Part shown: positions 1 through 64,000 of the stretch, piece after piece
Layout: each line of letters opens with the position of its first letter
How positions within the stretch are numbered: the stretch's first letter is position 1
Source: Limnospira fusiformis SAG 85.79
GTDB taxonomy: Bacteria > Cyanobacteriota > Cyanobacteriia > Cyanobacteriales > Microcoleaceae
Length of the DNA: 64,000 nt
Direction of reading: 5' to 3'
Assembly: GCF_012516315.1 (NCBI RefSeq)
Contig: NZ_CP051185.1
Span: forward strand, 1,787,403 to 1,851,402
Notes under the pieces: generated by a model
Database searches by the model: none
What the model was told of the DNA's origin: nothing
What the model saw: the letters and a program-made list of their open reading frames with translations, nothing else
Position numbers and translations under genes: made by a program

Positions 1-164
1 ATATAGGAGTAAAATTCCGCTCAAACCTGCGATGAGACACACAAAATTTCCCTTTCGGTGGGTCTAAATATTTCTCAAGCGGCTTGATGTTGAGGGGCTT
101 TGGTATTAGCAACATAAGCGAGGATGTTCGTATCCAGATAAATTCGTTTAGCTTCCCCTGCCAT
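1..164 (-). pseudogene. Broken PIN-domain (VapC-like) toxin, 5' part only
   Basis: Read on the minus strand from ATG at 164-162, the protein begins MAGEAKRIYLDTNILAYVAN, the usual PIN-domain opening with the first catalytic Asp in the LDTN motif. It would continue to a second PIN motif, AEFYSY, which holds a conserved Glu. Two in-frame TGA codons interrupt it, at codon 30 (75-77) and codon 48 (21-23). Both sit where a Leu TTA would fit, so each could be a single T-to-G change. The gene runs off the left edge and overlaps the end of the upstream antitoxin gene, as in VapBC operons. PIN toxins are Mg-dependent RNases; this copy should be inactive unless TGA is read through. The distal part is not visible. 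Confidence 0.6.
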
Positions 165-354
165 AAAGCATCGTCCGATTAAAGGGCTGGAGAATTTCGC
201 TGGCAAAAAACCAGGAATTCAAGTCTGATTCTGAGAGATTTTCTCGGGTTGATTGTTTCTGCTGTTGATTAATAGTTTTAAAAGTTTCTATCATCTTGTG
301 AATTTGCTCGATTTGTTCTGGGGTGAGTCCGGTGATATCAAGAGTTTGAGTCAT
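148..354 (-). CDS. Small antitoxin partner of the broken PIN gene
   Basis: A 68-residue protein. Its first 34 residues (MTQTLDITGLTPEQIEQ onward) are identical to those of the 876-1112 antitoxin, and the C-terminal half is unrelated. Its 3' end overlaps the start of the PIN pseudogene by 17 bases, the standard antitoxin-toxin layout. The shared N-terminal half probably carries dimerisation or operator contact and the divergent half the toxin contact; that split is inference. No domain with a known name is obvious. With its toxin carrying stops, this is likely an orphan antitoxin. Confidence 0.6.
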   Translation of the reverse strand: MTQTLDITGLTPEQIEQIHKMIETFKTINQQQKQSTRENLSESDLNSWFFASEILQPFNRTMLYGRGS

Positions 355-428
355 TTTTGAGTTGGGGGCTAGGGGTTGTTGACATTTTAGCTAATTTTGG
401 CGCTAAGGGTCAAAAACCGGGTTTCTTG
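253..428. repeat. Direct repeat, copy 1 (antitoxin 5' half plus leader)
   Basis: About 175 bp almost identical to 1011-1186 (offset 758). It covers the first 34 codons of the antitoxin gene, its upstream leader and the motif GAAACCGGGTTTCTT or a close variant. A weaker version of the leader alone lies at about 2930-3000, in front of a different toxin-antitoxin pair. Confidence 0.85.
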
Positions 429-440
429 AATCATCAAACC

Positions 441-499
441 TCCTCTAACCCGGTTTCAATGGCGGATATCAGATGAGGTTGATTGGGGGGAAACCCTTT
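441..499 (-). pseudogene. NACHT-gene 3' tail fragment A
   Basis: About 60 bp resembling the last 20 codons of the intact NACHT gene (4320-7808), including the stretch encoding the PNQRNLISAIETW region. It is the shortest of four displaced tails, lies on the same strand as the intact gene, and abuts the stop codon of the neighbouring PIN gene. Confidence 0.6.
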
Positions 500-883
500 T
501 TACCGAATCACTCGAATTTCGAGGTTAAGATTTAACTGACTCCATTGGCGGTCTGCGGTAATCACGGGTTGATTGAGAACAAGACCCAGGGCTAGACAAG
601 CGCGATCGCCTAGGGATAAGCCTAGAGGTTTAGTCATGGGTCGTAGCATACCCGCAATTTGAGCTTGCGGTTCATCAAAGGGAACAATTTTTAAGTTCAA
701 GTCGGACAAAATTTGCAAAATCTCGGTTTCTGAGATGCCAATTTCGGCCAATTTAGCAATAACTTCCGATAAATTAATGGTGCTAATCGTTGCATTTTCA
801 ATCAAGTCTGTTATTTGTTCACTCCCGCTTTCTTGATTGAGAAATGCTAATATAGCAGAGGCATCCATGATGACATTACTCAT
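500..883 (-). CDS. PIN-domain toxin, VapC family
   Basis: A 127-residue PIN-domain protein. The acidic residues expected for the metal-binding site are present: Asp7 (IMDAS), Glu40 (NLSEV), Asp93 (LGDRACLALG) and Asp111 (TADRQW). The family cleaves RNA, often tRNA or rRNA, when freed from its antitoxin. The start overlaps the end of the 876-1112 antitoxin by 8 bases, so the two are co-translated. Unlike the PIN gene at the left edge, this copy is intact. Its target cannot be told from sequence. Confidence 0.85.
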   Translation of the reverse strand: MSNVIMDASAILAFLNQESGSEQITDLIENATISTINLSEVIAKLAEIGISETEILQILSDLNLKIVPFDEPQAQIAGMLRPMTKPLGLSLGDRACLALGLVLNQPVITADRQWSQLNLNLEIRVIR

Positions 884-1112
884 GGATAGACTCGTGACGG
901 CGTTCTTGAATCAGTTCCTCTGTTAGGTTGCGATTTTTCGCATATTTTTTGACTATTTTTTGAGCCTGGGTGAGGGGGCTGGTGGAGTCAGTTATTAGTG
1001 GGCGATCGCCTTGTTTCTGCTGTTGATTAATAGTTTTAAAAGTTTCTATCATCTTGTGAATTTGCTCGATTTGTTCTGGGGTGAGTCCGGTGATATCAAG
1101 AGTTTGAGTCAT
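876..1112 (-). CDS. VapB-like antitoxin
   Basis: A 78-residue protein directly upstream of, and overlapping, the PIN toxin gene at 500-883. Residues 1-34 match the 148-354 antitoxin exactly. The rest is charged (KIVKKYAKNRNLTEELIQER) and likely wraps the toxin. The leader in front of it (1113-1193) is homologous to leaders in front of two other minus-strand modules, so the three may share an autoregulatory operator; that is inference. Confidence 0.75.
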   Translation of the reverse strand: MTQTLDITGLTPEQIEQIHKMIETFKTINQQQKQGDRPLITDSTSPLTQAQKIVKKYAKNRNLTEELIQERRHESIHE

Positions 1113-1186
1113 TTTTGAGTTGGGGGCTAGGGGTTGTTGACATTTTAGCTAATTTTGGTGCTAAGGGTCAGAAACCGGGTTTCTTG
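1011..1186. repeat. Direct repeat, copy 2 (antitoxin 5' half plus leader)
   Basis: Partner of 253-428; only a few mismatches were seen over about 175 bp. The repeat ends abruptly inside the two antitoxin genes, at codon 34 of each, so the duplication joined one N-terminal half to two different C-terminal halves and toxins. Confidence 0.85.
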
Positions 1187-1193
1187 GCTGCTT

Positions 1194-1612
1194 AAATCTC
1201 CTCTAACCAGGTTTCGATCGCAGATATCAGATTCCGTTGATTGGGGGGAAAGCCTTTTAACGGCGCTTCTAGGGGTTCTGAGGTGAGAAATGCGATTCTC
1301 CTACGGAGACGCTTCGCGATCGCAATTACCCCCGTCAGTTTTTGGCAAAAGGCGATCGCTTCTGGCGTGGGTTTCGTCCGGGTGGAAATTCGCCGCCGAA
1401 GAGGATGGCACGGTGGGGGAGGAGGTGGGGCGCGTTTTAGGCTTTTGAGGTGGCGATCGCATTTCGGCGGGGTCTTCCTCGGGATAAGTGATTTCCCAAA
1501 TCAGTTGGCGATCGGGTGAGGGCGATTTCCCCTTCGCGGGTTTGGTTAGCGAGGATGTCAGCGTTGAGGCAATACAGGGGTAGGTGTTGCAGGGATTCCC
1601 CGGTGAGCGCTT
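1194..1612 (-). pseudogene. NACHT-gene 3' tail fragment B
   Basis: About 420 bp matching the 3' end of the intact NACHT gene, from its stop region back to the segment encoding SLQHLPLYYLNADLLADE. Several indels break the frame, for example an insertion in the AFLTDDPLEAP segment and loss of part of the CPDEDPPEP segment. It is the longest displaced tail. It fills the gap between two toxin-antitoxin modules, and no intact gene is apparent in it. Confidence 0.75.
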
Positions 1613-1685
1613 ATTCGGAGAAAGAATTGAGGAGCGCGATCGGCTATAATTTATGAGGTGTAATCACACATTCAGCCTTAAAAAT

Positions 1686-1919
1686 ATGACTTCAACTCCT
1701 GAATTAATGAGCCGAATTACGCAAAATCCCGGTCAATGTGGGGGTCGTCCCTGTATTCGCGGGATGCGAATTAGAGTCACCGATATTTTAGAAATGTTAG
1801 CGGAAAATGTGAGCATTTCTGAAGTTTTAGAAGATTTTCCCGATTTAGAACTAGCAGATATTCAAGCCTGTCTGCTGTTTGCGGCAAGACGTACTGATTT
1901 TCCCAGACTCACCGCATGA
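1686..1919 (+). CDS. DUF433 antitoxin
   Basis: A DUF433 protein of 77 residues from MTSTPELMSRITQNPGQCGG; the core GGRPCIRGMRIRVTDILEML is the family signature with its helix-turn-helix-like fold. Family members usually begin at this methionine, so it is preferred over an ATG 33 bases upstream at 1653. The gene overlaps the downstream DUF5615 gene by 4 bases (ATGA). Known DUF433-DUF5615 pairs act as antitoxin and PIN-like toxin. Confidence 0.85.
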   Translation: MTSTPELMSRITQNPGQCGGRPCIRGMRIRVTDILEMLAENVSISEVLEDFPDLELADIQACLLFAARRTDFPRLTA

Positions 1920-2257
1920 AAATTTGGGTCGATGCTCAACTTCCGCCTACGTTGGCAAGTTGGCTGACAGAAACCTTTGGTTTAGAAGCGAGTGCATTGC
2001 GGGATTTAGGCTGGCGGGATGCTCAAGATATCGAGATTTTTGCAGCAGCACGGTCTGAAAATGTGGTGATTGTCACGAAAGACAGTGATTTTATTGATTT
2101 GGTCTGTCGTTTAGGATCGCCTCCTCAAATTTTATGGCTAACTTGTGGCAATGTCACGAACCGTAATTTGCGAAAATTGTTAATGGCAACTTTACCGAAT
2201 GCGTTAGAGCAATTGCAGCAAGGAGAAATGATTGTGGAAATTACGAATACTCCTTAA
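1916..2257 (+). CDS. DUF5615 PIN-like toxin
   Basis: A 113-residue DUF5615 (Mut7-C-like PIN fold) protein. It has the opening motif VDAQLPPTLASWL and the acidic motif VTKDSDFIDL that complete the presumed nuclease site. It is translationally coupled to the DUF433 gene through ATGA. It appears intact. Its stop codon touches NACHT tail fragment C, so the module fits tightly between two copied tails (B and C). Confidence 0.85.
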   Translation: MKIWVDAQLPPTLASWLTETFGLEASALRDLGWRDAQDIEIFAAARSENVVIVTKDSDFIDLVCRLGSPPQILWLTCGNVTNRNLRKLLMATLPNALEQLQQGEMIVEITNTP

Positions 2258-2345
2258 TTTCCTCTAACCAGGTTTCGATCGCAGATATCAGATTCGCTTG
2301 ATTCGGCGGAAAGCCTTTTAAGGGCGCTTCTGGGTTGTCGGAGAG
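2257..2345 (-). pseudogene. NACHT-gene 3' tail fragment C
   Basis: About 88 bp matching the last 25-30 codons of the intact NACHT gene (the segment encoding EAPLKGFPPNQRNLISAIETW), with substitutions. It starts exactly at the end of the DUF5615 coding region. Confidence 0.65.
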
Positions 2346-2385
2346 GATGGTAATTTTCGCTCAGATTTGAGTGCAGTGGATTTTT

Positions 2386-2616
2386 TCAGGTTTTAATCAG
2401 GTTTTGTTGGCCGAGTTCCAGGGAGATGCCACTAATGCGATCGTCTCCAGGGCGATAGGATAACACTTCGATGCCAATGGGTTCATTGGTATCTCCATCT
2501 TTGAAAAGGATAATATCGTTCCCCAGTTCCGTAGCAATTTGGTTAGGGCGGGGAGATTGCCAAAAAATGGTTAAGAGTTCGGTTTCGGGTTCGTAAAAGA
2601 CTTTTATTTGGGCCAT
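2386..2616 (-). CDS. DUF2283 protein, likely antitoxin
   Basis: A 76-residue DUF2283 protein with the family pattern YEPETELLTIFW, then IILFKDGDTNEPIGIEVLSY. It overlaps the end of the upstream gene (2604-2918) by 13 bases. DUF2283 proteins are commonly encoded next to small toxin-like genes and are thought to be the antitoxin; here the order would be toxin first. The role is inferred from context. Confidence 0.7.
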   Translation of the reverse strand: MAQIKVFYEPETELLTIFWQSPRPNQIATELGNDIILFKDGDTNEPIGIEVLSYRPGDDRISGISLELGQQNLIKT

Positions 2617-2918
2617 AATTTTGCTCCTGTTTTGATTGCATCAGTTTGGTAAGCTGTAATCAAGTAACCCTCGCCATTTAAACGCCGATGCAAGGCAACC
2701 AGCCATCTTTTTGCTTTGATGGTGCGATAAAATAGCAAGACATCAATATCGCGCTGACTTTGGTAAATGGCATCGGGTTGATTAAGGGTTTGCTGAATTT
2801 CTGTTTCATAATGGGTAATATCGGGATGTTTGATTAGCAAAGTTTGCCAGTAGCTTTCGGTGGTGCGGACGGTGAACCCTAGGGGAGTAGAAACAATAAA
2901 TTTAACAATTGATTCCAT
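2604..2918 (-). CDS. Putative small toxin paired with DUF2283
   Basis: A 104-residue protein with a central FYRTIKAKRWLVALHRRLNG and an end YLITAYQTDAIKTGAKLWP. This Arg/His-rich strand followed by a TAY-type strand recalls the RelE/BECR-like nucleases (DUF4258/PBECR type) that often pair with DUF2283. The exact family is not certain. It is intact, and its leader (2919-3009) resembles those of the two VapBC modules nearer the left edge. Confidence 0.6.
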   Translation of the reverse strand: MESIVKFIVSTPLGFTVRTTESYWQTLLIKHPDITHYETEIQQTLNQPDAIYQSQRDIDVLLFYRTIKAKRWLVALHRRLNGEGYLITAYQTDAIKTGAKLWPK

Positions 2919-3009
2919 GTTTTAGCTGAAGGCTAGGGTTTGATGATATTTTAGCGAATTTGAGAACTTGGGGTGAGGGTTCAGAAACCGGGTTTCTTGG
3001 TGGCTGCTT

Positions 3010-3276
3010 AAATCTCCCCTAACCAAGTTTCGATCGCAGATATCAGATTCCGTTGATTGGGGGGAAAGCCTTTTAACGGCGCTTCTAGGGGGTCGTCGGC
3101 GAGAAATCGTACTCTCCTACCCAGACGCTTCCGGAACGCAATTACCCCCGTCAGTTTTTGGCAAAAGGCGATCGCTTTTAGGGTGGGTTGGGTCGGGGTG
3201 GAAATTCGCCGCCAAAGAGGATGGCTCCGTGGGGGAGGAGGTGGGGCGCGTTTTAGGGTTTTGAGGTGGCGATCGC
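3010..3276 (-). pseudogene. NACHT-gene 3' tail fragment D
   Basis: About 266 bp matching the last part of the intact NACHT gene, from its stop codon back to the LKTLKRGNLLPHRAILFG segment, with indels. It lies between the DUF2283 module and the plus-strand VapBC module. Confidence 0.75.
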
Positions 3277-3328
3277 CAGTCAGGCTATACTACAATTAAT
3301 CAGAGCCTAAAATGAGGAATCAAGCCAA

Positions 3329-3565
3329 ATGACTACCCAAAAATTATTAGAAAAATGGCAGCGTTTAGACCCTGAACAACAGCAACAAGTTCTCGCTTTT
3401 ATTGACTCTCTTCATCAAACGCCCCAACCGACTAAACCCAGTTCCCCGCTTGGAGCAAAGTTAAGAAAAATCCGCCAAGAAATTATAGAATCGGGCATCC
3501 CCTTGTTAACGCCAGAAGAAATAGAACAAGAAAAAGCCGAACGCCGTGGAGGCTATGTGGACTAA
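3329..3565 (+). CDS. VapB-like antitoxin (DUF2281-like start)
   Basis: A 78-residue protein starting MTTQKLLEKWQRLDPEQQQQ, an opening seen in many cyanobacterial antitoxins, with a charged end (LLTPEEIEQEKAERRGGYVD) likely to contact the toxin. A ribosome site AGGAA lies about 10 bases ahead of the ATG, and a TATACT-type -10 box lies near 3285. The PIN toxin gene follows 2 bases after the stop. Confidence 0.75.
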   Translation: MTTQKLLEKWQRLDPEQQQQVLAFIDSLHQTPQPTKPSSPLGAKLRKIRQEIIESGIPLLTPEEIEQEKAERRGGYVD

Positions 3566-3567
3566 TA

Positions 3568-3972
3568 ATGATCCGAACTTTTGTTGATGCTGGAGTGTTA
3601 ATTTATGCGGCTCGCGCTGAAAATGAAATGGCTGAACTCGCTTTACAAATCTTAGAAGATGACCAGCGAGAATTTGCTTCTAGTATTTTTTTGAAATTAG
3701 AGGTTTTGCCAAAAGCCATTTATCATCAACAAAGTAGCGAGATAAAGTTTTATGAAACTTTTTTTGATGCCGTCATTTACTGGGCAAACGATATCAACAC
3801 TATCATTGAACAAGCCTATCGAGAATCTAGTCAATTTGGACTAGGGGCTATGGATGCTTTACATATTGCAGCAGCAGTCTCGGTTGGAGCAACGGAATTC
3901 ATAACCAATGAAAAACCTCAAAAGTCAATTCGTCGAACTCGAAGTATTAAGGTGATTTCTATTTATCAATGA
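3568..3972 (+). CDS. PIN-domain toxin
   Basis: A 134-residue PIN protein: FVDAGVLIYAAR carries Asp7, LKLEVLPKAI a conserved Glu, GLGAMDALHIAAA the third acidic residue, and the end reads FITNEKP where most relatives have FITTDKP. The Asp-to-Glu change in that last motif may keep the charge. It forms a two-gene operon with the antitoxin at 3329. Its end lies 42 bases from the remnant of another toxin gene on the other strand. Confidence 0.85.
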   Translation: MIRTFVDAGVLIYAARAENEMAELALQILEDDQREFASSIFLKLEVLPKAIYHQQSSEIKFYETFFDAVIYWANDINTIIEQAYRESSQFGLGAMDALHIAAAVSVGATEFITNEKPQKSIRRTRSIKVISIYQ

Positions 3973-4014
3973 TAGTGTTAATTCATCAACTTGACAACGA
4001 TATCGCCAAATATT

Positions 4015-4044
4015 TTAATCAATAAATAGGGTTTTATCACTCAT
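4015..4044 (-). pseudogene. PIN toxin remnant cut to 9 codons
   Basis: An ATG next to the stop of the broken antitoxin (4044-4261) opens MSDKTLFID and then hits TAA. MSDKTLFIDTN is a typical PIN-toxin opening, so the homology appears to stop right after the first catalytic Asp, where the neighbouring VapBC module begins. The call rests on nine residues plus position, so it is tentative. Confidence 0.45.
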
Positions 4045-4261
4045 CACTTTCTGTCGTGAATTTCATCTCGGGTTGGTTTGACCCACCCTTGAACCGGAAT
4101 GGGGTTTTCTGCCAGTTTATCCATTAATCTGGGTTGGGGCTTTGCTTCTGAAACCACAATCACTCTCAATCCCTTCCTTCTTGAATACTTTGTTGATATT
4201 CCGGCGGAATTTCTATCATGCCTTGTTTGATTTTCGCTTTAAATTCAAAAGAATTAACCAT
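4044..4261 (-). pseudogene. Frameshifted antitoxin gene
   Basis: From ATG at 4261 the frame reads MVNSFEFKAKIKQGMIEIPP and then EYQQSIQEGRD before a stop. The remainder, VIVVSEAKPQPRLMDKLAEN and then PIPVQGWVKPTRDEIHDRK, is in another frame and ends at 4044. Together they make a normal-length cyanobacterial antitoxin of the kind that precedes PIN toxins, with one small indel near 4165-4175. It lies 58 bases downstream of the NACHT stop codon. Confidence 0.65.
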
Positions 4262-4319
4262 TTTTTTACCTTTTTTGTCTATTAATCTATGGATATTTTA
4301 ACCTAAAAAATGCCAATCC

Positions 4320-7300
4320 TCAAATCTCCCCTAACCAGGTTTCGATCGCAGATATCAGATTCCGTTGATTGGGGGGAAAGCCTTTTAAGGGCGCTTCTAG
4401 GGGGTCGTCGGTGAGAAATGCGATCGCAATTACCCCCGTCAGTTTTTGGCAAAAGGCCATGAGTTCTGGGGTGGGTTGGGTCGGGGTGGAAACCGTTTCG
4501 CTACCGAAGAGGATGGCACGGTGGGGGAGGAGGTTACCGCGTTTTAGGGTTTTGAGGTGGCGGCGCAGTTCAGCGGGGGTGGCGGGTTCCGGGGGGTCTT
4601 CGTCGGGACAGGTGATTTCCCAAATCAGTTCGCTGAGGGTGAGGGCGATTTCCCGTTCGCGGGTTTCGTCAGCGAGGAGGTCCGCGTTGAGGTAATACAG
4701 GGGCAGGTGTTGCAGGGATTCGCAGGTGAGGGGAGAGGCGAAAGAGGGTTCGCCGCTATGGGGGGAGGTGGGGGGATTGTGCCATGCTTGGTAAAATTCG
4801 GGATAGGGCAGATTTTCGGCACAATTCCAGAGGACGTTGTAGGATGGATGGAATCGTTTAAAGTTGTTTTGGTCAACTCCATCGCTGAGGTTGTGTTTTA
4901 AGGCGGTGACAACCCCTGCATATTGTTGGGGGGTAGTGAGGATTTTTGGCAGACTCAAAGCTAACCGCCAGCGGGTATCTTCATCCTCAGTAGTTTCTAT
5001 AAGTTTAACCAAAACAGCGATCGCCTCGGGATTCCCTGGGTTGATTTCCCCTAAACTCTGAGCCGCCCACATCCTGTTTTTTTCATCCTCAGTGGTGGTG
5101 ATAACATTGACCAACCCAGCGATCGCTTTACAATTTCCCGGGTCAATCCTCCCTAAACTCGCCGCCACACGCCAACGGATATCTTCAGACTCAGTGTTTG
5201 CGATAATGTTCTGCAAATTAGCGATCGCCTCGGGATTTCTTTGTCCGATTTTTTCTAAGGTCTCAGCCGCCATCCAACGGATATCTTTAGACTTAGTGTT
5301 TGCCATTATTTTGACCAAACCAGAGATGGCTTGAGGATTTCCCTGTCCGATTTTCTCTAGCAACAAAACCGCATCCAGCCGGGTATATCCAGACGGACTG
5401 GTTTCGATAACTTCGAGTAAATCCGCAATTTCTTGAGAGTTTACTGTGTTAATTTTATCTGGGCTCTCAGACGCTTGCCGCGAGGTATCTTTATCCCCGT
5501 TGGAGATTCTAATTGTGTTCCAAGGGCAAACTTTAGCATTTTTGGGATCAATTTTTTTTAAAATCAACATTGCCTGCATCCGGGTATCTTCATCTGGGCA
5601 ATTATCAATAATTGCACTCAGTTCTGTAATCGTCAGCCGTCGAATGGTCTCATGTATCGCCTTTCTTGCCCCTTCTTCAACCGCTGCGCGAAAAGTCATC
5701 CATTTTGGCTTCTGAATGTCGAACTCACTCAACCCCCACTTCACCACCTGTCGCACAATCCCAGCAGCCAGGGAACAAGCCTTAAATTCATTAATTCCTG
5801 CTGCTGCTAAAAAATAGGCTTGATATTCATAAAATTCTCTATCTACTTTCTCAAAATTCCACTCTCCACAACCATCCTTAAACTCAACCAACCCCCGAAT
5901 AAACCCCTCCTTCTCATCCTCCCCAACATCCTCACGCCCCAACCACAACAAAATCACCTGCTTCCACTGCGGTTCAAAAATCCGATACCGCTTCCCCTCC
6001 ACCGGACGATCGCAATGATCCTTCGGCAGAAAATAATCCCAATCCTCCACCGCCAACGCCGCAAAATACTCCTGAAACGTCGCATGATAAAACGTATAGA
6101 CTTTTTCGCGGCGACTTTCCTCCGCTACTCCCACCTCATTCAACCAGCTTAACTTCAACGCCAGAGGAAACAACGACCCCGCCGCCTTCGGTTTCCCCAA
6201 ATGCTCACATACCAACCGATGAGTTAACCGAAATCGACTCGTTTCCGCCTCTAGGGATGCCTTCGCCAACTCTCCCAAAGCCGCATTTAACTGTTCCTTT
6301 TCCTCCTCCGTCACCGGAAAAGCCGTTTCCTTCCACCCATAGACCGACTCCACAAACCCCGCATACAAGTCCGCCATCGTTTCCGGTAGCGCATCCTCCA
6401 CCTTCCAAGTCGCACATAACAACGTTAACCGCAGGGGATTGCGGCATAAATCCTTAATCCGTTCCTTCCCGGACTCTTGCAACTCTGACCACAAGGATTC
6501 CGCTAACTGGACATCCTCACCCTCCGCCACCAACCCCCGAAACCAGCGCCGGATAAACTCCTGCATTTTTTCATCCTGAAACGGTTGGGTGAGATAGGTT
6601 TGAAACCCCTGTAACTGGCTGGGGTTCCCTTGCCACAAATTCAAGCGACAGGTCATGATAATCTGTGCCTTGCTCACCCAACCTTGTAAATCTAAAGACT
6701 GTTGCTCACTCTGACTCATTTCATCGAAGCCATCTAAAAGCAGCCAGACTGCACCTGCCTCAAATTTTTTCCTCCAGTCTGCTTTGATTTGCTCCGTTGC
6801 ATCAACTAATGTTTGATCAATCCAATTTTCTTTTAAATATTTGTGGAGTGGCTGATTGCCCAATTTTGCCAAGGATACCCAAACCACTAAATCATCGGTT
6901 TTTTGTAATAACCAAAATGCTAATTTTTGGAGTAACGTTGTTTTGCCCGCTCCCGCTTCTCCAACAATAGCAATATTTTTCTCGGTGCGTTCGCGAACGA
7001 TTTTATCACGAAATTTTTCGTAAGCGAACTTTTCCTTTTCCTGCACTTCCTGCCTGGTGAAAAAGTCCGAACCTCTTTCCGGGTCAATATCTTGGGGGTG
7101 TTTTGGTTTCTCACTCTGTTTCGGTTTCACCAGGGCTAAATCGACAAACAAATCCTCATCAATTAAGTTGCGATCGCGATTTCCATCAACCTGACCGATA
7201 ATTTCATTAATGGTTAAGTATTTCTGTTTAAGTAACATACGACGGCAAATATCTTGCCATTCATCAATGACATATTCTACCTGAAACTTCCCAATTTTTG

Positions 7301-7808
7301 TGTTAATCAGGGTTTTAAGTTGCTCATACCCGGTTTGGGAACTCTCCACAATCAGGATAATACTGCCTTCCTCAACCTTGGTAATGGAGAGGGTTTTATC
7401 CTTGAGGCGGTTTTGCAGGGTAGTGGTAATTTCGGTGAGTTGCCGTTGCGCTTCTTGATAGTTGCCTTTGAGTCCTAAAATGCAGCGATTGAGGGTTTGA
7501 GGGCGATCTATTATTATAAATTGCTCAATCAGCCATTGCCGCAAAATCCCCAATTTTCCCCGAGAGGACTGTTGGAGTTGGGGACAATCTGCCTGAAACT
7601 TTTTATAAATTTCTTGCATTCGCTTGGTGACAGTATCGACACCAATTTTATGCTTGACATCGGAAATTCCTTCATTGAGTATCTCGGTAAATTGGGCTTC
7701 AGTTTTAATATAACGCTCTTTCTCTGGAAATCGCTTCAATAAAGTCTCTGTCTCTTCTGGGGAGAGGCTGTGATTTTTGGCTTGTTGTCGGAGAAAGTCT
7801 TGCCACAT
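4320..7808 (-). CDS. NACHT NTPase with HEAT repeats, putative NLR-like defence protein
   Basis: A 1162-residue STAND-type NTPase. Residues 1-270 hold a helical region and a small alpha/beta segment of unknown role. The NACHT core follows, with Walker A GEAGAGKTT at about 283-291 and Walker B VWLLLDGFDEM at about 354-364. HEAT-like repeats of about 38 residues (IRWMAAETLEKIGQRNPEAI and similar) lie at about 770-960. A C-terminal domain ends GFPPNQRNLISAIETWLGEI. Bacterial NACHT proteins of this layout have been shown to protect against phage; here that role is inferred. No nuclease, TIR or other effector is visible. A GAGGTC ribosome site precedes the ATG. Four degenerate copies of its 3' end lie downstream among toxin-antitoxin modules. 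Confidence 0.85.
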   Translation of the reverse strand: MWQDFLRQQAKNHSLSPEETETLLKRFPEKERYIKTEAQFTEILNEGISDVKHKIGVDTVTKRMQEIYKKFQADCPQLQQSSRGKLGILRQWLIEQFIIIDRPQTLNRCILGLKGNYQEAQRQLTEITTTLQNRLKDKTLSITKVEEGSIILIVESSQTGYEQLKTLINTKIGKFQVEYVIDEWQDICRRMLLKQKYLTINEIIGQVDGNRDRNLIDEDLFVDLALVKPKQSEKPKHPQDIDPERGSDFFTRQEVQEKEKFAYEKFRDKIVRERTEKNIAIVGEAGAGKTTLLQKLAFWLLQKTDDLVVWVSLAKLGNQPLHKYLKENWIDQTLVDATEQIKADWRKKFEAGAVWLLLDGFDEMSQSEQQSLDLQGWVSKAQIIMTCRLNLWQGNPSQLQGFQTYLTQPFQDEKMQEFIRRWFRGLVAEGEDVQLAESLWSELQESGKERIKDLCRNPLRLTLLCATWKVEDALPETMADLYAGFVESVYGWKETAFPVTEEEKEQLNAALGELAKASLEAETSRFRLTHRLVCEHLGKPKAAGSLFPLALKLSWLNEVGVAEESRREKVYTFYHATFQEYFAALAVEDWDYFLPKDHCDRPVEGKRYRIFEPQWKQVILLWLGREDVGEDEKEGFIRGLVEFKDGCGEWNFEKVDREFYEYQAYFLAAAGINEFKACSLAAGIVRQVVKWGLSEFDIQKPKWMTFRAAVEEGARKAIHETIRRLTITELSAIIDNCPDEDTRMQAMLILKKIDPKNAKVCPWNTIRISNGDKDTSRQASESPDKINTVNSQEIADLLEVIETSPSGYTRLDAVLLLEKIGQGNPQAISGLVKIMANTKSKDIRWMAAETLEKIGQRNPEAIANLQNIIANTESEDIRWRVAASLGRIDPGNCKAIAGLVNVITTTEDEKNRMWAAQSLGEINPGNPEAIAVLVKLIETTEDEDTRWRLALSLPKILTTPQQYAGVVTALKHNLSDGVDQNNFKRFHPSYNVLWNCAENLPYPEFYQAWHNPPTSPHSGEPSFASPLTCESLQHLPLYYLNADLLADETREREIALTLSELIWEITCPDEDPPEPATPAELRRHLKTLKRGNLLPHRAILFGSETVSTPTQPTPELMAFCQKLTGVIAIAFLTDDPLEAPLKGFPPNQRNLISAIETWLGEI

Positions 7809-8014
7809 TGCCCTGACCTCGACTCAGTGGATTCTGTTTCAAGTCTAGTTGATTTGAGTCTAAAAGTCAATTTAAATGCTATAAAATCATACCTTTCCAC
7901 TTAATTCCACTTAATTATACTTAATTCTATTTGTGCTTCCAATTCACGGCTGTAGCCCGCCTATAGTCTAGGTTTTGTGATTCTAAACCAGACTAAAAAT
8001 GAGGTTAATTAGCC

Positions 8015-8227
8015 ATGATAGATGTGCAAGACAAATTCAAACAACGCGCCGCCTTAGAAGACGCATATAGTAATTTCGTCGAACCCTATGTTAATGAGGT
8101 GATGGAAATTCAGCTTAATTCCTCCTTAGAGACTCCTCCGGCTCCGGTGATGTCGGCTTGTTTGGGCTGTGTATCGGGATGGTTGCTGCTGACGTTCGTT
8201 TATTGTCTGTGGATGCGGGGACGGTGA
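8015..8227 (+). CDS. Small hypothetical protein with one membrane segment
   Basis: A possible 70-residue protein, acidic at first (KQRAALEDAYSNFVEPYVNE) with a hydrophobic stretch near the end (CVSGWLLLTFVYCLWM) followed by basic residues. A GAGG lies about 12 bases ahead of the ATG. No family is recognised. It could be real or chance; the region 7809-8419 holds no other gene. Confidence 0.3.
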   Translation: MIDVQDKFKQRAALEDAYSNFVEPYVNEVMEIQLNSSLETPPAPVMSACLGCVSGWLLLTFVYCLWMRGR

Positions 8228-8269
8228 GGGGGTTTGGGATGAAATCTCTCAAAATTGGGGGCGGTGAAT

Positions 8270-8300
8270 GGTTGGGTTTCGCGCTTCGCTGCACCCAACC
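8270..8300. repeat. Small palindromic element
   Basis: GGTTGGGT and ACCCAACC, a perfect 8-bp inverted repeat with a 15-base GC-rich spacer. It lies in the gap between the small hypothetical gene and the Uma2 gene and has the look of a dispersed intergenic palindrome. No T-run follows, so a terminator role is doubtful. Confidence 0.5.
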
Positions 8301-8419
8301 TACCAGACCAAGGCGCGGTCAATCTCTCGTTAAGTGAAATCATCCAGGGGTTTGGGTAAGTTTGATCTGGCGGTGAGTACATTACAATACTGATCAGGCA
8401 AAAATACAGAGGTCAAGAA

Positions 8420-9052
8420 ATGTTGACCGTCGTTTCACCGCAAAAACTTTATCTTTCCGCCGGAACAGTAATGCGATCGCCTGCGACCTGGCAGGAATAT
8501 CAAGCATTGTGCGAACAGCGGGGAGATGGTTCCATTCCTCGGCTTAAATATCGTTCTGGGGAAGTATTGTTGATGTCGCCTTTACCTAAGCATGGTCGAG
8601 ATGTGAGTTTAATTGCTGCCATCATTACAACCTTGCTGGATCATCAGGAGCGAGAATACGATGCTTTCACACCCGTGACAATGCAACTGCCAGAAGAAAG
8701 CGGGATTGAACCAGATTATTGTTTCTACATTGACCATTGGCAAGCGGTTTCCGGTAAAGAACGGATTGATTGGCGCAATGACCCCCCGCCAGATTTGGTG
8801 TTAGAAATTGACATCACCAGCTACTCAGATGTGCAGGATTATCTGCCCTATCAAGTGCCAGAAGTCTGGCTATTTCGGAACCAGCAACTGATGATTTACC
8901 AACTTCAGGGCAATGAATACGGCATCACATCCCAAAGCCAATATTTCCCGGCGGTAAATCCAGCGGCTCTCGTTGCTCAATGTTTACAAATTGCCTATCA
9001 GAGAAATACCAGTGCAGCCATTCGTGATCTCAAGCAGCAACTCGGAGGGTAG
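8420..9052 (+). CDS. Uma2-family (DUF820) protein
   Basis: A 210-residue Uma2/DUF820 protein with a restriction-endonuclease-like core: EPDYCFYI and then PPDLVLEID supply the acidic and hydrophobic strands of the PD-(D/E)XK-type fold. AGAGGT lies 7 bases before the ATG. The family is hugely expanded in cyanobacteria and its role is not settled. This member is on the opposite strand from the tandem pair at 9858-11572 and is clearly diverged from it. Confidence 0.8.
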   Translation: MLTVVSPQKLYLSAGTVMRSPATWQEYQALCEQRGDGSIPRLKYRSGEVLLMSPLPKHGRDVSLIAAIITTLLDHQEREYDAFTPVTMQLPEESGIEPDYCFYIDHWQAVSGKERIDWRNDPPPDLVLEIDITSYSDVQDYLPYQVPEVWLFRNQQLMIYQLQGNEYGITSQSQYFPAVNPAALVAQCLQIAYQRNTSAAIRDLKQQLGG

Positions 9053-9109
9053 GAGAGCGGAGAAAAGGTTGACATACTCTCCAGAAGATTCTCCAAACAT
9101 CACTTTTGT

Positions 9110-9185
9110 TGAATAAAGGCTTGATGTTCTGGGGAAGCTAGTCCCCCTTGTAGGGTTTCCCAAACGGCGGCGAGGTTATTTTGCT
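9110..9185 (-). pseudogene. Uma2 3' tail fragment
   Basis: About 75 bp nearly identical to the last 25 codons of the Uma2 genes at 9858 and 10913 (encoding NNLAAVLETLQGGLASPEHQ), with one extra C that breaks the frame. No Uma2 body is attached. It lies just downstream of the hepT gene, so the HepT/MntA pair is bracketed by two copies of the same tail. Confidence 0.8.
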
Positions 9186-9197
9186 ATGACCTTCCTG

Positions 9198-9542
9198 CTA
9201 TTCCGGGTGTTCTAAGTAGCGCACGATATTTTCTATGCTTTGCTTGAGCCATGGAAGTTCTTGCTCTACGACAACCCAAACCATATCCAAGTCAATTTCA
9301 AAGTAGTTGTGAGCTAAGATATTCCGCATTCCGATGATGTTTTTCCAAGGTATTTCTGGATGCTGGCTTCTGATTTCTGAAGTCAGCGCGCGGGCAGCTT
9401 CTCCGATGATTTGAAGGTTTTGTATAAACCAAGTCTGGATCAGTTCATTTTGCTCATAAGCCGATCGCCCCTGAACAGCATATCGCTCAATGCGTTCTAT
9501 TGCTTCCAACATATCCAGCAATTTTTCGAGATCGCTTCTCAT
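9198..9542 (-). CDS. hepT: HepT-like toxin (DUF86)
   Basis: A 114-residue DUF86/HEPN protein. The motif RNILAHNYF fits the R-x4-6-H plus Tyr signature of HepT RNases. In studied systems the partner MntA silences HepT by adding AMP to that Tyr. The start overlaps the mntA-like stop by 4 bases (ATGA), so they form one operon. All key residues are present, so the toxin looks active. Confidence 0.9.
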
Positions 9543-9829
9543 AACCGTATCGCTTCCGCTAGGACTTGTTGGCGAATCCTAGGACGTAACCCCTTCTCTG
9601 TGATAATATCAACCCGACAGCCTAGTAACTCTTGGAGTTCCATCAGCAGTCCACCCATATCCAGCAAGCTGCGTCCGGGCTGCATTTCCACCAAAAAATC
9701 TACATCACTATCCGCATCGGCTTCCCCCCGTGCCACGGAGCCAAAAACACGGATATTGCTGGCTCCATACTGGGCAGCTAATGCCAAAATTTCCTCTCGT
9801 TTCTCTTGCAGTCGCTCTGGTAAATTCAT
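9539..9829 (-). CDS. mntA: MntA-like nucleotidyltransferase antitoxin
   Basis: A 96-residue minimal nucleotidyltransferase with the complete motif [19 protein letters not shown] (GS-x9-D-x-D). The third acidic position is likely in [11 protein letters not shown]. The family adds AMP to HepT to neutralise it. It is upstream of, and overlaps, hepT. The two-gene module sits 28 bases downstream of the first Uma2 copy (reading the minus strand). Confidence 0.9.
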
Positions 9830-9848
9830 CAGTCGTTAAGTTGTTCTA

Positions 9849-10581
9849 ACCTCTGTTTTAATCCGGTTGAATAAAGGCTTGATGTTCTGGGGAAGCTAGT
9901 CCCCCTTGTAGGGTTTCCAAAACGGCGGCGAGATTATTTTGTAATAGTTGCCTTGCGTTTAACCATAAACCGGGAAACACCCGACTGCACAAAATCCCCT
10001 CATCATTGGGAGAAAGAGACTGATAAACTCCCTCCTCCAGATAAAACCAATCTAGTTTTTGGTCGAAGATTTGCCACACTAGATATTCTTGCACCCCATT
10101 GCGCCGATAAACCCGTTTTTTATCCCCTAAATCGATCGCCGCACTACTAGCCGCAATTTCTACCACCAATTCCGGTGCGCCTTGAATGTAGCCTTCTGAG
10201 GTCAGTTGGGAACTTCCCCCCGGAATCAACAAAACTCCATCGGGTTGAAATTCGTTGTCGGAGTCCAGGCGAACCGTCGGTTCAATGCCTATTTCTGTCC
10301 CTGGGGTTGCCATTTTATAAGTCCATAGCAACCCGATTAAATCCGCGTGGGGTTTCGCATGGGTGGTAAACCGCAGGGGTGATGCCATATAAACTACTCC
10401 TTCAATTAATTCCGCTTTCTGATGGGTAGTCATGGCGGCGTAACGTTGCTCAAATTCTCGGTAAGTTAGGCGATCGCCATTTTCCAAAGGCGGATAGATG
10501 GGAGATTGAATCTGCATAGTATCGACCAGAGACTAGGGGACAGTTTGATTATAACAATTCCGTCATCGCCATCTATTGTTA
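9849..10581. repeat. Uma2 duplication unit, copy 1
   Basis: A 733-bp unit that holds the whole Uma2 gene and about 60 bp of its upstream region. It matches 10904-11636 at an offset of 1055 bases. Its right edge coincides with the point where the ParE-like reading frame at 10579-10632 is cut. Confidence 0.85.
9858..10517 (-). CDS. Uma2-family protein, tandem copy 1
   Basis: A 219-residue Uma2/DUF820 protein. The core includes MTTHQKAELIEGVVYMASP, GIEPTVRLDSDNEFQPDGVL and GAPELVVEIAASS, a complete PD-(D/E)XK-type set. It is almost identical to the 10913-11572 copy except for residues about 48-76 (LRFTTHAKPHADLIGLLWTY against RRFTTHAEPHGRLITWLGVY). That local divergence inside near-identical flanks suggests gene conversion or recombination with a third Uma2 gene. 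Confidence 0.85.
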   Translation of the reverse strand: MQIQSPIYPPLENGDRLTYREFEQRYAAMTTHQKAELIEGVVYMASPLRFTTHAKPHADLIGLLWTYKMATPGTEIGIEPTVRLDSDNEFQPDGVLLIPGGSSQLTSEGYIQGAPELVVEIAASSAAIDLGDKKRVYRRNGVQEYLVWQIFDQKLDWFYLEEGVYQSLSPNDEGILCSRVFPGLWLNARQLLQNNLAAVLETLQGGLASPEHQAFIQPD

Positions 10582-10632
10582 AATGTTTGTATCTCGGCTG
10601 GCGGAAGATGTAAACCGACAAATATTAGTCAT
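10579..10632 (-). pseudogene. ParE-like toxin remnant, 17 codons
   Basis: An ATG overlapping the ParD stop (ATGA) opens MTNICRFTSSASRDTNI and then TAA. The RFT-x-x-A-x-RD pattern is how RelE/ParE toxins usually begin. The frame is lost exactly at the border of the duplicated Uma2 unit, so the duplication probably removed the toxin. The call is tentative because the remnant is short. Confidence 0.5.
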
Positions 10633-10898
10633 AAATCATCTTGATGGCCACGTTGTTGTAGCTTCTGTTGCAGTTGGCAGAAAACTGTTTCCCCATCAAC
10701 AACCTCACCCCCTTCGGAAGCAGCAACACCAACCATAATTTCCCGTTGCAATTCCTCAAACCGCCGTTGATAAATGCGTTCTCGGTCTGCTAACAGCCTA
10801 ATACCTGCGACGATCGCATCTTCAGCCGAAGCATACTTACCGCTTTCTACCAGACTTTCCAGAAACTGCTCAATTTCTGAACTTAACGATATATTCAT
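10629..10898 (-). CDS. ParD-like antitoxin, apparently orphan
   Basis: An 89-residue protein with the ribbon-helix-helix ParD opening MNISLSSEIEQFLESLVESG and KYASAEDAIVAGIRLLADRE. Its stop overlaps the start of a ParE-like frame of only 17 codons, so the toxin is lost. The gene is squeezed between two Uma2 copies. It may still repress its promoter or neutralise a ParE encoded elsewhere. Confidence 0.8.
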   Translation of the reverse strand: MNISLSSEIEQFLESLVESGKYASAEDAIVAGIRLLADRERIYQRRFEELQREIMVGVAASEGGEVVDGETVFCQLQQKLQQRGHQDDL

Positions 10899-10903
10899 TT
10901 CTC

Positions 10904-11636
10904 ACCTCTGTTTTAATCCGGTTGAATAAAGGCTTGATGTTCTGGGGAAGCTAGTCCCCCTTGTAGGGTTTCCAAAACGGCGGCGAGATTATTTTGTAAT
11001 AGTTGCGTTGCGTTTAACCATAAACCGGGAAACACCCGACTGCACAAAATCCCCTCATCATTGGGAGAAAGAGACTGATAAACTCCCTCCTCCAGATAAA
11101 ACCAATCTAGTTTTTGGTCGAAGATTTGCCACACTAGATATTCTTGCACGCCATTGCGCCGATAAACCCGTTTTTTATCCCCTAAATCGATCGCCGCACT
11201 ACTAGCCGCAATTTCTACCACCAATTCCGGTGCGCCTTGAATGTAGCCTTCTGAGGTGAGTTGGGAACTTCCCCCCGGAATCAACAAAACTCCATCGGGT
11301 TGAAATTCGTTGTCCGAGTCCAGGCGAACCGTCGGTTCAATACCCATTGCGGTGGAAGGGGTAGCGGCTTGATAAACCCCTAACCAGGTGATGAGACGAC
11401 CGTGGGGTTCTGCATGGGTGGTAAACCGCCGAGGTGATGCCATATAAACTACTCCTTCAATTAATTCCGCTTTCTGATCTGTAGTCATGGCGGCGTAACG
11501 TTGCTCAAATTCTCGGTAAGTTAGGCGATCGCCATTTTCCAAAGGCGGATAGATAGGAGATTGAATCTGCATAGTATCGACCAGAGACTAGGGGACAGTT
11601 TGATTATAACAATTCCGTCATCGCCATCTATTGTTA
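10904..11636. repeat. Uma2 duplication unit, copy 2
   Basis: Partner of 9849-10581; nearly identical in sequence apart from a short divergent block within the Uma2 gene. Both copies end in the same non-coding stretch before the ATCGCCATCTATTGTTAA motif. Confidence 0.85.
10913..11572 (-). CDS. Uma2-family protein, tandem copy 2
   Basis: A 219-residue paralogue of the 9858-10517 gene with the same ends and core motifs (AELIEGVVYMASP, PTVRLDSDNEFQPDGVL, APELVVEIAASS). The divergent block at residues 48-76 reads PHGRLITWLGVYQAATPSTA. The shared core suggests the same activity. The order on the minus strand is Uma2, ParD, Uma2, MntA, HepT, Uma2 tail. Confidence 0.85.
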   Translation of the reverse strand: MQIQSPIYPPLENGDRLTYREFEQRYAAMTTDQKAELIEGVVYMASPRRFTTHAEPHGRLITWLGVYQAATPSTAMGIEPTVRLDSDNEFQPDGVLLIPGGSSQLTSEGYIQGAPELVVEIAASSAAIDLGDKKRVYRRNGVQEYLVWQIFDQKLDWFYLEEGVYQSLSPNDEGILCSRVFPGLWLNATQLLQNNLAAVLETLQGGLASPEHQAFIQPD

Positions 11637-11977
11637 ATCGTAATTCATGGGGGCGATTTCCCATTGGTGATAATTATTTGATTACCCCCCCATTGGCGAT
11701 ACTTAGGTTAATTTCATCGGCGTTAAGATTTCTTGAGCATATTCACCTATACCATCATCTCAGGTGCGATCGCACTTTGGCGACCTTCTCTGGTGGGAAT
11801 TGAGCCGCAGTTTTTCCCAAATTTAACCATCATCAGAAAAGCCGGGAGAGTTGGGTGTTGAGTTTTGTGGGTCTTAACCCATTGATAGATTTTTCAAACC
11901 CCCACAGATTCGGTATCCGTGTCAGAATATCTGTAAACTTGCACATTATTAGATAGCTAAATTTTGGGAGGTCATAC
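11637..11977 (+). promoter_or_regulatory. Upstream region of the flv3-flv1 pair
   Basis: A 340-bp gene-free stretch. GGGAGGT lies 6 bases ahead of the flv3 ATG, a strong ribosome site. A repeated stretch with CCCATTGG occurs at 11655-11695. No operator can be assigned by eye. Confidence 0.4.
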
Positions 11978-13717
11978 ATGGTAGCCCTCACTGACCGGGT
12001 TAAAGCAGGTCGGTTGACCGTTGAGGTAGCAGAAGTTACTACAGACACCACCACCATTCGATCGCTTGATTGGGACCGCGATCGCTTTGATATCGAATTT
12101 GGTCTGCAAAACGGTACAACCTATAACTCATTTATCATTCGTGGCGACCAAACCGCCTTAGTAGATACATCCCACGCCAAATTTCGGCAACTATACCTAG
12201 ACACTCTCCAAGGATTAATCGACCCCGCCGCCATTGATTATCTGATTATTAGCCATACAGAACCCGACCACAGCGGTTTAGTCGCCGATATTCTGCAACT
12301 TGCGCCCCAAATTACCGTCGTCGGCGCAAAAGTTGCCATTCAATTTTTAGAAAACCTAGTTCATCAACCCTTTAAGTCTCAACAAGTTAAAAACGGTGAT
12401 ACATTAGACCTCGGTAACGGTCATGTGCTGGAATTCGTTTCCGCGCCTAACCTGCACTGGCCTGATACTATTTTCACCTACGATCGCCAAACCGAAACTC
12501 TCTTTACCTGCGACGCTTTCGGAATGCACTACTGTTCCGATCTCACCTACGACTCAAACCTCGCTGACATTGAGGCTGATTATCGATTCTACTATGAATG
12601 TTTGATGGCTCCCAACGCCCGGTCTGTTCTCAGCGCCATTAAGCGTATGAGACAACTGGGAAATATTACCACGATCGCCACCGGACACGGCCCCCTACTG
12701 CGCCATAACGTTCAGGAATTGACCGATCGCTATCAAAAATGGAGTCAGGAACAGTCCAAAGCCGAAACCACGGCGGCGGTATTTTACTATTCCGATTTCG
12801 GTTATAGCGATCGCCTTTCTCAAGCGATCGCCCACGGAATTACCAAAACTGGTGTCGCTGTCGAAATGATGGATCTGCGATCGGCTGATAACCAGGAAAT
12901 CCGCGAGTTAGCTAGTATGGCTACCGGATTAGTCATCGGAATGCCTCCCGTATCTGGTCAAGATGCCGAACTCGCCCAGGAAGCCGAGGAAGCCATCAGC
13001 ACCATTTTAGCATCTACCAACAAAAAGCAAACCTTTGGTTTGTACGAATCTGGTAGCGGTAATGATTTGTCTGTTTACCCCCTGGAAGTCAAGTTTAAAG
13101 CCGCCGGACTTAAACCCGCTTTTCCCTCAATTCGGATTACAGAAACCCCCACCGAAAACACCTATAAACTCTGTGATGAAGCCGGAACCGATATGGGACA
13201 GTTACTCAGTCGGGATAAGGCTATTAAGCAGATGAAATCCCTAGATAGCGATGTTGATAAAGCCTTGGGTCGCATTAGTGGCGGGTTATATATTATCACC
13301 GCGACTAAAGGGGAAGTGAGTAGCGCTATGTTGGCTTCCTGGGTGTCTCAGGCGAGTTTTGAACCTCTGGGGTTAACTATTGCGGTCGCTAAAGATAGGG
13401 CGATCGAAGCCCTAATGCAGGTGGGTGATACCTTTGTTCTCAATGTGTTGGAGGAGAACAATTATCAAGCCTTAATGAAGCATTTTCTCAAGCGTTTTCC
13501 CCCTGGTGCCGACCGTTTTGAAGGTGTGAAAACTCAAGCCGCTAATAATGGCAGTCCGATTTTAAATGATGCTCTGGCTTATCTGGAATGTCAGGTCGCT
13601 AGTCGCATGGAATTAACCGATCATTGGATTGTTTATGCCACTATTGATGGCGGTCGCGTTAGTAACCCTGATGCTTTACCAGCCGTTCATCATCGCAAGG
13701 TGGGAAATCACTACTAA
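11978..13717 (+). CDS. flv3: Flavodiiron protein, Flv3-type
   Basis: A 579-residue cyanobacterial flavodiiron protein with three parts: a beta-lactamase-like diiron domain (1-250), flavodoxin (about 260-405) and flavin reductase (about 430-579). All canonical iron ligands are present: His93, Glu95, Asp97 and His98 in HTEPDHSG, plus His160, Asp179 and His237. Flv1/Flv3 photoreduce O2 to water downstream of photosystem I without making reactive oxygen and so protect it under changing light. It is assigned to Flv3 rather than Flv2 from overall resemblance (SLDWDRDRFDIEFGLQNGTT) and from the Flv1 partner directly downstream. Confidence 0.85.
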   Translation: MVALTDRVKAGRLTVEVAEVTTDTTTIRSLDWDRDRFDIEFGLQNGTTYNSFIIRGDQTALVDTSHAKFRQLYLDTLQGLIDPAAIDYLIISHTEPDHSGLVADILQLAPQITVVGAKVAIQFLENLVHQPFKSQQVKNGDTLDLGNGHVLEFVSAPNLHWPDTIFTYDRQTETLFTCDAFGMHYCSDLTYDSNLADIEADYRFYYECLMAPNARSVLSAIKRMRQLGNITTIATGHGPLLRHNVQELTDRYQKWSQEQSKAETTAAVFYYSDFGYSDRLSQAIAHGITKTGVAVEMMDLRSADNQEIRELASMATGLVIGMPPVSGQDAELAQEAEEAISTILASTNKKQTFGLYESGSGNDLSVYPLEVKFKAAGLKPAFPSIRITETPTENTYKLCDEAGTDMGQLLSRDKAIKQMKSLDSDVDKALGRISGGLYIITATKGEVSSAMLASWVSQASFEPLGLTIAVAKDRAIEALMQVGDTFVLNVLEENNYQALMKHFLKRFPPGADRFEGVKTQAANNGSPILNDALAYLECQVASRMELTDHWIVYATIDGGRVSNPDALPAVHHRKVGNHY

Positions 13718-13753
13718 AAAATTCCCTGATGGCGGGTTGATTCATATCTAAAT

Positions 13754-15535
13754 ATGGCTAAATCACCCGCCTTTCCTGGGTTGCTATGTTCACCACATTA
13801 CTTTAAAAAAATGTATAATTCAAAAGCTCGTGATGTTCAAGTTTTCTTGATTGGGAATGATACAAAAGTTTTGCGATCGCGCACTTGGGATAGACTCAAG
13901 TTTGAGGTAGAATATTCCCTACAACGGGGGACTACAGCTAATAGTTATCTCATCGAAGCTGACCAAGTGGCGATTATCGACCCTCCCGGAGAATCTTTTA
14001 CCGCCAACTATCTGAAATCCCTGGAAGACCGCTTAGATTTTAACAACCTAAAATATGTGATTTTAGGGCATTTTAACGCTAACCGAGGTGCGACAATTAA
14101 AGCATTGTTAGAAAAGGCTCCCCAAATTACTTGGGTGTGTTCTAACCCCGCTACCTTGGCGCTGCGGGAATCTTTCCCAGAATTAACCTTAAATATTTTA
14201 ACAGTTAAAAGTGAGGAAAAATTAAACCTGGGTCGCGGACATGAACTGCAATTAATCACCGCACCAACTCCCCGATGGCCTGATGGTCTATTGACCTATG
14301 ACCCCTGTACTAAAATCCTGTTTACAGATAAGTTTTTTGGCGCTCATGTCTGCGGTGATCAAGTCTTTGATGAAGGCTGGTCAGTCTACAACGAAGACCG
14401 CCGGTTTTATTATGACTGTCTCCATGCGGCACAACCCAAAAAAATTCTGTCAATCTTAGATAAAATTGCTGAGTTATCACCCATTGAATTTTATGCCACG
14501 GGTCACGGTCCCTTAGTTCGCTATGGGATGAATGAATTAACTAATTTATATCGACAATGGAGTGAAAAACAAAAATCTCAGGATTTGAATGTGGCGCTGC
14601 TATATGCTTCTGCTTACGGGAATACCGCCTCTATTGCTAATGCGATCGCCAGAGGATTAACTAGGTCGGGAGTAGCGGTAGAATTGATTAATTGTGAACA
14701 CGCTAAATCTACCGAAATTCAAACATCCGTTGAAAAATGCGATGGATTTATTATCGGTTCCCCTACCCTCGGCGGTCATGCTCCCACCCAAATACAAACC
14801 GCTTTGGGAATTATTCTAAATACCGCATCAACTAATAAATTAGCCGGGGTTTTTGGTTCCTTTGGTTGGAGTGGAGAGGCGGTAGATTTAATCGCGGATA
14901 AGTTAAAAGATGCTGGCTATAAATTCGGCTTTGAACCAATTAGGGTCAAGTTTAAACCCACAGATATCACCCTACAAACCTGCGAGGAAACTGCTATTGA
15001 TTTCGCCCAAATGTTGCGACGTGACCAAAAACGCCGCGCTCTCAAATCTACTTCCCAGTCTGCTAGTGCTGACCGAACCGCTCAGGCTGTAGGTCGTTTG
15101 GTGGGTTCCCTGTGCGTGGTCTCCTGTCGCCGTGGAGAGGTGGTAAGTGGGATGTTGGCTTCGTGGGTATCTCAAGCTACTTTTACCCCCCCAGGATTGA
15201 CTGTGGCTGTGGCTCGCGATCGCGCTATGGAATCCATGACTCACATAGGCGATCGCTTTGTTTTAAACATTTTGGACGAAGGTAAACAACTGCGTAAACA
15301 CTTTATGAAAAAGTTTGCTCCCGGTGAGGATAGATTTGCATCCTTATCAACCACAGAAGCCTCTAACGGATGTCTGATTTTAAATGATGCTTTGGCTTAT
15401 TTGGAATGTGAGGTAAAAAACCGCATGGAATGCGGCGACCACTGGGTTATTTATGCTCAAGTCCAAAACGGCAAACTATTAAATAATGAAGGTGTAACAG
15501 CAGTTCACTATCGCAAAACCGGAACTTTTTACTAA
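13754..15535 (+). CDS. flv1: Flavodiiron protein, Flv1-type
   Basis: A 593-residue flavodiiron protein, 36 bases after flv3 and likely co-transcribed. It has the same three-domain order, but the diiron motif reads GHFNANRG instead of HTEPDHSG, so Glu, Asp and His ligands are replaced by Asn108, Asn110 and Arg111. Loss of ligands is the mark of Flv1 in cyanobacteria, which works in a hetero-oligomer with Flv3. The start is uncertain: MYNSKARDVQVF at 13811 also looks like a family start, and neither ATG has a clear ribosome site. Confidence 0.85.
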   Translation: MAKSPAFPGLLCSPHYFKKMYNSKARDVQVFLIGNDTKVLRSRTWDRLKFEVEYSLQRGTTANSYLIEADQVAIIDPPGESFTANYLKSLEDRLDFNNLKYVILGHFNANRGATIKALLEKAPQITWVCSNPATLALRESFPELTLNILTVKSEEKLNLGRGHELQLITAPTPRWPDGLLTYDPCTKILFTDKFFGAHVCGDQVFDEGWSVYNEDRRFYYDCLHAAQPKKILSILDKIAELSPIEFYATGHGPLVRYGMNELTNLYRQWSEKQKSQDLNVALLYASAYGNTASIANAIARGLTRSGVAVELINCEHAKSTEIQTSVEKCDGFIIGSPTLGGHAPTQIQTALGIILNTASTNKLAGVFGSFGWSGEAVDLIADKLKDAGYKFGFEPIRVKFKPTDITLQTCEETAIDFAQMLRRDQKRRALKSTSQSASADRTAQAVGRLVGSLCVVSCRRGEVVSGMLASWVSQATFTPPGLTVAVARDRAMESMTHIGDRFVLNILDEGKQLRKHFMKKFAPGEDRFASLSTTEASNGCLILNDALAYLECEVKNRMECGDHWVIYAQVQNGKLLNNEGVTAVHYRKTGTFY

Positions 15536-15554
15536 TCTTCTCCTCAAAAGGCGG

Positions 15555-16392
15555 GTTGATCAATCTTCCCCTTGGGAGGTGAGCAAATACCCGGTTTGGA
15601 GAGGGCGGGTTGATCAATCTTTCTGTGGGGAGGTGAGCAAATACCCGGTTTGGAGAGGGCGGGTTGATCAATCTTTCTGTGGGGAGGTGAGCAAATACCC
15701 GGTTTGGAGAGGGCGGGTTGATCAATCTTTCTGTGGGGAGGTGAGCAAATACCCGGTTTGGAGAGGGCGGGTTGATCAATCTTTCTGTGGGGAGGTGAGC
15801 AAATACCCGGTTTGGAGAGGGCGGGTTTATCAGTCTTCCTGTGGGGAGGTGAGCAAATACCCGGTTTGGAGAGGGCGGGTTGATCAATCTTTCTGTGGGG
15901 AGGTGAGCAAATACCCGGTTTGGAGAGGGCGGGTTTATCAGTCTTCCTGTGGGGAGGTGAGCAAATACCCGGTTTGGAGAGGGCGGGTTGATCAGTCTTC
16001 CTGTGGGGAGGTGAGCAAATACCCGGTTTGGAGAGGGCGGGTTGATCAGTCTTCCTGTGGGGAGGTGAGCAAATACCCGGTTTGGAGAGGGCGGGTTGAT
16101 CAATCTTCCTGTGGGGAGGTGAGCAAATACCCGGTTTGGAGAGGGCGGGTTGATCAGTCTTCCTGTGGGGAGGTGAGCAAATACCCGGTTTGGAGAGGGC
16201 GGGTTGATCAGTCTTCCTGTGGGGAGGTGAGCAAATACCCGGTTTGGAGAGGGCGGGTTGATCAATCTTCCTGTGGGGAGGTGAGCAAATACCCGGTTTG
16301 GAGAGGGCGGGTTGATCAGTCTTCCTGTGGGGAGGTGAGCAAATACCCGGTTTGGAGAGGGCGGGTTGATCAGTCTTCCTGTGGGGAGGTGA
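15555..16392. repeat. 54-bp tandem array, about 15 units
   Basis: About 15 near-perfect 54-bp units plus one partial unit at the left. Each has GAGCAAATACCCGGTTTGGA followed by a GGCGGGTTGATCARTCTT-type segment. Two unit types alternate at the left end (GATCAATCTTTCTG and TATCAGTCTTCCTG), then one type predominates. Because 54 is a multiple of 3, reading frames stay open on both strands, but the repetition and lack of codon-like substitution argue against a protein. It lies between the converging flv1 and 16471-17280 genes. Confidence 0.95.
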
Positions 16393-16434
16393 GGAACTCG
16401 GAGAACCCGCCCCTACAGGATCTAACTTACCCAG

Positions 16435-16460
16435 TAGGGGCGAAAAATTGGTCGCCCCTA
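16435..16460. terminator. Hairpin between convergent genes
   Basis: TAGGGGCG and CGCCCCTA form a perfect 8-bp stem with a 10-base loop, between the converging flv1 and NTF2-like genes. There is no long T-run, so it may be a dispersed palindrome that also slows polymerase. Confidence 0.45.
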
Positions 16461-16470
16461 TCATATCGAT

Positions 16471-17280
16471 TTAATCGACAACTCTCATGCGCTGGGTAAT
16501 GGAAGTAATACCATCACGACGCATAAGAATAGTAGAAACCCAGCTATCCTCAGGTGATGTGGGCGCTTGACCAATTTTGAAAATACCACCAGAAGTTAAA
16601 AACTGAATAGATACAGGCGTAGGCTCAAAGTAAGCATTAGTATTAACAGGTTGGACGATCGCCCCTCCAATCAACAATTCCGAACCTAGGGGTTCTTCGA
16701 CTATAGCATCAAGGCTGAATTCTCGACCAGTGGTCACCTGTTGAGGAATATTCAATGTAACAGTTGGGGGAGCCTCACCAGAAGTTAACTGATTGCGTTC
16801 GGCTAAAATTTCTTGAGCCACAATCATATCATTCTCAATGCGCTGTTGGGAAGTAATCGTCGATCGCAAAATTACATCGCGATCGGGAAAGCGTTTCACC
16901 CCTTCAATTTCCGTAACCGTTGTCGCAATAATCGCATTTCCATCTCGTTCCCAATCCTGCAAAGTCGTGCGATAATTAAGAGAGTAGTATTGTTCCCAAA
17001 AATGCCTTAACCCCCGTTTTAAAGTATCATGATTTAAACCATCAGTATTTTGAAAATCGGGAGCATAAAACCTCATCAACGCTTCCAGATTTTGGCGATT
17101 AGCTTCAGTCTCAATATTTTCTAACAGCATTTTCAGTTCCGGTGGGGCGGTGGCTGGTTCCTCAGCCCAAGCGCGATCGCTCCCCCAGCCTAAACCGCAC
17201 CAGAGAGCAATTGTCAGAATGGCTGATAAAACTGGGGAAAAAGCCGGGTAGCGCAGCGGAAAAATCACAAAGCGGGTCAT
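16471..17280 (-). CDS. Exported NTF2/SnoaL-like protein
   Basis: A 269-residue protein. Residues 1-40 form a signal peptide (basic start, hydrophobic run around LSAILTIALWCGLGW, likely cut after RAWA). Residues about 50-145 fit an NTF2-like cone fold (LMRFYAPDFQNTDGLNHDTL and RTTLQDWERDGNAIIATTVT). The last 100 residues are a beta-rich part. It probably acts in the periplasm, and no enzyme residues can be assigned. It converges with flv1 across the 54-bp array. Confidence 0.7.
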   Translation of the reverse strand: MTRFVIFPLRYPAFSPVLSAILTIALWCGLGWGSDRAWAEEPATAPPELKMLLENIETEANRQNLEALMRFYAPDFQNTDGLNHDTLKRGLRHFWEQYYSLNYRTTLQDWERDGNAIIATTVTEIEGVKRFPDRDVILRSTITSQQRIENDMIVAQEILAERNQLTSGEAPPTVTLNIPQQVTTGREFSLDAIVEEPLGSELLIGGAIVQPVNTNAYFEPTPVSIQFLTSGGIFKIGQAPTSPEDSWVSTILMRRDGITSITQRMRVVD

Positions 17281-17416
17281 AAGTATAGTTGTCAGGTGTG
17301 CGTCTTGGTTGTAAAGTGATCAGCAGTTAGGGATTTCCGTTAGGAATGCCCCCTCATGATGGCTCGATGTGTTTTGATTGTAGCGAAATTATTGAATATC
17401 GAAAGGAAAAGCAGCC

Positions 17417-18481
17417 TTGACCGAGACACCCACGCGATTATTAGTTGCAGCCAGTGGTACTGGAGGGCATCTATTTCCGGCGATCGCCACCGCCGACAGT
17501 TTAAGTGATTATCACATCGAATGGCTAGGCGTTCCAGACCGCCTGGAAACCCAGTTAGTTCCGCAAAAGTATCCGATCCATACTATCGCCGTGGGTGGAT
17601 TTCAGGGAAAACCCGGCTTAGGAACTCTCATGACCGGGACTCGTCTAGCTACCGCTATCCTCAAAGCCCGCCACCTCCTCAAACAGGGTAATTTTCAAGG
17701 CGTATTCACTACAGGCGGTTATATTGCCGCCCCCGCCATTTTAGCAGCTCGTTCCCTCCGTTTACCCATAATTCTCCATGAGTCTAACGCCCTTCCCGGT
17801 AAAGTCACCCGCTGGTTAGCCCCTCGCTGTACCCAGGTGGCGATCGGCTTCGCCGTGGCTGCTAGATATCTTCCCAAGGCACAAACTACCGTCGTGGGTA
17901 CTCCTGTACGCGCCGACTTTACCAACGAGTCAGAACCCTTGGAATTCCCTATTCCTGACCATGCGCCACTGGTCGTAGTTTTAGGAGGTTCTCAGGGCGC
18001 TGTCGCTGTCAATCGCTTAGTCAGGGCTGCTGCACCAGCTTGGTTAGAAGCAGGTATTTGGATAGTTCACCTCACCGGAAATCTCGACCCCGATGCACAC
18101 AGCCTCCAGCATCCCCACTATATTGCTATGCCTTTTTATGATCATATAGCTCCTCTGCTGAAACGCGCTAATTTCGCAGTTAGTCGCGCCGGGGCGGGGA
18201 CTTTAACTGAATTGGCGATTACTAAAACCCCCGCTATTCTGATTCCCTATCCCTACGCCGCCGAAGACCACCAAACTTTTAACGCCAAGGTTTTTGCCCA
18301 ACAAGGGGCGGCGGTATTAATTCAACAGCAGGACTTGACACCAGAACAACTTCAAGGTAAAGTTTTGTATCTATTGGGTGACTCTACAGAACTCAATCGG
18401 ATGGCTGAGGCGGCTGGGTCCTTGGCAGTAGTTGATAGCGCTAACCGCCTAGCTGAGGTGGTTAGGGCTGTTGTCGTGTAG
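17417..18481 (+). CDS. murG: MurG, lipid II synthase
   Basis: A 354-residue UDP-GlcNAc:MurNAc-pentapeptide-undecaprenol GlcNAc transferase that makes lipid II for peptidoglycan at the inner membrane face. Visible motifs are the glycine-rich ASGTGGHLFPA loop near the start, GGYIAAPAILAARSLRLPI, HESNALPGK, VVLGGSQGA and the donor-site segment SRAGAGTLTELA. Translation starts at TTG (17417), with AAAGGA about 9 bases upstream; no ATG fits. It is a single gene in its own unit here, not in a division cluster. Confidence 0.95.
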   Translation: MTETPTRLLVAASGTGGHLFPAIATADSLSDYHIEWLGVPDRLETQLVPQKYPIHTIAVGGFQGKPGLGTLMTGTRLATAILKARHLLKQGNFQGVFTTGGYIAAPAILAARSLRLPIILHESNALPGKVTRWLAPRCTQVAIGFAVAARYLPKAQTTVVGTPVRADFTNESEPLEFPIPDHAPLVVVLGGSQGAVAVNRLVRAAAPAWLEAGIWIVHLTGNLDPDAHSLQHPHYIAMPFYDHIAPLLKRANFAVSRAGAGTLTELAITKTPAILIPYPYAAEDHQTFNAKVFAQQGAAVLIQQQDLTPEQLQGKVLYLLGDSTELNRMAEAAGSLAVVDSANRLAEVVRAVVV

Positions 18482-18616
18482 ATATAAAATGCGATCGCAG
18501 CATCTATTTTAGCTCCTGACTGTGATCTCGATCAGCTTACGGTGAGATTTTACTCATTTCTTTTTGGCTCAAAATGAGTCATAGTATATAGTATCGAGAG
18601 TCGAGGAGGGTGTGGG

Positions 18617-19273
18617 ATGAAATTATTAACTTACGCGGCCGCAACATTAATTATTACCATTGGTATCACTACTGCAGTTCGTGCAGAAAACCCCGCCCAC
18701 CTGAAGCAGTTGCTGGAGACTAAAAGCTGTGAGGGATGTGACCTGACCGGGGCACAGTTACAAGGATTAGACCTTAATGGTGCTAACCTAAGAAGGGCTG
18801 ATCTAACTGGCGCTAACCTCGCGGGTGCTAATTTGAACGAGGCTAACTTCAACCGGGCTATCCTGGTTGATGCCAACCTAGCAGATACTACCCTGATTGC
18901 AGCTAAACTCCACGGCGCTGACTTAACCCGTACTAACTTGAGGAATGCTAATCTAACCCTAGCGGGGATGGTGATTGCTGACCTGACTGAGGCGAACCTG
19001 AGAGGCGCAAATCTAGTTGGTGCGAATTTGGAAAGTGCTGATTTAACTGGGGCGAATCTTCAAAATGTTCGTCAGTCTGTAGTTAGTTTGGGTTTGGTGC
19101 GTCTTCAAGAAGGCAGCCTATATGGCTTTGATATCATTGGTGTTAATTTGCGGGATACTGATTTAACAGGAACTAATCTAAGTGGGGCTGATTTGACTGC
19201 ATCAGACTTAGCAGGCGCTAATTTGGATGATGCCAATTTATTCAATACTAATTTAATGAATGCCAGACGTTAG
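18617..19273 (+). CDS. Exported pentapeptide-repeat protein
   Basis: A 218-residue protein. A signal peptide covers about residues 1-23 (MKLLTYAAATLIITIGITTA). Then come CEGCDLTGAQL and a long run of A(D/N)LXX repeats that would fold as a right-handed square beta-helix. One break (VVSLGLVRLQEGSLYGFDII) splits the helix in two. GAGGAGGG lies 8 bases before the ATG. Family members of this kind are common in cyanobacteria and the role is not known. Confidence 0.8.
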   Translation: MKLLTYAAATLIITIGITTAVRAENPAHLKQLLETKSCEGCDLTGAQLQGLDLNGANLRRADLTGANLAGANLNEANFNRAILVDANLADTTLIAAKLHGADLTRTNLRNANLTLAGMVIADLTEANLRGANLVGANLESADLTGANLQNVRQSVVSLGLVRLQEGSLYGFDIIGVNLRDTDLTGTNLSGADLTASDLAGANLDDANLFNTNLMNARR

Positions 19274-19300
19274 GAACCTGCTGAATTATCTGAACGTCAA

Positions 19301-19333
19301 AAGGAGGGGTGTAGCCTGGCTAGATCCCTCCTT
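19301..19333 (+). terminator. Terminator hairpin after the pentapeptide gene
   Basis: AAGGAGGG pairs with CCCTCCTT, with an inner TAGC/GCTA stem. It lies 28 bases after the stop codon. The following T-run is weak, so termination is likely but not certain. Confidence 0.6.
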
Positions 19334-19352
19334 CGTTGATTTTGAGATAGCT

Positions 19353-19658
19353 TTAAGATTCTTTGAGAGGATCAATATTGACGTGCATTTTCGATTTGCT
19401 TTCCTCATATTTCTCGGAATTGCCATCTCGATTTAATCGGGCTAATCCCCATACTAGGCTGACTAATGCTGCTTGACAAACGGCATTATTGCCTTCAGCG
19501 TTGGCTTTATCTATTAATGATTCATTGTTAGATTCATTGTTAACTGTTGGCTTATCCGTAATAACACCTCCTTCGTATTTCAGACTGGCTGAGTCGATCG
19601 CAGTTAAAGGTTCATATAATACTATTGTAGTCTCAATTTGCTCTTTTTGTGTATACAA
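19353..19658 (-). CDS. Hypothetical protein, unrecognised
   Basis: A possible 101-residue soluble protein, polar and Asn/Ser/Glu-rich, with one mildly hydrophobic stretch (AVCQAALVSLVWGLARLN). No family is recognised and no clear ribosome site is seen. It fills the gap between the pentapeptide gene and the SPINDLY-type gene, on the opposite strand from both. Confidence 0.45.
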   Translation of the reverse strand: MYTQKEQIETTIVLYEPLTAIDSASLKYEGGVITDKPTVNNESNNESLIDKANAEGNNAVCQAALVSLVWGLARLNRDGNSEKYEESKSKMHVNIDPLKES

Positions 19659-19822
19659 GAGTCGATAGCCTCTATCGGGATCAAGGATAAATATGAGTCA
19701 CTGATCAAGATCCTCCCTGTACAGTTGTCGGTCATAACAGGTTATGATAGAAAAATTAGGGTATCTCAGAATTGACTGAACCCATTTTGACGCAATTTTA
19801 ACCATCCAACGAGATCCTACAA

Positions 19823-22009
19823 ATGTCTTCCCAGTTACCTCCTGTTTCTAACTCCCCATCTAACCAGAGTCCTGAAGTATTATTACACCAGGCTGAGACT
19901 TCTTATCTTCAGGGAGAGTATGATCAGGCGATCGCCGCCTGTCAAAGGGCGTTAGAATTGAAACCTAACTGGCCTCCGGTTTATGTGACTATGGGTAATG
20001 TGTCTCAGGGTCGGGGTCAAATTGAAGAGGCGATCCGATGCTATGCCAAGGCTTTAGAATTTGACCCGAATTTACCCCAAGCCCATGCTAACTTGGGTAG
20101 TATGTTCTATAAACAAGGAAAATTGGAATCGGCGATCGACAGTTATCAAAAAGCGATCGCCCTCAAGCCAGATTTAACCGCAGTTTATGTTAACCTCGCC
20201 CGTGCTTTGCGACAAATGGGGCGAGAGTCGGAAGCCTTAATTGTTGAACAAAAAGCTAATCAAATTCATTCCTTAACTGGGGGTTCAGTTCATCTTTATA
20301 ATCAGGGAAATCAACTTTTCAATCAGGGGAAACTAGAAGAGGCGATCGCCCTGTGGAAACAGGCTATTGTCGCTGACCCGAATTTGGCAGAAGCCTACTG
20401 TCAACTCGGTATAGTTCATAGACATCAGGGCCAGCCCCAAGAGGCGATTCCCTTCTTAGAAAAGGCGATCGAATTAAAACCCAATTTGGTCGCCGCCCAC
20501 CAAAATATCTGTGGCATATATCGGGACTCCTCCGACCTCGCCGCCGCCCGCAATGCCGTAGATCGCTACCTGAAAAATTGTAGCAGTATCGACCCGATTA
20601 TGACCGCCATTTATGCCGTTAGTATCTGTCAGGTTTCCGGTTTAAATGCCGTGGCTTTACCAAGATTTTTGCAGCTAGAATCACAACTGCCCGGTTTACT
20701 GGCTCACACCAAACCAGTAGAGATTAAATCCCTTTATGCTAACCTATTATTCGCCCTGCCCTATCTGCGGGATGATTTGGAAAAGAATTATAAACTACAA
20801 CGATTAATTGGCGATCGCTATGTGAGCCTGATATCTCCTACTTCCACCCCCCCCCGTATTCAAACTACTAAAGGATTTGGCAATATCCCCAGCCCCAAAA
20901 CCGTTAAAATTGGGATTCTTTCTAAAAACTTTTGTCGTCATTCCGTCGGCTGGTGTAGTGCCGATGTCATTAAAGAATTAGCAGCCCTCAATACAGAAAT
21001 TTATCTATATTGGAGCGATCGACCTATCCGAGATAAGCAAACTCCAGTATTTGAACAAGTTGCCCACAAAGTTTTTGCCCCCCAAAACTTCCCCCAGGGA
21101 CTCCCCAACCCCCAAGAAATTGTTAACGCTATTCGCCAAGACCAAATCGATATTCTCCTAGACTTAGACTCTCTCAGTGTGCAAATTAATACCGAAGTTT
21201 TAGCCCAAAAACCTGCCCGCTTTTGTATATCTTGGCTAGGTTTTGATAGCCCTCAAATTGCCTCCGATAACTATTTTATTGGCGACCATTATACCCATCC
21301 CCCCGGACGAGAATCTTATTATACCGAAAAGTTAATTAGGATGCCTCAGACATTTATGGCAGTCTCTGGCTTTCAGAGAGTATCAGCAGATCCAAATACC
21401 CTCAGACAAGCCTACCGTATTAGTCGCGACCAGGTGGTTTATTTGTGTGTAGCACCAGGACGTAAATTTAACCCTGATTTGGTGAAAGCCCAGGTCAATA
21501 TCCTTAAACAAGTTCCCGACAGTATTTTAGTTCACAAAGCATTAGGAGATACCCAGATAATTCGTGAGACCTATGCGGCGGCTTGTAAGGCGATCGGTGT
21601 CGGTCAACATCGCATTAAGCAAATAAGTCGATTTGCTACCGAAGAAGAACACCGCAAAATCTATATGTTGGCAGATGTGCTATTAGATTCCTACCCCTAC
21701 AATGGTGGTACTCATAGCTTGGAAGCCCTCTGGTTTAATACTCCCCTAGTCACTCGCCGTGGCTCACAATTTTTATCCCGCATGGGTTATTCTTTCTTAA
21801 AGGGTGTGGGTGTGGAAATGGGAATAGCCGACTCCTGGGAAGAGTATCAAAATTGCGGTATCCGTTTGGGTATTGAACCTGAACTTAGACAATCAATTCG
21901 CCAACAGTTAATGGCATCGAAAAAATCTGAGAATTTAGCCCCTTTATGGAATCCTAAAGCCTTGGCGAAAAATTTATATTCCCAGTTTCAGCAATTACTC
22001 AATCAATAA
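19823..22009 (+). CDS. TPR protein with SPINDLY/OGT-type glycosyltransferase domain
   Basis: A 728-residue protein. At least five TPR units lie at residues about 25-235 (AIAACQRALELKPNWPPVYV is typical). The GT41 catalytic part starts near 350 and includes FCISWLGFDSPQIASDNYFI, ETYAAACKAIGVGQHRIKQI and LDSYPYNGGTHSLEALWFNT. This is the fold of O-GlcNAc transferases, so it likely adds a sugar to Ser/Thr of target proteins chosen by the TPR arm. Bacterial members differ in sugar and target, so the substrate is unknown. Confidence 0.85.
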   Translation: MSSQLPPVSNSPSNQSPEVLLHQAETSYLQGEYDQAIAACQRALELKPNWPPVYVTMGNVSQGRGQIEEAIRCYAKALEFDPNLPQAHANLGSMFYKQGKLESAIDSYQKAIALKPDLTAVYVNLARALRQMGRESEALIVEQKANQIHSLTGGSVHLYNQGNQLFNQGKLEEAIALWKQAIVADPNLAEAYCQLGIVHRHQGQPQEAIPFLEKAIELKPNLVAAHQNICGIYRDSSDLAAARNAVDRYLKNCSSIDPIMTAIYAVSICQVSGLNAVALPRFLQLESQLPGLLAHTKPVEIKSLYANLLFALPYLRDDLEKNYKLQRLIGDRYVSLISPTSTPPRIQTTKGFGNIPSPKTVKIGILSKNFCRHSVGWCSADVIKELAALNTEIYLYWSDRPIRDKQTPVFEQVAHKVFAPQNFPQGLPNPQEIVNAIRQDQIDILLDLDSLSVQINTEVLAQKPARFCISWLGFDSPQIASDNYFIGDHYTHPPGRESYYTEKLIRMPQTFMAVSGFQRVSADPNTLRQAYRISRDQVVYLCVAPGRKFNPDLVKAQVNILKQVPDSILVHKALGDTQIIRETYAAACKAIGVGQHRIKQISRFATEEEHRKIYMLADVLLDSYPYNGGTHSLEALWFNTPLVTRRGSQFLSRMGYSFLKGVGVEMGIADSWEEYQNCGIRLGIEPELRQSIRQQLMASKKSENLAPLWNPKALAKNLYSQFQQLLNQ

Positions 22010-22105
22010 ACCTAAAAATTACAATATATTTGACATTCTGGTAAATTTCCGGTATAATCGGGATAGTCGGTGATATAATGGGGTGTATTGTACCCATTCA
22101 TACCC

Positions 22106-22963
22106 ATGAGCAACCTTCCAGACTTCCAAAATCAAGGTTATCACACCATTAGGCAATTGGGATGTAACCCAGAAGGGGGGCGGATAACCTACCTGGCAAC
22201 CCATGCCAGAACTAATCAACAGGTGACAATCAAAGAATTTCGCTTTGCGTTTACAGGGGCGAGTTGGGCGGGGCTAAAAGCCCATGAACGGGAAATTGAG
22301 ATGTTACAACAGATTAGACATCCCCGAATACCACGCTATCTGACATCTTTTGAGACTCCGGCTGGCTTCTGTTTGGTGCAGGAGTACAAAAAGGCACCAT
22401 CCCTAGAGTCTGGTCAACGCTTCACGCCAGAACAGATTAGGCAAATTGCCATTTCTATATTAGGAATTCTGGTATATTTACAACAGCATAATCCCCCAAT
22501 TATTCACCGTGATATTAAGCCGGCTAATATTTTAGTAGACGATCGCCTGAATGCTTATCTAGTCGATTTTGGCTTTGCTAAAGTAGGTGGAAAAGATACC
22601 GCCACCAGTAGTATCGCCGCTGGGACACCGGGGTTTATGCCACCGGAGGAACTATTTAACCGACCGTTAACAGAATCTTCAGACCTCTACAGTTTGGGGG
22701 CTACCCTAATTTGTCTGCTAACAGGGACTCATCCCGCCCATATTGGTCAGCTTATTGATGATAACTATTGTTTCCAATTTAGACAACTGGTAAAAGGTGG
22801 CGATCGCCGTTTTTTGGCATGGTTAGAAAGGCTGGTAGAACCTAGCACAAAAAGACGGTTTAAGAATGCCTCCCAAGCCTTATCCGCTTTGACTAGGACG
22901 ACCACTTCCCGGGACGTAGTTATCTCTCAACTCAAACCCAGACGACCACTTCCCGGGACGTAG
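22106..22963 (+). CDS. Ser/Thr protein kinase, cut off from its TPR half
   Basis: A eukaryote-like (Hanks) kinase catalytic domain of 285 residues from ATG at 22106 (a TTG lies 18 bases upstream). The residues needed for activity are present: Lys in QVTIKEF, HRDIKPAN with the catalytic Asp, DFG, and the APE-equivalent MPPEE. The frame ends after KPRRPLPGT, which comes from the second copy of a 44-bp tandem duplication. Removing one copy joins it in frame to the TPR gene at 23002, so the pair was one membrane kinase-TPR protein. The catalytic domain is complete, so it may still work as a soluble kinase. Confidence 0.85.
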   Translation: MSNLPDFQNQGYHTIRQLGCNPEGGRITYLATHARTNQQVTIKEFRFAFTGASWAGLKAHEREIEMLQQIRHPRIPRYLTSFETPAGFCLVQEYKKAPSLESGQRFTPEQIRQIAISILGILVYLQQHNPPIIHRDIKPANILVDDRLNAYLVDFGFAKVGGKDTATSSIAAGTPGFMPPEELFNRPLTESSDLYSLGATLICLLTGTHPAHIGQLIDDNYCFQFRQLVKGGDRRFLAWLERLVEPSTKRRFKNASQALSALTRTTTSRDVVISQLKPRRPLPGT

Positions 22964-22984
22964 TTATCTCTCAACTCAAACCCA
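22897..22984 (+). repeat. 44-bp tandem duplication that splits a gene
   Basis: Two exact copies of a 44-bp unit, at 22897-22940 and 22941-22984. Since 44 leaves a remainder of 2 when divided by 3, the duplication shifts the frame. Without one copy the reading goes SQLKPIGALFFMVLVGNMAM, joining kinase to TPR domains without a stop. Confidence 0.95.
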
Positions 22985-23001
22985 TTGGGGCGCTATTTTT
23001 T

Positions 23002-24327
23002 ATGGTGCTAGTGGGCAATATGGCTATGCAAGAGGCGCGAGATTTTAGCAATTCTCAAGAAGCAAAATTTAGCCGACCATCAGATGGTTTAAGAGTTAGT
23101 GCGCCCTGGTCAGAGGCGGTAAAATTACGCCGTCAAGGTCAGAATTTTTTGGATTTACAACAATATGATCAAGCCTTAGCCGCCTATAATCTGGCTTTGG
23201 ATATTAACCCCAATTATCTGCAAGCCCTAGAGGGTCGCTGTTCAGCATTATATCATTTAGAACAGTATGATCAAGCCCTAAAAAGTTGCGAGGCGGCGAT
23301 CGCTATTAACTCTCAGTCATATCAGAGTTGGCATCAACGAGGCAACATCTTAAATAAATTAGGGCGATATCGGGAAGCCTTAGAATCTTATAATAAGTCT
23401 ATTGCGATTCATCCTAATTATGTCCATAGTTGGAATGGTCGCTGCTGGTCTTTGAATAACTTACAGGAGTTTCAGGATGCTTTAAACGCCTGCGATCGCG
23501 CTATGGAAATTGATGATAATTCCGAGTGGGTATGGAATAATCGAGGTTATGCTTTAGAGAGATTATCACGCCACCAGGAAGCGCTACAATCCTACAGTCG
23601 CGCCCTCAGTATCAACCCTCAGAATACCATGATCGCCCGCAATTATCAACGGGCTACGGAGAGATGGCAGAAAGCAGCTATATCTAACTACACACCTACT
23701 GAATTGTTTAATCAGGGAGAAATATCGCGCCATAAAGGTGATTATGAACAGGCTCTAAGTGCCTATAATCAAGCCCTTGCCAAAAATCCTCACTATTTTG
23801 ATGCCCACCTTTATCGTTGTCGGGTGTTGCGTATTTTAGACAGAATGCCGGAAGCCCTGGGGAGTTGCGATCGCGCCTTAGTAATCAATTCTAACTCCCA
23901 TTTAGCCTGGGAAAGTCGCGCTTGGGTGTTGCGAGGTTTGGGTCGTTATCGGGATGCTATACAAGCAAGCGATCGCGCTTTAGCAATTAATCCCCACGCC
24001 TATTGGTCTTGGATAGAAAAAAGTGTAGCCTTGCGGAATTTAGGGGAATATCAACAAGCATTAGAGGCGGCGCAAAAGGCGATCGCCATTGACCCCAATC
24101 AACTAAATGGCTGGTTAGACACGGGGATAGCCTTAAATCATTTGGGCCTTTATGAACAGGCATTAATAGCCCTAAATAAAGCCCTAAATGCCGACCCCAA
24201 AGACCGAGAAGTGTGGCATCAAAGGGGATTAGCTTTAGAGGGTTTAAACCGCGATGCAGAAGCCACCGATGCCTATAATCAAGCCTTAATCTTGGATTTG
24301 AAAAGTCAACAGCCAACCGCCAACTGA
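23002..24327 (+). CDS. TPR-repeat part of a former kinase-TPR fusion
   Basis: A 441-residue frame starting at an internal methionine. A short hydrophobic stretch (ALFFMVLVGNMAM, partly upstream of the start) would be the membrane anchor. It is followed by about ten TPR units (ALAAYNLALDINPNYLQALE and similar). TPR arms on cyanobacterial kinases probably bind partner proteins. There is no good ribosome site at 23002, so translation as a separate protein is doubtful unless it is coupled to the kinase. Confidence 0.7.
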   Translation: MVLVGNMAMQEARDFSNSQEAKFSRPSDGLRVSAPWSEAVKLRRQGQNFLDLQQYDQALAAYNLALDINPNYLQALEGRCSALYHLEQYDQALKSCEAAIAINSQSYQSWHQRGNILNKLGRYREALESYNKSIAIHPNYVHSWNGRCWSLNNLQEFQDALNACDRAMEIDDNSEWVWNNRGYALERLSRHQEALQSYSRALSINPQNTMIARNYQRATERWQKAAISNYTPTELFNQGEISRHKGDYEQALSAYNQALAKNPHYFDAHLYRCRVLRILDRMPEALGSCDRALVINSNSHLAWESRAWVLRGLGRYRDAIQASDRALAINPHAYWSWIEKSVALRNLGEYQQALEAAQKAIAIDPNQLNGWLDTGIALNHLGLYEQALIALNKALNADPKDREVWHQRGLALEGLNRDAEATDAYNQALILDLKSQQPTAN

Positions 24328-24530
24328 GCCATCAATTACAACCTGTTCAGAAATCATCTGATCACATCTCAAAGTCCCTCTCCCTCTTTGGGATCCAGAT
24401 TTAGGGTGAGGGCAATATATTAAGCGACTGGTGAACAAGCTGTAATGATTGAAATCATCATCAACTCTAAAATGTTCCCAAATTGTCCGTAAATATGAGA
24501 TAATATCAAATGGTGGCTTGAGGGATAGAG

Positions 24531-25181
24531 ATGGCGAGAATCGCAGTAATTGACTATGATATGGGTAATCTGCACTCCGTCTGTAAAGGCTTGGAAAATG
24601 CAGGAGGAACCCCAGAAATTACCGATGATCCAAAGGTGATCAGTGCGGCTGATGGTGTGCTTTTACCAGGAGTAGGGGCTTTTGACCCGGCGGTACAACA
24701 TCTGCGATCGCGTAATCTCATTGAACCCATTAAACAGGTAATTGCGGACGGTGTGCCATTTTTGGGGATTTGTTTAGGGTTGCAAATTTTGTTCGAGTCC
24801 GGGGAAGAAGGGGACGAACCCGGGTTAGGAATTTTTCCAGGTAAAGTGCGACGGTTTAAATCCGAACCCGGACTGACTATTCCTCACATGGGTTGGAATC
24901 AACTAACATTTACTCAACCATCAGTCAGTCTTTGGGAAAATTTAGGAGATAATCCCTGGGTGTATTTTGTGCATTCCTATTATGTCGATCCGGCTGATGC
25001 GACAATTACCGCCGCCACTATCACCCACGGAAGCCAAACCGTCACTGCTGCGATCGCTTACCAAAATGTGATGGCGGTACAATTCCACCCCGAAAAATCC
25101 TCAGTCGCCGGACTGCAATTATTATCTAATTTTGTGCAGTTGGTGAACTCTTCTCAGAAGGTAATTACTTCGATGGGATAG
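24531..25181 (+). CDS. hisH: Imidazole glycerol phosphate synthase, glutaminase subunit
   Basis: A 216-residue class I glutamine amidotransferase of histidine synthesis. It hydrolyses glutamine and passes ammonia to HisF. The nucleophile is Cys81 in GICLG, and the His/Glu pair is in AVQFHPEKSS. The N-terminal IDYDMGNLHSV is typical. GAGGGAT precedes the ATG. It is followed 9 bases later by rsmD, likely in one unit. hisF is not in the window. Confidence 0.95.
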   Translation: MARIAVIDYDMGNLHSVCKGLENAGGTPEITDDPKVISAADGVLLPGVGAFDPAVQHLRSRNLIEPIKQVIADGVPFLGICLGLQILFESGEEGDEPGLGIFPGKVRRFKSEPGLTIPHMGWNQLTFTQPSVSLWENLGDNPWVYFVHSYYVDPADATITAATITHGSQTVTAAIAYQNVMAVQFHPEKSSVAGLQLLSNFVQLVNSSQKVITSMG

Positions 25182-25190
25182 TGTTCACAG

Positions 25191-25742
25191 ATGGCCTTGA
25201 GAATTTATGGTAATCGCCAACTAAAAACCCTCCCCGGACAAAATACCCGACCTACTCCCTCACGGGTCAGGGAAGCCGTGTTTAATATTTGGCAGGACAT
25301 TACTGGATGTCGTTGGCTGGATCTTTGTGCTGGTAGTGGGTCAATGGGGGCAGAGGCCCTATGTCGTGGGGCGGCGATGGCAGTGGCGATCGAACAGTCG
25401 GGGTCAGCTTGTCAAATTATTAAGCAAAATTGGCAGCAAGTGGCTACACCAGAACAACAGTTTCGCGTCCTACGGGGAGATGTAGTTAAACGGCTAAAAT
25501 CCTTAGCCGCCGAGGAGTTCGATCGCATTTATTTTGACCCACCATATACAGCCAATTTATATGAACCTGTCCTAGAAGCGATCGCCAAATATTCCCTACT
25601 CGCCGCCGGAGGAGAGTTAATTGCTGAACATGACCCAAAACGAGAAATGGTAGAGGTTTCCGGTTTAGCGATCGTCCGCCAAAAAGTCTACGGAGGATGT
25701 GCGATCGCCTTTTATGAACCGATTAATTCCCCTGTTCCTTAA
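25191..25742 (+). CDS. rsmD: 16S rRNA (guanine-966 N2) methyltransferase
   Basis: A 183-residue RsmD-type enzyme that methylates 16S rRNA in the assembling small subunit. It has the start RIYGNRQLKTLPG, the substrate loop RPTPSRVREAVFN, the SAM site LDLCAGSGSMGAEAL and the catalytic DPPY. It follows hisH closely, and its last 20 bases overlap the end of the convergent mazG gene. Confidence 0.93.
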   Translation: MALRIYGNRQLKTLPGQNTRPTPSRVREAVFNIWQDITGCRWLDLCAGSGSMGAEALCRGAAMAVAIEQSGSACQIIKQNWQQVATPEQQFRVLRGDVVKRLKSLAAEEFDRIYFDPPYTANLYEPVLEAIAKYSLLAAGGELIAEHDPKREMVEVSGLAIVRQKVYGGCAIAFYEPINSPVP

Positions 25743-26556
25743 TGATAGCTTTAGCCCTATCCCATAAGACATCTAATTCCGCTAGGGTGTAGTCTGCTAA
25801 AGGGCGATCGCAGGCTGCCTCTACCATAGAAAATCGGCGAATAAACTTATGATTAGTCTCCCGTAGTGCTTCATGAGGGTCGATATCATACCAACGAGCT
25901 AAATTGACTAACACGAATAAAATATCTCCCAATTCCGCTTGTTGTTCTGCCTTATCTTGGTGGTGTAAGGCTTCTTCAAATTCCGCCAATTCCTCATGAA
26001 ACTTATCCCAAACCCCCTCAATATTATCCCACTCAAAGCCAACAGCAGCCGTTTTTTTAGATAATTTCATAGCTGCTATGAGAGGCGGAAGTTGTCGGGA
26101 ATAACGGTTTAATTTAGCACTCAAAGACTGGGAATCTTGATGATTTCCCGCTTCTTTATCCTTAATAGCTTCCCAGTTTTCGTGTACTTCTTCGACGCTA
26201 TCAACCTTCACATCTGCGAAAACGTGGGGATGTCTGCGGATGAGTTTTTCCGTAATACCAGCCGCCACATCAGCCAGGGAAAATTGCTGAGATTCGCTGG
26301 CAATTTGAGCCTGGAGAACTACTTGCAATAATAAATCTCCTAATTCATCAGCGATCGCTTTTGGGTCTCCCGTAGCGATCGCATCAACTACCTCATAGGC
26401 TTCTTCCAGAATATAAGGGGTTAAACTTTGGGGAGTTTGAGCCAAATCCCAAGGACACCCACCATCAGGCGATCGTAATTTAGCCACCACATCAATTAGT
26501 TCTTGCAAGGCATTTAGGGTGTCGTTTTCCCGTTGATTATGACTAGATTCAGACAT
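25723..26556 (-). CDS. mazG: Nucleoside triphosphate pyrophosphohydrolase MazG
   Basis: A MazG protein of 277 residues from MSESSHNQREN; an ATG 27 bases further upstream is less likely. Tandem MazG folds are seen. The first has PWDLAQTPQSLTPYILEEAY then ELGDLLLQVVLQ, and the second has EELAEFEEALHHQ with ELGDILFVLVNLARW; the EExxE and ExxD metal sites are intact. The enzyme hydrolyses NTPs to NMP and pyrophosphate and cleans nucleotide pools. Confidence 0.93.
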   Translation of the reverse strand: MSESSHNQRENDTLNALQELIDVVAKLRSPDGGCPWDLAQTPQSLTPYILEEAYEVVDAIATGDPKAIADELGDLLLQVVLQAQIASESQQFSLADVAAGITEKLIRRHPHVFADVKVDSVEEVHENWEAIKDKEAGNHQDSQSLSAKLNRYSRQLPPLIAAMKLSKKTAAVGFEWDNIEGVWDKFHEELAEFEEALHHQDKAEQQAELGDILFVLVNLARWYDIDPHEALRETNHKFIRRFSMVEAACDRPLADYTLAELDVLWDRAKAIIKEQGN

Positions 26557-26622
26557 ATTGATTAATAGGGTCGGATTATACAAATTTGACTCACTGATAA
26601 AAGGCTACAGTATATATGCCCA

Positions 26623-27312
26623 TTATTGCTCCCAACAGTTAGGATATATGCTATTGTTTGCGGGAGTTTCCCACAGTCGAGGAATTGCTAGAACGACGAC
26701 TGCTTTTTTTTTAGGGGAAGTTGACGACGAATTGGAACGAGACCGCCGCGAGGTGCTATTTTTCGGTTTTTTGACTAGAGCCGATGGTGGTATCAGTCCA
26801 TATACCCCTTGGCTTTGAAGACGTTTATAAATAGATGACCCCCAATCAGATAGATAGTGGCTCATAGCACCGACTTCTAAACCGCAGAAGATAGCGATCC
26901 ATTCCATAGAGTGGTTTAACAGAAATTGCCATAGTTCCCCTGCTAAACTCGATAGCGTCCACTCTACCGGAAACAGAAACTCGATCGCCATAGTCATAAT
27001 CAGACCAAAACCGCCTAGCCAGGTGAACAAGTACAGAACCCGTAAAGCCGTCCCAATAAAAGGCCCGTGGGACAGAAACGAGCGATGATGTAAACTGTTT
27101 TGATAGGGAACCCATAGCCAACGGAACCACCCCCAACGTTGAAACTGTCGTGAGTTTAGATCTAAATCTGGCCCAAACATCAGGCCACTAAATAGAAAAC
27201 TGCCAGATACTAGGAGAGTTAGATGGCTGCTGCGAGTTTGTCCAAACGTCAAAGCCGCCACCAGTGGCAAGCTCCAGAGTGTTATGCGATCGTGGGTTTT
27301 GCCAGAAGGCAT
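26623..27312 (-). CDS. DUF2227 membrane protein, putative metal-binding
   Basis: A 229-residue DUF2227 protein common in cyanobacteria. His-rich and acidic motifs likely to bind metal are GKTHDRITLW, GPDLDLNSRQ, HHRSFLSHGP and HYLSDWGS. At least three hydrophobic segments suggest a membrane protein related to the YdjM/LrgB-like hydrolase folds. The C-terminal tail is Lys/Arg/Ser-rich. The biological role is not known. Confidence 0.8.
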   Translation of the reverse strand: MPSGKTHDRITLWSLPLVAALTFGQTRSSHLTLLVSGSFLFSGLMFGPDLDLNSRQFQRWGWFRWLWVPYQNSLHHRSFLSHGPFIGTALRVLYLFTWLGGFGLIMTMAIEFLFPVEWTLSSLAGELWQFLLNHSMEWIAIFCGLEVGAMSHYLSDWGSSIYKRLQSQGVYGLIPPSALVKKPKNSTSRRSRSNSSSTSPKKKAVVVLAIPRLWETPANNSIYPNCWEQ

Positions 27313-27388
27313 AGCGCAAAAATTTTTTTCAAAAATAGCTTCCCTATTTTAGCGATTGCTGCTACAATAGAAAACATCGAATGCAAAA

Positions 27389-27460
<72 letters not shown>

Positions 27461-27483
27461 TTTTCGGGAAATCCTTATCCTAG

Positions 27484-28051
27484 CAGCGATAACCGGGATT
27501 CACTTAACCCGATAGTCGCACCTAATTACTCAGATATTACTCACAATCTAGTCCTAGCACAGGAAAATAATTCTGTCAATAGGATGATTACTCAGTCAAC
27601 AAGCACAACTTAATCAATCTGTCAAATACCCATATCACTCCCTAAACCCGACGCTGATAGGGTAGTTCCCTTGTGATACCTGTCAATGGCAAGCCTATCG
27701 GTTCGTTCGTCACCATTGACTGCTATCACGTCGGTCACTTCCCCAAGAGTGCTTTTCCCGGTTATGGGGGGAGGGTATGTTTCAAAGCCAACACGATAGC
27801 CGTAGGTGGGGGGGAACCCGCTAGGGAATCAACGTACAAAGATATCAGACCGCCTTTCAGTATCAGATTATGAAAGTATGGCGATCGCCTATCCGGTTAT
27901 CTATGGGTCTGATTCATAATCTCCGGTGAGGGGAAACTATGGGCTATCATCTGGCTGATATTAAAAGTGCGATCGCCAAATCTAAACTATCATCTACCGG
28001 AACCAACCCGATACCCCTCAACAACTTTTCAACTGGAGGCAATTACCGGGG
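27484..28051. repeat. Left inverted arm
   Basis: Matches the reverse complement of 29366-29838. It is strong from 27601 to 28051, with two extra blocks of about 80 and 25 bases here, and weak from 27484 to 27600. It encodes in pieces a phage structural-type motif, STGTNPIPLNNFSTGGNYRG, near its inner end. Both arms are broken by indels. Confidence 0.85.
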
Positions 28052-28176
28052 GTAGTGCCTAATATTAATGATAGAGGTGTAAAAACCGACTCGGGTTCAA
28101 TTTCCATGCCTACCTGCCCAACTTGTACATCTACCCAATTGTTAGACTAAATGGATTAGGCTCAATATCATTTTGA

Positions 28177-28401
28177 ACCGCTGGCTCCGAACCCATACGC
28201 ATCGATGACTTTGGCGCCGTCAGTATTGCTGACGTCGTCGGTATCGGAACCACAGTAGCACAAACAAGATTAGATGTTAATGGAAATATAAGAGGGCATA
28301 GAATTAATTTCAGTAATTTACCGACAAGCCCTACAGGTTTAAGGGTTGGTGATTTATGGTGCGATACAGCTAACGATCATGTAATCAAACAGATTAGATA
28401 A
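28177..28401 (+). pseudogene. Phage tail-fibre-like C-terminal fragment
   Basis: An open frame reading TAGSEPIRIDDFGAVSIADV, then VGIGTTVAQTRLDVNGNIRG, then FSNLPTSPTGLRVGDLWCDT. The IGTT-x-x-LDVNGNI pattern is a hallmark of phage tail-fibre and related proteins. A TGA at 28174-28176 cuts the upstream frame right before TAGSE. Its stop overlaps the next gene's ATG (TAATG). Confidence 0.75.
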
Positions 28402-28757
28402 TGCCTAACAACTATGATATATCTGAGACTCATTGGTTTTGAGTTTATCACCAATATTTCATCAAAGAGGATGATTCAAAACATGGTAGTCAGAAATTTC
28501 CAGATATATCAGGTAGCCAATTTGTGAGGATATTATTTGAGGCGGACCAAATTCCTGTAGATTGGAAAATCGCGGGATGGTTAAAATTTTACGCATACAA
28601 TGATGCCCAACAGAATATGATGGTTAAACAATATATTATTTGGCTTAATCAATATCAAATCATTGCCGAGCCGCCATATAGCAATTTTGACGCAGTATTT
28701 GACCCCTTAGAGAGGATTAAGTGGTTGACCATTTATTTTTGGAGATTAATACAATGA
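28401..28757 (+). pseudogene. Small phage-type gene with in-frame TGA
   Basis: From ATG at 28401 the frame reads MPNNYDISETHWF, then TGA at 28440, then continues open for more than 100 codons (YHQYFIKEDDSKHGSQKF and EADQIPVDWKIAGWLKFYAY) to a TGA at 28755. Coupling to both neighbours (TAATG before, ATGA after) shows it was one gene. A GTG at 28524 could restart it. No family is recognised. Confidence 0.6.
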
Positions 28758-29008
28758 ATCTAATTATACTAGAGGTGGCATTATTGATAATTGTTATTTT
28801 TTATTTGGTAATTTCTTTATTTATAGGTAATAAAATCATGGAGTCTAAGCTAGATTAAGACAATAAAAATTTAGACATATTATTTGAGTTTTTTAAATAT
28901 TCGTTAGATAGTATAATCTGCCCCAAAATATATGACCATGATACGCGTTTACCACCTAACTCAATCAACAGAGATGATATTGACGATGATGGTTGGCGTA
29001 AACCCTAA
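28754..29008 (+). pseudogene. Small membrane protein gene with in-frame TAA
   Basis: Codes for MNLIILEVALLIIVIFYLVI and a basic end, stops at TAA (28856), then stays open in the same frame to 29008 (DNKNLDILFEFFKYSLDSII and later RDDIDDDGWRKP). One N-terminal membrane helix plus an acidic tail would fit a phage holin or spanin, but that is a guess. The first 34 residues alone could still be made. Confidence 0.5.
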
Positions 29009-29038
29009 CAGCCTAACAGCTAACTCAATAACTTAATG

Positions 29039-29067
29039 ACCCCCTATGGTTTCTGACTGTAGGGGGT
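29039..29067 (+). terminator. Hairpin after the phage-type genes
   Basis: ACCCCCTA pairs with TAGGGGGT (8 bp, 13-base loop), 31 bases after the last phage-type frame. It is probably the old terminator of that gene set; the T-run is poor. Confidence 0.5.
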
Positions 29068-29082
29068 GTCTATGTATTTTGG

Positions 29083-29169
29083 GCTAACAGTCTAACGGCA
29101 ACAGTCTAATTAAATGTCAATTTTTTCATTAGCTTAAATGCTAACAGTCTAACTGCAACAGTCTAATTA
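29083..29169. repeat. Paired 30-bp direct repeat
   Basis: Two copies of a 30-bp unit with GCTAACAGTCTAAC and CAACAGTCTAATTA, at 29083 and 29140, one mismatch apart. Related CCTAACAGC words occur just upstream (29003-29022). Function unknown. Confidence 0.8.
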
Positions 29170-29365
29170 CGGGTTTATATGAATGCTCACCCTATCATGT
29201 CCAGATATTACCCATAACGGATATTACCCCTAACCGATCGCTTTACCTACAACCTACGACTAAGATTTTTGGGTAAGGCGATTATGTTGGTAGTGACTGT
29301 TGGACGTGATGATTACCATCAAAGATTGGAGACTTGCTGAGAATTATGTGGGTATCGATTCCCAT

Positions 29366-29838
29366 CCCGGTAATTGCCTCCAGTTGAAAAGTTGTTTGGG
29401 GGGTATCGGGTTGGTTCCGGTAGATGATAGTTCAGGTTTTGCGATCGCACTTTTAGTTTCCCTCACCGGAGATTATCAATTGGACCCATAGATAACCGGA
29501 TAGGCGATCGTGTTGGCTTTGAATCATACCCTCCCCCCATAACCGGGACAAGCACTCTTGGGGAGTGACCGATGTGATAGCAGTCAATGGTGAGGAACGA
29601 ACCGATAAACTTGCCATTGACGGGTATCACAAGGGAACTACCCTATCAGCGTCCGGTTATGGGGGTGATATGGGTATTTGACATATTGATTAAGTTGTGC
29701 TTATTGATTAACCCGTCAATGATTAAGATTTATTGCTAAGGGATATGCACTAATTGTCCCGTGTGCTAAGACTGAATGGAGTGCATTTTGAGTGTAACGG
29801 TACGACTATCGGGTTGAGTGTTTCCCGGTTATCGTAGC
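29366..29838. repeat. Right inverted arm
   Basis: Reverse complement of the left arm, strongest at 29366-29702 and weaker out to 29838, which is 22 bases from the end of tRNA-Ala. It lacks two blocks present in the left arm. No open frame of length spans it. Confidence 0.85.
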
Positions 29839-29860
29839 CAGAATAGGCTTTTAAGCGATA

Positions 29861-29933
29861 TGGAGAATAGGGGGGTCGAACCCCTGACCTCTGCGGTGCG
29901 ATCGCAGCACTCTACCAACTGAGCTAATTCCCC
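29861..29933 (-). tRNA. tRNA-Ala (anticodon CGC)
   Basis: A 73-base tRNA on the minus strand. The acceptor stem GGGGAAT/ATTCTCC has a G3-U70 wobble pair, the main alanine identity element. The anticodon arm CTGCG-ATCGCAC-CGCAG gives anticodon CGC, and the T arm contains GGTTCGACCCC. The anticodon arm contains the HIP1 octamer GCGATCGC. The CCA is not encoded. Confidence 0.93.
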
Positions 29934-29973
29934 AAGTATAGAGAGAGATAGGACACAACCGCCCATTATAACA

Positions 29974-30693
29974 TCAATCGGGTTCCGATAGTGCAACTTC
30001 TCCAGAGATTCCCAAAATCCTCTCTAACTCCAAGTCCTGGAGATAGTCCACACACCAATCAGCGCGACGCTGTAGCATATGGAAAGGATAAGTATGGGCT
30101 ACCCCCACGACAGGAATACCCGCGCGTTTCGCCGCCTCAATACCAGCAAAAGTATCCTCAATAGCTAAACACTCTTCCGGCTGCAAATTCAAGGTCTCAT
30201 CAGCAGAATTTAGCCTTTGTAGCGCCAATAAATAGCCATCAGGTTCCGGCTTGCTGGTGGTAATATCATCCCCAGCGACAATGATGGAAAAATAATCAAT
30301 CAACCCCGCGCGAGTCAAAACTAACTCAACTTCCTCTCTAATAGCGCCGGTAACTAGGGCGATTTTCAAATTCGCCGTCTGAATGCGTGTAATTAGTTCC
30401 CGCAACCCATCATATAGAGGTAGGTCTGACATAGCATTTAACCGCTGTTGATAGGCTTGTGCTTTCCGCGCGATCAGGTTTTCTAGCTCCTCAGAAGTTA
30501 CGACTCTGCCGTATAATGAGAGTAAATCCTGTAAACAGGCGCGATCGCTTCTTCCTAAGCAAACTTCACGAATTTTATCTGGTTTCACCCGCAGATTTTC
30601 AGCGACCAATAATTCCTCGATTAACTGTTCATGAATCGATTCATCATTGATAATTACACCATTAAAATCAAAAATAACAGCCTTTAAACTCAT
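29974..30693 (-). CDS. HAD-superfamily hydrolase, phosphoglucomutase/phosphatase-like
   Basis: A 239-residue HAD protein with a helical cap after motif I. Motif I reads FDFNGVI, so the nucleophile Asp is present but the second Asp, the usual acid/base, is Asn. Motif II is LVTGA, the Lys is in SKPEPDGYLLAL, and motif III is ECLAIEDTFAGIEAAKRAGI. The layout resembles beta-phosphoglucomutase and phosphoglycolate-phosphatase types. With Asn in motif I the reaction may differ; the substrate is unknown. Confidence 0.8.
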   Translation of the reverse strand: MSLKAVIFDFNGVIINDESIHEQLIEELLVAENLRVKPDKIREVCLGRSDRACLQDLLSLYGRVVTSEELENLIARKAQAYQQRLNAMSDLPLYDGLRELITRIQTANLKIALVTGAIREEVELVLTRAGLIDYFSIIVAGDDITTSKPEPDGYLLALQRLNSADETLNLQPEECLAIEDTFAGIEAAKRAGIPVVGVAHTYPFHMLQRRADWCVDYLQDLELERILGISGEVALSEPD

Positions 30694-30762
30694 ACCCAGT
30701 TAATGGATAATGGACAAATGTTATCTATGGAAATTATTAATTAATAATTATTAATTAATAAT

Positions 30763-33712
30763 TATCTGTGGGAATTGAGATTGACAGCAGAACCCGCCCC
30801 TACATGATAACCAATTATTGATGGATATGGGGTGGGTTGGGGGCGGGTTTACCAGTTTTATCTGTGGGAATTGAGATTGACAGCAGAACCCGCCCCTACA
30901 TGATAACCAATTATTGATGGATATGGGGTGGGTTGGGGCGGGTTTACCAGTGTTATCTGTGGGAATTGAGATTGACAGCAGAACCCGCCCCTACATGATA
31001 ACCAATTATTGATGGATATGGGGTGGGTTGGGGGCGGGTTTACCAGTTTTATCTGTGGGAATTGAGATTGACAGCAGAACCCGCCCCTACATGATAACCA
31101 ATTATTGATGGATATGGGGTGGGTTGGGGGCGGGTTTACCAGTTTTATCTGTGGGAATTGAGATTGACAGCAGAACCCGCCCCTACATGATAACCAATTA
31201 TTGATGGATATGGGGTGGGTTGGGGGCGGGTTTACCAGTGTTATCTGTGGGAATTGAGATTGACAGCAGAACCCGCCCCTACATGATAACCAATTATTGA
31301 TGGATATGGGGTGGGTTGGGGCGGATTTACCAGTGTTATCTGTGGGAATTGAGATTGACAGCAGAACCCGCCCCTACATGATAACCAATTATTGATGGAT
31401 ATGGGGTGGGTTGGGGCGGGTTTACCAGTGTTATCTGTGGGAATTGAGATTGACAGCAGAACCCGCCCCTACATGATAACCAATTATTGATGGATATGGG
31501 GTGGGTTGGGGGCGGGTTTACCAGTTTTATCTGTGGGAATTGAGATTGACAGCAGAACCCGCCCCTACATGATAACCAATTATTGATGGATATGGGGTGG
31601 GTTGGGGGCGGGTTTACCAGTTTTATCTGTGGGAATTGAGATTGACAGCAGAACCCGCCCCTACATGATAACCAATTATTGATGGATATGGGGTGGGTTG
31701 GGGGCGGGTTTACCAGTGTTATCTGTGGGAATTGAGATTGACAGCAGAACCCGCCCCTACATGATAACCAATTATTGATGGATATGGGGTGGGTTGGGGG
31801 CGGGTTTACCAGTGTTATCTGTGGGAATTGAGATTGACAGCAGAACCCGCCCCTACATGATAACCAATTATTGATGGATATGGGGTGGGTTGGGGCGGGG
31901 TTTACCAGTGTTATCTGTGGGAATTGAGATTGACAGCAGAACCCGCCCCTACATGATAACCAATTATTGATGGATATGGGGTGGGTTGGGGGCGGGTTTA
32001 CCAGTGTTATCTGTGGGAATTGAGATTGACAGCAGAACCCGCCCCTACCATGATAACCAATTATTGATGGATATGGGGTGGGTTGGGGGCGGGTTTACCA
32101 GTGTTATCTGTGGGAATTGAGATTGACAGCAGAACCCGCCCCTACATGATAACCAATTATTGATGGATATGGGGTGGGTTGGGGCGGATTTTACCAGTGT
32201 TATCTGTGGGAATTGAGATTGACAGCAGAACCCGCCCCTACATGATAACCAATTATTGATGGATATGGGGTGGGTTGGGGGCGGGTTTACCAGTGTTATC
32301 TGTGGGAATTGAGATTGACAGCAGAACCCGCCCCTACATGATAACCAATTATTGATGGATATGGGGTGGGTTGGGGCGGGTTTACCAGTGTTATCTTTGG
32401 GAATTGAGATTGAAGCACCCTCGACCTGGGATTGGAATGAGATTGACAGCAGAACCCGCCCCTACATGATAACCAATTATTGATGGATATGGGGTGGGTT
32501 GGGGCGGGTTTACCAGTGTTATCTGTGGGAATTGAGATTGACAGCAGAACCCGCCCCTACATGATAACCAATTATTGATGGATATGGGGTGGGTTGGGGC
32601 GGGTTTACCAGTGTTATCTGTGGGAATTGAGATTGACAGCAGAACCCGCCCTGCATGATAACCAATTGATGGATATGGGGGGCTTGGGGCGGATTTACCA
32701 GTGTTATCTGTGGGAATTGAGATTGACAGCAGAACCCGCCCCTACATGATAACCAATTATTGATGGATATGGGGTGGGTTGGGGCGGGGGTTTTTACCAG
32801 TTTTATCTGTGGGAATGAGATTAAACCCCCCGCCCTACTGATAACCAATTATTGATGGATGGGGATTGACAGAACCCGCCCTACTGGTGGGGTTAACCAG
32901 TGTTATCTGTGGAATTGAGATTGACAGCAGAACCCGCCCCTACATGATAACCAATTATTGATGGATATGGGGTGGGTTGGGGCGGATTTACCAGTGTTAT
33001 CTGTGGGAATTGAGATTGACAGCAGAACCCGCCCCTACATATGATAACCAATTATTGATGGATATGGGGTGGGTTGGGGCGGATTTACCAGTGTTATCTG
33101 TGGGAATTGAGATTGACAGCAGAACCCGCCCCTACATGATAACCAATTATTGATGGATATGGGGTGGGTTGGGGCGGGTTTACCAGTGTTATCTGTGGGA
33201 ATTGAGATTGACAGCAGAACCCGCCCCTACATGATAACCAATTATTGATGGATATGGGGTGGGTTGGGGCGGGTTTACCAGTGTTATCTGTGGGAATTGA
33301 GATTGACAGCAGAACCCGCCCCTACATGATAACCAATTATTGATGGATATGGGGTGGGTTGGGGCGGGTTTACCAGTGTTATCTGTGGGAATTGAGATTG
33401 ACAGCAGAACCCGCCCCTACATGATAACCAATTATTGATGGATATGGGGTGGGTTGGGGCGGGTTTACCAGTGTTATCTGTGGGAATTGAGATTGACAGC
33501 AGAACCCGCCCCTACATGATAACCAATTATTGATGGATATGGGGTGGGTTGGGGCGGGTTTACCAGTGTTATCTGTGGGAATTGAGATTGACAGCAGAAC
33601 CCGCCCCTACATGATAACCAATTATTGATGGATATGGGGTGGGTTGGGGCGGATTTACCAGTGTTATCTGTGGGAATTGAGATTGACAGCAGAACCCGCC
33701 CCTACCAAAGTA
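30763..33712. repeat. 95-96-bp tandem array, about 31 units
   Basis: About 31 units, each starting TCTGTGGGAATTGAGATTGA, followed by AACCCGCCCC and ending GGGGCGGGTTTACCAGT. AACCCGCCCC and GGGGCGGGTT are inverted, so every unit can fold as a long hairpin. Unit variants differ in a run of G (95 or 96 bp) and GTTTA against ATTTA. Units at about 32394-32906 are damaged by indels. No reading frame of note crosses the array. Confidence 0.97.
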
Positions 33713-33721
33713 TTAATTATC

Positions 33722-34591
33722 TTAGGCTGGGGCAGGAAATGGGTTATGATTGGGCTGTTGTTCCCATTGTGAATTGATGTTGGGGGAATGGTTAATAATC
33801 GGTTTGAGACCTACGGTAACTTGATTTATCCACCATATATCCTCCGATCGCACTTTCGCAAAACCCGCCGCCCCAAGAGTTGCATCAACGCTTCCGGTGG
33901 CATAATCTTTGAGATAGGGTTCCTCAAAAATTTCGGTTAGCCAGGGGTTTTGGCGTAAGATTTTCTGATGACCGTCAAGAATCATTACTTCTCCCCCGGC
34001 TTTCAGAAGTCGGAAAGCCTCCCGCGCTATGGCTATGGCTATTTCTGGGGGGGTTTCATGGAAAAGCAGGGAAGCGGAAACTAAGTCAAAAGATTGAGAT
34101 TCAAAGCGATCGCTTTCTTCTGCTAAACCATGATAGAATTTGATATCTAAGCCGGCTTGTTTGGCTTTAGTTTCCGCCACCGCCAACATATAGGGAGATA
34201 AGTCTAAGCCGATCACTTCGGCATTAGGAAAGGTTTGTTTTAATAGTAGGGTAGTTGAACCTGTGCCGCACCCTAGGTCTAATATGCGTCTAGGTTTAAC
34301 GGTAATGGTATCAATAGCTTCTTGGCGGACCCAGGTTTCATTGGGGGGAATGGCGTATTGGGTAATGGGGTCGTAGGTGAGGGCGGCGCTTTTATTCAGG
34401 TATCCTCCCTCGATACCGTGAAAGTCTTGGGTTTGGTAATATTGGGGATAGACGAGGTTGGGGTCAGTAAGGCGATCGCACACTGATTCCCAATCGATAC
34501 TTTTGTCCAAGTTATCGATCGCTTCTCGGTCTACCAATAATTTGAACATGGGCGCTAAATAGCGCTCAAAAATTGTATCCTGACGTGGCAT
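33722..34591 (-). CDS. SAM-dependent class I methyltransferase
   Basis: A 289-residue methyltransferase. The SAM site is ILDLGCGTGSTTLLLKQTF, then VIGLDLSPYML, and a post-II strand SFDLVSASLLFHETPPE. The N-terminal 100 residues (a TPR-free helical part) probably bind substrate. The acceptor is unknown. It lies downstream of the TVP38 and ArsS-like genes on the same strand, which would fit an organo-arsenic or small-molecule role, but it lacks a recognisable ArsM cysteine set. Confidence 0.8.
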   Translation of the reverse strand: MPRQDTIFERYLAPMFKLLVDREAIDNLDKSIDWESVCDRLTDPNLVYPQYYQTQDFHGIEGGYLNKSAALTYDPITQYAIPPNETWVRQEAIDTITVKPRRILDLGCGTGSTTLLLKQTFPNAEVIGLDLSPYMLAVAETKAKQAGLDIKFYHGLAEESDRFESQSFDLVSASLLFHETPPEIAIAIAREAFRLLKAGGEVMILDGHQKILRQNPWLTEIFEEPYLKDYATGSVDATLGAAGFAKVRSEDIWWINQVTVGLKPIINHSPNINSQWEQQPNHNPFPAPA

Positions 34592-34656
34592 GACTGCGAC
34601 CTGATTTTGGGCAAAGCTGCCACCATTATAACTAATTTTTCTCGATTGGGAAGGTT

Positions 34657-35289
34657 TTAGGATCGTTCAGGACCGGCGATTTTCTCATTTAACGCACGGC
34701 GGGCGATTTGGGTGACATAGACCGTGACGGCTACGGTGGCTACAAGTCCCACGCCATAGAGTATCCACTCCCCTGTTGTGCGCGATCGCTCAGTTCCCAG
34801 GGTGGCTAAACTACCCGCAATAGATCCAATATACACATACATGACTGTTCCTGGCATCATACCTATCCAGGAAGCCAGAAAATAATCTTTTAGGGAAACT
34901 TTGGTTAAGCCCAAACTATAATTTAGCAGGTTAAACGGAAAGATGGGCGACAGGCGCAGGAGTCCTACGATTTTCCAGCCTTCCTTCCCTACTGCATTAT
35001 CGATCGCTTGGAATTGGGCTTGACCTGCGATTTTTGCCGATACCCAACCCCTAGCTAAATATCGCCCGATTAAAAAAGCACAAATTGCCCCCAAAGTTGA
35101 GGCGATCGATACATAAACAGAACCCCAAATTACCCCGAAGACAAACCCCGCACCTAGGGTTAATATCGAACCCGGTAAAAAGGCAACAGTTGCCACAATA
35201 TACAGGAGCATAAATACTCCCGCCCCCCAGCCGCCTAAGCTGTCTATCCACTCGATCGCATTTCTTAATATATCTTGAATTGCCAACAT
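34657..35289 (-). CDS. TVP38/TMEM64-family membrane protein
   Basis: A DedA/SNARE-associated-type integral membrane protein of 210 residues. The start is put at ATG 35289 because AAGGTGAG lies 10 bases ahead; a GTG at 35304 is possible. The motif GAGFVFGVIWGSVYVSIAST and the re-entrant LLRLSPIFPFNLLNYSLGLT are typical. The family is linked to lipid scrambling or transport, and its members are often near selenium or arsenic radical SAM genes. Confidence 0.85.
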   Translation of the reverse strand: MLAIQDILRNAIEWIDSLGGWGAGVFMLLYIVATVAFLPGSILTLGAGFVFGVIWGSVYVSIASTLGAICAFLIGRYLARGWVSAKIAGQAQFQAIDNAVGKEGWKIVGLLRLSPIFPFNLLNYSLGLTKVSLKDYFLASWIGMMPGTVMYVYIGSIAGSLATLGTERSRTTGEWILYGVGLVATVAVTVYVTQIARRALNEKIAGPERS

Positions 35290-35417
35290 TTTTGCCAAAC
35301 TCACCTTATAACTTATCCGCTAATTAGCCAGGAATTATCATTGATTTTACTTGACATATTCCCGGCTTTATGGTAGGCGATAGTCAAGGGTATGAGCCTA
35401 AACTAGCCCCCAAATCA

Positions 35418-36404
35418 TTATGTTAAAGCACCTCCACAACTAGAACCGCAGCCCGCAGTACAACCATAGCAATAGGCTTCAGTGTGGACGGTTTGAATGA
35501 TATCTAAACTGTCAGCTTCCAGAAGTGTTTGAACTGTGATATTTTGACCATCAGGGGTTCTGGCGGGTCGATTTTCCATCTGGTTAAAATCACAGTCGTA
35601 GACATTTCCCAGATAATCAATTGATAATTCATTCCGACACATGAGATTTTCCACGGTATCAGGATTATAGTGATCCGCCAAAAAATCTAAGTATTTATCG
35701 TGGAGTTTTTGACGCTGTAAAAATAACTTAGTGCGACCTATGGGAAGGTTGGTAATGGTGAGAAGTTGATTAAACTCAATATCGAATTTCTCTCGCAGAT
35801 AGACCTTATAGGCTTGTTGTAGGTTTTCCTGTTGGGGGGGGAGGGAAAAGCTGTCTGAGGTGGGTAAAGCTGGGTTATAGACTAGATCTAAAATCAGATC
35901 CGGCGCGTGACCATATCCTAGCTGGTTGAGTTTTTGAATGGCGGCGATCGAGTCTTGATATACCCCTGAACCTCTCATGCGATCGACATTATCTTGCAAA
36001 TAGCAGGGTAAAGATGCTATAATCCTGACTTGGTGGTGGCTACAGTAGGCGGGGATATCCTCAAATCCCTTAACCAAATAAATAGTTAAGTTGGAACGGA
36101 CAATTACTTGTTTATTGAGGGATTTCGCCACTTCTAATAATGGCTTAAAACCATAATTTATTTCGGGCGCACCACCAGTTAAATCTACCGTTTCAATTTG
36201 TGGAAAACGCCGAATTAACTCAATTAATTGTTCACAAATTTCTGGGGTTAATTCTTCGGTGCGTCGCGGACCAGCTTCTACATGACAATGAGTACAGGCG
36301 AGGTTACAGCGTTTTCCTAGATTAATCTGTAAAACCCTAATCGAGTTTTTGGTTAAAGGGGATTTAATTGTTTCGTGAAATGGTGCGATCGTGGTCTGAA
36401 TCAT
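35418..36404 (-). CDS. arsS: ArsS-like radical SAM protein (arsenosugar type)
   Basis: A 328-residue radical SAM protein. The cluster motif CNLACTHC holds Cys33, Cys37 and Cys40, followed by HVEAGPRRTEELT and LTGGAPE. The C-terminal Cys-rich end CYGCTAGCGSSCGGALT matches the rSAM/Cys-rich (DUF3641) family to which ArsS belongs. ArsS makes the 5'-deoxyadenosyl arsenical precursor of arsenosugars from methylated arsenic. The specific role is inferred from family and from the TVP38 neighbour. Confidence 0.8.
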   Translation of the reverse strand: MIQTTIAPFHETIKSPLTKNSIRVLQINLGKRCNLACTHCHVEAGPRRTEELTPEICEQLIELIRRFPQIETVDLTGGAPEINYGFKPLLEVAKSLNKQVIVRSNLTIYLVKGFEDIPAYCSHHQVRIIASLPCYLQDNVDRMRGSGVYQDSIAAIQKLNQLGYGHAPDLILDLVYNPALPTSDSFSLPPQQENLQQAYKVYLREKFDIEFNQLLTITNLPIGRTKLFLQRQKLHDKYLDFLADHYNPDTVENLMCRNELSIDYLGNVYDCDFNQMENRPARTPDGQNITVQTLLEADSLDIIQTVHTEAYCYGCTAGCGSSCGGALT

Positions 36405-36610
36405 GATTAATTGGCTAGTACTATGATGATCAGTTATTGTAACAACTATCTAGCTAAAATTACCGGAAATTTTGAAAACACAAGTTTCTTCCCCAGTCTA
36501 TCTCAGATACCATATTTATGCCATGGTTAGATCTAATCATAGCTGAAAATTTCTAAAATTATCCCATGTTTGGTAATCGCGGATACAGTCAATCAGGAGA
36601 GATGATATAA

Positions 36611-37957
36611 ATGCAAATCTTTGACCCAGAATCAAAAGAAGTTTTTTTATGGGAATGTTTATTAGTTTTGGTGATACTATACAATTTTGTTGTTATCCCA
36701 TTTCGCATAGCTTTTGATACCACTACTTCCCATTTATGGTTAGGGATAGATTTAGCCGCAGACTTAATTTTCATCATGGATATTTTCCTAAGATTTAGGA
36801 TGGCATATATTGACCAAGGAGAATGTATTACAGACCTGCAAAAAATCGCTCAAAATTACCGGGCTACATATTTGAAAATGAACCTAGCCGCTAGTCTCCC
36901 CCTGGATTTAATGGCTAGGCTATTTTTTCCTCAATTATCAGTATTGATATTGGCTATCCTCAGAATACCGAGGCTGTTGAGACTGTCGCAATTTTTTAGA
37001 ATTTTTCGGCGATGGGAGACTAATGTTAAAATTAATCCAGCCCTAGTGCGTATGACTGAGTTAGTGCTGATTATATTTCTGATTGATCATTGGGTCGCCT
37101 GTATCTGGTTTTGGATTGGTAAGTCAATGATTGCTTACGGAGACTCTTGGTTAATTAATTCTAACTTAGATACAGCCCCCATAGCTACCCAATATATGAA
37201 ATCTCTATATTGGTCAATTACTACTTTAACAACTGTCGGTTATGGCGATATTACCCCCACCAGTAACTTAGAGATTGCATTTACTTTAGTTGTAATGATT
37301 TTGGGGGTGTCTATGTATGCGTTTATTATTGGTAATGTGGCTTCTGTGGTCAGTAGTTTAGATGCTAGTCAGGCTAGGTTTAGAGAACAACTTGATCAAG
37401 TTCAGTCTTATATGCGCGATCGCCAAATTCCCGCTTTTTTACAGGCGCAGGTTAGGGACTACTATCAATATCTGTGGGAATGCAACCGAGACACATCATT
37501 TGACCGGGATTTTCTTGATGAAATCCCCAATTCTTTAAAAACCAAAATTTATCTGTATTTGTATCAGGAATTATTGGAAAAAGTCCCCCTATTTAAAGAT
37601 GCTGATCCGGCTTGTATTGAAGCCTTAGTGGTTAAACTAAAGCCGAGAATATTGCCACCTAATGACTATATAATTAGGGAGGAACAGTTAGGACATGAAA
37701 TGTATTTTATCCAACGGGGAGAAGTGCAAGCCTTTTCCGAGAAAACTGGAAAAGTATATAGAATCATGTCAGCCGGGTCATTTTTTGGCGAAATTGCTCT
37801 ACTTTATTCTACCCGTCGCACAGCTTCGGTTAAAACCCTCAGCTATTGTGAGCTTTTTGTGCTGTTAAAAGAAGATTTTGACAGTGTTTTAGAAAACTAT
37901 CCGCAATTTTCTAAAAAAGTCAAAGAAATCGCCGAACAGCGGTATAATACGGAATAA
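36611..37957 (+). CDS. Cyclic-nucleotide-gated potassium channel
   Basis: A 448-residue channel. It has six membrane segments (about 15-200 and a last one near 230). The voltage-sensor S4 holds RIPRLLRLSQFFRIFRRWE. The pore loop has TTVGYGDITP at about 206-215, the K+ selectivity filter. A C-linker leads to a cNMP-binding domain with GSFFGEIALLYSTRRTASVK, the phosphate-binding cassette. It sits in the inner or thylakoid membrane. CAGGAGAG precedes the ATG. Confidence 0.9.
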   Translation: MQIFDPESKEVFLWECLLVLVILYNFVVIPFRIAFDTTTSHLWLGIDLAADLIFIMDIFLRFRMAYIDQGECITDLQKIAQNYRATYLKMNLAASLPLDLMARLFFPQLSVLILAILRIPRLLRLSQFFRIFRRWETNVKINPALVRMTELVLIIFLIDHWVACIWFWIGKSMIAYGDSWLINSNLDTAPIATQYMKSLYWSITTLTTVGYGDITPTSNLEIAFTLVVMILGVSMYAFIIGNVASVVSSLDASQARFREQLDQVQSYMRDRQIPAFLQAQVRDYYQYLWECNRDTSFDRDFLDEIPNSLKTKIYLYLYQELLEKVPLFKDADPACIEALVVKLKPRILPPNDYIIREEQLGHEMYFIQRGEVQAFSEKTGKVYRIMSAGSFFGEIALLYSTRRTASVKTLSYCELFVLLKEDFDSVLENYPQFSKKVKEIAEQRYNTE

Positions 37958-37975
37958 TTAATCAGAAAAGAAAAT

Positions 37976-38266
37976 TCATAACAATTCTTCAAATGGTGGG
38001 ATGCTAGAGTTATTACTAGGTTGAGCATTAATATCCAATCGATTCATGATATAGACAACCCCCGCCGCAATAAACAACCCTAAAACTAAGCCAATAACTA
38101 CTAGAAACAGAAAGGAATTTTTGAGATTTTTAACCACTCGCGGATCATATTCATTAAATTGCAGGTCTTCGATTTCTGATTCCGAGGGATGATGGATATT
38201 GCTTAATCCATTGGGGGATTGATGATTTTTATGAGAATTAGGGTTCTGATGGGAAAATGGATTCAT
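37976..38266 (-). CDS. Small single-pass membrane protein
   Basis: A 96-residue protein from ATG 38266, where AGGAAAG lies 5 bases upstream; a longer start at 38341 lacks a ribosome site. It has an Asn/His-rich N-terminal, then EDLQFNEYDPRVVKNLKNS and a membrane helix FLFLVVIGLVLGLFIAAGVV. No family is assigned. Its 3' end lies 18 bases from the channel gene stop (convergent). Confidence 0.65.
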   Translation of the reverse strand: MNPFSHQNPNSHKNHQSPNGLSNIHHPSESEIEDLQFNEYDPRVVKNLKNSFLFLVVIGLVLGLFIAAGVVYIMNRLDINAQPSNNSSIPPFEELL

Positions 38267-38466
38267 GAGCTTTCCTGGTATCAACAAGACAAGACTATAT
38301 ACAATTATATCATATATGGTTTTCACCAGACCAGCGGCCATAAGTCTTTTGTGAATTTACCCCCCCACATACTAAGCAACCCTTGTGTCAATCATTGGCT
38401 AGTGAAGGCGGGTTCATTATTGTGATTGACCTGGTGGGTCAGCAGCCGACGAGAATAGGTAAAATC

Positions 38467-38495
38467 AAAAAATCCCCCCAGCAGTTGGGGGGGGA
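38467..38495 (-). terminator. Rho-independent terminator of ndhD
   Basis: On the minus strand a CCCCCCA/TGGGGGG stem with a 5-base loop is followed by TTTTTT. It lies 34 bases past the ndhD stop at 38529. Confidence 0.85.
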
Positions 38496-38528
38496 ATGAT
38501 TAATTAGGTATTGAATTGGTTAAATTGG

Positions 38529-40133
38529 TTAATTCTCAGACAGGGACTTACCGATAATGGGAGCATTTAGAGAAACCAATTCTTGAGTATTGGTAGCAAT
38601 GGGATTATTGTTAACCAAAGTGGGGACAGACTGCCGCATTAAAGCGGTGAGTTGAGTTGTGGTTGAATCATACATTTGTGTTACCACTTTGGGATATAAC
38701 CCAATGCCAATTATCGGCACTAATAAACAGGCGATAACGAAGACCTCCCGGGGTTCTGCATCTACGAGTTTTTCGTGGGAGGTGAGTTCCTGATTTTCAG
38801 GGCCATAGAGAATTTCCCGCAGCATGGACAGCAGATAAATTGGGGTAATAATTACACCTACGGCGGCGAGGAAGACGACTAAGACTTTAAAGGTGGCATT
38901 GTAAGCGTCACTGGTAGCAATACCAATAAACACCATTAATTCAGCCACAAATCCACTCATTCCAGGTAGGGCTAGAGATGCCATTGAACAAGTAGTCCAC
39001 ATGGCAAAAACTTTCTTCATCTTTAAACCAACCCCCCCCATTTCATCTAACATGAGGGTATGGGTGCGGTCATAAGTACAGCCGACCAGGAAGAATAAAC
39101 TAGCCCCAATTAAGCCATGGGAAATCATCTGCAACATGGCACCACTGAGGCCTATTTCTGTGAATGAGCCCATACCAATTAACACAAACCCCATGTGAGA
39201 AATTGAGGAATAGGCAATTTTGCGCTTGAGGTTGCGTTGGGCGAAAGAAGTGAAGGCGGCATAGACGATGTTAACTACGCCTAAAATCACTAAAATGGGG
39301 GCGAAGGTGGCATGGGCATCGGGTAGCATTCCCACATTCATGCGTAGCAAGGCATAACCGCCCATTTTTAGGAGGATACCCGCTAGTAACATATGGGCGG
39401 GGGCGGTAGCTTCTCCGTGGGCATCAGGTAGCCAGGTGTGAAGGGGAAAAATGGGTAATTTGACCCCGTATGCAATCAGAAAGCCACCATACAGGAGTAA
39501 TTGTAGTTTAATGGGGAAGTCCTTAATGGCGATCGCCTGCATATCAAAGGTAACAGCATCGCCATAGAAAGCCATAGTCAGGGCTGCCACCAAAATAAAC
39601 AGGGAACCGCCTGCGGTATACAAAATAAACTTAGTAGCCGCATACAGGCGCTTTTTACCGCCCCAAATTGAAAGAATTAGGTAAACCGGAACTAATTCCA
39701 ACTCCCAAACCAGGAAGAATAACAACATATCCTGGACAGCGAAAACGGCAATCTGACCGCCATACATCGCCAACATTAGGAAGTAGAAAAGTTTGGGCTT
39801 AAAAGTCACTGGCCAAGCGGCTAAAATCGCTAGGGTGGTGATAAATCCGGTGAGGATAATTAGGGGCATAGATAAGCCATCAGCCCCCACAGACCAACTC
39901 AAACCGATTTCGGGCAGCCAGTCATAACGTTCTACCAACTGTAAACCGGGGGTATTCAAGTCATAGCCAGTACAGAAGGCATAAACAATAATTGAAAAGT
40001 CAATCAATCCCACGATTAGGGCATACCAGCGCACCGTTTTCCCTTCTTTATCAGGGATAAACGGTAGAAAAAGTGATGCCACAATGGGAAACAGAATTGT
40101 AATCGTCAGCCAAGGAAAATTAGCCATTGTCAT
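38529..40133 (-). CDS. ndhD: NDH-1 subunit 4, NdhD
   Basis: A 534-residue NAD(P)H-quinone oxidoreductase chain 4, about 14 membrane segments, part of the proton-pumping arm of the cyanobacterial NDH-1 complex (respiration and cyclic electron flow). Signatures are [40 protein letters not shown] and [12 protein letters not shown]; the Glu in MMWELE-type helices and Lys in VKLPIF are retained. It lies 139 bases downstream of ndhF in the same direction, so likely one unit. A second ndhD is at 42706. Confidence 0.95.
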
Positions 40134-40272
40134 GTTTTAGTTGTCCTTTCACGCTTAGGACACAAGCGCCAATCATTCACTACAAGATTGGGAAAGTGTT
40201 GTGAATCTAATGGTTAGTTAAACCGGAGATTTTCCACTTCCCCAAATTACGGAAACACGGGGGTAATTGCAG

Positions 40273-42345
40273 TTAGCCAATGCCGGAAAATACGACAAAG
40301 CCGAGGACTGCTACAAATACAATTAGGGCGTAAAATTGAGCGCGACCATTCTCTAAGTATTTGAGACCTTCTCCGGTGACTAAAGCGACTAAACCTGTTA
40401 AGTTAACAGCACCATCAACAACTCGATAGTCAACTTCGAGAATTTGACGGGCGAGGCGGCGACTTCCTTTGACAAAAAGGAGGTCATTAATATCGTCGAG
40501 ATACCATTTGTTTAGGGAGAATTGGTAAAGAGGTTGGATTTTTTTAGCGATCGCATTTGGAGCTATTTGATGTTTCAAGTACATCAAGGATGCCAAAGTA
40601 ATACCAATCAAAGCAATGCCAACGGAACTCCCCGCCATAATCACAAATTCGCCGAGTTCAAACTCAGCCAAATGTTCCATAACCTCGGCTATTGACTCCC
40701 CAGGAGCATGAATAAACATCTCGAAATAGTTATTAAAGGGAGTTCCTAATAACCCAATAAACACAGAGGGAACAGCCAAAGCCATCAAAGCTATAGTCAT
40801 AGTCCAGGGAGACTCATGGGGGCTATCACTATGACCATGACCGTGATTATGACCATGACCATGATCATCGCTATGTAGTTCCTCTGGGTTCATCGCACCC
40901 GGACCAAAGGCATAATTAGGGCCGTTAGCCTCCGCCGTTAGCTGTTGCTGTATGGTTGTATCATTACCCCGAAATTGACCTTCAAAGGTACTGAAATACA
41001 TACGGAACATATAAAATGCCGTAATACCAGCCGTTAGCCAGCCTACCACCCACAAGGCAGGATTAGAAGCAAAGGCACTGCTGAGAATCTCATCTTTTGA
41101 CCAGAAGCCAGCAAAGGGGGGAATGCCGCAAATAGCCAGAGTCCCAATCAAAAAGCAGGTGCTAGTGATGGGCATATATTTCCGCAGTCCCCCCATTAGT
41201 CGCATATCCTGGGCTAGAACCGGGTCGTGCCCGACTACGGCTTCCATACCATGAATAACCGAACCGGAACACAGGAACAACATTGCCTTAAAGTAGGCGT
41301 GGGTCATTAGGTGGAACAGTCCGGCGCTATAAGCACCGACACCCATTGCCATGACCATATAGCCTAGTTGGGAAATGGTGGAGTAGGCGAGTCCTTTTTT
41401 GATGTCGTTTTGGGTGATAGCGATACTAGCGCCTAGAAATGCAGTAAAGCAACCTGTCCAGGCGATCGTAGTCATCACCACGGGGATACCCTCAAACACC
41501 GGGTACATTCTGGCGATCAGGAATACCCCAGCCGCTACCATGGTGGCGGCGTGAATGAGAGCGGAAATCGGGGTCGGGCCTTCCATTGCGTCTGGAAGCC
41601 AAACATGGAGGGGAAATTGAGCCGATTTCGCCACGGGACCTAAGAACACTAGGATGGCAAATAGAGCAGCCAGCGCCCCACTAATGGACCCGCTTTCTAC
41701 TAGGTGTTCTAGACGAGACCCCATTAACTCAAATTCAAAGGTGTTAGTCGCCCAATATAAACCGAGGATCCCTAACAGCAGACCGAAGTCACCGACACGG
41801 TTAGTGATGAAGGCTTTTTGACAGGCATCTGCTGCTGGTTTGCGATCGTACCAAAACCCGATCAGTAGGTAGGAAGATACCCCCACCAATTCCCAGAAAA
41901 TATAGACTTGTAGCAGGTTGGGACAAACTACCAGACCCAACATAGACGAGCTAAATAGGCTCAGATAGGCATAAAAACGAACATATCCTGGATCATGAGC
42001 CATATACCCGTCGGTGTAGACCATTACCAATAGGGCTACAGTCGTGACGATCGCCAACATCACAGCGGTCAGATGGTCAATTGTGTAGCCCATACTGATT
42101 TTAAAGTCTCCAGCCGCCGCCCACTCAATTATACGAGTGTAGGATTCATGGCCGTTGATTTGACTGGCTAGGAGAGCAAAGGACAAAACCATTGATGCAC
42201 CTAACAGGGAAATCAGGAATATAGCGCTTCCCTGTCTAATTTTGTTAGTGGCTTTGTTCAATGAGATTAGCCCTATGCCTACCAGCATTGCACCAAAGAG
42301 GGGCAACACCGGAATTAACCAGGCATATTGATAAAGGGGTTCCAT
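40273..42345 (-). CDS. ndhF: NDH-1 subunit 5, NdhF
   Basis: A 690-residue NdhF from MEPLYQYAWLIPVLPLFGAM, the family start; the frame is open 171 bases further upstream but those residues are atypical. Signatures include SYLLIGFWYDRKPAADACQK, PLHVWLPDAMEGPTPISALI and STISQLGYMVMAMGVGAYS. The lateral helix is in the C-terminal third. A His-rich loop (DDHGHGHNHGHGHSDSPH) lies at about residue 500. The presence of NdhF plus NdhD suggests a module of an NDH-1L-type complex. Confidence 0.95.
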   Translation of the reverse strand: MEPLYQYAWLIPVLPLFGAMLVGIGLISLNKATNKIRQGSAIFLISLLGASMVLSFALLASQINGHESYTRIIEWAAAGDFKISMGYTIDHLTAVMLAIVTTVALLVMVYTDGYMAHDPGYVRFYAYLSLFSSSMLGLVVCPNLLQVYIFWELVGVSSYLLIGFWYDRKPAADACQKAFITNRVGDFGLLLGILGLYWATNTFEFELMGSRLEHLVESGSISGALAALFAILVFLGPVAKSAQFPLHVWLPDAMEGPTPISALIHAATMVAAGVFLIARMYPVFEGIPVVMTTIAWTGCFTAFLGASIAITQNDIKKGLAYSTISQLGYMVMAMGVGAYSAGLFHLMTHAYFKAMLFLCSGSVIHGMEAVVGHDPVLAQDMRLMGGLRKYMPITSTCFLIGTLAICGIPPFAGFWSKDEILSSAFASNPALWVVGWLTAGITAFYMFRMYFSTFEGQFRGNDTTIQQQLTAEANGPNYAFGPGAMNPEELHSDDHGHGHNHGHGHSDSPHESPWTMTIALMALAVPSVFIGLLGTPFNNYFEMFIHAPGESIAEVMEHLAEFELGEFVIMAGSSVGIALIGITLASLMYLKHQIAPNAIAKKIQPLYQFSLNKWYLDDINDLLFVKGSRRLARQILEVDYRVVDGAVNLTGLVALVTGEGLKYLENGRAQFYALIVFVAVLGFVVFSGIG

Positions 42346-42705
42346 AACTGATGACAGCTTTATACTTCTTAACAAATGGGTTAAACCGATCCCAATTGTG
42401 ACACAGAGTTTGTCGCTTCTGAATAAATATCCATCTTTTTCAACCAAAGTCCCTAGAAGTGGTCCACCGACCCCATTTTTTAATAGACTCAAATGAGTTG
42501 ACATACCTATAACCATAGACTATAATCAATCTTGACAGTCAAGGATCACCCAGGACACAAAAAAAAACAAAGCCTGAAACCCTGACTGTCAAGTGAATTC
42601 AGACAATCTCGAAACAAAATTTGCCAAAAGGCTTAACAAAACTTTACTCTTTGAGTATAATTCACTAACAACCAACCAATAGGTATTTATTCTCACACAC
42701 TGACC
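42346..42705. promoter_or_regulatory. Divergent promoter region between ndhF and the second ndhD
   Basis: A 360-bp gene-free stretch between divergent NDH-1 genes, containing AT-rich runs near 42640-42690 and a repeated TGACAGTCAAG/CTGTCAAGTG word at 42533-42593. No transcription-factor site can be named by eye. Confidence 0.4.
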
Positions 42706-44331
42706 ATGAGCAGTCAAATTCCCTGGTTAACAGCAATTATCCTATTTCCCCTGTTGGCATCCTTTGCCATTCCCCTAATTCCCGACCGAGAAGGCAAAAC
42801 TATCCGCTGGTATGCCCTAGGAGTCGGTTTGCTCGACTTAGTTCTGACAATTGTATGCTTCTTTTCTAACTACAATCTCAACGATTCAACATTCCAACTA
42901 GCCGAAACCTATAGTTGGATTCCCCAATTAGGCATGAACTGGTCAGTAGCAGTAGACGGCCTATCAATGCCCCTAATCGTGCTAACAGGTTTCGTTAATA
43001 CATTAGCTATTCTAGCTTCCTGGCGCGTCACCAACAAGCCCAGACTATTTTATTTCCTCTTATTAGTGCTGTACTCCGCCCAAATGGGGGTATTCGCAGC
43101 CCAAGACCTGCTATTATTTTTCCTGATGTGGGAACTAGAACTGGTTCCCGTTTATATCCTGATTTCCATCTGGGGTGGAGCCAAGCGCCTCTATGCAGCT
43201 ACTAAATTCATCCTATATACTGCCCTAGGTTCCATCTTCATCCTAGCCGCCGCCCTAGCCATGGCATTCTACGGCTCCAACCCCAGTTTCGACATTAGCA
43301 CCCTCGCTCACAAAAACTATCCCCTAGCCTTAGAATTATTCTTGTATGCAGGCTTCCTAATTGCCTTCGCCGTCAAACTCCCTATCTTCCCCCTCCACAC
43401 ATGGCTACCTGATGCTCATAGCGAAGCATCCGCCCCTGTATCAATGATTTTAGCGGGTGTTCTGCTCAAAATGGGTGGTTACGGCTTAATCCGCATGAAC
43501 ATGGAAATGCTACCCAACGCTCACCTGTATTTTGCCCCAATTCTGGCAATTCTAGGAGTGGTTAATATTGTCTACGGTGCATTAAGCGCCTTTGCTCAAG
43601 ATAACCTCAAACGTCGATTAGCTTGTTCCTCTATCTCCCACATGGGTTTTGTCCTCCTGGGTATTGCTTCCTTAACTGAATTGGGACTGAACGGCGCGGT
43701 TCTGCAAATGATTTCCCACGGTTTAATCGCCGCCATGCTGTTCTTCCTAGCAGGTGTTACCTACGAACGTACCCACACCCTATCAATGGCAAAATTAGGC
43801 GGTATGGCTAAGGATATGCCTAAAGTGTTTGCCCTCTTCACTGCTGGTTCAATGGCTTCTTTAGCACTACCTGGAATGAGTGGTTTTGTCGGAGAATTAA
43901 CTATCTTCCTCGGTATCACAACTAGCGATATCTACAGTTCCAGCTTCAAAATTGTAGTGATTGGTTTAGCTGCTGTCGGTCTAATTTTAACCCCCATTTA
44001 TTTACTGAACCTATTGCGGGTTGTCTTCTACGGTGAAAATAGTGGCGGATTCAACATTGATAAATATCTGGGAGATGCCCAACCTCGCGAAGTGATGATT
44101 GCTACCTGTTTGCTATTACCAATTATCGGGATTGGTTTATATCCCAAAGTAGCTACTCAAACCTATGATGTAAAAACTGTTGAAGTTGCTTCTCAAGTCC
44201 GTGAAATCTTCCCGGTATTTGCTCAACAACAACGCGGTTCGGTGCTTTACTCAGGCGGGTTTGTAGCTCCCAAAATCGCCCCCGATACCTCGGTAGAAGC
44301 TCTCCTACCTACTAACGATTCTAACGCCTAG
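42706..44331 (+). CDS. ndhD: NDH-1 subunit 4, second NdhD
   Basis: A 541-residue NdhD with the same core signatures ([52 protein letters not shown]). It differs from the 38529 copy throughout, so it is an old paralogue rather than a recent duplicate. Paralogous NdhD subunits define different NDH-1 forms in cyanobacteria; which form uses this copy cannot be told here. It is divergent from ndhF. A terminator hairpin follows the stop. Confidence 0.93.
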
Positions 44332-44369
44332 AATCGTGTGTAATTAACCGCTAAATCAACAAATAAATA

Positions 44370-44402
44370 AAGACGGAAGGTTGGTAATATCTTCCGTCTT
44401 TT
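44370..44402 (+). terminator. Terminator after the second ndhD
   Basis: AAGACGGAAG pairs exactly with CTTCCGTCTT (10 bp, 11-base loop) and is followed by TT. It lies between convergent ndhD and the UDP-glucose dehydrogenase gene and may serve both. Confidence 0.85.
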
Positions 44403-44490
44403 AATTGGGGAGAAACCAGATTTATCAATATATCCAATATATCTCTTTCTGATTAGTGATAATTAGCAGATTAAACTAACTCATGATAAG

Positions 44491-45864
44491 TTAGTGTCCA
44501 ATTCCCACATATTGGAAACCAAGTTCTTGGAGTTTTTCGCGGTCTAAGAAATTCCGACCATCGATGATAACAGGACTGTGCATAGATTTAACCATTTTGG
44601 CATAGTTAAGGTTTTGGAACTGTTCCCAATCGGTTACTAAGACCAAAGCATCACAACCCTCAGCCATCAATTCTGGGTCGGTTTCCACCATCACATTAGA
44701 CAGACCATGACGCATTCCGCTTTGGGAAATAATCGGGTCATAGGCTTTCACCCTGGCTCCCAAACGGCTGAGTTGTTCAATCAAATTCAAAGCGGGTGCA
44801 TCCCGCATATCATCAGTATCCGGCTTAAAGGTTAACCCCAGTAAACCAATGGTTTTCCCTTTCAGAATTTTGAGAACTTGCTGCAATTTTTCGATCGCAA
44901 TTACCCGCTGCTGATTATTGACCTCTACGGCTGATTTCAACAGTTTGGCATCATAATTATAATCATCGGCGGTATGAATTAAAGCCGAGACATCTTTAGG
45001 GAAACAGGACCCCCCCCAACCAATACCAGCTTGCAGGAATTTGTTACCAATACGGGAGTCTAAACCGATACCAGTGGCTACCTGTTTAACATCAGCACCA
45101 ACGCGATCGCAAATATTGGCGATTTCATTAATAAAACTGATTTTAGTCGCCAGGAAGGAATTAGCCGCATATTTGACCATTTCCGCAGAACTTAAATCAG
45201 TCATCACCACCGGAACCGGAGGTAAATCGGGATCATCAGCATATTTACGGTCTACAATGGGTTGATATAATTCCTGCATCAGACCCAAAGCCTTTTGGCT
45301 ATTGCTTCCCAAAACAATGCGATCGGGATTAAAAGTATCAAAAATCGCCGAACCTTCCCGCAGAAATTCCGGGTTACTAACCACATCAAACTGCAATTCT
45401 CCCGCCGACCCAGAAGTTCCTTGTTCCTTTTGTTGTTCAGTAAAACCATCAAGAACAATCATCCGCACCCAGTCCCCCGAACCGATAGGAACCGTAGACT
45501 TATTCACCACCACCTTATAACCAGATCCACGGGTCAAATTAGCGCCAATTCCTCGCGCCACTGCTTCCACATATCGAGTGTCACTTTCTCCTGTTGGTAG
45601 GGGAGGGGTTCCCACCGCAATAAACAAAATATCCCCATGTTCAACCCCAGCTTTCAGGTCAGAAGTAAAAGACAACTTCCCAGACTCCGCACAGGACTTC
45701 ATCAACTCCGAAAGTCCCGGCTCATAAATTGGGGACTGTCCCGACTTCATCAACTTAACTTTTTCTTCGTTGTTGTCCACACAAATCACATCATGACCTG
45801 TATGAGCCAAACAAACCCCGGTTACTAAACCCACATATCCAGTACCGATTACACAAACACGCAT
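44491..45864 (-). CDS. ugd: UDP-glucose 6-dehydrogenase
   Basis: A 457-residue enzyme from MRVCVIGTGYVG, with GAGGAAG just upstream; a methionine 27 bases further out is less likely. It has a Rossmann NAD site GTGYVGLVTGVCLA, catalytic Lys/Asn in SFLATKISFINEIANICDRV, and the active-site Cys in GWGGSCFPKD. It oxidises UDP-glucose to UDP-glucuronate. The next gene upstream (46910-45972) uses that product, so the two form a UDP-sugar pathway, probably for exopolysaccharide. Confidence 0.93.
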   Translation of the reverse strand: MRVCVIGTGYVGLVTGVCLAHTGHDVICVDNNEEKVKLMKSGQSPIYEPGLSELMKSCAESGKLSFTSDLKAGVEHGDILFIAVGTPPLPTGESDTRYVEAVARGIGANLTRGSGYKVVVNKSTVPIGSGDWVRMIVLDGFTEQQKEQGTSGSAGELQFDVVSNPEFLREGSAIFDTFNPDRIVLGSNSQKALGLMQELYQPIVDRKYADDPDLPPVPVVMTDLSSAEMVKYAANSFLATKISFINEIANICDRVGADVKQVATGIGLDSRIGNKFLQAGIGWGGSCFPKDVSALIHTADDYNYDAKLLKSAVEVNNQQRVIAIEKLQQVLKILKGKTIGLLGLTFKPDTDDMRDAPALNLIEQLSRLGARVKAYDPIISQSGMRHGLSNVMVETDPELMAEGCDALVLVTDWEQFQNLNYAKMVKSMHSPVIIDGRNFLDREKLQELGFQYVGIGH

Positions 45865-45971
45865 ACAAACTTCCTCAAATGATTGATACAACAGGAGTTA
45901 TAGCAGTGCCATGATTTATTAGCACAACCATTTAGAATTGTAGAAGACCCATCAATCGGCAATTACCTAAA

Positions 45972-46910
45972 CTACTTACTCTCAAGGATAACCCGACTCC
46001 GAAAATCTTCAATGGTTAGCTCGAGTCCATCATCTAAATGTACCGTAGGTTCCCAATTAAGATACTTCTTGGCTTTGGTAATATCCGGTTGTCGCTGCTT
46101 CGGATCATCTTGGGGTAAGGGTTTATATTGAATCTCGGCATCAGGATTAATCATCTGTTGAATTTTGGTAGCCAACTCCAAAATCGTATATTCTCCCGGA
46201 TTACCCAAATTAACTGGCCCTATATACTCCCCATTCATCAGGCGAATCAGTCCTTCCACCAAATCCGAAACATAGCAAAAACTACGGGTTTGGGAACCAT
46301 CACCATAAACTGTTAAAGGAATTCCCCGGATAGCTTGGACAATAAAATTGCTCACCACCCGTCCATCATTTTCCAGCATACGGGGTCCAAAGGTATTAAA
46401 GATGCGCGCCACCCTAATATCTACCTTATTTTGATGGTAGTAGTCAAAAGCCAGAGTTTCCGCTACCCGTTTCCCCTCATCATAACAGGAACGGGGACCA
46501 ATACAGTTAACATTACCCCGATACTCTTCAGTTTGGGGGTGAACATCTGGATCTCCGTAAACTTCTGAGGTGGAAGCCAGCAAAAATCGAGCCTTGACCC
46601 GTTTGGCTAAACCCAGCATATTCAAAGTCCCCATGACATTAGTTTTAATGGTCTTGACCGGGTTGTATTGATAATGTACTGGGGAAGCAGGACAAGCCAA
46701 GTGATAAATCTGATCCACCTCTAGGCGAATTGGCTCAGTGATATCATGGCGGATCAGTTCAAAGTAAGGATTCCCTATCCATTTAAGAATATTCTGCTTA
46801 TTCCCCGTGAAAAAGTTGTCCAGACACAGAACATCGTGTTTCTGTTCCATTAGTCGGTCAATCAAATGGGAACCAATAAATCCGGCTCCACCCGTTACTA
46901 ATATTCTCAT
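45972..46910 (-). CDS. uxs: UDP-glucuronate decarboxylase (UDP-xylose synthase)
   Basis: A 312-residue SDR-type enzyme with the NAD motif [17 protein letters not shown], Ser in [14 protein letters not shown] and catalytic Tyr/Lys in [18 protein letters not shown]; the Arg-rich [10 protein letters not shown] is typical. It converts UDP-glucuronate to UDP-xylose. It is transcribed just ahead of ugd and likely shares a promoter region with it. Confidence 0.93.
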
Positions 46911-47043
46911 ACCCTCAACTCCTACTTGGCTGAATGTCCTAAACTGTAGATGTTATAGTTGGTTTAGGCTTAACTTGGTGGCCATGTATGCCAACTCATC
47001 TCTTGTCTAAGATACAATCCAGTTTACTCTTAACAGAACTGAC

Positions 47044-47607
47044 ATGATTACAATTGCTCAACCTCAGCTTGAGTTGGAGGAGTTTCTGAAACTTCCGGAA
47101 ACTAAGCCAGCTTCAGAATTTATCAATGGAGAAATTACTCAGAAAGTTATGCCACAGGGAGAACATAGTTCAATTCAAGTCGATCTTTGTGAAGCTATCA
47201 ATCAGGTAGCCAAGACTCAGAAAATTGCTAAGGCTTTTCCTGAATTGCGCTGCACTTTTGATGGCAGGTCAATTGTGCCAGATATTTCTGTATTTCGCTG
47301 GTCCAGGATTCCTCGCGAACCTTCCGGGAGAATTGCTAATCGCTTTCAAACATATCCTGACTGGTGTATTGAAATTTTGTCCCCAGAACAAAACTTGACC
47401 AGAGTTCTGTCTAAGTTGTTATTGTGTTCAAGAAATGGTACGGAGTTGGGATGGTTAATTAATCCAGATGAAGATGGCAGTGTCATCCTGGTGTTTCCTG
47501 AACAAAAAATAGAGTTGTATGAGGGAGATACTGTGCTACCTGTTTTGGATGGTATCCAGTTGGAATTAACACCCAATCAAATTTGGGGATGGTTGAGTTT
47601 TGATTGA
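47044..47607 (+). CDS. Uma2-family (DUF820) protein
   Basis: A 187-residue Uma2 protein. The core has PASEFINGEITQKVMPQGEH, the acidic CTFDGRSIVPDISVFRW and the strand PDWCIEILSPEQN with catalytic-type Glu. It is diverged from the copies at 8420 and 9858-11572. Its role is unsettled, as for the family. Confidence 0.8.
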   Translation: MITIAQPQLELEEFLKLPETKPASEFINGEITQKVMPQGEHSSIQVDLCEAINQVAKTQKIAKAFPELRCTFDGRSIVPDISVFRWSRIPREPSGRIANRFQTYPDWCIEILSPEQNLTRVLSKLLLCSRNGTELGWLINPDEDGSVILVFPEQKIELYEGDTVLPVLDGIQLELTPNQIWGWLSFD

Positions 47608-47651
47608 ACTATCCCCAATTTATGGGTATCTTTATTGCCATAATCGTAGAT

Positions 47652-48662
47652 TTAGGTCAACTCTTCTGGGTTGACCAATGATGAGTCTTGAGGTAGTCCT
47701 AAACTCAAGATAAAAGTCTTAGAATAACGAGCCTGTTCCCAATTTTTGGCTACTCTAATTTGTTGGGGGGTTAATCCCTGAGCATTTTGCAGGTTAGCGC
47801 TTTGTAAATTGGCTTCTTCAAAATTCACCCCGGTTAAATTGGCATCTTTAAGATTGACTCCCCGCAAGTTGGCTCGTTTAAAGTTGGCATCCTGAAGATA
47901 GGCTCCCTGAAGGTTTGCACCTTTTAAATTTGCTTCTTGAAAGTTGGCTCCTTGTAAGTTTCCTAAAATATAGGCTCCCTGTAGGTTGGCTTGCTGTAAA
48001 TTAGCTTCTAATAAATTGACTCCCTGAAGTTCAGCATTTTCTAAGTTGGCTGCATTTAGGTTGACTTTCTGGAGTTGGGTAAGCAGAAAAAAACATTCCT
48101 GTAAATTGGCTTTCCATAGGTTAGCGCCTTGGAGTTGGGTGAGTTCAAAGGTACTGCCTTTTAGGTTGGCTTCCTGGAGTTTAGCGGTTTTTAGATTTGC
48201 TTCTTTGAAGTCGGTGTCTACCAAGGTCACTTGTTCCAGATCAGCCATTGGTAAAGATAAACCTTTAAGACTTACTCCGTCTTTTGATAATTCTTCTAGG
48301 GCTTTAATGCGAGCATGGCTAATTTTAATGCCTTGAGCTGAGTCAATGACTTGCCATGCTTCGTAATGAGATTTCTTTTTTCCTTGTCTGACATAAATTA
48401 CTAATGCTGTGACAATACTGATGCTTTCAAATGTGCCAAGAATTCGGGACTTTTCTAGGGCATTTATAAAGAATTTACCCCATTCTGTGTTGGCTTGTAG
48501 GGTGTCTTCTATATATAGGATTGCAGAAATTAACAGGAAAACAGCTACTAAAATTAACACGATTTCTATCAATTCTCGGAGTAGTTGGGCTAAGGCTCTA
48601 ACCAGTTTAGATAGTTGTCTGCGGTTGAATATTTTGGACAACTGCCATTTTAATCTATTCAT
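47652..48662 (-). CDS. Membrane-anchored pentapeptide-repeat protein
   Basis: A 336-residue protein. Two hydrophobic segments at about 27-48 and 75-92 (LIEIVLILVAVFLLISAILY) form a membrane hairpin. Then come a linker with KISHARIKALEELSKDGVSL and about 30 A(N/D)L repeats (LKEANLKTAKLQEANLKGST and others). It ends with a helical LTPQQIRVAKNWEQARYS segment common to such proteins. It likely faces the cytoplasm or thylakoid; role unknown. Confidence 0.8.
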   Translation of the reverse strand: MNRLKWQLSKIFNRRQLSKLVRALAQLLRELIEIVLILVAVFLLISAILYIEDTLQANTEWGKFFINALEKSRILGTFESISIVTALVIYVRQGKKKSHYEAWQVIDSAQGIKISHARIKALEELSKDGVSLKGLSLPMADLEQVTLVDTDFKEANLKTAKLQEANLKGSTFELTQLQGANLWKANLQECFFLLTQLQKVNLNAANLENAELQGVNLLEANLQQANLQGAYILGNLQGANFQEANLKGANLQGAYLQDANFKRANLRGVNLKDANLTGVNFEEANLQSANLQNAQGLTPQQIRVAKNWEQARYSKTFILSLGLPQDSSLVNPEELT

Positions 48663-49017
48663 AATTGGTTAATATATATTGAGTATAAATGGTGACTAAC
48701 TAGGTGTTAGTCAAATTTACTATCTATTATAAATCTACTGTCACGATAAATATCAGGACTAAAAGTACATCCCTCAAGGTGACTAGCCAGCTCATCAGAT
48801 CATGGTCCTGTAACTTGTCCTCGCAGTCTTGGTGGGTGGTAATACCCATGATGGGCATAACCCCTTATTATATTGTTGTTCTTTACAAACCTCTGGGATT
48901 TATAAAATTTGCTCAAAATTGCGTAAATTTTTGATAAGGAGACAGAGAATATTGAGCCAATCCACAAGTAATATGCTACTGATTTAAATATAGAACTATT
49001 ACTATATAATTCATGAA
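48663..49017. other. Gene-free interval
   Basis: 355 bp between the pentapeptide gene and comFB. A 76-codon plus-strand frame (48704-48934) looks random in composition. A short palindromic TACCCATGATGGGCATA word lies at about 48840-48860. I see no RNA gene or clear promoter. Confidence 0.4.
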
Positions 49018-49704
49018 ATGAATACTACTAACGATAACAAACCGCCACAATACCAAAATGTGATGGAGATTTGGGTAGATGAAGAAATTGATCGTCAGTT
49101 ACAGCGTCTGTCACAGAATTTACTAAAGTATATTAGTCGGGTTGAAGTAGCAACCTATGCTCTTAACCGTCTGCCGCCGTTGTATGCGTCTTGTCAGGAG
49201 GGTAGAAACAAACAGGAGCAACGAGCGAAAACCTACAGGGGTAAAATCCAAGAAACGGTGCGTCAGGCGATCGCTGCTGTTCAGCGAGATCCAATTAGAT
49301 TATCCACCCCGTTGATATCTCCCGAAGAAGTCCAGTACGAGCAAACTATCCGGGAACTAATAGATTTGTTACCGAAACAAACAGATGCTCGTAACAGTGC
49401 GATTAAACTGCTCAAGGATGCGATCGCACCATTAGCATCTCCCCCGACTTCTCCTACTCCTCCTCCCCCTCCGCCTCGGAGAACTGTAGCGGGTCGGAAA
49501 GTTCCCCGTGAACCGCTTCTGAGTCACCGAGATCAGATTCAAGAGCAGCTTAGAATTGCCAAAACGCTGAACGGTGATCCTTCTGAGTCATCGGGAACCG
49601 AGAAAACAGGCGATCGCAGTTGGCCACAGTCCCGCCAAACCACCGTCAGTCATCGAGAGCAAATCGAAGAACAGCTTAAACTGGCAAAAAAAAGCCAACT
49701 CTGA
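49018..49704 (+). CDS. comFB: ComFB-domain protein
   Basis: A 228-residue protein. Residues about 12-115 are a ComFB domain (VMEIWVDEEIDRQLQRLSQN and YISRVEVATYALNRLPPLYA). In cyanobacteria ComFB proteins have been reported as cyclic-di-GMP receptors. A Pro-rich linker (SPPTSPTPPPPPPRR) follows, then a near-duplicated motif: LLSHRDQIQEQLRIAK and VSHREQIEEQLKLAK. The twin motif could be a docking peptide; that is inference. The function beyond the domain is unknown. Confidence 0.8.
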   Translation: MNTTNDNKPPQYQNVMEIWVDEEIDRQLQRLSQNLLKYISRVEVATYALNRLPPLYASCQEGRNKQEQRAKTYRGKIQETVRQAIAAVQRDPIRLSTPLISPEEVQYEQTIRELIDLLPKQTDARNSAIKLLKDAIAPLASPPTSPTPPPPPPRRTVAGRKVPREPLLSHRDQIQEQLRIAKTLNGDPSESSGTEKTGDRSWPQSRQTTVSHREQIEEQLKLAKKSQL

Positions 49705-49753
49705 TGATTCTGACGCAGCCAAATCAACTTGAGACTCCCTTCGCCTCTGTTAA

Positions 49754-49791
49754 TCATCAGTAGGAGCGAAAAATCTCCCCCCTACTGATGA
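49754..49791. terminator. Long hairpin between convergent genes
   Basis: TCATCAGTAGG pairs exactly with CCTACTGATGA (11 bp, 16-base loop), between the converging comFB and exchanger genes. No T-run follows, but the position fits a bidirectional terminator. Confidence 0.65.
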
Positions 49792-49830
49792 CTGGCTATT
49801 GGTTGGGGGAGTTATTCTGCTGGGGACAGT

Positions 49831-50778
49831 TTATAACCAGCCAAAAATGTGACCAACAAACCAACCGTAAAGCACAAAAAATAGCAATCCTTCCCATTGT
49901 GTTACCTGTTTATCTTGGGTGACAAAGAAAAACAGTAAAGTCGCCGCCAGCATGACCGGAAGAGCATTAATTAAGATCTCATCAGGGATATCTAACGGTT
50001 TAATCAGTCCCGGCACTCCCATAACGATTAAGGAGTTAAAAATATTGGAGCCGACCACATTTCCGATCGCCACTTCTGCATTACCTTTTCGAGCGGCAGA
50101 AATAGTGACTACCAACTCCGGTAAAGATGTCCCTAAAGCCACTACAGTAACGGCAATAATCTCAGTTCCCAGATGGAAAATTTCTGAGAGTTTAATAATC
50201 GATTCAATGGTATAGTTAGCGCCGACAAAGATAAAAACCGCGCCCAAAATCACAATCGCCAAATTCACAATCACAAATCGAGTGGAGTTCACCTCCTCGT
50301 CAATTTGCTGGTCATTATCCTCTTGACCTTCTCGGATAATATAAACCAGATAAATCACAAATCCGATGAGACATAACAGAGCTTCTCCGGTGGTGAAAAA
50401 ATCATCACTAATGGTAAAATAGAGCAAAATAGCGGAACCAACCAACATAGGTAGATCCACAGAAATCAGGTCATAATTAATCTTCATCGGACTACTGATA
50501 ACGGCGGCAAACCCAACAATCAGAAAAATATTAGTAATATTAGAACCAATAACATTACTAGCTACAATTTCTGATGTATCTCGATAAACGGCTACCAGAG
50601 AAGAAACCAGTTCAGGAAGAGAGGTACCGATCGCCACAATGGTCACGCCCACAATAAAGGGACTCAAGCCGAAAAATAGCCCCAGTTTACTAGCTGATTC
50701 TGTAAAGGAATCCGAGGCATAGATGAGAACCGCCAGACTAACTGCAAAAATCCCTATCCAAATAAGTGCTTCTAACAT
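49831..50778 (-). CDS. Calcium/sodium antiporter (CaCA family)
   Basis: A 315-residue membrane exchanger. Two inverted alpha repeats carry the ion-binding motifs VAIGTSLPELVSSLVA with NVIGSNITNIF, and VALGTSLPELVVTISA with NVVGSNIFNSL. An acidic loop (EGQEDNDQQIDEEVNS) joins the halves. The layout is that of YrbG-type Na+/Ca2+ exchangers that expel Ca2+. The ion preference is inferred from the family. Confidence 0.9.
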   Translation of the reverse strand: MLEALIWIGIFAVSLAVLIYASDSFTESASKLGLFFGLSPFIVGVTIVAIGTSLPELVSSLVAVYRDTSEIVASNVIGSNITNIFLIVGFAAVISSPMKINYDLISVDLPMLVGSAILLYFTISDDFFTTGEALLCLIGFVIYLVYIIREGQEDNDQQIDEEVNSTRFVIVNLAIVILGAVFIFVGANYTIESIIKLSEIFHLGTEIIAVTVVALGTSLPELVVTISAARKGNAEVAIGNVVGSNIFNSLIVMGVPGLIKPLDIPDEILINALPVMLAATLLFFFVTQDKQVTQWEGLLFFVLYGWFVGHIFGWL

Positions 50779-51082
50779 TTTGACTGCCTGTTGTCCATCA
50801 AGTAAATAGTGAGCCCCAAGAGAGCGCGGTTTAATTTATTTTTATTTTATATGGCTTGTGTATATTTGGGTAAATATAGATTCTGTTCTGTGAAAAAACC
50901 GGGATTTAATAGTCCATAAATCCACATAACTAAACAACGAAGAGTTGACCTAATGCGATAAAATCAGCCAGTATAGATGTTGATCACCCTTGGGGATGGT
51001 CAAAGGGCCGATTTGTATATAATCGGCAAAAAATATCATGTTTTCTGTAATCCAACCACTGCGTAATCGGCAGCCGAAAATT

Positions 51083-52840
51083 ATGTCTTCTCTAATCCAA
51101 CAGATGCGATCGCGATTTGAAACAGCCCTAACTGATGCCTTTGGGGAAACCGTCAGCGGGACTGATCCATTAATAGTTAACAGCAGTAACCCCAAATTCG
51201 GGGATTATCAGTGCAACGTTGCCATGTCCCTAACCAAAAGGCTCAAAAGTAACCCTCGCCAGATAGCCAGCACCATTATAGAGCATCTTCAAATTGATGA
51301 TATCTGCTCCCCTCCAGAAATTGCCGGACCTGGGTTTATCAATTTGCGCCTCAAATCAGAGTACCTAGAAACCCAACTTAATGCTAAATTAACTGACCCT
51401 CGGTTAGGAATCGCCCCGAATGGAAACCCACAAAACGTGATTGTAGACTTTTCTAGCCCCAATATTGCCAAAGAAATGCACGTTGGTCATTTGCGATCGA
51501 CCATTATCGGGGACTGTATCGCCCGGATTTTAGAGTTTGAAGGTCATCAGGTGCTACGACTGAATCACGTTGGCGACTGGGGGACACAATTCGGGATGTT
51601 GATTACTTACCTACAGGAAAAATACCCCTCAGCCTTAACTACTGCTGACGTTTTAGATATTGGGGATTTAGTCGAGTTTTACCGTCAAGCCAAAAAGCGG
51701 TTTGATGAAGATGAAGAGTTTAAAGAAGCCTCTCGCGAGCAGGTAGTCCGTTTACAATCAGGAGCCGAGGATAGTCGCCGCGCCTGGGAATTGCTTTGTG
51801 ATCAGTCTCGCCGGGAGTTTCAACAAATCTATGATCGCCTTGATATTAAACTCACCGAAAGGGGTGAATCATTTTATAATCCCATGTTGGCGGAAGTGGT
51901 GGCGGATTTGGAAGCATCTGGGTTATTGGTGGAAGACCAAGGCGCAAAATGCGTATTTTTAGAAGGATTTACCAATAAGGAAGGAGACCCCCTACCATTA
52001 ATCGTGCAGAAGTCCAATGGCGGCTATAACTACGCTACTACGGATTTGGCCGCGGTGCGTCATCGGATTAACACGGAAGGTGCTACTCGTCTAATTTATG
52101 TCACTGATGCAGGTCAGGCTAATCATTTCGCCCAGGTGTGGCAGGTGGCCCGTCGGGTGGGGTGGATACCGGATGGGGTGGATGTGGTCCATGTTCCCTT
52201 TGGTCTCGTTAAGGGAGAGGATGGGAAAAAGCTAAAAACTCGGTCTGGGGAAACGGTCAGGCTGCGGGATCTTTTGGACGAAGCGGTTAAACGCGCTCAG
52301 GAGGATTTGGAAACTCGCCTACAGCAGGAAGGACGCGCAGAGTCTCCAGAATTTGTGCATCATGTGGCGGAGGTGGTTGGTATTGATGCGGTTAAATATG
52401 CTGATTTGAGTCAAAATCGCACCAGTGATTATATCTTTAGTTTTGATAAGATGCTGTCTCTACAGGGTAACACGGCTCCCTATATGTTATATGCCTATGT
52501 GCGGATTCAGGGGATTAGCCGTAAGGGGAGTATTGATTTTGAACAGGTGGGGGATAGGGCGAGTATTCATTTACAAGACCCTTCTGAGTTGACTTTGGCT
52601 AAACATTTACTACAATTACATGAGGTTATCGATACGGTAGCCCAAGAGTTGTTGCCGAATCGATTGTGTCAGTATCTGTTTGAATTGAGCCAGAAGTTTA
52701 ATCAGTTTTACGATCGCTGTCCAGTTTTGAAAGCTGATGAATGCGATCGCGCTTCTCGTTTAGCTTTGTGTCACTTAACGGCTGAAACTTTGAGGCTGGG
52801 TCTATCCCTATTGGGGATTTCGGTATTAGATCGAATGTAA
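51083..52840 (+). CDS. argS: Arginyl-tRNA synthetase
   Basis: A 585-residue class I synthetase from [20 protein letters not shown]; an upstream ATG at 51038 is open but gives an atypical start. It has the Arg-specific N-terminal domain, then [20 protein letters not shown] with the HIGH-like HVGH at 133-136, the [12 protein letters not shown] stretch near the KMSKS position, and a DALR anticodon-binding end ([15 protein letters not shown]). The KMSKS motif is degenerate, as in many ArgS. Confidence 0.95.
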
Positions 52841-53024
52841 GGGCTTTGCCTAAACTTTACAAATTTTTGCATAAAGTTCACACAATATGCTTGTTTTTTG
52901 TGCTTCTATGGGTTATTATCTAACTTATAGAATCCGAAAAGACCTTTACCTAACTGGGAAAAACGGATAACTAGACTGACTATTAAATTGGGTGGTCTAC
53001 TCGATATTTGACTGGACACTGATA

Positions 53025-53052
53025 GGGGACTTTTTTGAAAGTTCCCTTTTTT
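53025..53052 (+). terminator. Rho-independent terminator downstream of argS
   Basis: GGGGACTT pairs with AAGTTCCC (one G-T pair) and is followed by TTTTTT. It lies about 185 bases after argS in an otherwise gene-free stretch (52841-53129). Confidence 0.8.
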
Positions 53053-53129
53053 CATGGCTAGGGCTGGGAACTGTGGATATTCAATAATTATTACTGGTCA
53101 ATTACTTAGATATTTACCATGGCTTTTTT

Positions 53130-53633
53130 TCAATCGTAGGGCTGTCGGGTTTCAGAATCATAGTCTTCATAGGAGGGTGGGTTTCCCCCTAATTGAAGTC
53201 GATCGCGATCGGATGGTAGTCTCTGGGAGGAGCGTTCTGGGGGTAAACTGGGTTGGTGGGAAGGGCGACCTTTACCCGTGAAGGTTCCCCAACCGACACG
53301 GATACCTGCGACAATACTCCCAGTCCCGATTTTTAGTTGTTTCGCTTGTTGTTTAGCGCTGCTAATACTGCGATCAACTTGTTTAACTACTTGGTTAGCA
53401 CTTTGGACTCCTTCGGCTACATCATCTGTCAGATCGCTAATTTCCATCCCCGTTAGGCGAATAGCCTCTAGGGTGGGAGGAAATTCCCGCGACAGGGTAT
53501 CAGCTAATTTTTCGACGCTGCGTGCTGCTCTCCCCAAGGCGAGTATCGCCGGGAGTGCTGCAATTAATAAGGCGGTCAGGCTGACTGCAACCAATAATAG
53601 GGACAGTCCTAGCCAAAAAATAGGATCAAGCAC
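53130..53633 (-). CDS. DUF948 protein
   Basis: A 167-residue protein with an N-terminal membrane helix (FWLGLSLLLVAVSLTALLIA), a heptad-type coiled coil (LADTLSREFPPTLEAIRLTG and VQSANQVVKQVDRSISSAKQ) and a Ser/Pro-rich tail. DUF948 genes are often next to YtxH genes, as here; together they are envelope or stress-associated. Molecular function unknown. Confidence 0.8.
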   Translation of the reverse strand: MLDPIFWLGLSLLLVAVSLTALLIAALPAILALGRAARSVEKLADTLSREFPPTLEAIRLTGMEISDLTDDVAEGVQSANQVVKQVDRSISSAKQQAKQLKIGTGSIVAGIRVGWGTFTGKGRPSHQPSLPPERSSQRLPSDRDRLQLGGNPPSYEDYDSETRQPYD

Positions 53634-53725
53634 AACAATGGTAGGATTCGGCGATAACGGACAACACTATGATATCGAAACTGGCGATCGCTAGTGTCTC
53701 TTCGCTCCAAACACGATAACTATTT

Positions 53726-54076
53726 TTAGCGGCGATCGCTTTTCGTCTCCTGGGGTTCAGCCAAATTCTGATTCTCAAGTTCCGATAGAGTCTGACGTTC
53801 CATCTGACTCGCTTCTAGTCCGGCGGCGATCGCTTCTTTTAGTCGCACTAGCGTATCATCCCAACTACGCAAAGCTGATGCTGACATTCGTTCAGCTTGA
53901 TTTTGCACTGTGGTTGATACATCTTCCGCTAACTCCGGGAGAGTCGCCGCCGATTTTTGTAATAGTTTTCGAGTCTCGCGACCAGACCGCGGCGCAATCA
54001 GTAGACCGACTACTGTACCAAGGGCAGACCCAATCACTAGACCGCTAACAAATAATCCAGAACGGTTTTTTGACAT
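53726..54076 (-). CDS. YtxH-domain protein
   Basis: A 116-residue YtxH protein. The glycine-rich membrane segment SGLVIGSALGTVVGLLIAPR is followed by SGRETRKLLQKSAATLPELA and a coiled coil. It lies 92 bases upstream of the DUF948 gene on the same strand. An IS605-type element ends about 40 bases upstream of its start and may affect expression. Confidence 0.85.
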   Translation of the reverse strand: MSKNRSGLFVSGLVIGSALGTVVGLLIAPRSGRETRKLLQKSAATLPELAEDVSTTVQNQAERMSASALRSWDDTLVRLKEAIAAGLEASQMERQTLSELENQNLAEPQETKSDRR

Positions 54077-54128
54077 ATTTTCTGATCAATATCTGTACAT
54101 ATAATTTTAGGCAATCTGATGAAGCTCA

Positions 54129-54153
54129 CCCCACCTGCCCAAGGCAGGTGGGG
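54129..54153. repeat. Right-end hairpin of the tnpB element
   Basis: CCCCACCTGCC pairs exactly with GGCAGGTGGGG across a 3-base loop, 59 bases beyond the tnpB stop. Similar to the left-end hairpin, as IS605-family ends are. The 3' end of tnpB plus this hairpin is where an omega (guide) RNA would be encoded. Confidence 0.85.
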
Positions 54154-54779
54154 GTGTCGGTGCTAACCTGGAACCGTGCTAGTCCACAGGTCACACAAAC
54201 AAGCCCAGCTTCTAGGCGATCGCCCTCGAACTTTGGCTCGAGGGCTCCTCACTGTCCTTTCGGCGAGTGAGCTGAAGAATACCTCGTGCAGCAATATTGA
54301 GCGCCCCATTGAGGTCGGCATTGTATCGCTTGCCCGAGGAAAATTTAGCCAGGGCATAGTTTTGGCCGTCCCGCCCTTTCGACTCCACTGCCGTCATAAG
54401 CCAGCTTTTAGGTGGAGCTACGACATCAATGACCTTACCGCCTATCTCTTGCCACTTCATCTCCGTCAAATCTCGAATCATCCTTTTGAGCCATCCATGA
54501 AAGCGTTGGCGAAGTAAGGAGCGTTTTCGCCCCCCCTTAGCCTTCCATCCTTTCAGGTTCTCAAAGACAATAGCATCGGCATTGAACTGTTGGGCAATCT
54601 GCACGATGCGCTTCGAGACAATTTGCCCAATTTGACGGTTGATATTACGGCATTTGCGGTAGGTATGAGAGCAGAAGCCTTTCTGGAGACTTCCACCTAG
54701 CCCCATCGTCTTACTATAGCACAAGACAGAACACTTAGGACGTATAATGGAGAGGACGAGATGACTAAGAAGACCAAAA

Positions 54780-55139
54780 ATGCCAGCCCCCTATAGTTAC
54801 GACCTCAGACAAAAAGTTATTGATGCCATTGAACTAGACGGTATGCCCAAAACAGAAGCCAGTCAAGTTTTCCATGTTAGCAGGAACACCATTAATCTCT
54901 GGCTGCAAAGAAAAGCACAGACCGGAGACTTCCTCCCTAAACCTCATCACCGACCTGGCAATAACCACAAAATTACCGACTGGCAAAAATTCAAGGCTTT
55001 TGCCCAAGAGCATGGCGACAAAACAGCAGCTCAAATGGCTGAACTTTGGGATGACGACATCTCTCCTCGCACCATATCCAGAGCCTTGAAGAAAATTGGC
55101 TTCACCAGAAAAAAAAACTTACGGCTACCAAGAACGTGA
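54780..55139 (+). CDS. IS630-type transposase, first frame (DNA-binding)
   Basis: A 119-residue frame with helix-turn-helix MPAPYSYDLRQKVIDAIELD and FHVSRNTINLWLQRKAQTG, then a winged part (DDISPRTISRALKKIGFTRK). It ends soon after a run of nine A at 55110-55118, where a shift of +1 leads into the second frame. Programmed slippage on A-runs is usual for this family. Confidence 0.88.
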   Translation: MPAPYSYDLRQKVIDAIELDGMPKTEASQVFHVSRNTINLWLQRKAQTGDFLPKPHHRPGNNHKITDWQKFKAFAQEHGDKTAAQMAELWDDDISPRTISRALKKIGFTRKKNLRLPRT

Positions 55140-55656
55140 TGAGCAACAGCGAGAGGAGTTTATGGCTCAGATTGAACATATGGAGCCGGAAGAAGTGGTC
55201 TACCTCGATGAAGCCGGCATGAATAGTCAGGACTCGGATTACCCTTATGGTTACTGCGAGGAAGGAAAACGCTTCCATGCACTCAAATCAGGGAAGAGGC
55301 AGGGCAGGGTAAGTATGATAGCCGCATGGTGTCATCAACAACTCTTAGCTCCCTTTAGCTTTGAGGGTTGTTGTCATCGGACAGTGTTTGAGTTGTGGTT
55401 GGAGTTCATCTTAATTCCAACATTGAAGCCAGGTCAGACTCTAGTATTGGACAATGCAACGTTTCATAAAGGGGGACGGATTGCTGAACTGGTGGAGGCA
55501 GCTCAATGCCGTTTACTCTATCTACCACCTTATTCGCCAGACCTCAACAAGATAGAGAAATGTTGGTCGTGGCTGAAAGCCCGTATTCGCCACTGCATTG
55601 AGCAGTTTGATTCTCTCCATGATGCCATGGATTCCGTTCTCAAAGCTGCGTCCTAA
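55096..55656 (+). CDS. IS630-type transposase, second frame (DDE)
   Basis: A DDE domain: Asp in VYLDEAGM, Asp in LVLDNATFHK, and Glu in NKIEKCWSWLKARI. It is expressed by frameshift from the upstream frame at the A-run (KKTYGYQERDEQQ is the join), so the separate ATG at 55096 is probably not used. The catalytic set is complete, so the element could still move. Confidence 0.88.
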   Translation: MASPEKKTYGYQERDEQQREEFMAQIEHMEPEEVVYLDEAGMNSQDSDYPYGYCEEGKRFHALKSGKRQGRVSMIAAWCHQQLLAPFSFEGCCHRTVFELWLEFILIPTLKPGQTLVLDNATFHKGGRIAELVEAAQCRLLYLPPYSPDLNKIEKCWSWLKARIRHCIEQFDSLHDAMDSVLKAAS

Positions 55657-56557
55657 CCACCTTGACTAATGCTATAGCTCGTTTAGATACTGATTTCAGC
55701 CGCTTATCCCGACGGTCGCCGTTCCGCTGGACGCAGGTTCCAGCGGCTGCGGCGACTTCGTCTATGTCTCTGGCCGGATGAATAAACTCCCGATGGATTA
55801 CAGTGCCGTCAAAATTCACGACTGCCACAGTAGCGGTGGTGTTGATACCCAGGTCAACACTTACAACTCGACCCTCTCCCTCCCGTTGAGGTGGATGACA
55901 CTCAAATGGAACTGAGAGATGACAGGCTTTTTTCTGCTCATTGAAGATAAGGGACGGTGACAGCAGCTTGTTACTATCTACGGTATGCCGTTCTCGTAGG
56001 CTGGTTATCTCAATGGTAGTCCAGACCCAATCAGTTCCGTTAAATACCTTGATGTCGATGCGGTCATAGCCATGGAGTTTATAGCACTGACCCTTATACA
56101 GGGTCGGATAACAGCCACTGTTGGGATTGAGGACGGGAGGTTTGGCATCCCGACGTTGACGAGTTCCCGATTGCCATTCCCGATATCGGGTCATGTAGCT
56201 ACTGACTTGGCCAGAGCGCGAAGACGATGGCAGCCCTTCGGTAGTAGCTGGGGAACTTGTAAAAGGTCTGGTCAAATTGCCGGTATTTGGGGTTAGGGTT
56301 CTTGGCGGTTTGGTGAATCAGTTTCTCAACGGCTAGAACCCGTTTTTGACTCGATAACCCTCCGATAGACGGCCAATGGGTTAAGAGAATTCCCATCAAA
56401 TGCCGACAGACACCTAGGGAGACCTCAACCGTTTGGCTCAGAAGCACTCGCGCTGCTGCTGTCGGGTTAAGATTCCATCGGTCTGTACGGATGATTGATG
56501 TGGTTTGTGCCATAACGGTATGATAACCCAAGGTTTGTCAGATCGGCGGCTCCTTGA

Positions 56558-56586
56558 CCCCCACCTGCCGTTCGGCGAGGTGGGGG
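56558..56586. repeat. Left-end hairpin of the tnpB element
   Basis: CCCCCACCTGCCG pairs with CGGCGAGGTGGGGG with one bulged G, the counterpart of the 54129-54153 hairpin. It lies 22 bases from the 5' end of the group II intron. Confidence 0.85.
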
Positions 56587-56607
56587 AATGCATCGCTATT
56601 TTTGTTC

Positions 56608-57515
56608 GTGCGAGACGTTTAGGAGTGAAATAGGGCTGCAATGCCTGAAATAACTTCCTAGTGGGACTTTCACACCTTGGTGAAATATAAGGGACTCGTA
56701 CCCTGACCATCCCATAACTGTTTATATGTCCCAACGCTTGGAGAAATCTAAGCAAGGCAGGGAACTCAAGGTCAATCCCATTTTAAGAAATCGCAATATA
56801 CCGTCCAAGTATACCTAGGAGGAGTATTAAACCCACTTGGGGCGATTATGGGATAGAGTAACGGCGATAGCCACCCCCAATTTGAGGATTCACACTCCTA
56901 GGGTTGAAGCGGGGAACGGAAGGCGTAATAGGGGAACCTACCTCTCACTCGACCACTGCCAACCATCCATGACTAAGGAAATCTGAATGTTCCGACTTGA
57001 ACCATCGTCAATAGTAAGTAGCGAAATAGGTTGATACGCTGCACTCAAAAGAGTAAGGAGAAAAGTAGGAGTCTGAGCACGCTACCTACACAGACCTTTT
57101 TAAGTAACCCGGTGGATAGGACAAGTCTAAAGATGGAATGCCCGTATAAACGGAACGTTTAAACCCCTTTTAGGCTCTCAGTAGTGTTGTGTCTATTGAG
57201 TAGTCAAAAGTGTAAGCGTATACCTTTAAGGGGAAAGGATGTGACTGAAAGCTAATGCCTAACTGTAATGGTTAGGATATGCCCACTAGTCACGGTGTGG
57301 ATATAGAGACTGCGGTAAGTAGGAGTCCTACGGCGAAAGCGAGTTTAAAGACTACGTATGTCATATAGCTCTGAAAGTTGAAGTCATAAAGCGGGGGGTT
57401 GTAGTCCCGTTCCTACTGACAATAGGGTATTCACATTAGGAGCCGTGTGATGTGAAAGTATCAAGCACGGTTTGGAATTGGAGTTGGCGAAGGTGACTTC
57501 CCTTTCGACCATAAC
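56608..57515 (+). ncRNA. Group II intron RNA without an ORF
   Basis: A 908-base intron with no maturase. The 5' end is GTGCG. Domain V at about 57441-57475 reads GAGCCGTGTGATGTGAAAGT then ATCAAGCACGGTT, the catalytic AGC/GNAA hairpin. Domain VI (TTGGCGAAGG with CCTTTCGACC) leaves an unpaired A eight bases from the 3' end ATAAC. The 5' exon ends CTATTT TTGTTC; AAATAG in a loop (57024) and GGACAA (57119) could be EBS2 and EBS1. Splicing would need a maturase in trans. The host sequence is intergenic. Confidence 0.78.
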
Positions 57516-57535
57516 AACGAAAGAAAATTTAGATA

Positions 57536-57844
57536 CTACTGAGCAGGTCTCCTCCGTCGTTGCCACCGCCACAGGCTTAGGCCCAAATTTACCAGGGTTA
57601 ATATTTTCTGAAGCTGTTGGATTTGGACCTCAAGACGCGAATATCGCTGTTTCAGATTAGAACTGACGACCTGTTGCTTTTCAAAAACATGGGTCGTCTG
57701 TTGCAGAACCGTATTTACCCGTCGGTCTAGTAAAAGTATCCGGCGTTCTAGGCGTTCTAGTCTATAATGAAGTCTCCAAGTCCGTCTGGCCAAAGAAAAA
57801 CAGCCTATGGCAATGGTGACATTCATTAAAACAACAATCCACAT
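57536..57844 (-). CDS. Small membrane-anchored coiled-coil protein
   Basis: A 102-residue protein. An N-terminal membrane helix (WIVVLMNVTIAIGCFSLARR) is followed by a long amphipathic coil (YRLERLERRILLLDRRVNTV) and a basic end (RWQRRRRPAQ). It resembles conserved cyanobacterial proteins of unknown function. The group II intron ends 20 bases past its stop on the other strand, so the gene itself is intact. Confidence 0.6.
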   Translation of the reverse strand: MWIVVLMNVTIAIGCFSLARRTWRLHYRLERLERRILLLDRRVNTVLQQTTHVFEKQQVVSSNLKQRYSRLEVQIQQLQKILTLVNLGLSLWRWQRRRRPAQ

Positions 57845-58013
57845 TTTTCTGGTTCAGTTACATACCAGACATTATACAAGATTACTTGTTGAATTTAAAC
57901 CATTTCCGGTGAATTTTGATACAATAGCAGTAGTCAAGCATCCTTAGTATTTATTCCTAGTTTTAAGTTGACTTGATGCCTGAGCAGAGCCGCAGCAGTT
58001 AACCTGCTTGGTC

Positions 58014-60804
58014 ATGAGCATTGGTATTTGGGGAGAACCATTCAAAGTGTTCCGTAATTTTTTTGACCATTTGCCACTACAGTTTTTTCTGATTGTTCCT
58101 TTTGTCACTCAGATTTTTGTCGCTGTTGGCTTAACTGGGTGGCTGTCCTGGAGTAATGGCGATCAAGCTGTTAATGAAGCCGTCAATCAGCTTCAGGATG
58201 AAATTACTAATCGGATTGAGGATCAACTTGATCAGTTCTTGATGACTCCGAATTTGATTAATCAACTTAATCGCGATCAGGTATTATCCAATAACTTGGA
58301 TTGGCAAGATGGTCAACAAATGCAAAAATTGTTTAGGAGCCAATTAGAGCATTTTGATTTAATTGACTCGATTTTTTGGGGCAGTGACACTGGTGAATTT
58401 GTCGGGTTGGCACGCATTGACGGTAAACAACCTCACTTAATGATTGCCGGAGAAAAAACTAATGGCAACATTCAATTTTTTAGCTTGGATGAATCAGGAA
58501 ATCCTCTGGTAATGGTCAATGAAAAACCTGATTTTCCGGTGAAAAGTCGGACATGGTATCAGGCGGCGATCGCCTCTGGGCATGGGGTGTGGGGGGATAT
58601 TTTTTCCTATCATGCCTATCCGAAAATGGCTTTAGCTGCTAGTGTAGCCGTGAGGAATCCTCAAGGGCAAATAAATAATTGGGGTATTTGTCAGCAACTT
58701 TTTTTTGGACAAAATTAGTGATTTTTTGCAATCGTTAGATGTTTGTAATTATAGTAGAATTTTGATTGTAGAAAGGTCTGGATTAGTGGTAGCTAGTTCT
58801 ACAATGGCACAGCCATTTCATATTTAAAATAAACAAGCATCCCGAATATATATTGATTCTAGCCAAGATAATTTAAGCCGAGAAGTTTATAGTTTTTTAA
58901 TTGGTAATTGTGGTAGTTTATTTAATATTAATTAAAGTTTTAACAAAAGGTTAATAATACATCAGGATCGCTACTTTTTACATGTTTTACCATATCAGGA
59001 TAATCTAGGTTTAGATTTGTTAATTGTCGTGGTAATTCCTGAGTCGAATTTTATGGAGAGGATTCACAGTAACGCTCGTTAAACGTTGTTGTTATGTTTA
59101 TTAACTTTAATTGTGGCAATTTTCCTTGGTGTTTACACTTCCCGTTGGGTCGCAGAACCGATTTTACAATTGATTAAAGCTAGTGAAGCGATCGCCAATG
59201 GAGAATTCAACCATCGAGTCGATATTAAAAAAATCAGAGAGGTCAAGAAATTATCCCAAACTTTTAACCAGATGAGCAGCCAGCTACAAGAATTATTTGA
59301 AACCCTAGAAATTCGTGTCGAACAACGGACAGCAGAACTCCGAAAAGCCAAGGAAAACGCCGAAGTTGCCAATCAAGCTAAGAGCCAATTTTTGGCTCAC
59401 ATGAGCCACGAACTGCGAACCCCATTAAATGCAATTCTTGGTTTTACTCAACTGATGCTGCGCCAAATTAGCTTAGAAAATAACCATAACCCGAATAATT
59501 TTAGAGAGCATCTGTGCATTATTCAACGCAGTGGGTAACATCTGCTGCAACTAATTAATGATGTCTTAGATATGTCGAAAATTGAGGCTGGTCAAATCTC
59601 CCTTAATCAGAATAACTTTGACCTGTGGAGTTTACTAGATTCTTTAGAGGAGATGTTCTCTATCAGAGCCGCAGCGGAGGGATTAAAATTAATTTTTGTG
59701 CGATCGCAGACTCTCCCCCATTATATCAAAACTGATGAAAGGAAACTGCGACAAGTGCTAATTAACTTAATCGGAAATGCCGTGAAGTTTACGGAAAGTG
59801 GCTCTGTGACTCTCCACAGCGAAGTTATTGACCCACCTAGCCAAATTGATAACCAACAGGAAGCGGAGATGGTTTTACAGTTCACAGTAGAAGACACCGG
59901 ACCCGGTATTGCACCCGAAGATATAGACCAGCTTTTTGAGCCATTTATACAGACGGAAACTGGCCGAAAATATCAGCAAGGAACTGGCTTAGGTTTACCG
60001 ATTAGTCAGGAATTTTTCCAGTTAATGGGGGGTGATATTTCCGTATCTAGTACACGAGGGGTCGGTAGTGTGTTTAAATTTAATATCAAGGTAAATTTAG
60101 GATACCCAGAAGAAATATCAAGCAGTCAACTCCTGGCTCAAAAGATTGTTTCCTTGGCTCCGAATCAACCGAAATATCGGATTTTGGTGGTCGATGACCG
60201 CGAAAGTAACCAACAGCTTTTGGTTAAATTCCTCATTCCTGTAGGGTTTGAGGTACTGGAAGCTGAAAACGGCCAAGAAGCGATCGCCATCTGGAATCAA
60301 TGGGAACCTCATCTAATTTGGATGGATATGCGAATGCCAGTTATGGACGGCTACGAAGCCACTAAACGAATTAAATCCCATTTAAAGGGTCAAGCCACCG
60401 TGATTATTGCTCTCACCGCCAGCGCCTTTGAGGAAGAACGTGAAGTTGTCCTCTCCGCTGGATGTGATGATTTTGTCCGCAAACCTTTTGAAGAACAGAT
60501 TTTGTTTGAGAAAATGGCTAAACATCTAGGTGTTCGCTATATTTATGAAAAACAGATAAGCTCTCAACCTACGCGTGTGGTTCAACATCAGCCCTTAGAG
60601 GCGAATTGTTTGATGGTGATGCCAACAGACTGGGTTGTGCAACTTCACCAGGCAGCTACTGAATTAGATGATAAGCTAGTTCTACAACTTCTTGAAGAGA
60701 TTTCCGAAGACCAACTGGCATTGAAGCAGAGTTTAATTGATTTGGTTGAAAGGGTGCGGTTTGATATGATTCTTAGTTTGACCCAATCGGCATTGAAGTT
60801 ATGA
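58014..60804 (+). pseudogene. Hybrid sensor histidine kinase, killed by four TAA codons and a frameshift
   Basis: The parts are in order: a membrane helix (FFLIVPFVTQIFVAVGLTGW), a dCACHE-like sensor (WYQAAIASGHGVWGDIFSYH), a second helix ([20 protein letters not shown]), HAMP, a HisKA domain ([19 protein letters not shown]), HATPase (LINLIGNAVKFTESGSVTLH) and a receiver domain (ILVVDDRESNQQLLVKFLIP). One base is extra in a run of eight T (58699-58706). In-frame TAA codons lie at 58825, 58933, 59080 and 59536; the last sits where Glu is usual (QRSG-x-HLLQLIND). The stretch from 59572 is open and could yield a HATPase-REC fragment. Its end overlaps the next gene by 4 bases. Confidence 0.85.
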
Positions 60805-62660
60805 AATCTGATGAGGTGAATATTATTCCTGGTCATATATTAATAGTTGATGACTTTCTGGAAACCCTTAATCTTTTGACAAATTTGTTAGAAGAACGCG
60901 GTCATCAAGTCCGGCGTGCAATTAGCGGGGAAATGGTACTAATGGGAGCAAAAGCTAGTCCTCCAGACTTGATTTTGCTGGATATTAATATGCCGGGAAT
61001 CAGTGGCTATGATGTTTGTAAACAACTGCAATCTGAACCAAACACACGGGGAATCCCGGTAATTTTTATTAGTGCTTTTAATGAGGTTTTTGATAAGGTT
61101 CAAGCCTTTGAGGTCGGCGGGGTTGATTATATTACTAAACCCTTTCATATTGAGGAGGTTATTGCTCGCATTGAAAATCAGATTGCTCTCAAACAGGCTC
61201 AGAAGCAAATTCAGCGCCTTAATTCTGAACTGGAACAGCGGGTTCTACAACGAACTGAAGAACTAGAGTCCGCTAATGAAGAGTTAAAAAAAATGAATAG
61301 TCTTTTAGAGAGGGAGATTCTTCATCACCAACAAACACAAAGTAAGCTGCTACACATGGCTTCCCATGATGCACTAACGGGTTTACCTAATCGTGTGTTT
61401 TTTATGGATAAATTGATGCAAGCGATATCCCAAACTAAACAAAATCCAGATTATCGCTTTGCGGTGTTATTTTTGGATTGCGATCGCTTTAAGGTCGTTA
61501 ATGATTCCCTCGGACATTTAACTGGCGATCGCCTTTTAATTTCCTTAGCCAGAAGGTTGCAATTAACCTTAAAAATGTCTCCCACTAATTTGGCGAGATT
61601 TGGAGGAGATGAATTTACAATTTTACTGGAAAATATTGAGAGTCCCCAAGCCGTTACCAATATTGCTAAACGCCTACAAAAAGCCTTAACTTGGCCGTTT
61701 CAACTAGATGATCAAGACTTGTTTTTAGAGGCTAGTATTGGTATTGTTATCGGTACATCAGAATACACAGAACCCGAACAAATCTTGCGGGATGCTGATA
61801 TTGCTATGTATAAGGCAAAAAGTCAAGGTCGCGGCTGCTATCGGGTTTTTGATGGCACAATGCACGATGATGCTCATCGCAGATTTCAACTAGAAAATGA
61901 ACTGCGATTAGCAATAGAAAATAATCACTTTGTCCTCAACTATCAGCCTATTATTGAACTCGCAGATGGCTCCGTCATAGGCTTTGAGGCCCTTTTGCGT
62001 TGGCATCATCCCGAACATGGCATAATTTCCCCCGCCGAATTTATTCCCATAGCTGAAGATACTGGGTTAATTATTCCTATTGGTTTATGGGTTTTAGACC
62101 AGGCGGTTAAACAGTTAAATGAGTGGCAAAAAAAAGGGTTAATTACTCACGGGTTTCGGATGAGTGTTAATTTGTCAGTTAAGCAGTTTACTCAGCCTTA
62201 TTTGATTGAAGAAATCGACCGTATTCTGGTTAAAAATAACTTTCAAAGTTGTTACCTAAAGCTGGAAATAACCGAAACGGCGATCGTCGAAAATCCCGAA
62301 GCTGCTAGACAACTTTTACAACAGCTTACTCATCGCAATATCCATTTGAGTTTGGATGACTTTGGCACCGGTTATTCCTCCCTAAGTTATTTACATAGGT
62401 TTCCCGTTAACACTTTAAAAATTGACCGTTCATTTATTACTTGTATTGGCACACCTAACGAAAACCTACAAATTGTTGATGCCATTATCACCCTCGCTCA
62501 TCAATTGCAAATTAGCGTAGTTGCGGAAGGTATAGAAACCGCCGAACAACTCGCTAAACTTCGCAGTTTAGGCTGTGACCAAGGACAAGGTTACTATTTT
62601 TCTAAGCCAGTGGAAAGCATCATTGCTGAGAACTTGCTCAAACAGAGAATCTTATGTTAA
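60801..62660 (+). CDS. Response regulator with GGDEF and EAL domains
   Basis: A 619-residue protein: a receiver domain (HILIVDDFLETLNLLTNLLE with phospho-Asp in LILLDINMPG and Lys in YITKPF), a coiled coil, GGDEF with an intact RFGGDEF, and EAL with FEALLRWHHPEHG plus the LSLDDFGTGYSSL and AEGIET metal and catalytic segments. It could both make and degrade cyclic-di-GMP. It overlaps the dead histidine kinase by ATGA, so its natural partner kinase is lost here. Confidence 0.93.
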   Translation: MKSDEVNIIPGHILIVDDFLETLNLLTNLLEERGHQVRRAISGEMVLMGAKASPPDLILLDINMPGISGYDVCKQLQSEPNTRGIPVIFISAFNEVFDKVQAFEVGGVDYITKPFHIEEVIARIENQIALKQAQKQIQRLNSELEQRVLQRTEELESANEELKKMNSLLEREILHHQQTQSKLLHMASHDALTGLPNRVFFMDKLMQAISQTKQNPDYRFAVLFLDCDRFKVVNDSLGHLTGDRLLISLARRLQLTLKMSPTNLARFGGDEFTILLENIESPQAVTNIAKRLQKALTWPFQLDDQDLFLEASIGIVIGTSEYTEPEQILRDADIAMYKAKSQGRGCYRVFDGTMHDDAHRRFQLENELRLAIENNHFVLNYQPIIELADGSVIGFEALLRWHHPEHGIISPAEFIPIAEDTGLIIPIGLWVLDQAVKQLNEWQKKGLITHGFRMSVNLSVKQFTQPYLIEEIDRILVKNNFQSCYLKLEITETAIVENPEAARQLLQQLTHRNIHLSLDDFGTGYSSLSYLHRFPVNTLKIDRSFITCIGTPNENLQIVDAIITLAHQLQISVVAEGIETAEQLAKLRSLGCDQGQGYYFSKPVESIIAENLLKQRILC

Positions 62661-62686
62661 ACTTGAAACAACTATGAGAGAATCAT

Positions 62687-63145
62687 CTAGTTATCAGCTT
62701 CCCGTTCTAATAACAGGGTTACAGGACCATCATTTTCAATATACACATTCATCATCGCTCCAAACTCACCTGTGGCGACTTTTAACCCACTTATTCGGAG
62801 CTTTTCAATAAATAACTGATATAACTTTTCGGCAGCTTCTGGAGCCGCTGAACGCTCAAAGGATGGACGGCGGCCCTTGCGACAATCTCCGTAGAGGGTA
62901 AACTGACTCACAACTAATAATTCTCCTCCAATATCTTGCACGGATTTATCCCAACGTCCGCTATGATTATCCGGGTCGGGAAATAATCGCAAATCCAGAC
63001 ATTTTCTAGCCATCCAGTCTAGTTCTGCTTCTGTATCCGTCGCTGAAATACCCACCAGCAGATTTAGTCCTTGATTAATTTTACCAATAATTTGACCATT
63101 AACTGTGACCTGTGAAGATTTAACTCTTTGGATAACAACTCGCAT
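62687..63145 (-). CDS. dtd: D-aminoacyl-tRNA deacylase
   Basis: A 152-residue DTD enzyme that removes D-amino acids (and glycine) from tRNA. The active-site segments SQFTLYGD and [15 protein letters not shown] are present (the second is NxGPVT in most, here NDGPVT). The start [17 protein letters not shown] is typical. The gene stands alone, convergent with the GGDEF-EAL gene. Confidence 0.95.
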
Positions 63146-63211
63146 AGGTTACTGATTGCTTAATTTGACTGAGAGGGTAGGCAACCATAGAAGGTTGCCA
63201 CTACCATCTAA

Positions 63212-64000
63212 CTACCTCGAAAAGCCTTGACCGCGAGTTGGGGAAGGTTTACAGAAACAATTTTCAACCTGAGATTTTAGGGTGGGTTTATCTAGGTTTT
63301 GACCAATTAACACCAGTTGGGTTTTTGGGGAACCTTTCCACTCATCATCATCAATGGAAAATCGCTTACCGCTGAGGTGGAAAATATGACGTTTCGGACT
63401 TTCATCAAACCAGAGAATTCCTTTAGCGCGAAATATATTAGCTGGTAATTGATTGTCTAAAAAATATTGGAATTTCCGCAGGGATAGGGGGCGATCGCTC
63501 TCAAAGGAAATCGAAGTAAACCCATCATTTTCTAGGTGGTTAGAATGATGGTCATGGTGGTGATGATGTTCGTGTTCATGGTCATGGTCATGGTCATGGT
63601 CATGGTGGTGATGATGTTCGTGTTCATGGTCATGGTCATGGTGATGATGGTCTGATTCTTCCCTGTGTTGGAAATACTTGTCAGACTCAAATAAACCCAC
63701 ACTGAGAATCAAAGGAAGGGGAACTTGAGAACGTTTAGTTCTGAGGATTCGAGCATCTTTTTTCATGTCTCGGAGGCGAACTTCTAGCAGATCCACATCA
63801 GCCTCATCTACCAAATCAGTTTTATTGAGGATAATAATATCCCCATAGGCGATTTGACTCTCCGCCGCTTGGCTATTAAACAAATCCAAACTAAAGTTTT
63901 CACAGTCTACCATAGTGACAATGGAATCGAGGCGAGTCATGTCTCTTAATTCCGTCCCCAGAAATGTCAAAGCCACCGGTAGCGGGTCAGCCAAACCCGT
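63212..64000 (-). CDS. CobW-type metal chaperone GTPase, 5' end outside the window
   Basis: The C-terminal 263 residues of a COG0523/CobW GTPase. The frame is open to the edge, reading TGLADPLPVALTFLGTELRD. It has the GTP base-recognition motif NKTDLVDEADVDLLE and a long His/Asp/Glu-rich stretch (EESDHHHHDHDHEHEHHHHH and another set) encoded by a repetitive ATGGTC-type DNA run at 63545-63650. Then comes the CobW C-terminal domain with GILWFDESPKRHIFHLSGKR. The His stretch probably binds zinc or another metal. Confidence 0.85.
   Translation of the reverse strand, partial: TGLADPLPVALTFLGTELRDMTRLDSIVTMVDCENFSLDLFNSQAAESQIAYGDIIILNKTDLVDEADVDLLEVRLRDMKKDARILRTKRSQVPLPLILSVGLFESDKYFQHREESDHHHHDHDHEHEHHHHHDHDHDHDHEHEHHHHHDHHSNHLENDGFTSISFESDRPLSLRKFQYFLDNQLPANIFRAKGILWFDESPKRHIFHLSGKRFSIDDDEWKGSPKTQLVLIGQNLDKPTLKSQVENCFCKPSPTRGQGFSR

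Follow-up and report, generated by a model that had tools for sequence, protein, structure and literature searches.

The window analysed here comprises 64,000 nucleotides of the Limnospira fusiformis SAG 85.79 genome (contig NZ_CP051185.1, positions 1,787,403 to 1,851,402); the coordinates below are window positions unless another genome or locus is named. Two inward-facing tRNA genes, tRNA-Val (tac; 27389..27460, plus strand) and tRNA-Ala (cgc; 29860..29934, minus strand), were identified using ARAGORN and Rfam, and their 3' ends adjoin the left and the right arm, respectively, of a segment in which decayed phage-type genes are enclosed between inverted arms of about 490-580 bp. The arms were delimited by sequence comparison and a repeat-end model as terminal inverted repeats (TIRs), the left one, at the Val end, at 27469..28051 (plus strand) and the right one, at the Ala end, at 29366..29852 (minus strand); of the modelled outer ends, 27469 and 29852, the latter is a five-base extrapolation. 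The right arm ends about 8-15 bases from the 3' end of tRNA-Ala, which corrects the 22 bases given in a preliminary description of this DNA. Five inverted blocks connect the arms (27596-28050 vs. 29366-29707), and a gapped comparison gave 80.4% identity over 516 aligned bases (27476-28050 vs. 29845-29366). The T-loops of tRNA-Val (TTCAAGTCC; 27441..27449, plus strand) and tRNA-Ala (TTCGACCCC; 29872..29880, minus strand) occupy the position of the crossover overlap (O) of intact family members, as placed at tRNA-Val by reference to loci L097, L101, and L105. Both tRNA genes keep their own matching 3' halves. The host flanks are a 229-aa gene (26623..27312, minus strand), which lies beside tRNA-Val in relatives too (e.g., G016 and G023), and a 239-aa gene (29974..30693, minus strand), the product of which we take to be HAD-hydrolase-like and which lies beside tRNA-Ala in relatives too (e.g., G003 and G016).

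The core between the arms contains three gene relics on the plus strand. The first (28306..28401) is tail-fibre-like, with 81% identity in tblastn to residues 557-587 of a protein of locus L088; a tail-fibre gene had been proposed here, and the resemblance holds, but only a C-terminal stub of 31 residues is present. It is followed by a relic of a 118-aa gene (28401..28757; 73% identity over 118 aa, one in-frame stop), which comes directly after the fibre gene in full copies, and by a relic of a 98/102-aa gene (28733..29008; 54% identity over 98 aa, one in-frame stop), which adjoins the TIR in full copies. These decayed genes with relatives in full copies agree with the earlier idea of a phage-like remnant. 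A 56-base piece at 28082..28137 (unstranded) has 96% identity to a site at 3.80 Mb and a partial match at 0.17 Mb; it presumably resembles the start of an IS1-type InsA gene and is perhaps the scar of an internal deletion. Between the relics and the right arm, a 30-base direct repeat was observed (29083-29112 and 29140-29169; 97% identical, 57 bases apart). A search of the window for an integrase-side arm found none, and no recombinase was seen among its ORFs. Elsewhere in the window, ORFs at 54780-55653, which we assume to be transposase-like, are 97-99% identical to ORFs beside a TIR copy at 3.74 Mb.

The sister genome of Arthrospira sp. PCC 9108 (CP066886.1) contains the segment as well, in the same orientation and 98% identical across the first 2270 of 2501 bases; the right arm of this orthologue is broken by an insert. 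Since the same layout recurs there, an assembly artefact is unlikely.

The left arm matched at least 41 places in the window genome and at least 68 in PCC 9108; these counts are lower bounds, 40 of 83 and 40 of 142 candidates having been scored, respectively, and some copies yield several matches. Judged by comparison of these copies, the arms are the long TIRs of a Limnospira/Arthrospira integrative element that exists in multiple copies. The preliminary description had set a phage origin against arms drawn from an unrelated dispersed repeat; the arms do belong to a dispersed family, but the family consists of the element's own TIRs. Among the PCC 9108 loci examined, the TIR ends make 21 plus/minus pairs, 1.8-19.5 kb apart. 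Full copies reach about 11-19 kb, with cargo of about 3 to 18 kb in intact members and TIRs of about 0.5-1 kb. A plain MITE or IS repeat was rejected as an explanation, since conserved virus-like gene sets lie between the TIRs. In 14 of the 21 pairs, the two end cores are mismatched, agreeing at no more than 19 of 28 bases, which is what recombination between TIRs of different copies would produce. Left-right identity was not decisive as a test for such hybrids, given that the pairs with matching cores span 86 to 99.8%. The window arms are the least similar among 20 TIR pairs compared, the interrupted orthologue being set aside. One 1.8-kb pair in PCC 9108 (L112, 957-2752), with matching cores and an adjoining recombinase module, is much shortened, like the window copy.

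The positions of the TIR ends were surveyed within the loci examined in each genome. In the window genome, 16 of 24 TIR ends adjoin the 3' end of a tRNA or tmRNA gene, five an integrase arm, and three other sequence; the chance expectation for ends at tRNA 3' ends is about 0.003, against the 16 observed, in line with the earlier view that tRNA 3' ends serve as integration sites. The targets are 15 tRNA genes and the tmRNA gene (14 of the 40 tRNA genes listed and one outside that list). The PCC 9108 loci contain 51 TIR ends, 13 at tRNAs, 21 at an integrase arm, and 17 at other sequence. GTTAACTAT closes ten of the latter 17, and in four of these it is preceded by a T-loop-like GGTTnnnnnCC, a pattern that would fit a lineage having shifted to look-alike sites outside tRNA genes. 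Cores ending in GTTAACTAT at non-tRNA sites mark a PCC 9108 sub-lineage at L096, L097, L106, L108, L109, L110, L112, and L115.

In intact copies (L097, L101, and L105), host DNA and O precede the first TIR, followed by the cargo, the inverted TIR, an inverted O, arm A, the recombinase, arm B, a further O, and host DNA again. In each of them O is identical at all three junctions (TTTAATTCC, TTGACTACC, and TCTGTATCC, respectively), and L104 and L112 have two and one mismatches within O. By sequence, O within the family corresponds to a tRNA T-loop or to a sequence resembling one; at tRNA genes it is the T-loop itself, and the bases that follow restore the 3' half of the tRNA, which suggests a crossover within the T-loop. 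Empty sites were recovered for all four PCC 9108 insertions tested, the joined flanks matching the window genome across the join with identities of 98, 96, 93, and 82%; the match at tRNA-Gln (96%) ends 36 bases beyond the join. Wherever the junctions of an integrated copy are readable, an attP-like junction (integrase arm, O, TIR) is present in inverted form. Across the 720 kb of PCC 9108 surveyed, the A-side of the integrase module faces a TIR in 21 of 21 cases and the B-side in 0 of 17, so that no inversion isomers of the module were found in these loci; the A-side count includes two cases missed by the pattern search and listed as TIR ends, and one further weak match was left unclassified. 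In the window genome, three of four A-sides and three of eight B-sides face a TIR, the B cases resembling tandem or stub junctions.

A divergent tyrosine recombinase is encoded just outside one TIR of full copies. Its family copies outside the window carry the pattern R275, R381, G403-H404, and Y413, of which R275, G403-H404, and Y413 are invariant and align with the PF00589 integrase of genome G235; R381 is conserved within the recombinase family but unaligned with that integrase. The recombinase had no match of its own in Pfam, PHROG, NCBIfam, or PDB sequences, and its structure model (mean pLDDT 44) was set aside. Relatives, many of them weak, were found in 18 of 292 sampled genomes. The catalytic pattern, attachment at tRNA 3' ends, and a direct repeat with an empty site are together those of tRNA-integrating tyrosine-recombinase elements, to which the family can be assigned. 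Genome G231 has five matches to the recombinase family. One of its loci (L184, 9592-16852) is a 7.2-kb island at tRNA-Ser with a direct repeat and a recombinase of the same family; its 744-aa gene is presumably primase/helicase-like. Another island, of about 5.8 kb (L188), likewise has a recombinase of this family, and here the tRNA-Leu 3' end is simply repeated in direct orientation; an inverted repeat near its recombinase was rejected as part of the island, outside of which it lies.

The gene set common to full copies includes a fibre protein, a DUF1064/Holliday-junction-resolvase-like nuclease, an SF3/AAA+-like ATPase of about 399 aa, and smaller proteins; further cargo proteins have about 118, 115-118, 264, 588-676, 565, 213, 154-163, 114, 125, and 244 aa. 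The fibre protein strongly matches Peptidase_S74 (Pfam) and tail PHROGs. Among 20 proteins scanned (18 cargo proteins and two recombinases), only the two fibre ORFs and the nuclease reached E values below 0.001 against Pfam or PHROG, and about ten cargo families had no clear match in either. The repeats in the fibre part also match, at E 4e-11, a PHROG annotated as virion structural protein (head and packaging). Terminase, portal, and major capsid proteins had no Pfam/PHROG match in the 18 cargo proteins, where divergence could hide them, and no transposase was found among the 20 proteins; a few copies contain IS-like ORFs as extra inserts. The 399-aa protein, in a model of mean pLDDT 72, is similar to ATPases of the MCM, SF3, and phage primase-helicase kinds at low global TM-scores, and it may be a replicative helicase. 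Searches of PDB sequences with the recombinase and ATPase profiles gave nothing better than E 0.2. The ATPase matched 26 loci in one genome; 17 of these 26 matches have lengths not divisible by three, which suggests that frameshifts are frequent, and many family copies are damaged.

Relatives of the 399-aa ATPase were found in four of 292 sampled cyanobacterial genomes, the window genome included. Genome G235 has two copies of 16 kb that are 95% alike and carry a PF00589 integrase (L151/L156 and L152/L157), in which relatives of the nuclease and of the 244-aa and 197-aa proteins adjoin the ATPase; a search of 19.9 kb of each copy revealed no long inverted repeat, the far ends being compared by eye. 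Repeated operator-like motifs of the ACTTTAAGTAATACTT type were observed between their genes. In genome G181, the ATPase has as neighbours a nuclease that matches the same PHROG and a 248-aa gene, assigned by position alone to the slot of the 244-aa gene. Searches of 50,697 phage records and 72,556 plasmid records detected no ATPase relatives, and those of the phage records no relatives of the 565-aa protein; records near the window genome may be missing from these sets. Five viral-contig scans relying on short exact peptide patterns, with close records possibly excluded, yielded none of the ATPase, 565-aa, and 264-aa proteins.

The two host flanks of the segment were traced in 38 further genomes besides the window genome and PCC 9108. 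Both flank genes were matched in 32 of them (six lack one gene, the second match in G028 being a distant paralogue), and they are neighbours in none, which bears out the suggestion of a rearranged end. Four of these genomes (G010, G022, G012, and G016) carry both genes on a single contig, at linear distances that, in ascending order, are 1.9, 3.0, 3.7, and 4.4 Mb; the other 28 have them on separate contigs, which is weaker evidence, as a contig split alone leaves the distance unproven. In relatives such as G016, the 229-aa gene beside tRNA-Val and the 239-aa gene beside tRNA-Ala stand apart. The window genome has a second exact tRNA-Ala 3' fragment (L078; genome positions 2703954-2703972) with an integrase arm and a TIR stub, 0.89 Mb off. 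A search for tRNA fragments of this kind had been proposed: an attR/attP-like one exists for tRNA-Ala, at 2.704 Mb, but none for tRNA-Val, for which the window genome contains no 3' fragment with an integrase arm, only the gene itself and two tRNA-like matches with two mismatches. Inward-facing tRNA pairs also surround TIRs at Leu-caa/Ala-ggc and Leu-gag/Arg-tct in the window genome, the latter spanning 23.5 kb with a further TIR end inside, and at Ala-ggc/Leu-caa and Pro-cgg/Pro-tgg in PCC 9108. No genome was found in which both sites are occupied yet unjoined.

The segment is most probably an internally deleted, integrase-less hybrid of two element copies, formed by recombination between TIRs and marking a rearrangement breakpoint. 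One copy would have entered tRNA-Val and another tRNA-Ala, at sites far apart; homologous recombination between their long TIRs would then have inverted or translocated the chromosome between them. The product here would be tRNA-Val, TIR, part of one cargo, TIR, and tRNA-Ala, with the integrase side left elsewhere, and later deletion, in which an IS may have taken part, would have reduced the cargo to about 1.3 kb. Lacking a recombinase, the remnant is probably immobile by itself. Recombination within the TIRs is favoured over a crossover at O because each tRNA end retains its own 3' half. The TIRs of the element's copies appear to have reshuffled the chromosome.

That the integrase itself joined the two sites, an attP-like junction of the tRNA-Val element recombining with the T-loop of tRNA-Ala and flipping the chromosome as proposed for the pTN3 integrase of Thermococcus, is a less attractive explanation that we consider unlikely. 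It draws on the inverted attP-like junction kept by integrated copies, on the similarity of O, a T-loop, across tRNAs, and on an archaeal integrase that flips chromosomes at breakpoints in opposed tRNA pairs, according to passages of PMC5495485. Such a reaction predicts a Val-type 3' half on tRNA-Ala, but the Ala end carries its own, and the Ala-type integrase-side junction surviving 0.89 Mb away points to a separate Ala element. Scarcely credible is a single prophage-like element integrated at tRNA-Val and inverting between its arms, as in the invertible segment once proposed: the long inverted arms, tRNA border, and phage-type genes would suit it, but the window has neither an integrase-side arm nor a recombinase ORF, the two flanks are unlinked in relatives, the PCC 9108 orthologue has not changed orientation, and the integrase modules in the examined loci of that genome all point one way.

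The preferred reading, a hybrid formed through TIRs, offers a concrete, testable cause of rearrangement in repeat-rich Limnospira chromosomes. Spirulina is a commercial crop, and the element family is multi-copy, virus-like, and tRNA-linked, with few database relatives. One Limnospira strain was described, in a passage of PMC8085491, as 29.6% repetitive with 41 tRNAs and eight phage annotations; a single incomplete 10.6-kb prophage region is mentioned in PMC8700078, and prophage induction by mitomycin C, and capsids, in PMC8523472. A passage of PMC11281685, published in 2024, states that its authors were unaware of any complete genome of a Limnospira phage. No published description of the element was recognised in the open-access literature (titles, abstract starts, and passages), subscription papers lying mostly outside the search.

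Full copies may be viruses or satellites. Assignment to the tailed phages (Caudoviricetes) is not supported, terminase, portal, and HK97-type capsid being unmatched in the 18 cargo proteins, an absence that may reflect divergence; a DDE-transposase transposon or MITE is not supported either, given the lack of a transposase in the 20 proteins and targets that are tRNA T-loops or, in many cases, sequences resembling them. Polintons and tectivirus-type elements combine long TIRs with a protein-primed polymerase, a double-jelly-roll capsid, and an FtsK-type packaging ATPase. The present element is similar in its size of about 11-19 kb, long TIRs, and virus-like genes; it differs in that its ATPase model is nearest to MCM/SF3-type helicases (with low global TM-scores), and the element proteins scanned had no match to protein-primed polymerase B, double-jelly-roll capsid, or FtsK-type packaging ATPase.

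The yeast 2-micron plasmid consists of two unique regions between two long inverted repeats that hold the sites of the Flp/FRT recombinase system. The circle deduced from L097, L101, and L105 would have the same inverted-repeat plan; unlike the plasmid, the element integrates into the chromosome, belongs to another domain of hosts, and showed no inversion isomers in the PCC 9108 loci. It is an improbable though far-reaching idea that the intact copies represent a new family of cyanobacterial viruses or satellites, with a circle bearing two inverted att sites in long repeats around the recombinase gene, amplified in the Flp/2-micron style, and acting as a main driver of chromosome shuffling in spirulina. 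If true, recombination between inverted att sites during replication would explain the 26 helicase loci in one genome.

The Thermococcus element pTN3, as described in passages of PMC5495485, is comparable as a tRNA-targeting tyrosine recombinase element associated with large chromosomal inversions, the breakpoints of which lie at opposed tRNA pairs. In that system, recombination of short homologies was shown to be the work of the integrase itself, whereas here long TIRs allow homologous recombination, and the window tRNA ends retain their own 3' halves. Tycheposons, in the passages of PMC10872708, share tRNA borders, a tyrosine recombinase, several tRNA targets, and cyanobacterial hosts; the present element differs in its virus-like cargo with TIRs. 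A general parallel is with tRNA-integrating prophages, islands, and satellites, which likewise have a recombinase beside att, a probable T-loop crossover, a restored tRNA 3' end, a short direct repeat, and empty sites. The T-loop is common to tRNAs, which suggests how one recombinase family can spread across many tRNA genes. In contrast to those elements, TIRs bound the cargo here, 15 tRNA genes and the tmRNA gene of one chromosome were hit, and the recombinase gene has att with its arm on either side, duplicated in inverted form. The recombinase family of the Limnospira element also occurs in ordinary islands of other cyanobacteria (L184 and L188), and, judging from these two examples, the Limnospira family seems to have added the inverted att duplication.
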